23,135 nucleotides of DNA from a virus. The notes under the pieces were generated by a model, which worked only from the letters and a program-made list of their open reading frames with translations, was not told the DNA's origin and made no database searches. Of this stretch, positions 1-23,135 are shown in pieces. Numbering within the stretch: position 1 is the first letter of the stretch; the number at the start of each line of letters is the position of its first letter. The stretch is from IMG/VR virus record IMGVR_UViG_3300020438_000287, positions 1 through 23,135 of that record. One strand, given 5' to 3'. The position numbers and the translations under genes were made by a program.

Positions 1-80
1 AACATGAGTGTGACCAATTTGATTGGTATGCTTACCTTGAGTTTATAAGTGAAACCCAATACGATTTCGGAGGAGGTTAA
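1..80 (+). CDS. C-terminal end of an unidentified protein (partial)
   Basis: An open frame enters from the left edge (first full codon at base 3) and ends with TAA at 78-80. It gives 25 residues ending ISETQYDFGGG. The TAA shares its last base with the ATG of thyX (TAATG), the same stop/start coupling seen at many junctions in this window. The last three Gly codons (GGA GGA GGT) also supply the ribosome-binding site of thyX. Too little is visible to name the protein. A nucleotide-metabolism or replication role is only a guess from position. Confidence 0.6.
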   Translation, partial: HECDQFDWYAYLEFISETQYDFGGG

Positions 81-718
81 TGAGTGTTAAATTAGTTAGT
101 GCAACACCAGATGCTGAAAAGCTAATGGCATATGTTGCTCGTGTCAGTAACCCTAATAATCAGGACAATGATAAGTTTGCTGGTCTTCTTAGGTATTGTA
201 TCAAACATGGGCATTGGAGTGTCTTTGAACAGGCATACATGACCGTTGAGATCAATACTACCAGAGGACTTGCTGCACAGATACTGCGGCATAGAAGTTT
301 TACTTTCCAAGAGTTCTCACAAAGATATGCTGATACTAATTTGTTAGCAGATGAGATTCCTATGTTTGATCTTCGCAGTCAAGATCTAAAGAATCGTCAG
401 AATAGTAATGATGATGTGCCAGAGAACAAGAAGAAAGATCTTCAAGAAAAGATTGCACAACACTTTGTTGATTCAATGGATCTTTATAATGAATTACTTG
501 CTAATGGTATTGCTAAAGAGTGTGCAAGATTTGTACTACCACTAGCAACACCTACTAGAATCTACATGACTGGTTCTGTCAGATCATGGGTGCATTACAT
601 TGACCTACGTTCTGCACACGGTACACAGAAAGAGCATATGGATGTAGCAAAGGGAGTTCGTGAGGTCTTTACCGAACAATTCCCCACTGTTGCAGAAGCT
701 CTTGAATGGTCTAAATAA
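80..718 (+). CDS. thyX: Flavin-dependent thymidylate synthase ThyX
   Basis: Makes dTMP from dUMP using methylene-tetrahydrofolate, FAD and NADPH, supplying thymidylate for phage DNA synthesis. The protein is 212 aa, a usual ThyX length. The family signature RHRx7S is complete at residues 70-80 (RHRSFTFQEFS, then QR). It is preceded by a GHWSVFE stretch (44-50) matching the usual ThyX G-H-x-S-x-x-E segment. The C-terminal part has RSWVHYIDLR followed by a Q-x-E-type stretch, where the dUMP-binding and catalytic Arg region lies in the family. The start has a very strong Shine-Dalgarno (GGAGGAGG at 69-76) and overlaps the previous stop by one base. thyX is common in marine T4-like phages, where it replaces the folate-only synthase encoded by T4 td. 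The identity is certain. Confidence 0.97.
   Translation: MSVKLVSATPDAEKLMAYVARVSNPNNQDNDKFAGLLRYCIKHGHWSVFEQAYMTVEINTTRGLAAQILRHRSFTFQEFSQRYADTNLLADEIPMFDLRSQDLKNRQNSNDDVPENKKKDLQEKIAQHFVDSMDLYNELLANGIAKECARFVLPLATPTRIYMTGSVRSWVHYIDLRSAHGTQKEHMDVAKGVREVFTEQFPTVAEALEWSK
711..718 (+). promoter_or_regulatory. Late-promoter-like CTAAATAA before the 99-aa gene
   Basis: CTAAATAA overlaps the last codons and stop of thyX and lies 20 nt before the next ATG (739). The same octamer occurs exactly at 8944-8951 and 18255-18262, each also 20-30 nt before a start codon. It shares the TAAATA core of the T4 late promoter TATAAATA. Because this copy includes thyX's Lys-stop codons (AAATAA), it could be coincidental. 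Confidence 0.35.
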
Positions 719-738
719 CTATCCACTATTATATTCAT

Positions 739-1038
739 ATGGCAACATACCCTGTCGTTAATCAAGAAACTGGTGAGCAAAAAGAAGTTGTGATGAGTGT
801 TCATGACTGGACTCAGTGGAAAGAAGATAATCCTGATTGGGAACGGTATTACACTCCTGAAAATTGCCCAAGTTTAGGAATTGAAGTTGGTGAGTGGAGA
901 GATAAGTTAGTTAATAAAAATCCTGGTTGGGGTGAAGTTCTGAAGAAATCTGAAAAAGCAGGTGGTATTTCTGGACGGTTAGCCAGTAAAGGTTCTTACG
1001 AATCTTCAACACAATCTGCTATGACTGAGGACTTATGA
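739..1038 (+). CDS. Conserved small phage protein, unknown function
   Basis: 99 aa, no cysteines, Trp-rich. It begins TYPVVNQETGEQKEVVMSV and continues with a K-E-D-N-P-x-W segment. This pattern (T-Y-x-x-x-N-x-x-T-G-E, then N-P) resembles small FmdB-like proteins of marine T4-like phages, but any zinc-ribbon cysteines are absent. The C-terminal third (GWGEVLKKSEKAGG) is followed by a Ser/Gly-rich tail. Its stop overlaps the phoH start (ATGA at 1035-1038), so the two are probably translationally coupled. A CTAAATAA box sits 20 nt upstream. The function is unknown; the FmdB-like resemblance is from memory of the pattern only. Confidence 0.75.
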   Translation: MATYPVVNQETGEQKEVVMSVHDWTQWKEDNPDWERYYTPENCPSLGIEVGEWRDKLVNKNPGWGEVLKKSEKAGGISGRLASKGSYESSTQSAMTEDL

Positions 1039-1787
1039 CACGTAAAAAGAAGAATGATGCTCCTATTGGTGTAGGTAAGACCACCAAGCAGATGAAAAGA
1101 AAGAAACCAATTAATACTGATTTCCTTAGAGATATAGAACCTCTTACTGATAATCAAGTAAGACTATTTGAATCATTCAAAAATGAGAAACATTTAGTTG
1201 CATATGGTTGTGCTGGTACTGGTAAAACTTTTATCACTCTTTTCAATGCATTGAGAGATGTATTAGATCCTAGTACTCCATATGATAAAATCTATATTGT
1301 AAGGTCACTTGTATCTACAAGGGAGATTGGATTCCTACCAGGTGATCATGAGGATAAGTCTGACATCTATCAGATACCATATAAGAATATGGTAAAGTAC
1401 ATGTTTGAGATGCCAACTGAAGCAGATTTTGAGATGCTTTATGGTAACTTGAAAGCGCAAGGAACTATTAGTTTCTGGAGTACATCCTTTATACGAGGAA
1501 CCACATTTGATAATGCTATCATTATTGTGGATGAATTCCAGAACTTAAACTTCCATGAACTTGATTCTATTATCACTCGTGTAGGACAGAATACAAAGAT
1601 TATGTTCTGTGGTGATGCAGTTCAGAGTGATCTAGTTAAAACTAATGAACGAAATGGTATTCATGACTTCATGAGGATATTGCAAATTATGCCATCCTTT
1701 GATATAATAGAGTTTGGAGTAGATGATATTGTCAGATCAGGTTTCTGTAGAGAGTACATCTTATCAAAAATGCAATTAAATTTATGA
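1035..1787 (+). CDS. phoH: PhoH-like P-loop ATPase
   Basis: 250-aa P-loop NTPase of the PhoH family. Walker A is GCAGTGKT at residues 58-65 and Walker B is IIIVDEFQN near 164-172. These are followed by an R-x-G-Q-N-T-K-I-M-F-C-G-D segment that matches the helicase-like motif after Walker B in PhoH proteins. The N-terminus is short and Lys-rich, without a PIN or KH domain, as in most phage PhoH proteins. PhoH is a widespread marker in marine phages. Its biochemical role there is unsettled (RNA helicase/ribonuclease-related activity and a phosphate-stress link have been proposed). The gene overlaps both neighbours by ATGA (1035 and 1784), so it is embedded in one operon. Confidence 0.95.
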   Translation: MTRKKKNDAPIGVGKTTKQMKRKKPINTDFLRDIEPLTDNQVRLFESFKNEKHLVAYGCAGTGKTFITLFNALRDVLDPSTPYDKIYIVRSLVSTREIGFLPGDHEDKSDIYQIPYKNMVKYMFEMPTEADFEMLYGNLKAQGTISFWSTSFIRGTTFDNAIIIVDEFQNLNFHELDSIITRVGQNTKIMFCGDAVQSDLVKTNERNGIHDFMRILQIMPSFDIIEFGVDDIVRSGFCREYILSKMQLNL

Positions 1788-2464
1788 CTTTTGATCATGT
1801 TGATTTGAATCTTTCTCCTCTGGAGAGAGAAACTATAGATGGTGTTCGTTACTATAAAGTTCCTGATTCTGATGAGTATAAGAAGTTAGTTTCTATTACT
1901 TCTGTTACAAGTCATTTTAACAAAGGTATATTTGCTAAGTGGAGGAAGAGAGTAGGAGATGCTGAAGCAGATAAAGTAACAAGATTATCTACAGCAAGAG
2001 GAACAGATTTTCATACTCTTACCGAGTATCATTTAAAGAATGAAGGTTATGATGGTAAGTCATTACCTATTTCTGAGCACCTGTTTGGTATTGCTAAGCC
2101 TACACTAGAACGTATAAATAATATTCACTCTCTAGAAGGTCCACTCTACAGCTTGTTTTTAGGAATTGCTGGAACAGTGGATTGTATAGCAGAGTTTGAT
2201 GGAGAACTTGCAATAATAGATTTTAAGACATCGAAGAAAGAGAAACCAAGAGCATGGGTGGATCACTATTTTGTTCAGTGTATGGCATATGGATGTATGT
2301 TGCATGAACTAACAGGTATATCCGTTAAGAAATTAGTTCTTATTATGGCATGTGAAGATGGGGATTGTGTTGTATATGAGGAAAGAGATAAGGCAAAATA
2401 TATTAGACTATTATCAAAGTACATCAAGAAGTTTGTAGATGACAAACTATCTGAGATTGCTTGA
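1784..2464 (+). CDS. PD-(D/E)XK (RecB/MGME1-type) exonuclease
   Basis: 226 aa. The nuclease core is visible. GTVDCIAEFDG (130-140) carries the first acidic ligand (D133). IIDFKTSKK (144-152) is the D-x-K motif. QCMAYG (165-170) is the Q-x-x-x-Y motif typical of RecB-family nucleases. Upstream, RGTDFHTLTEYH (72-83) matches the RG-T-x-(F/I)-H helix seen in Cas4/MGME1-type enzymes. It probably acts on single-stranded DNA ends during replication or recombination, consistent with its place beside phoH and the gp33-gp59-gp32 replication genes. The start overlaps the phoH stop (ATGA). No iron-sulfur Cys cluster like that of Cas4 is visible, so an MGME1-like enzyme is favoured. The exact substrate is inference. 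Confidence 0.85.
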   Translation: MTFDHVDLNLSPLERETIDGVRYYKVPDSDEYKKLVSITSVTSHFNKGIFAKWRKRVGDAEADKVTRLSTARGTDFHTLTEYHLKNEGYDGKSLPISEHLFGIAKPTLERINNIHSLEGPLYSLFLGIAGTVDCIAEFDGELAIIDFKTSKKEKPRAWVDHYFVQCMAYGCMLHELTGISVKKLVLIMACEDGDCVVYEERDKAKYIRLLSKYIKKFVDDKLSEIA

Positions 2465-2511
2465 CCTTCTGATGTTTATCAGTTACAATATTATAAAGAA
2501 CTTGAGGAAAG

Positions 2512-2796
2512 ATGTTGTCCCTTACTTTGCAAGAACCAATGGAAAATGAACTAGAAAAGGTACTGGAAAGTAAGTTCTACAGTTCTGCTAGATTTGCTCA
2601 ATCTATTGAAGAACTCGTAAGAGATAATGAATACATGACTTACATTGATGCTATCATTTATTTCTGTGATCAAAACAGTATAGATCTTGAGTCCGTACCC
2701 AAACTAATACCCAAGCCGTTGAAGGAGAAGATAAAGTGTGAAGCAACTGACCTAAACTTTTTAAAGCGCACTTCCCGTGCCAAATTGATCTTTTAA
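2512..2796 (+). CDS. 33: gp33-like late-transcription accessory protein
   Basis: 94 aa (T4 gp33 is about 112 aa). The central segment, with YIDAIIYFC, NSIDLESVPKLI and LKEKI followed by LNFL, matches the conserved core of T4-like gp33 proteins as I recall them. T4 gp33 bridges host RNA polymerase (beta flap) and the sliding clamp gp45, allowing gp55-directed late transcription. The position just before gp59 and gp32 is the T4/cyanophage order. The start has AGGA only three to four bases upstream, which is tight. An internal ATG at 2539 (MENELEKV) is a possible alternative start but lacks an SD. The C-terminus is basic (KRTSRAKLIF), so clamp-binding residues are not obvious. Confidence 0.75.
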   Translation: MLSLTLQEPMENELEKVLESKFYSSARFAQSIEELVRDNEYMTYIDAIIYFCDQNSIDLESVPKLIPKPLKEKIKCEATDLNFLKRTSRAKLIF

Positions 2797-2805
2797 TTCA
2801 AAAAA

Positions 2806-2833
2806 AGTCGGAAAATTATCCTGGCTATTTTTT
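2806..2833 (+). terminator. Possible weak terminator between gp33 and gp59
   Basis: In the 54-base gap between gp33 and gp59, AGTCGG (2806-2811) can pair with CTGGCT (2821-2826), including two G-U pairs, around a 9-nt loop. A7 lies on the left (2800-2806) and T6 on the right (2828-2833). This could be a weak intrinsic terminator or an attenuating structure. The stem is short. Confidence 0.35.
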
Positions 2834-2850
2834 GCCCTATTACTTTTTTC

Positions 2851-3441
2851 ATGATGCCATTTGACTGCTATAAGACTTATATTGCTATGAAGCAGCACTT
2901 TACCAAAGACTCATATGACTACATGAGGTTTGGTAATAGACTTCCTCGTGTATCACTAAATTCCTTCTATCAGAGAAAAGATAGATTCTTCTTTGAGAAG
3001 ATGTCTAGGGAATTTGCCGATAAAGACATAGAAAAGTTTTTTATTGCTAATTTCACTTCTAGCACAGATCCTGAAAAAGTGTTTATATCGGATATTGTCA
3101 AAACTGGTCGAAATACGTATACTGAGTGGCAAAAGAGAAATCAGTCACTTTCCTATAATTTTAAAGAAGACGTAAATAAGTTATTTGATGGAAAAAACGT
3201 AAATGACGTATTTGACTGTTCTAAAGGACATCCACCAATATTAAGGAATTATCTCGGTGGGCATATTTCTTTAGAAACGTTAGTTATATGCAATAAGATA
3301 CTTAGATATGCTAAAGACTTTGATAAAAAGTTAGATCCATATGTGTGGTCAACCGTCAGTATGAAGATAAAGAAGTATGAACCATTCATAAATATAGATG
3401 TATTCCATTACAAAAAAATCCTAAAACAAATTGCTTTATGA
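2851..3441 (+). CDS. 59: gp59-like loader of replicative helicase
   Basis: 196 aa (T4 gp59 is 217 aa). T4 gp59 binds fork DNA and gp32 and loads the gp41 helicase. Features shared with T4 gp59 include the N-terminal YKTYIAMKQHF, the basic K-D-R-(F/Y)-F-F-x-K segment (QRKDRFFFEKMSREF), an F-I-x-N-x-x-S/V-x-x-(D)-x-x-x-F/W-I-x-D-I stretch, and the late DPYVWSTVSMKIKKYEPFINID segment, which parallels D-N-L-V-W-N-N-Y-S-I-K-L-K-A-Y. The start is one of two tandem ATGs (2851 or 2854). The leader is pyrimidine-rich (TTACTTTTTTC) with no Shine-Dalgarno, which is unusual beside its neighbours. The 3' end overlaps the next gene by ATGA at 3438. Confidence 0.9.
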   Translation: MMPFDCYKTYIAMKQHFTKDSYDYMRFGNRLPRVSLNSFYQRKDRFFFEKMSREFADKDIEKFFIANFTSSTDPEKVFISDIVKTGRNTYTEWQKRNQSLSYNFKEDVNKLFDGKNVNDVFDCSKGHPPILRNYLGGHISLETLVICNKILRYAKDFDKKLDPYVWSTVSMKIKKYEPFINIDVFHYKKILKQIAL

Positions 3442-3782
3442 GCTTCTTCGATTCAGAAATGGTACGTGCTGAAATGGTGGAGATTAATGAACTTCAAGAA
3501 GAAGTTTATTCTAACGTCTTTAAGTTTCCTAGTATGAACTCTAAAGAACAATTGCGTCATATTAATCTGCTAGAAAAGTTGATTGATAAGCAAAAAATTC
3601 TTTATTTCCGTTTGAGTTTGACTGATGATCCAGATGCTAAAAAAATGCAAGAACGTATTAGGGAATCTGCTGAATTGATGGGTATTCCTAAAACTGTTGG
3701 TATAAATGCTCTTTTTGATCAAATGCAAACTAGCATTTCCATTATGAAAAAACATATTGACAAAAACGAATTTCCAGTGTAA
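3438..3782 (+). CDS. DUF1825-like protein between gp59 and gp32
   Basis: 114 aa, mostly helical and highly charged. It begins MSFFDSEMVRAEM, has a central LIDKQKILYFRLSLTDDPDA segment, and ends with FDQMQTSISIMKKHI. The beginning (S/A-F-F-D-S-E-x-V), the mid-protein K-x-x-x-x-R-x-x-L-(S/T)-(E/D)-D stretch, the length and the terminal M-x-x-x-x-x-x-M-K helix resemble the cyanobacterial DUF1825 family, whose function is not established to my knowledge. It sits in the single-stranded-DNA gene cluster with gp59 and gp32. Its last codons hold the likely gp32 promoter. Family assignment is by pattern memory and not certain. Confidence 0.65.
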   Translation: MSFFDSEMVRAEMVEINELQEEVYSNVFKFPSMNSKEQLRHINLLEKLIDKQKILYFRLSLTDDPDAKKMQERIRESAELMGIPKTVGINALFDQMQTSISIMKKHIDKNEFPV

Positions 3783-3785
3783 TAT
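3757..3785 (+). promoter_or_regulatory. Sigma70-like promoter for gp32
   Basis: TTGACA (3757-3762, consensus -35) is followed after exactly 17 bp by TAATAT (3780-3785, four of six -10 matches, including the first two bases and the last). It lies over the last codons and stop of the DUF1825-like gene. Transcription would start near 3792, just ahead of the first inverted repeat of the gp32 leader, leaving a leader of about 160 nt. The promoter is inferred from sequence only. Confidence 0.6.
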
Positions 3786-3796
3786 AAAAAAGTTAA

Positions 3797-3907
3797 GTTA
3801 GTATTCAGAAGGTAATACTCTAGTTAGTATTCAAAACCAAATACTCAAAACAATCTTAGTTAGTATTCAAGGCAAAAAACTTTTATTAGTTTTCAGGTTG
3901 CAATACT
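3797..3907 (+). repeat. Four tandem inverted-repeat units in the gp32 leader
   Basis: Four units share the layout AGTATT, 8 bases, AATACT. Unit 1 is 3800-3819 (perfect stem). Unit 2 is 3826-3845 (perfect). Unit 3 is 3862-3881 (right arm AAAACT, one mismatch). Unit 4 is 3888-3907 (left arm AGTTTT, one mismatch). All four loops are 8 nt and begin with CA (CAGAAGGT, CAAAACCA, CAAGGCAA, CAGGTTGC). Each left arm is part of an 11-base direct repeat GTTAGTATTCA (3797, 3823, 3859; degenerate at 3885). Unit spacing is 26, 36, 26 bases. GGTT in loop 4 is complementary to AACC in loop 2. This could be RNA hairpins in the leader or 20-bp protein operators in DNA. Confidence 0.85.
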
Positions 3908-3938
3908 CAAAAGAAAAAAGCCAAATCTAAACAAATCC

Positions 3939-3942
3939 GAGG
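3939..3942 (+). promoter_or_regulatory. gp32 Shine-Dalgarno in an A-rich unstructured stretch
   Basis: GAGG at 3939-3942 lies 8 bases before the gp32 ATG (3951). The 43 bases from the last hairpin to the ATG are dominated by A, with no evident stem. In T4 the gp32 repressor site is likewise an unstructured A/U-rich stretch over the ribosome-binding site. Confidence 0.7.
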
Positions 3943-3950
3943 TAATACGA

Positions 3951-4859
3951 ATGTCTTTCGCATCTCTAAAAAAACAATCTAAACTAGGGTCATATACCCA
4001 AAAACTCATCAAAGAAGTAGAAAAAATGAATACTTCTGGTGGTGGGGGAGCAGATGAACGATTCTGGAAACCAGAAATGGATAAAACTGGAGTCGGATCT
4101 GCTGTTATAAGGTTTCTTCCTGCACCTGACAGTGAGGAGTTTCCGTGGGTAAAAATGTATTCACATGCATTCAAAGGTCTAGGTGGTTGGTACATTGAGA
4201 ACTCTTTGACCACAAATGGTGGCAAAGATCCTGTTTCAGAATATAATCGTGAATTATGGAACAGTGGCAACGAAAAAGATAAGGATACTGTTCGTAAGCA
4301 AAAGCGTAAGCTTTCTTATTTCAGTAATATCTACGTTGTTCGGGATCCTGCGAATCCTGCTAATGAAGGTAAAGTCTTCCTATACAAATTTGGTAAAAAG
4401 ATCTTTGATAAGGTCTTAAATGCTATGCAACCTGAATTTGAAGATGAGACACCTATCAATCCATTTGATTTTTGGGAGGGAGCAAACTTCCGTCTTAAAA
4501 TCAAGAAAGTGGATGGTTATTGGAATTATGACAAGTCTGAATTTGATTCACCATCACCTCTTCTAGATGATGATGATGCATTAGAAGCACTCTGGAAGAA
4601 GCAACATTCTCTTGCTGCTCTAGTTGCTGCTGATCAATTCAAGTCTTATGAAGATCTTGAAAAGAGACTCAAAGCTGTGTTAAACACTAACGTCCCATCA
4701 CGACCTGTTGATGAGGAAGTTTCTAGTGAGGATGATAGTCGAGGTTCATTTAAACCAGACTTTAATGCTCGTAAAGAACCAGTAGCAGTTGCTCCTACTT
4801 CTTCTAATGAAGAAGAGGATGATGCATTAAGTTATTTTCAAAGACTTGCACAAGAGTAA
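3951..4859 (+). CDS. 32: gp32-like single-stranded DNA-binding protein
   Basis: 302 aa, about the T4 length. T4 gp32 coats ssDNA cooperatively during replication, recombination and repair. Visible landmarks are the basic N-terminal B region (SLKKQSKLGSYTQKLIK), the OB-core start GSAVIRFLP (49-57), the GGWYIE strand (78-83), KRKLSYFSNIYVVRDPANP with NEGKVFLYKFGKKI, and WEGANFRLKIKKV, all close to T4. The C-terminal part is acidic (EEDDALSYFQRLAQE), as needed for partner binding. Unlike T4 gp32, the zinc site is not intact. A His aligned with T4 H64 remains (H72), but the C77/C87/C90 positions are replaced (region NSLTTNGGKDPVSEYNR), and the whole protein has no cysteine. The gene ends exactly where the convergent gp53 ends. 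Confidence 0.97.
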   Translation: MSFASLKKQSKLGSYTQKLIKEVEKMNTSGGGGADERFWKPEMDKTGVGSAVIRFLPAPDSEEFPWVKMYSHAFKGLGGWYIENSLTTNGGKDPVSEYNRELWNSGNEKDKDTVRKQKRKLSYFSNIYVVRDPANPANEGKVFLYKFGKKIFDKVLNAMQPEFEDETPINPFDFWEGANFRLKIKKVDGYWNYDKSEFDSPSPLLDDDDALEALWKKQHSLAALVAADQFKSYEDLEKRLKAVLNTNVPSRPVDEEVSSEDDSRGSFKPDFNARKEPVAVAPTSSNEEEDDALSYFQRLAQE

Positions 4860-4865
4860 TTACTC
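4854..4865. repeat. 12-bp palindrome spanning two abutting stop codons
   Basis: GAGTAATTACTC is a perfect palindrome formed by Glu-stop of gp32 (GAG TAA, + strand) meeting stop-Glu of gp53 (- strand) with no base between. It is largely forced by both genes ending in GAG TAA. Confidence 0.9.
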
Positions 4866-5870
4866 GTAAAGTCTAATATTTTCTCCATACTTCAAGGTTT
4901 CACTCACATACTGAGTGGAACCTTTTTTATATTCCATAATTTCATCTAGATCATTAAATATGATGTTTAGATATTGTGGTTTGAGTGTAAATATATTTCT
5001 TTTAGCATCTTCTACTTCAGACTCATATTCATAGTTGGTTACTGATTTAAGAATATGGGAAGATGGAATAGTTTGATAACTCCCTAGACCTGGATCATAA
5101 TATTCATAATAATATGCATTTCCAACTGCAATATTATTATCTACAGTAAATAAAACTTCTTCTGTTCCATTTAGTGTTGGTGATACTATTGAAGGAGTGG
5201 ATGGTAGTTGATATGTAAATGATACACCAAATCCATCGTTACTAGCTACCGTTTTAATAGTATATCTGCCATTAAATAAGTCATCCGATACATTTGTGAT
5301 TTGTACTTCATCACCGACTTTAAGTCCTTTGATACCATTATTCATAGTAACAGTAACAGTTGATGATGGACTACCCACAACTCCAGCAAATATTTGATTG
5401 ATTGTAGTTTTGTTGACTTGGATAAAGTTTCCGTTAGTTCTCCAAGTACTTGATATTTTCAATCCTTTTTCTAAAACTACTACTCCTTTACTGTTTTTAA
5501 CTTCGATTGTTTCATAATGATGAATTCCACTGTACAAGTTTTCTGTTGTTTTATACTTGTCCATTAATATATTATTAAATGTTTGTTGTGGTAGTGGCCA
5601 CTCATTTTGAACGTTTAATATATTGTTGGATAGTAGAACAATCCAATCAAGTGTAGAATCTTCATATATTTCATTTGCTACATTATCTGGTCTATCATCA
5701 CCAATAATTTTATATTTGGTGAAGAAGTTTAAATTGCCAAAAATGTCTGGTCTTAATTTTCCTCTTTTAAATAAGTTCTTTACAGTCAAATAGTTAGAAA
5801 TTTCTTTCTCATTCTTATTGCGGTTGACATATCCAAAATCTGGAATTTGTCTGAAATATGGTCTTGCCAT
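4860..5870 (-). CDS. 53: gp53-like baseplate wedge protein with an inserted beta module
   Basis: 336 aa from the ATG at 5870 (T4 gp53 is 196 aa). In T4, gp53 joins neighbouring wedges around the hub. The T4-like part is the N-terminal half: LTVKNLFKR, FTKYKIIGDDRPDNVANEIYEDSTLDWIVLLSNNI and a WPL...F...KY segment parallel T4 gp53. The extreme C-terminal helix (LNIIFNDLDEIMEYKKG) parallels the T4 end. Between them, about residues 150-250 (5115-5426) form an insertion with GLKVGDEVQITNVSDDLFNG, a phage beta-sandwich-like module also repeated in the large ORF at 18292. I chose the ATG at 5870 over 5888 because GGGAGG lies at a suitable distance and the ATG overlaps the gp48 stop (TAATG). Confidence 0.88.
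   Translation of the reverse strand: MARPYFRQIPDFGYVNRNKNEKEISNYLTVKNLFKRGKLRPDIFGNLNFFTKYKIIGDDRPDNVANEIYEDSTLDWIVLLSNNILNVQNEWPLPQQTFNNILMDKYKTTENLYSGIHHYETIEVKNSKGVVVLEKGLKISSTWRTNGNFIQVNKTTINQIFAGVVGSPSSTVTVTMNNGIKGLKVGDEVQITNVSDDLFNGRYTIKTVASNDGFGVSFTYQLPSTPSIVSPTLNGTEEVLFTVDNNIAVGNAYYYEYYDPGLGSYQTIPSSHILKSVTNYEYESEVEDAKRNIFTLKPQYLNIIFNDLDEIMEYKKGSTQYVSETLKYGENIRLYE
4894..4928 (+). terminator. Intrinsic terminator for gp32, inside the gp53 coding end
   Basis: AAGGTT (4894-4899), T, CACTCA (4901-4906), 5-nt loop CATAC, TGAGTG (4912-4917), G, AACCTT (4919-4924), then continued T to 4928. This is a 13-pair stem (one G-U) with a run of six T. It reads as a terminator only on the + strand, 35 bases after the gp32 stop. 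It occupies sense codons near the 3' end of gp53 on the other strand (the KGSTQYVSETL region). Confidence 0.85.
5115..5426 (-). other. Inserted beta module within gp53
   Basis: About 100 residues inside gp53 without a T4 counterpart. The key pattern is G-L-x-V-G-D-x-V-x-I-x-x-x-x-x-x-x-F-N-G-x-Y-x-I. The same pattern recurs in the ORF starting at 18292. The boundaries are approximate. Confidence 0.6.
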
Positions 5871-7177
5871 TATAGAGATACCTCCCATGCATCATCGTTG
5901 TATGTACCAGGATTGATTCCATAATCATCATAATATATTGGATCTAGTTCGGAGAATGAAAGTCTCATATTGTACTGAGTCATTGAACCATCTTCATAGG
6001 TCATATATTGTCCACCACCATAATCAACATCAACTCCAGTCAATGCACACATCTTTATCTTGTTTAAGAATGGATGTTCAGTATCAACACCATTGTCTTT
6101 ATACATGTACTTCAACTTCCATACATTAGGTGTTTTTAGGAATATGCCTGAAGGTTGTAATTTTGGTCTCATTTGTTTTTTGAAGAACCAGATTATATTC
6201 TTAACCATATCTGCTTCTTTTTCTCCTCTTGGAGTGAAATTGTAACTATAACCAAAACTTCTTAATTGTGGTCCTTTGAAAAGAAGTTCGAGGTTATTAT
6301 TGAGTGCTACTCCTGATCCTCTGGTAATAAGATCTCCACCAACACCTATTGCTTGACCAGCAAAATAAGATACTAGTGTATCATTGCTTATCCCACCTAC
6401 TACATCTTTTGCTCCTGCTTTTATACCTTGCAGCAAGTCTTGTATTCCTTTAACAGGTTCACCACCAGCAACAGTTCTGATTGTATTCCCTGCAGCTCTT
6501 GCACCTGCTACCTGAAGTGCATTAATGGAACTCTCACCCCATTGAACACTATTACTTTCACTCAATCCACCTGTCATCGGAAGTTGTACTATTCCTTTAG
6601 TTGTAGATCCTGTACGATATCTTGATGTTGCTCTTGATAGTTGAGTAACACTATAATCATTGGATACTCCACCACCAGAAGTTATTGATGTAAGAGAAGT
6701 ATCTGCTTTATATTCTTTACACACAACCTGTAGATAATCATAACCACCCACTTCTGCAATTGGATAGTATGCAAAAAAGTATCTTGGTTTTGATGTACTG
6801 TTAGCACTCGACTGTGTATTTTCTTCTGCTTTACTTGTTGCTAAGAAATTATTATCTTGATTAGTTCCTTCATTAGGTGCTTTTGTTCCAAGACTTTGAC
6901 GAAGTATAGACTTTGATGTAGTGGCATTGATTGTTCTTCCAAAGTCCCCATCAATAGCACCAAGATTGTTCATATAATCCTGTCCTTTCAAATCAGTATC
7001 TCTAATGTGAGCCCAACTAATTGTATTTTGATCTTGATTATAAAAATCAACACTCTTTGCATGATCTAGTTGTTCTGCTGTAAAAGGTACAACATTTGTT
7101 TGAATCAAATCAGCAGTTTTCTCATCACCCGAAAGGACGAGATTGAATGATTTGTTGTCTAAAAGAAAACTCGACAT
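5870..7177 (-). CDS. 48: gp48-like baseplate tail-tube cap protein
   Basis: 435 aa (T4 gp48 is 364 aa). In T4, gp48 and gp54 cap the hub and start tube polymerisation. The C-terminal third carries the family signature: ELLFKGPQLRSFGYSYNFTPR, then EADMVKNIIWFFKKQMRPKL, then a long YMTYEDGSMTQYNMRLSFSELDPIYYDDY end, which is the tail-tube-like fold. The middle (residues about 225-290) is Gly/Ala-rich. There is no Shine-Dalgarno before the ATG at 7177, only an 18-nt gap with a small 5-bp inverted repeat. It is coupled to gp53 downstream by TAATG. gp54 shares a related fold, but the + strand gene at 8075 fits that role better. Confidence 0.8.
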   Translation of the reverse strand: MSSFLLDNKSFNLVLSGDEKTADLIQTNVVPFTAEQLDHAKSVDFYNQDQNTISWAHIRDTDLKGQDYMNNLGAIDGDFGRTINATTSKSILRQSLGTKAPNEGTNQDNNFLATSKAEENTQSSANSTSKPRYFFAYYPIAEVGGYDYLQVVCKEYKADTSLTSITSGGGVSNDYSVTQLSRATSRYRTGSTTKGIVQLPMTGGLSESNSVQWGESSINALQVAGARAAGNTIRTVAGGEPVKGIQDLLQGIKAGAKDVVGGISNDTLVSYFAGQAIGVGGDLITRGSGVALNNNLELLFKGPQLRSFGYSYNFTPRGEKEADMVKNIIWFFKKQMRPKLQPSGIFLKTPNVWKLKYMYKDNGVDTEHPFLNKIKMCALTGVDVDYGGGQYMTYEDGSMTQYNMRLSFSELDPIYYDDYGINPGTYNDDAWEVSL

Positions 7178-7195
7178 GATACTGTTCTAGTATAG

Positions 7196-7594
7196 TTATT
7201 TAGTACGATATTTGGCGTAGGATAATGACCTTAAGTATTCTATTTCATCATTATTTACTACATGCAATGCTCCTACTACTTCTTCCCACGTATAATTTCT
7301 CATTGTTCCCCAATGAAAGTTTAAACCTTTGAATCCCCATCTTTCAAGTGCCATACATGCAATTAAAGGATGTTCATCATATGTAATGTCAGGAGTCTTT
7401 GCTATGTATAAAAAAGTATAATATTTTCCTGGTTCAGGAACCCACTCAGTTTCCGTGAACACTTCTAATATACTCATCATAATACTATCTGCATCTTCAG
7501 AACCATCAAGCTTTCCTTGTAGTTCTTGAATACGAACAGGTGTATTTCGGGTTGCATCCCTTTCTCTTCTTTCTTTAAGAGTTTTTCTTGGCAT
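7196..7594 (-). CDS. Conserved phage protein of unknown function between gp4 and gp48
   Basis: 132 aa. The N-terminus is very basic and arginine-rich (PRKTLKERRERDATR). The core includes PGKYYTFLYIAKTPD, then YDEHPLIACMALERWGFKGLNFHWG and a YTWEEVVGALHVV stretch. The (Y)DxHPL...(F)xGLNxH pattern is one I associate with small proteins next to structural genes in myoviruses, but I cannot assign a function. It is in a late operon with head-completion and baseplate genes, overlapping the gp4 stop by TAATG at 7594-7596. A structural or assembly role is an inference from context. Confidence 0.7.
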   Translation of the reverse strand: MPRKTLKERRERDATRNTPVRIQELQGKLDGSEDADSIMMSILEVFTETEWVPEPGKYYTFLYIAKTPDITYDEHPLIACMALERWGFKGLNFHWGTMRNYTWEEVVGALHVVNNDEIEYLRSLSYAKYRTK

Positions 7595-8037
7595 TATTTG
7601 ATACCCAATTCGTTTTCGGTAATAATCTTAAATTCTATTTTTCTATCTTTACACCATTCAGATGCAGCTTCCCACTTTGCTCTATTTACTTCAAATGTTT
7701 TACACTCATAAAGAAATGATTTAGTCATTCTCTTCTTCTGTTTTGGAGGTAGAGTTTGTTTTCTTGGTTTTACTTCAATCACATAAGTTTTAATTTTTCC
7801 AGTATGTTCTTTCACATTGATGATAAAGTCTGGAAAATATCTTCTCATTTTGCGTTCAGTTGGATCAAAATAGGGGATACAAAATTCTTCACTTCCCCAA
7901 GCAACAATGTTCTCATTCAAATCACACCAAGAACAAAACTTGCGTTCCCAACTACTTCGACATATAATATTATTGTAGTCACCTTTATATTTTTTGGGAT
8001 TTTTTGGCCTGTATCTGCTTTTGATACTTTGTGCCAT
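7594..8037 (-). CDS. 4: gp4-like head completion protein with a PD-(D/E)XK nuclease fold
   Basis: 147 aa, close to T4 gp4 (about 150 aa), needed for head completion before tail joining. The start SRYRPKNPKKYKGD matches the Y-x-P-K-N-x-x-K-Y-K-G-D opening of T4 gp4. Nuclease motifs are in place: WER with E31, YFPDFI with D70, and VIEVKP with E88 and K90, followed by Q-T-x-P-P-K and a helical C-terminus. The residues suggest retained catalysis, perhaps trimming DNA ends. It is the first gene of the leftward operon, 29 bases after a TATAAATA box, with no clear Shine-Dalgarno. Confidence 0.92.
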   Translation of the reverse strand: MAQSIKSRYRPKNPKKYKGDYNNIICRSSWERKFCSWCDLNENIVAWGSEEFCIPYFDPTERKMRRYFPDFIINVKEHTGKIKTYVIEVKPRKQTLPPKQKKRMTKSFLYECKTFEVNRAKWEAASEWCKDRKIEFKIITENELGIK

Positions 8038-8074
8038 CTTGTATACATAATATATAATGTAAAAGTATTTATAG
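8038..8074. promoter_or_regulatory. 37-bp divergent promoter region between gp4 and the gp54-like gene
   Basis: All signals for leftward (gp4) and rightward (gp54-like) transcription must fit here or in flanking codons. The leftward TATAAATA is at 8073-8066. Rightward there is a TATAAT (8053-8058) without a convincing -35, and no CTAAATAA. The rightward assignment is weak. Confidence 0.45.
8066..8073 (-). promoter_or_regulatory. T4-type late promoter TATAAATA for gp4-unknown-gp48-gp53
   Basis: Read on the - strand, 8073 to 8066 is TATAAATA, the exact T4 late promoter -10 element recognised by gp55, 29 bases before the gp4 ATG. It ends one base short of the opposite gene's start codon (8075). 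Presence of gp33 in this window is consistent with T4-style late transcription. Confidence 0.7.
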
Positions 8075-8938
8075 ATGGCAGCTCAAGTTCCCCAGAATTT
8101 GACTTCGGATTTCATAAAATCCCGATTGCTAACTTTAGCACAAACTTCGTTTTATAATTTAACGCTTCCTTTACCTGCTGCTGTTAGGAGTAGGGCAAGA
8201 GCAAATGGTCTTCGATTAGAAGGTCAGACGGGTGATCTAAATCAAATTGAATTATTATGTACAGATGCATCTTTGCCTGGTTCTTCATTAGCAACACATG
8301 ATGTTACTAATGACTATCATGGTGTAAGTGAGAAGATGGCATATCGTAGAATATATGATCAGTCTTTTAATCTGAATTTCTATGTTGATAGAGAGTATGA
8401 TGTTATTGAATTATTTGAAACATGGATTGATTACATCTCTGGTAATGATGATAGAGGAATGTCTAAGAATAGGCATCGTAATTATAGGATGAGATATCCT
8501 GATAGTTATAGAGAAGAAATCTATTTAACTAAATTTGAAAAGGATCATCATTTTGATATTAGTGAACATACAAAAGATCTTTTAAACTACACTTTTGTAG
8601 GAGCATTTCCTCAAACAATTACATCAATGCCTGTATCATACAATCAACCTGATATTTTGAAATGTAGTGTATCATTCTCCTTCATAAGGTATGTGGTAGA
8701 AAGATCTTTAAGGGGAGCAAGAGCTGCAAGAGATCAGATGAGAACTGCACCCAGAAATGTTACATTAGGATCTTCTTCTAGTGGTGGAACAAGAGGTAGT
8801 TCTAACATTCTAAATCGAGATGTGACAGATCAGATTGCAAGAGACACCGCACAATATGGAAATACTTTTCCATCAGGTTCTTTTAACATTACTCCAAAAT
8901 CAACTTATAGAACTCCTAGAAGTAGAAGGGGTAGATAA
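8075..8938 (+). CDS. 54: gp54-like baseplate tube initiator
   Basis: 287 aa (T4 gp54 is 320 aa). gp54 sits on gp48 and primes tube assembly. The tube-like fold is suggested by LLCTDASLPGSSL (substrate-facing loop typical of tube proteins), KMAYRRIYDQSFNLNFYVD, a helix VIELFETWIDYISG, and LLNYTFVGAFPQTITSMPVSY followed by a SVSFSFIRYVV strand. This parallels the T4 gp54 stretch with F-T-G-C-I-P-I-S-V-S-A-P-E-L-S-Y and a final VTFAYRV strand. The last 70 residues are Ser/Gly/Arg-rich and probably disordered. No Shine-Dalgarno precedes the ATG. A tail-tube (gp19) paralogue is an alternative, but position opposite gp48/gp53 favours gp54. Confidence 0.65.
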   Translation: MAAQVPQNLTSDFIKSRLLTLAQTSFYNLTLPLPAAVRSRARANGLRLEGQTGDLNQIELLCTDASLPGSSLATHDVTNDYHGVSEKMAYRRIYDQSFNLNFYVDREYDVIELFETWIDYISGNDDRGMSKNRHRNYRMRYPDSYREEIYLTKFEKDHHFDISEHTKDLLNYTFVGAFPQTITSMPVSYNQPDILKCSVSFSFIRYVVERSLRGARAARDQMRTAPRNVTLGSSSSGGTRGSSNILNRDVTDQIARDTAQYGNTFPSGSFNITPKSTYRTPRSRRGR

Positions 8939-8943
8939 ACCCA

Positions 8944-8951
8944 CTAAATAA
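8944..8951 (+). promoter_or_regulatory. Late-promoter-like CTAAATAA before gp26
   Basis: CTAAATAA lies in the 34-bp gap after the gp54-like gene, 21 bases before the gp26 ATG. It is one of three exact copies in the window and carries the TAAATA core of the T4 late element. Confidence 0.5.
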
Positions 8952-8972
8952 ACTTACTGAATTGAAAATATC

Positions 8973-9692
8973 ATGCCATTACCGACCATTGTAACTCCAA
9001 CTTATGATCTTGAATTACCATCAACAGGGAAGAAAATAAAGTATCGACCCTTTCTTGTTAAGGAAGAAAAACTTCTTGTTTTAGCTTTAGAAACTGAGAA
9101 TCCAAAAGATATTTCAAATGCAATTAAAACTGTATTGAAGAATTGTATTCAAAGTAGAGGTATAAAAGTAGAAACTCTTCCAACATTTGATATAGAGTAT
9201 TTATTTTTGAACATCCGTGGTAAGTCTGTAGGTGAAATTTTAGAAGTTAATATCATATCTCCTGATGATGAGGAAACACAAGTTCCTGTTGAAATAAATT
9301 TAGATGATATTCAAGTTAAAAAAGATAAGGATCATAGTAAAAATATTAAATTGGATTCTAAATTGATGATGGAAATGAAATATCCATCTCTTGATCAATT
9401 TGTTAAAAATAATTTTGATTTTGATGGTAATATTAATATGGATCAATCTTTTGAATTGATCGCATCTTGTGTGAATAAAATTTATAATGAGGATGAAGTA
9501 TGGTCTGCTGCTGACGTTACTAAAAAGGAACTGATAGCATTTCTAGAGCAGATGAATACCATACAATTTAAAGAAATTGAAAAGTTCTTTGAGACTATGC
9601 CCAAACTTTCTCACAAAGTAAGCTTTGTGAATCCTAAAACAGGTAAAGAGAATACCGTAATACTTGAGGGTTTATCGTCTTTTTTCGGCTAG
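8973..9692 (+). CDS. 26: gp26-like baseplate hub assembly protein (tail-chaperone-like)
   Basis: 239 aa (T4 gp26 is 208 aa). The opening YDLELPSTGKKIKYRPFLVK, with a helix EEKLLVLALE, is the conserved start of the T4 baseplate gp26 family. It also looks like the beta-hairpin opening of tail assembly chaperones in other tailed phages. The mid region is charged. The C-terminus has TMPKLSHKVSFVNPKTGKENTVI, a strand pair before LEGLSSFFG. The last codons contain T TTT TTC (9680-9686), a canonical -1 slippery site, two codons before TAG. A -1 shift would extend the protein to 298 aa through the following small ORF. There is no clear Shine-Dalgarno; a CTAAATAA box is 21 nt upstream. Confidence 0.8.
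   Translation: MPLPTIVTPTYDLELPSTGKKIKYRPFLVKEEKLLVLALETENPKDISNAIKTVLKNCIQSRGIKVETLPTFDIEYLFLNIRGKSVGEILEVNIISPDDEETQVPVEINLDDIQVKKDKDHSKNIKLDSKLMMEMKYPSLDQFVKNNFDFDGNINMDQSFELIASCVNKIYNEDEVWSAADVTKKELIAFLEQMNTIQFKEIEKFFETMPKLSHKVSFVNPKTGKENTVILEGLSSFFG
9680..9686 (+). other. Candidate -1 programmed frameshift site
   Basis: T TTT TTC fits X XXY YYZ in the gp26 reading frame (TCT TTT TTC GGC TAG). After slippage both tRNAs re-pair perfectly or by wobble (TTT TTT) and the -1 frame (CGG CTA GGT ATG ATG) is open into the ORF at 9695-9868. GAGGG at 9666-9670 lies 9 bases before the heptamer, like the internal SD stimulator of dnaX frameshifting. No downstream hairpin is obvious. Confidence 0.6.
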
Positions 9693-9694
9693 GT

Positions 9695-9868
9695 ATGATG
9701 CATATGGATCTTGAAAATTATTATAAGATAAATTTTGCCTTATTGCAGTTCCATAAATATTCATTAACTGAAATTGAAAATCTTATTCCTTGGGAAAGAG
9801 ATATTTACATTTCTATGCTACAGCAACATCTTGAGGATGAGAAGCTAAAACAACAACAAAATGGTTAA
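9695..9868 (+). CDS. Small ORF after gp26, possible chaperone extension (gene 51 position)
   Basis: 57 codons from the first ATG (9695; ATGs also at 9698 and 9704), encoding MMHMDLENYYKINFALLQ, then HKYSLTEIENLIPWERD, then IYISMLQQHLEDEKLKQQ. It is amphipathic-helical with a P-W-E-R-x-x-Y-(I)-x-(M/L)-L motif, like the short frameshift extensions (T domain) of tail assembly chaperones. It lies in the -1 frame relative to gp26 and is reachable without a stop from the slippery site. Its own start has only AGGT nearby. It holds the place of T4 gene 51, the hub assembly catalyst, but is far shorter than T4 gp51. It overlaps the next ATG by eight bases. Free translation and fusion are both possible. 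Confidence 0.7.
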   Translation: MMHMDLENYYKINFALLQFHKYSLTEIENLIPWERDIYISMLQQHLEDEKLKQQQNG

Positions 9869-11327
9869 ACCATCAAATAAATTAAAAAAGTTAGCAGCAG
9901 AGAAGATACTATCTGATCTGAGAAGTGATGGAGCTAAAGAAAAGACCACAGTAATAAAAGGATCAAAAATAAATAAAGATTCTTTAACTAAAAGAGTTCG
10001 TAATAATGAGAGGAAAATAACCTCTATAAAAAGTATAATAAAAATTAGAGAAAGTGATTTAGCTCCTAATTTGCAAAGCTTAGAAGAGGATAATTCTTTA
10101 TCATCAATAAGTGGTGGACTTTCATCAATACTTAAAACTATAAGTGGTATTGGTAAATCTTTAAATACTAAAACTAAATCTGATAAGAAGACTAAGGAAA
10201 AGAAAAGAGTAAGAATGAATCGGTTGAAGAAGGAGAAAAGAGAAGAACAATTAGAATCTAAAAAAGAAGAAAAGGATAGTCCAGAAGAAGAAAAGAAAGA
10301 GAAGAAGTCTCTTGGTGGTAATTTCCTTGAAGGAATAAAAAGATTTTTTAAAAATATTCTACTTGGAACTGCTTTACTAACATTATTAAACTGGTTGCGT
10401 AAACCAGAGAACATGGCAAGGTTGCAATCAACCTTAGATTTCTTAACAAATCATGCTGGTCCTATATTTAAAGGATTGATTGCTATCGCAGCAATAGGTA
10501 TTGGTGCAAAATTATATAAGATTATTAGGGGTACTATTAAATTTGCTAGAGCAGGATTAAAAGCTTTGGGTTTATTGAAACCTGCGGTAACAGTAGGAAA
10601 GGGAGGAAGTATAGGTAGCAAATTAAGCAGAATCAATCCATTTAGAAAATCAAACGTATCAACAAGTGGTGGATTTAAAACAGGTCCATTGTCTGGAGTT
10701 AGGAAGAATTTAAGTAAGATAAATCCATTTAAGCAGAGTGCAAAGGTAACACAATCAACTTCTAAAGCTATTACCAGCAATGTAACAAAGAATGTTACTA
10801 AGAATGTGGGTAAGACAGTTGTTAAGAAATCTGTTGCAAAAGGTGCAGGTAAAACAATACTCAAAAAACTTCCGTTTGTCGGACTTGCTCTCGGATTGGG
10901 TTTTGCTATTGATAGGGCAAGAAAGGGTGATTTTGTTGGAGCAACTATGGAACTTGGGTCAGGAGCAGCATCTATGATTCCTGGTTTAGGAACAGGTGCA
11001 TCACTCTTGATAGATGGTGCATTAATTGCTAAAGATTCTGGAGCATTTGGTCAAAATAAAGGTGATATGATTAAAGGTGGTGAGATTATTGGTGATATTC
11101 CTAAAGCTCAGATTAATAAGACTCCTAGTGATATTGGTGAATCTATATCGAAAACAAGTTCTAAGAAAACTACAATTAAAGTTATACCTATAGAAACGAA
11201 TGATGAAAATTCTGCAGGATCATCATCCGAATCTAGCAATACAGAGATTCCATCAGCACCATCTACTTCTGGAGTAGAAAATGATTATACTTCTTCTGTA
11301 TATGGATTATTGGGAGGAGTTGCATAA
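9861..11327 (+). CDS. Tape-measure-like / hub protein, first paralogue
   Basis: 488 aa. The N-terminal 155 residues are very rich in Lys and Glu and probably helical (KKEKREEQLESKKEEKD). Then come hydrophobic stretches at about 163-178 (FKNILLGTALLTLLNW), 202-216, 337-351 and 367-391 (Gly/Ala-rich), with a near-repeat SRINPFRKS / SKINPFKQS around 256-293. The C-terminus is Ser/Thr-rich. This make-up and position, after gp26 and before hub genes, fits a tail length determinator/hub protein in the place of T4 gp29 (590 aa), though I see no clear sequence match to gp29. It shares G-I-G-K-S-L-N-T-K-T-K at residue 96 with the next gene's GGIWKSLNSKAK at 96. Stop overlaps the next ATG (TAATG). Confidence 0.6.
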   Translation: MVKPSNKLKKLAAEKILSDLRSDGAKEKTTVIKGSKINKDSLTKRVRNNERKITSIKSIIKIRESDLAPNLQSLEEDNSLSSISGGLSSILKTISGIGKSLNTKTKSDKKTKEKKRVRMNRLKKEKREEQLESKKEEKDSPEEEKKEKKSLGGNFLEGIKRFFKNILLGTALLTLLNWLRKPENMARLQSTLDFLTNHAGPIFKGLIAIAAIGIGAKLYKIIRGTIKFARAGLKALGLLKPAVTVGKGGSIGSKLSRINPFRKSNVSTSGGFKTGPLSGVRKNLSKINPFKQSAKVTQSTSKAITSNVTKNVTKNVGKTVVKKSVAKGAGKTILKKLPFVGLALGLGFAIDRARKGDFVGATMELGSGAASMIPGLGTGASLLIDGALIAKDSGAFGQNKGDMIKGGEIIGDIPKAQINKTPSDIGESISKTSSKKTTIKVIPIETNDENSAGSSSESSNTEIPSAPSTSGVENDYTSSVYGLLGGVA

Positions 11328-12661
11328 TGGCAATATCAATTCTAGCAGGATTGGGTAAGATGGCTGTGAATAGTGTTTTTGGTGGAAAGAAAAAGAAGAA
11401 ACAGAAAAGGATAAAAAAAGAAAAGGTATTTCAAACAGGGTCAGTTAAAAAGGAAAAGAAGACACCCATAATAACTGGTACACTTATAAAGTCTTCTAAG
11501 AAAAAATTAATATCGGGATCAGATCTTAAAAAAGCAGATAATTTATCCAACAAAAAACAAAACAATGTCAGTTACTTAGACAAGTCATTAATAGTCATTA
11601 ATGCTGTAGCTGGTGGTATTTGGAAGTCATTAAATTCTAAGGCTAAGGTAGAAAAGGAGGAAGATCAGGAAGAGTCTTTGCCTGAAAGAGTTGTATCTGG
11701 GGGCAAACGTTTTCTTAAGTTTATGGGAGCAGATACTGTTACTAATGTAGCAACAAGATTTTTGGGGAACGTTGCAGCAGGAATTGGAGTATTGGTTTTT
11801 ATCAAATATTTTGATGAGATAATGAATATTTTTAAAACTATTGTGAATGTGGTTTCTACAGGAGCTAAAATCATGTGGAATATATTAAAGTTCTTTGGTG
11901 GTCCTCTTTTTAAAATAATATCTGTTTTCAATGGTAAATCTGGTCAAGATTTAAAGAATGCTGAACTGATTAAGAAAGAACTAGATCAAGATATTGTTTC
12001 TGATAAACCCAATGTTGGAACTGTAGAAGATTTAAAAGACGATGGTAAAGAAACGAATGCAAGCAAAGTCATGGACATGGGTGTTTTATCCTTTAATGAA
12101 GGTGGTCAACCTCCTGTAGGTGAACCAGTTCTTGTGGGTGAAAGTGGTCCAGAGATGGTTATATTTGATAAACTATCTACAGTTCTTTCCTCAGAGAATA
12201 CGATGTCTATTATGAATAGTATGACGGAAATGATGTCTGGAAATAAATCTATTATGAATAGTATGACGGAAATGATGTCTGGAAATAAAGAAAGAGTAGA
12301 ATCTATTGTTAGTGAAGCAGAGAGTTTAGAAATTGCACCTATTTTAAAGAAAAGTCTTTCTAATATTATTGAAGCTAAGAAGGATAATATTGAGATTATT
12401 ACTTCACAAATGCGAGGAGTGGAAAATATAGAAAAGACCATAACAACTGATGCTTTAGTTAAGAATTTGCCAATAAAAGAATTGATCAATAAACTTTCAG
12501 TCATCACCGACAAAATTGAGGAAATAGAAGTTCCTGTACCACAATCTAGTGGAGGTGGTTCAATATCAATGGGTGGAGGAGAAAATTCTATGCCAATGAT
12601 TATTCCTATTCAAATAGATACTATGGGCAATATTTTAAAACAGGCTCTATATAAAGAATAA
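11327..12661 (+). CDS. Tape-measure-like protein, second paralogue
   Basis: 444 aa. Lys-rich N-terminus (GGKKKKKQKRIKKEK), then GGIWKSLNSKAK (96-107) aligned with the previous gene, a hydrophobic segment at about 147-159 (GNVAAGIGVLVFI), and an amphipathic helical run to 200. Residues 257-280, NEGGQPPVGEPVLVGESGPE with MVIF, match the G-G-x(n)-G-x-P-x-L-V-G-E-x-G-P-E motif common near the C-termini of tape measure proteins in many tailed phages. Residues 294-321 are an exact 14-residue tandem repeat. The remainder is helical and Ser/Gly-rich. Strong Shine-Dalgarno GGGAGGAG precedes the TAATG start. It is probably an internal tail protein, but which of the two genes sets tail length cannot be told from sequence. 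Confidence 0.65.
   Translation: MAISILAGLGKMAVNSVFGGKKKKKQKRIKKEKVFQTGSVKKEKKTPIITGTLIKSSKKKLISGSDLKKADNLSNKKQNNVSYLDKSLIVINAVAGGIWKSLNSKAKVEKEEDQEESLPERVVSGGKRFLKFMGADTVTNVATRFLGNVAAGIGVLVFIKYFDEIMNIFKTIVNVVSTGAKIMWNILKFFGGPLFKIISVFNGKSGQDLKNAELIKKELDQDIVSDKPNVGTVEDLKDDGKETNASKVMDMGVLSFNEGGQPPVGEPVLVGESGPEMVIFDKLSTVLSSENTMSIMNSMTEMMSGNKSIMNSMTEMMSGNKERVESIVSEAESLEIAPILKKSLSNIIEAKKDNIEIITSQMRGVENIEKTITTDALVKNLPIKELINKLSVITDKIEEIEVPVPQSSGGGSISMGGGENSMPMIIPIQIDTMGNILKQALYKE
12206..12289 (+). repeat. Exact 42-bp tandem duplication within the second tape-measure-like gene
   Basis: 12206-12247 and 12248-12289 are identical base for base. Each encodes SIMNSMTEMMSGNK. The unit is 14 codons, two heptads, so a helical register would be kept. 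Confidence 0.97.
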
Positions 12662-13971
12662 TGCCAAATAATCTTAATACCAGATCAGGAAACATTAGTC
12701 AGTTTCAAATATTTTCTTCAATGGGCAGTGGGTCTATTGATCTTCGTGCTGGAGTGACTGAGTTAAACTATTACGAGGATGTTCTAAAGAATACTATAAC
12801 ATTAACTATTCAGGTTACAGAAGCTGGGTTGGGTGGTAATAAAGGAATCGTAGATAATCTACCAATACGAGGAGGAGAAAAGGCAGAGATTGTTTTTTCT
12901 GACGCAAATGGTAGGAAGAGAAAGTTTAAAGGTGATAATGCACTATATGTAAATCGAGTTCGTAATCTTACACAAGGAACTCAGATTGATAGTTATTTTA
13001 TTGACTTTTGCTCAAGAGAATTTTTAGCTAATGAACAATCTAGGGTATGTAAAAGGTATAATGGTAAGATATCAGAGAACGTTAAAAAGATTTTAACTGA
13101 GAACACATCAGGAGATTCTGGACTTAAAGTTCCTAATAATAAAATCAATAAGATTGATGAAACAATGATTGATTATAATTTTATAGGGAATGATAAGAAA
13201 CCTTTGTATACTTGTACTTGGTTGGCATCAAAATCAATACCATCACAATCTGGTAAGTTAGGTGCATCTGCTGGATTTCTTTTCTATCAGACTCATGATG
13301 GATTTAATTTTAGGTCAATTGATGGTATTTTTGAAGAAAACTATAAGAAGACTTTTGTTTATAATAACACTTCAATAAAACCAGAAGAGTATGATGGAAA
13401 AATTCTTAGATATAATATTAATAGGGACATTGATCTGCATAGTAATCTATTGATAGGTGCATATTCTAATAGAACTATATTCTTTGATTACTATGGAATG
13501 AATTATGATGTTAGGAATTTCATACCAAGTGATCAAGAAGGTATTAAAACTGGTGGTAAATTCCCTATTGACAGTGTTTCTGATGAATTTAGGTTGCCAG
13601 TTTCGAGGTTAATGAGTAGAATATTAGACATAGGAACATTGCCAGCAGGTAAGAGTAGTAAAGAAGAGTTGGAGAACTGGAAAAACAATCCAGATCAACC
13701 TACATTTGATGCTGCCCAAACCCTAGTACAATCCTTGATGAGGTATAACCAACTATTCACTATACAGGTAAAACTTACTTTGGGTGGTTGTTTTGATCTA
13801 CAAGCAGGTGATTTGATTTATTGTGATTTCCCAGAATTAAACGATTCTTCTTACAATAGTATCACTGGTGGCATATATATGATATCCAGCTTAGCGCATG
13901 AGATAACACCAAAAACGTGTTTTACTTATGTGACTATAGTTAGAGATAGTTATGGTAGAAAATCTTTTTAA
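12661..13971 (+). CDS. gp27-like baseplate hub protein (putative)
   Basis: 436 aa (T4 gp27 is 391 aa). Starts on TAATG. The opening, with FQIFSSMGSGSIDLRAGVTELNYYEDVLKNTITLTIQVTEA, is the beta-rich style of hub proteins that form a ring around the spike. Late features are LMRYNQLFTIQVKLTLGGCFDLQAGDLIYCDF, a barrel strand pair with the G-D-(L)-I-x-(C)-x-F motif typical of gp27/gpD-like hub domains, and SLAHEITPKTCFTYVTIVRD. Its place between the tape-measure-like genes and the gp5-like gene fits gp27. Identity at family level is inferred from order and strand pattern, without a clear residue-level match to T4. Confidence 0.6.
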   Translation: MPNNLNTRSGNISQFQIFSSMGSGSIDLRAGVTELNYYEDVLKNTITLTIQVTEAGLGGNKGIVDNLPIRGGEKAEIVFSDANGRKRKFKGDNALYVNRVRNLTQGTQIDSYFIDFCSREFLANEQSRVCKRYNGKISENVKKILTENTSGDSGLKVPNNKINKIDETMIDYNFIGNDKKPLYTCTWLASKSIPSQSGKLGASAGFLFYQTHDGFNFRSIDGIFEENYKKTFVYNNTSIKPEEYDGKILRYNINRDIDLHSNLLIGAYSNRTIFFDYYGMNYDVRNFIPSDQEGIKTGGKFPIDSVSDEFRLPVSRLMSRILDIGTLPAGKSSKEELENWKNNPDQPTFDAAQTLVQSLMRYNQLFTIQVKLTLGGCFDLQAGDLIYCDFPELNDSSYNSITGGIYMISSLAHEITPKTCFTYVTIVRDSYGRKSF

Positions 13972-13980
13972 GGAGATCTT

Positions 13981-14250
13981 ATGACAACTAAAATTCCAAA
14001 TCATGACTTGGATCACGAGGTCTATATCGACCCCAAAGATGGCAAGGAGCATACTAATCATGGTATGCACGAATATAGTAAAGAAGATTTGAAGATGCAC
14101 AATGATGCATTTCATGCACATAATGAATCAGAAGTAAATAAGAATGAGGGTAAGATTAATGATTGGCACACAAGACATGAGGATTCTCATTTAGAGGTAT
14201 ATTGTGATAATCATCCTGACGCAGAGGAATGTAAAGTTTATGACGACTAA
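13981..14250 (+). CDS. Histidine-rich acidic small protein
   Basis: 89 aa with 12 histidines, many acidic residues and two cysteines near the end (CDNHPDAEEC). His residues occur as NH, DH, EH, NHGMH, FHAH, WH, RH and SH along the chain. It has its own strong Shine-Dalgarno (AAGGAGA, overlapping the upstream stop) and couples to the gp5-like gene by TAATG at 14248-14252. Metal binding is suggested by composition. In T4 the spike tip protein gp5.4 (PAAR) binds metal through His, but no PAAR fold signature is visible here. Function unknown. Confidence 0.75.
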   Translation: MTTKIPNHDLDHEVYIDPKDGKEHTNHGMHEYSKEDLKMHNDAFHAHNESEVNKNEGKINDWHTRHEDSHLEVYCDNHPDAEECKVYDD

Positions 14251-16655
14251 TGATTGACCAAGATCTAGTAAAGAAAAATTTATTCGGAAGAGATGGATTT
14301 ACTTGGTGGGTCGGTCAGATTCCTGCCAGTAAAGTCTGGAAGATGAATACGCCTGGAACTAAAGTAAAAAGTAATGAAGATATTGATGGCTTTGATTATA
14401 GGTATAAGGTGCGGATTATGGGATACCATACCGCAAATGTAAATGATTTGAAGGATGAGGAACTTCCTTGGGCTGGAGTGATGTTTCCTATCACTGCAGG
14501 AGTATCTGGGGGTGCTATAGACACTCCTCAGATCATGCAAGGTAACTTTGTATATGGATTCTTCTTGGATGGTTCTGACGCACAAGTACCTGTTATTATG
14601 GGTATCATTGGATATAATCAATACACTAAAGTATTGAAGAACATCCCAGATACTCCTTTTAAACCTTTTAGTGGATACGAACCGACTTCTAATAAGAACT
14701 CTGAATTTATTAATACTGATGGAGTTGGTGGTAAAAAGGAAGTTAAAGATGATACTGTTGCTAAGTTAAAAAATCCTTATGTTTCACCTAAAGATAGAGG
14801 AGGTCAGGGTGGCAATGATTCAAATGGTCCTGATGTAAATTCTGATGGTATCATAGGAGATTCTACTTCTGCATCAGAGCAAATTAAAAGTGGGGCAGAC
14901 GTAGAACAAGAAAGAAATAGATCTAAGCCAAAAACTTTACCAACAACGTCCAGATGTGATGCTGCTCCTACGTCAGCAATACAGACAAAGATGAAGAGTA
15001 TGTTGAATGAAACTCAACTTCTTAAGAAAAGTCTTAAAGACTGGGAGACAAGAGTATCACTTAAAGTTGATAATATTGAAGATGAGATTCAAAGGGTAAC
15101 TGACAAATATGTTAAAGAAATTACTGGTGATGTTAAGAGAATAATGGATGGCATTCAGAGGAATGTTAAAAAGAAAGTAAACGATGCATTGAAGAAAACA
15201 TATCATCTATCTCTTCCTTCAGTACGAGGTAAAATAGCAAAGGAGATAGCAAAAGCAAACAGTTCTATGGGTTGTTTGTTTAAGAACCTTGCTGGCAATT
15301 TGTTTAATATGGTTGGTGGGTTTATGAAAGATATTCTGAACAGGTATATTAATGCACCTCTTTGTGCCGTTGAGAATTTTGTAGGTGGACTACTAGGTAA
15401 TATTACAGGATTGCTTGATGTGGGAATTGGTTCTATTCTAGGACCAATTAAAGGTTTAATATCTGGACTTGGTGGAGCACTTGATATAGGTGGAGATTTA
15501 ATGGGATTTGCTACTGATGCATTGAGTATCCTTGATTGTAAACCAGATCCTAAATGTTCAGATGTTAAAGAGTGGAGTGCTGGTGGTGGTCCTATTTCAA
15601 TTGCGACTCTTGATGTAGCTTCGATAATTAATAAAGCAAAAGGAGTTTCTTCACTCTTAAAGAATTCTGTTTCTCAAATAACGGGAGTTGTTGATGGTAT
15701 TTCTAATATTGGAGATCAAATAGGTGGAGCAGTTGATGGTATAAAGAATCTTGCAAGTGATGCAATAAATGATTGTAATGTTGGTGCTTTATTCTGTGGA
15801 CCTCCTACTATTTCCTTTAATGGGGGTGGTGGAAGTGGTGCTGCTGGTAATGCAATTATAAGTGCTGGTTCTGCAATTCTAGGAATTGACGTTATATTAC
15901 CTGGCACTGGATATGTAACACCACCAAAAGTTGTATTTAATGATGACTGTGGTAAAGGTAAAGGTGCTTCTGGTAAAGCAGTGATTAATGATAAAGGTGA
16001 AGTCGTTCAAGTAATCATGGAAGAAACTGGAACTGGATACCTATCTGTTCCTGATGGAAGTCAAGGTGGTGATGGAACGACATATGCTAATCCTGACGAG
16101 ACTATTATTAAAAGAGCAGATGGTACATATGATGATGCTCCATATAAACCAGGAGTTGTTGTAGAAGTTTGTCCTGGTGATCAGATAACAAAACCTGGTG
16201 GAATAAAACAAACCATTGGGGGAACCGAGTGTGTTACTATTACTACTGAGCCTCAAGGTGATCGAGTAGTTCCTCGTGGAGAAGATCCGAGTCTTAATGA
16301 TGGATCTTATCCAGTTATTCTAGAGATAGATAAGATTGCTATATCAAATCCTGGTATTGGATATGATGCTGAAGATAAAGTTATAATAGAACCTTCTAAT
16401 GGATGTGAGTTTAAATTAAAAGTCGATGAACTCGGATCTGTAACTGGAGTTGATGTTATTAAAGGATGTAGTGGATTCATAGACGAACCAGAGATTTACA
16501 TTCAGAGCAATTCGGGTTATAATGCTAGATTATTACCTGTCTTTAATATGGTTAAGGAAGGTATTGATGCTGGAATCATCACTGATCCAACTGGTACACC
16601 TGTTATTCAGGTTGTTGATTGTGTAGGTAAAGTTTCACACTTAGGTAGATCATAA
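14250..16655 (+). CDS. 5: gp5-like hub/spike protein without a lysozyme domain
   Basis: 801 aa (T4 gp5 is 575 aa). The N-terminal 135 residues form a gp5/VgrG-type OB-fold: FTWWVGQIPAS, YRYKVRIMGYH, LPWAGVMFPITAG, then FVYGFFLDGSDAQVPVIMGIIG. A linker follows, then a long helical region (about 240-345), then Gly-rich hydrophobic amphipathic segments (about 345-430 and 470-515). The C-terminal 250 residues hold G-x-G-Y beta repeats (GTGY at 552-555 and 594-597, GIGY at 702-705, degenerate near 745). I found no T4-lysozyme-like catalytic segment (E..D..T with G-Y-x-T-I-G-I-G-H), and no beta-helix. The beta-helix appears in the next gene. It is probably the central hub base on which the spike sits. 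Confidence 0.75.
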   Translation: MIDQDLVKKNLFGRDGFTWWVGQIPASKVWKMNTPGTKVKSNEDIDGFDYRYKVRIMGYHTANVNDLKDEELPWAGVMFPITAGVSGGAIDTPQIMQGNFVYGFFLDGSDAQVPVIMGIIGYNQYTKVLKNIPDTPFKPFSGYEPTSNKNSEFINTDGVGGKKEVKDDTVAKLKNPYVSPKDRGGQGGNDSNGPDVNSDGIIGDSTSASEQIKSGADVEQERNRSKPKTLPTTSRCDAAPTSAIQTKMKSMLNETQLLKKSLKDWETRVSLKVDNIEDEIQRVTDKYVKEITGDVKRIMDGIQRNVKKKVNDALKKTYHLSLPSVRGKIAKEIAKANSSMGCLFKNLAGNLFNMVGGFMKDILNRYINAPLCAVENFVGGLLGNITGLLDVGIGSILGPIKGLISGLGGALDIGGDLMGFATDALSILDCKPDPKCSDVKEWSAGGGPISIATLDVASIINKAKGVSSLLKNSVSQITGVVDGISNIGDQIGGAVDGIKNLASDAINDCNVGALFCGPPTISFNGGGGSGAAGNAIISAGSAILGIDVILPGTGYVTPPKVVFNDDCGKGKGASGKAVINDKGEVVQVIMEETGTGYLSVPDGSQGGDGTTYANPDETIIKRADGTYDDAPYKPGVVVEVCPGDQITKPGGIKQTIGGTECVTITTEPQGDRVVPRGEDPSLNDGSYPVILEIDKIAISNPGIGYDAEDKVIIEPSNGCEFKLKVDELGSVTGVDVIKGCSGFIDEPEIYIQSNSGYNARLLPVFNMVKEGIDAGIITDPTGTPVIQVVDCVGKVSHLGRS

Positions 16656-17269
16656 TGGCAACAAGACTTGTATACAATGCTAAGAATCTTGGCAATAGGC
16701 ATGGTCGAATAAAATTTGGACATGTTCAAGATAATAATGAAATAGCAGCAGTACAATTATTGAACGGTAAAGATGCTGGTCGTCATTATATGACTATGCA
16801 TCAAACTGGTGATAAGGATAGTGGTCAAAGGGGTGCAACTGAGAATGTATGTCCAGGATCATTTACTGTTGATTGTGGTAAAGATATTGCAGCAACACCT
16901 GCAGGAGAAGAACAAGGTAATCAAGCTTTTGTTGTTCGTTGCGAGAATGGTGACGTTCTTATACAAGCAAAGGATGGTGCAATTAAACTTGAAGCAGAGA
17001 CTATTGAATTAGTTGCTAAGAGTGGTGATGGTCAGAAAGGTAAGATAACATTGGATGCGTCTGAAACTATCGAGTTAAAAGCACCTGATATTATTGTAGA
17101 TGCTTCTGATTATGCTAAGATCTTTACTGATGGTACTTTAGAATTACTAGGTCAAAGTATCTTGAATATATACGGTGGAATGCTTCATTGTGCAGATGGA
17201 GCTACTTCTGTACTGGGATCTAAAGGAGATCCCGATTTAGAACAACGAGCAAAGGATGGATTTATCTAA
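16655..17269 (+). CDS. Spike-like beta-helix protein
   Basis: 204 aa. After an N-terminal domain (to about residue 90, with ENVCPGSFTVDCGKD and a QAFVVRCENGDVLIQAKDG transition), residues 95-180 are short alternating strands: AIKLEAETIELVAK, KITLDASETIELKAPDIIVD, GTLELLGQSILNIYGG. This is the period expected of a triple-stranded beta-helix needle like the C-terminal part of T4 gp5. It follows the OB-fold protein with TAATG overlap. I infer that the two together replace a single gp5. The C-terminus is short and charged (DLEQRAKDGFI). A general tail-fibre piece is the alternative. Confidence 0.6.
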   Translation: MATRLVYNAKNLGNRHGRIKFGHVQDNNEIAAVQLLNGKDAGRHYMTMHQTGDKDSGQRGATENVCPGSFTVDCGKDIAATPAGEEQGNQAFVVRCENGDVLIQAKDGAIKLEAETIELVAKSGDGQKGKITLDASETIELKAPDIIVDASDYAKIFTDGTLELLGQSILNIYGGMLHCADGATSVLGSKGDPDLEQRAKDGFI

Positions 17270-18054
17270 TGGATGTACCTGATTTAGAAGTAAGAAAACA
17301 ACTTTTTGTTGGTGATGGAGAAACCAAAGCTTTAGGTGAAGCAGAGAAAGCTATTCGTGGGTCTGCCTACATTGAAGGGCCTGTTCAGGTAGGAAGAGAC
17401 ACTGAGTATGATGAAGTTAGTGCAACAGTAATGATTGCAGAAGAATATAACACAGATACTATGCTGAGACCTCATCTATCAGTAGAGGTAAAAGGTAATG
17501 TTAATATTGAAGGTGATGGAAAAACTACTTATGGTATGGAAGTAGGAGGAGGAGCTCAAGATCCTTTACATGTAAAAGGAGATATAATATGTGATGCTAT
17601 TTCTCCTAGTAGATTATCTGCAAGATTTAAGGTTGCAGATGAAAAACCAAAACCATTTGATCTTGTTCATCCAAGTAAAGGAGAGGGGCAGAGACTTAGA
17701 TACGCCTGTATTGAAGGACCAGAGGTAGGAGTTTATTATAGGGGTAGACTTAAGAACAATAATGTGATAGAGTTACCTACATACTGGAAGGATTTAGTAC
17801 ATACTGACAGTATCTCTGTTCAACTTCAACCAATCGGTGCTCATCAAGACATCATCATAAAGAGATGGGATGATTCATACATTTATCTTCAAACTCAAGG
17901 AGGGATGCCAGTTGATTGTTTCTTCCATGTTTATGCTGAAAGAAAGGATGTAAATAAATTAGTAGTTGAATATGAGGGAGATGGTTGGGAAGATTATCCT
18001 GACCCAGAATATAATGATCCCAAATATGGTGGTCAAAATACAGTAACAGGTTGA
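17269..18054 (+). CDS. Fibre-like structural protein with a C-terminal beta domain
   Basis: 261 aa, starting on TAATG. Residues about 30-120 are short beta strands (AYIEGPVQV, HLSVEVKGNVNIEGDGKTTYG, PLHVKGDIICD). The C-terminal domain (about 127-240) is well defined: FDLVHPSKGEGQRLRYACIE, with GPEVGVYYRGRL, VIELPTYWKDLV, SVQLQPIGAHQDIIIKRWDD, then DCFFHVYAERKD. This H-P-x(n)-L-x-(Y)-x-C-x-E-G-P-E-x-x-V-Y-(Y/F)-R-G pattern is widespread at the ends of phage fibre and spike-associated proteins. I believe similar cyanophage proteins have been labelled VrlC-like, which says little about function. It is probably part of the baseplate or a short fibre. Confidence 0.65.
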   Translation: MDVPDLEVRKQLFVGDGETKALGEAEKAIRGSAYIEGPVQVGRDTEYDEVSATVMIAEEYNTDTMLRPHLSVEVKGNVNIEGDGKTTYGMEVGGGAQDPLHVKGDIICDAISPSRLSARFKVADEKPKPFDLVHPSKGEGQRLRYACIEGPEVGVYYRGRLKNNNVIELPTYWKDLVHTDSISVQLQPIGAHQDIIIKRWDDSYIYLQTQGGMPVDCFFHVYAERKDVNKLVVEYEGDGWEDYPDPEYNDPKYGGQNTVTG

Positions 18055-18064
18055 GGTTTAAAAA

Positions 18065-18247
18065 ATGGACAATGATTATTTGACAAGGTGTATAGTCGAT
18101 CCTTCTAAAAGAACGGTGTGTATACACTCCAATAACGGTGAAGAAAGAGTGATAAAATGTGATACAACAGAAGAGTTTATGAATGTATTGAGTTTTGTTC
18201 GTGAGACTTTAGATGAGGATACTTTATCCTACGCAAATCCCCTTTAA
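18065..18247 (+). CDS. Small conserved-looking protein, unknown
   Basis: 60 aa, acidic C-terminus (MNVLSFVRETLDEDTLSYA), N-terminal beta strand pattern (RTVCIHSNNGEERVIKCD). It has a good Shine-Dalgarno (GAGG at 18053-18056, overlapping the previous stop) 8 bases before the ATG. It fits the compact gene packing and is likely real. No function recognised. Confidence 0.65.
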   Translation: MDNDYLTRCIVDPSKRTVCIHSNNGEERVIKCDTTEEFMNVLSFVRETLDEDTLSYANPL

Positions 18248-18254
18248 TAAAATG

Positions 18255-18262
18255 CTAAATAA
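18255..18262 (+). promoter_or_regulatory. Late-promoter-like CTAAATAA before the giant structural ORF
   Basis: CTAAATAA in the 44-bp gap after the 60-aa gene, 29 bases before the ATG at 18292. It is an exact copy of the octamer at 8944 and 711. Confidence 0.5.
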
Positions 18263-18291
18263 TCCATAACGGACTATAAGTATTAGTAAAA

Positions 18292-21200
18292 ATGGGTCTT
18301 TCCAGATTAGATAATTTCCTCAAATCTGTTCGTGGTACGGTAATATACGTTGACCCTAACAGTCTTGATGCCACGGACAGTATTGAAAATCAGGGTAACT
18401 CACTTACAAGACCCTTTAAAACGATTCAAAGGGCTTTAATTGAAGTTTCTAGATTTTCATATCAGAAAGGATTAGATAACGATAGATTTGCCAAGACAAC
18501 TGTTATGGTTTATCCTGGTGATCATCCTATTGATAATAGGCCAGGTTGGATTCCTATTGGTGCAAATAATTATAGATTAAGAGATGGATCAACTTCTAAT
18601 GAGTTTAGTGCATTTGATCTAACAACTAACTTTGATCTAGATTCAACTACAAACGCTTTGTATAAGTTGAATAGTATCTACGGTGGTGTCATTGTACCTC
18701 GTGGATGCTCTATCATTGGTATGGATCCTAGAAAGACAAGGTTCCGTCCTAAGTATGTTCCTAATCCAGAGAACACTAGCATTGAAAGATCTGCTATCTT
18801 TAGGGTTACTGGTGGTTGCTATTTCTCAAACTTTGCTATATTAGATGCTAATCCAAATGGAACAGCATACAAAGATTATACGACAAATATATTCGTTCCT
18901 AGATTCTCACACCACAAACTAACTACTTTTGAGTATGCAGACGGTGTTAATAATGTAGATATAGATGATGACTTTATCAGTGGAGCAAATGGTGAGTTTG
19001 CTAGAACTGATCTTGATATGTACTATGAGAAAGTTGGACTAGCATATGGTCCTGCTTCTGGTAGACAGATTGAACCTGATTATCCTGCTGCTGGTTTAGA
19101 TATTGAACCAAAGGTTGATGAGTTTCGTATTGTTGGTTCTCGTGGTAAGCAAGTTGGTATTACTAGCATTAAAGCTGGTGATGGAACAACTTCTACCACC
19201 ACTATTACAGTTACAGTAGATGAGGTTGCAACAGATTTTGATGTAGATACTCCTATTGAGATTGAAGGTGTAGGAACTGACGGTTATGATGGACAATTTG
19301 TTGTCTTCAATAAGGTAGATGCTAATAATATTCAATACAAAGTTCAGAATGCTCCTGTAGTTTCACTACCCACAATTACAAATGCAACAGTAAATGTAAG
19401 TGTTGATAGTGTTACATCAGCTTCACCATATATCTTTAACGTTTGTCAGAAGTCTGTCTATGGTATGAATGGACTGTTTGCCGATGGTTCAAAGGCAACT
19501 GGATTCAAATCTATGGTGATGGCACAGTACACAGGTATTGGTCTACAGAAGGATAATAACGCCTTTGTAAAATATAATGATACTTCTGGTGTATATGAAG
19601 ACTCTACTATAGTCTCAAATCTACATTCAGATTCTGATGCTAGATTTAAACCAGACTATGCAAACTATCACATTAAAGCAAGTAATGATGCTGTTCTTCA
19701 GTTAGCATCTATCTTTGCGATTGGTTATGCAGACCACTTTGTTGCTGATGATGGTGGTGATATGTCTATCACTAACTCAAACTCCAACTTTGGTTCAGTT
19801 GCATTGCGTTCTGGTGGATTTAGAAAGAACTCATTTTCTAGAGATGATATTGGATATGTCAGTCATATTATCCCACCAAAAGAAATTGATACTTCTGATA
19901 CCAGTATCGAATTCAAATCATTAGATGTAAATAAGATTGTTGGTATTGCTGATACAAGTAAGTTATTCTTGTATGGTGAAACCAACGAAAAGAATGTACC
20001 AGACAGTCTTATTGATAGTTTCCGTCTTGGTGCTAAGAAGGATGAGAAGTTAAATGTTTTAATTGCAGACTCTAGTGGAGTATCTAACACATACTCGGCA
20101 AGAGTTATTATGCCGAATACGCAGTATACTTCAAATGAAACTTCTTTTGCGAAGATATTTGATATTGGTAGATCTACTTCTGGAATCAATAGTGTTACTA
20201 ACAATGCTGTTAACTTCACAGTTGCTCATAGTTTCCTTGAAGGAGAAACTGTTCGTATACTCAGTCAGAATGGACACCTTCCTGATGGACTAACACATAA
20301 TACTGTCTACTATGCCATACCTGATGCTAGTGATAGTCATAAAATAAAATTTGGACAGACTTTTAACGATGCTTTAGATGGTAATCCTATTACTATCAAT
20401 AATAATGGTGGAATTTTAACAGTTGAAAGTAGAGTATCGGATAAAGTTTCTGGTGAGATTGGACATCCAGTTCAGTATGATTCTGCACATAGTCAGTGGT
20501 ATGTTAATGTTGCAACTGCTGCTACTGAGAAGTCACTCTATAATACTATCGTTGGATTAGGATCTACTGGTCTTGGATCAGCAACTCCTAGAAGTTTCAT
20601 TGATCGTAAACCAGATACTCGTAACTTACTTGATACAATATATCGTCATCGTTATGTAATACCCAAGGATTCTTCTACCATTGCTCGTGAGCCTGTAGAT
20701 GGATACGTTATTGAGGAGTCTAGTGCTTCGATTGGTTCTACTGATACTGAAGTAGCATACCTTTATAATCCAAGTAGTGTAACTCTTACCAACTCTACTC
20801 AATTAAGAAACCCAAGATTAATTGCTGATGCTAGTTGGGATACAGGAACTGCAAGTATAGTTACTGAGATACCACATGATCTTAATACTGGAGCAAGTGT
20901 TGAGATTATTAATATTAAGAGTAGCAATAATACCACGGGTGTTGCCAACTCAGCATATAATGGAACATTTGAAGTTGCTGGTATTAGCAGTTCTAAGCAA
21001 TTCACTATTTCTATTAGTGATAATCCAGGTACATTTACTAATGATACGTCTGATAGAACTACTTCCTTACCAAACTTTAAAGAGAAGAAGACACCAGGTA
21101 CATATATCATCTATAGAAGTGAAGATGTACAAGAGTATATTCCTCAGAAACAGGATGGTATCTATTACCTAACTGTTGTTAATACTTCAAATACTCCTAC

Positions 21201-23135
21201 AGTATCACCATTCTCTACTGAAAGGTTCTCACAACCAGTTCAAAACCTTTATCCTCAAACAAACAGGGATAATCCAGTATCAGATCCAAAAGCTGCAAAA
21301 TCATTTGCTCTTTCAAATACAATTGGACACGTTGAGATAAACGAACCACAGAACTCCCTTACAAAGGAAGCTGCTACAGACAGAGCAATCGATACTAATG
21401 TTGGATTTGGAATAACACAATTAATTTCCAATGCATCAGGAACTACTCATACACTTTATAGTGATATTGATCATGGATTGAACAGAGTTACTGGATTGCA
21501 AGTTGTTGCTGGTGGTGGTAACTATGTTAATGGTAACTATTATAATGTTCCTCTAGTATCATTTGGTTCTTCTGTAACTGGTAAACATGCGACAGCAAGG
21601 GTAACAATTGCTGGTGGTTCAGTTTCTGCTGTTAAGATTATTGATGGTGGTAGTGCATATGGTATAGGAAATACCTTGGCAATGATTGGTATTGCTACCG
21701 TTGGTGGACATGATGCAGGTCATCTAAAAGTAACTGATGTTTATAGTAATATTGGAGATACTTTAAGTGTTGATAATATTAGTCCAGATTCTTATGATGC
21801 ATATAACAGTCTCTATAGAATCACTGGAATAACTGACGGTAATGACAAAGAGATATCAGTATCTTCTGCGTCTACAATTTCACCATCTTATACATCTGGT
21901 ATTGGTATAACAGTTTCTTCCAATGCAAATATTGTTCTTACAGGTAAGACTTTAAATGTTGATAGTCTTGTTTATAACCAGTCTGTTGGATTGGCAACTG
22001 TTGTAACTGTTCAACCACATTCATTCTCTGTGAATGATAAGGTTAATCTTGGTGGTGCTAATGATAATGTATTCAACGGTGGATTCATCGTTAAGGAAGT
22101 TGTTGGTTTAACATCATTTGTTGCGGATGTTGGTAGTAACACATACATACCATCTACTGCAGGAACTAAGTTTGTTTACTCACCATACTATACTTCTAGA
22201 GGTGGTAACTTAACTAAGAGTGATGAGAAGGATTCTGGTAGATTGATGAGTCAGTATGCTGGTATCAGTACTGTTACTAATGCATCTGTCACACCTACTG
22301 CAAATAGTGTTGGAATTCAAAGTGCTACATTACTTGACTTTAACATTGGTGATTATATTCAAATTGATAATGAGATTTTAAGAATTAGATCCAACGTATC
22401 AAGTACATCTGTTAATGTTTATCGTGGATTATTAGGAACTGATAGTGAGACTCATGCTAATGGTGCTGTAATTAACAGAATTAAACCAAATCCAATAGAA
22501 TTCAGACGTACTTCGTTGCTTCGTGCATCAGGTCATACCTTTGAATATGTTGGTTATGGTCCAGGTAACTATTCAACTGCTCTACCTGAGAGACAGAATA
22601 GGAACATTTCACCTAAAGAAAGAATACTTGCCCAGTCAACTAAGACTGATGGTGGTAGTGTCAACTACACAGGTATGGATGATGAAGGTGATCTATTTAC
22701 AAGGAATAAGGTTAGCATATCTATCACAGGTGAAGAAGAAGTATTCGGAACTCCTATTCCTACTGTAACAGGTGAAGATCCAGATCTTGGATCAGGATCT
22801 AATGTTGGATTTGGATTAATAACTCCACAGGAGATATCAGTTAGTAGAGCAATCAGAGTTGAAGGTGGATCTGATGCAAACTTTACTTCTGAGTTTGATG
22901 GTCCTGTAATCTTTAACAATAAGATTACTTCTACATCTACAAAAGGTATTGAGGCAAACTCATTATTCTTACAAGGTGATAGAACAGTCTCAAGGAAGTT
23001 TACAGTTGGTATTTCTACTCCAGTCCTTGCTGGAAACGTAGGAGATATTGTTTACAATGGACAGGCAGCTGCTGGTGGATTGATCGGTTGGGTTTATAGT
23101 TCTAATAATAAATGGGAGAAATTTGGAAGAATTGG
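18292..23135 (+). CDS. Giant virion structural / fibre-like protein (partial, open to the right edge)
   Basis: The frame from ATG 18292 stays open to the window end: 1,614 complete codons with no stop. It opens MGLSRLDNFLKSVRGTVIYVDP, and residues 35-50 (GNSLTRPFKTIQRALI) resemble the start of pectate-lyase-like beta-helix domains in phage fibres. Later it holds about four copies of an H-x-L/F-x-x-G/N-(D/E/A)-x-V module with a F/Y-(N/D)-G-x-F-x-V end (near 19201, 20206, 20839 and 21988). It also has a GGGNYV...GGSAYG segment (21505-21666) like the G-x-G-Y repeats of the gp5-like protein, and a DYIQIDNEILRI...VYRGLLGTDSETHANG module (22351-22461). A baseplate or side-fibre location is inferred. 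I cannot assign a T4 number. There is no clear Shine-Dalgarno. Confidence 0.85.
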   Translation, partial: MGLSRLDNFLKSVRGTVIYVDPNSLDATDSIENQGNSLTRPFKTIQRALIEVSRFSYQKGLDNDRFAKTTVMVYPGDHPIDNRPGWIPIGANNYRLRDGSTSNEFSAFDLTTNFDLDSTTNALYKLNSIYGGVIVPRGCSIIGMDPRKTRFRPKYVPNPENTSIERSAIFRVTGGCYFSNFAILDANPNGTAYKDYTTNIFVPRFSHHKLTTFEYADGVNNVDIDDDFISGANGEFARTDLDMYYEKVGLAYGPASGRQIEPDYPAAGLDIEPKVDEFRIVGSRGKQVGITSIKAGDGTTSTTTITVTVDEVATDFDVDTPIEIEGVGTDGYDGQFVVFNKVDANNIQYKVQNAPVVSLPTITNATVNVSVDSVTSASPYIFNVCQKSVYGMNGLFADGSKATGFKSMVMAQYTGIGLQKDNNAFVKYNDTSGVYEDSTIVSNLHSDSDARFKPDYANYHIKASNDAVLQLASIFAIGYADHFVADDGGDMSITNSNSNFGSVALRSGGFRKNSFSRDDIGYVSHIIPPKEIDTSDTSIEFKSLDVNKIVGIADTSKLFLYGETNEKNVPDSLIDSFRLGAKKDEKLNVLIADSSGVSNTYSARVIMPNTQYTSNETSFAKIFDIGRSTSGINSVTNNAVNFTVAHSFLEGETVRILSQNGHLPDGLTHNTVYYAIPDASDSHKIKFGQTFNDALDGNPITINNNGGILTVESRVSDKVSGEIGHPVQYDSAHSQWYVNVATAATEKSLYNTIVGLGSTGLGSATPRSFIDRKPDTRNLLDTIYRHRYVIPKDSSTIAREPVDGYVIEESSASIGSTDTEVAYLYNPSSVTLTNSTQLRNPRLIADASWDTGTASIVTEIPHDLNTGASVEIINIKSSNNTTGVANSAYNGTFEVAGISSSKQFTISISDNPGTFTNDTSDRTTSLPNFKEKKTPGTYIIYRSEDVQEYIPQKQDGIYYLTVVNTSNTPTVSPFSTERFSQPVQNLYPQTNRDNPVSDPKAAKSFALSNTIGHVEINEPQNSLTKEAATDRAIDTNVGFGITQLISNASGTTHTLYSDIDHGLNRVTGLQVVAGGGNYVNGNYYNVPLVSFGSSVTGKHATARVTIAGGSVSAVKIIDGGSAYGIGNTLAMIGIATVGGHDAGHLKVTDVYSNIGDTLSVDNISPDSYDAYNSLYRITGITDGNDKEISVSSASTISPSYTSGIGITVSSNANIVLTGKTLNVDSLVYNQSVGLATVVTVQPHSFSVNDKVNLGGANDNVFNGGFIVKEVVGLTSFVADVGSNTYIPSTAGTKFVYSPYYTSRGGNLTKSDEKDSGRLMSQYAGISTVTNASVTPTANSVGIQSATLLDFNIGDYIQIDNEILRIRSNVSSTSVNVYRGLLGTDSETHANGAVINRIKPNPIEFRRTSLLRASGHTFEYVGYGPGNYSTALPERQNRNISPKERILAQSTKTDGGSVNYTGMDDEGDLFTRNKVSISITGEEEVFGTPIPTVTGEDPDLGSGSNVGFGLITPQEISVSRAIRVEGGSDANFTSEFDGPVIFNNKITSTSTKGIEANSLFLQGDRTVSRKFTVGISTPVLAGNVGDIVYNGQAAAGGLIGWVYSSNNKWEKFGRI
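19201..22134 (+). repeat. Four degenerate beta modules within the giant ORF
   Basis: Approximate copies lie at 19201-19357 (DTPIEIEGVGTDGYDGQFVV), 20206-20415 (HSFLEGETVRIL), 20839-21015 (PHDLNTGASVEI ... AYNGTFEV) and 21988-22134 (PHSFSVNDKVNLGG ... VFNGGFIV). They are protein-level repeats only; the DNA is diverged. The second copy lacks the N-G-x-F end. Confidence 0.6.

Follow-up and report, generated by a model that had tools for sequence, protein, structure and literature searches.

A putative −1 frameshift site joins a gp26-family gene to a gp51-like extension in a T4-like virus, where T4 carries a gene duplication

In the 23,135-nucleotide viral sequence analyzed here (the window), a gp26-family gene and the small ORF that follows it very probably form a single gene with two products, the longer of which would be made by a −1 slip on the heptamer T TTT TTC, and the two products would act as tail assembly chaperones. 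The idea of such chaperones in T4-like phages was already published in 2022, and the window locus is a well-supported, new and unannotated instance of it; the value of the present analysis therefore lies in the breadth and the codon-level strength of the evidence, and in the exceptions that it exposes.

The gp26 locus and its predicted products

The features of the locus, in window coordinates, are as follows.

8075–8938, plus strand: tail tube protein gene, directly 5′ of gp26 (Phage_TTP_2, 1.1e-14; PHROG_45, 2.5e-35)
8973–9692, plus strand: gp26-family gene, 239 aa (PF12322, Pfam 8.6e-74; PHROG_150, 1.7e-78)
9666–9670, plus strand: SD-like GAGGG, a putative stimulator, 9 bases 5′ of the heptamer, seen by inspection
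9680–9686, plus strand: slippery heptamer T TTT TTC in the X XXY YYZ phase, kept in phase in 138 of 138 single-gene junctions
9690–9692, plus strand: zero-frame stop codon TAG of gp26
9686–9868, plus strand: −1 frame extension, 60 codons and a stop (PHROG_634 (gp51), 4.7e-26; PHROG_150 C-terminus, 7.8e-6)
8973–9868, plus strand: whole putative recoding locus, with a predicted fusion of 298 aa (8973–9686, then 9686–9865)
9861–11327, plus strand: 488-aa gene directly 3′, overlapping the end of the −1 ORF (PHROG peptidase/endolysin-type matches)

The window gp26 matched the PF12322 profile over its full length (248 bits versus a cut-off of 24.5), and its 3′ end reads TCG TCT TTT TTC GGC TAG. The first-pass annotation had pointed to this gene end, to the in-phase heptamer and to GAGGG at a distance of 9 bases, all of which were confirmed base for base. 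The open −1 frame, which it had followed to 9868, begins slightly further upstream than it had noted, with no stop from 9668 to the stop codon at 9866–9868, and the nominal 57-codon small ORF (9695–9868) is a part of the extension. Tandem slippage at the heptamer is predicted to give 238 + 60 = 298 aa, which agrees with the fusion length originally proposed.

In the proposed mechanism, termination at the TAG would give the short form of 239 aa in most rounds of translation. The remaining, less numerous ribosomes would pair with the upstream GAGGG, shift back by a single base at T TTT TTC and continue to 9865, yielding a long form of 298 aa whose C-terminus carries an additional helical domain, and the short and long forms would then work like the gpG/gpGT tail assembly chaperones of other tailed phages. 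We infer the occurrence of slippage, its efficiency and the chaperone function from sequence. The comparisons below support the 239-aa product as the probable short isoform, equivalent to TAC-N, and the −1 extension as the probable TAC-C equivalent.

Chaperone genes of the gpG/gpGT type lie between those of the tail tube and the tape measure. The tail tube gene is confirmed upstream of the window gp26, and the downstream genes, which the first-pass annotation had called tape-measure-like, would be candidates for the other neighbor. The 488-aa gene is related to its positional counterparts in P-HM1, C48C1, and syn9, and it also resembles a longer single gene of syn9. It shows weak mutual similarity (24%, E 2e-5) to the adjacent 444-aa ORF (11327–12661), which has a strong SD of its own and a TAATG overlap. 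The two may be halves of a split tail gene or copies of a duplicated one, and composition bias may explain the similarity. A CP12-domain gene (13981–14250, Pfam 5.1e-7) lies within the structural gene cluster, which points to a cyanophage.

Conservation of the heptamer, the upstream element, and the −1 frame

Relatives were chosen by gp26 protein similarity alone, and not by the heptamer site. T TTT TTN was found at the end of gp26 in all 138 distinct junctions with the single-gene layout, the single-gene phages that lack it being the Ackermannviridae and their kin. Ten additional C48C1-like loci and six additional named phages also fit the pattern; relatives of Vibrio K448 were sought in IMG/VR, and none were found. 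Within the window, the site at 9680–9686 is the sole in-frame T TTT TT among the 4,725 plus-strand ORF codons tested.

The P-site codon was TTT in every one of the 138 junctions, and the A-site codon was TTC in 100, TTA in 20, TTT in 17, and TTG in 1; the last base of the heptamer thus varies, and the TT of the A-site codon is kept. The codon immediately 5′ of the heptamer Phe codons (AGT 75, TCT 40, AAT 10, GAT 7, and GGT 6; n = 138) ends in T throughout, despite encoding Ser, Asn, Asp, or Gly. An X XXY YYZ heptamer therefore stands in the zero frame and is conserved in phase, as is characteristic of a −1 programmed frameshift site. Loss of the heptamer by synonymous change was seen in T4-type gp26, in which Phe-Phe is often retained and is spelled TTC TTT, so that the heptamer is gone, and in none of the 138 single-gene junctions.

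In addition, a match of at least 4 bases to the anti-SD complement was present 5–20 bases upstream in 69 of 71 representatives (those below 85% identity), compared with approximately 37% of background windows, and it typically lies 8–9 bases 5′ of the heptamer. Among the Glu-Gly codons at this site, Gly was written GGG in 26 of 66, compared with a usage of 7% over the gene bodies; at the same site, GAA was paired preferentially with GGG (Fisher p = 0.0014, a value that serves as a guide only, because the rows are related). These results indicate that codon choice constrains the SD-like element, and that the element has the position and constraint expected of a stimulator upstream of a frameshift site.

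For the region 3′ of the heptamer, RNAalifold detected no conserved RNA structure across 114 junctions. A candidate 5-bp stem, GGTCC-ATAT-GGACC, located 10 bases 3′ of the heptamer, was complete in 30 of 60 ATG-type sequences. It showed no excess over column shuffles except at one pair, and as it stands barely above the shuffles it is not claimed as a stimulator.

The −1 frame was open across every complete junction, and in the 114 junctions of the window's type, 16 codons of this frame contained no stop in any sequence. For the six codons right after the heptamer in these 114 junctions, the ratio of synonymous to nonsynonymous single changes was 1.05 in the −1 frame, while the other two frames gave 0.35 and 0.07. 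These results suggest strongly that the −1 frame is under coding selection across the junction. Overall, the alignment of junctions that the first-pass annotation had called for revealed a heptamer, an SD-like element, and an open −1 frame that are all conserved with codon-level constraint. Its frameshift reading is strongly supported by this conservation, by the coding character of the −1 frame, by the lineages without a start codon described below, and by T4 gp51, which is a natural in-frame fusion.

Other readings of the junction and the Ackermannviridae

The small ORF could instead encode a separate protein, started at the ATG at 9695 or later by reinitiation past the gp26 stop. The window does have an ATG 3 bases past this stop and, taken by itself, is compatible with independent initiation; close relatives commonly carry the Met in H-M-x-L-E, and several Ackermannviridae have a TAATG overlap. 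However, many close relatives have no ATG at 9695, and in 43 of 134 junctions none lies among the 14 codons that follow the slip. The ORF of SRB7757 contains no ATG, GTG, or TTG at all. Since the protein upstream of any such start, with its block ...ALSH.SLENYY..., is conserved even where start codons are absent, independent initiation cannot explain the small ORF. The ribosome-binding sites of the small ORFs, whose conservation had been raised as a check, point the same way: the SD match before the first ATG was 4 bases or fewer in 133 of 133 relatives (2 in the window), as against 4–7 bases for most gp26 starts. Separate initiation, which also leaves the heptamer unexplained, is thus very unlikely.

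We consider it just as improbable that the fusion arises by transcriptional slippage, in which the T run (T6 in most junctions, T8 in Melnitz-type loci) would gain a base in the mRNA to give the very same product. For slippage by the polymerase, a run of six Ts that ends at a C, A, or G is short, and the bases that are fixed are only the six needed for tandem tRNA re-pairing; moreover, the constrained SD-like element is a ribosomal signal. That an AT-rich gene ending in Ser-Phe-Phe should carry the heptamer by chance is scarcely credible. TTT is indeed the commoner Phe codon (69%), but the T TTT TT context, universal among the 138 junctions, was found at only 5 of 258 comparable xF[FL] sites elsewhere in the gp26 genes, and T4-type gp26 can keep Phe-Phe without it. 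Ribosomal −1 slippage on the heptamer is therefore preferred to all three.

The public annotations treat the extension variously. In those of Melnitz-3 and syn9, gp51 begins at an internal Met, so that the ...ALSH.SLENYY... block is lost, and those of Ah1 and Asswx_1 omit the small ORF entirely. Truncated or missed gp51 annotations occur at loci L082 (3750–3893), L083 (3771–3914), L084 (3717–3887), and L182 (3205–3372). Hundreds of marine phage genomes would need corrected annotation, as they show the C-terminal half as a gene of its own or cut it at a false start.

In the Ackermannviridae and their kin, gp26 and a C-terminal ORF in the −1 frame are retained, and T TTT TTN is absent. The loci without the heptamer are L186 (Salmonella phage heyday) and L196–L210, and also L183, L184, L185, L188, L190, and L193. 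Some Ackermannviridae have a TAATG overlap at the junction. In 15 Kuttervirus-type loci the corresponding sequence is TAATT, and conservation of the C-terminal ORF is again in the −1 frame. The junction reads GAR ATT TTC ATT TAA TTT TTG and has no slippery heptamer (ATT TTC ATT TAA); the first conserved stretch contains no ATG, GTG, or TTG, and no start codon precedes the conserved DLLSYF. A tentative scheme would have three routes to the long form, namely the T TTT TTN frameshift in Kyanoviridae-type and other phages, duplication in T4 and its close kin, and a third route in the Ackermannviridae, for which non-canonical −1 recoding is one possibility at the Kuttervirus-type junctions.

T4 gp26/gp51 and other known systems

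T4 gp26 and gp51 have been described as chaperones of hub assembly, and gp51 is required yet missing from the particle (PMC3004832). Both are full-length PF12322 proteins (gp51, 3.9e-52), and gp51 consists of PF12322 with the small-ORF domain at its C-terminus: a profile built from 15 extensions matched T4 gp51 at residues 207–244 (E 6.8e-5). The small ORF also matched PHROG_150, at the C-terminal end of that profile, which indicates that fused members are already in the database. Given the homology between the small ORF and the additional C-terminus of gp51, T4 appears to have a gene duplication that replaces the frameshift; gp26 would have stayed the short form, and gp51 would have become a permanent long form in T4 and its close relatives. 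The earlier reading, in which T4 was said not to be known for such a shift, is corrected in that duplication takes its place there. These two mechanisms, swapped for the same job, would constitute a clean natural case, and would tie the T4 hub factors to the general scheme of short and long chaperones.

Two PF12322 genes per whole record were found in T4, 44RR, and a Klebsiella phage, whereas all 18 other named records, which include Synechococcus, Prochlorococcus, Methylophilales, Aeromonas, Stenotrophomonas, and Vibrio phages, had one. A tree of 46 proteins placed gp51 in one group (support 100/99) and gp26 of the two-gene phages in another (85/58), with all single-gene phages on the other side (93/91). 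The Aeromonas phages Ah1 and Asswx_1, which belong to T4's own family, the Straboviridae, retain the frameshift layout. Their layout, together with that of the Kyanoviridae, makes it likelier that the frameshift is ancestral and the T4 duplication derived. One T4-type gp51 (L095, 3001–3360, in IMGVR_UViG_2974754850) has an in-frame TAG after approximately 120 codons; the tblastn match spanned the whole protein, and the TAG is either a sequencing error or a real break.

The first-pass annotation had further proposed a chaperone ancestry for the T4 hub factors. Comparison of the window proteins with lambda G and HK97 gp13 revealed no detectable sequence similarity, and a PDB sequence search with the gp26 profile returned nothing relevant. 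AlphaFold2 models of good quality were obtained for the window gp26 (pLDDT 87, pTM 0.81) and for a T4-type gp51 (pLDDT 89, pTM 0.83). Among 350,542 PDB chains, the top fold match to gp26 was 2OB9, the HK97 gp13 chaperone, at a non-significant E = 1.1 (probability 0.75); for the gp51 model, no chaperone was among the matches listed. Sequence comparison gives the proposed ancestry no support, and the predicted fold is at most suggestive of a link between gp26 and the HK97 chaperone.

The window junction resembles that of dnaX in combining a heptamer with an SD-like putative stimulator upstream. At dnaX, where the heptamer is A AAA AAG, a hairpin further downstream is needed as well, whereas no conserved downstream structure was detected at the window-type junctions.

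Vladimirov, Gautam and Davidson (Virology 566:9–15, 2022) are credited with identifying both the tail assembly chaperones of T4-like phages and their two-gene solution (via PMC10885494 and PMC12846349). The PRFect paper, crediting that work, states that T4-like phages use one gene for the short chaperone and another for the long fusion, in place of frameshifting (PMC10885494), and the Adele paper, with the same credit, describes poly-T slippery signals in the TAC-N genes of T4-like phages (PMC12846349). The proposal that gp26 and the small ORF are the T4-like counterpart of G/GT thus holds, and was already in print. In the chaperone locus of the Vandenendeviridae/Andersonviridae, according to the latter paper, a T run close to where the short ORF ends is likewise the site of a −1 shift, and the −1 frame is open across relatives; the slippery motif is an invariant GTTTTT, unlike the T TTT TTC of the window (PMC12846349).

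T4 and the window share the PF12322 family and the same C-terminal domain. The long form is a second gene in T4, whereas in the window it would be produced from one gene by the −1 shift. The comparison indicates that both have short and long forms with a common N-terminus, obtained by a predicted frameshift here and by paralogues in T4.
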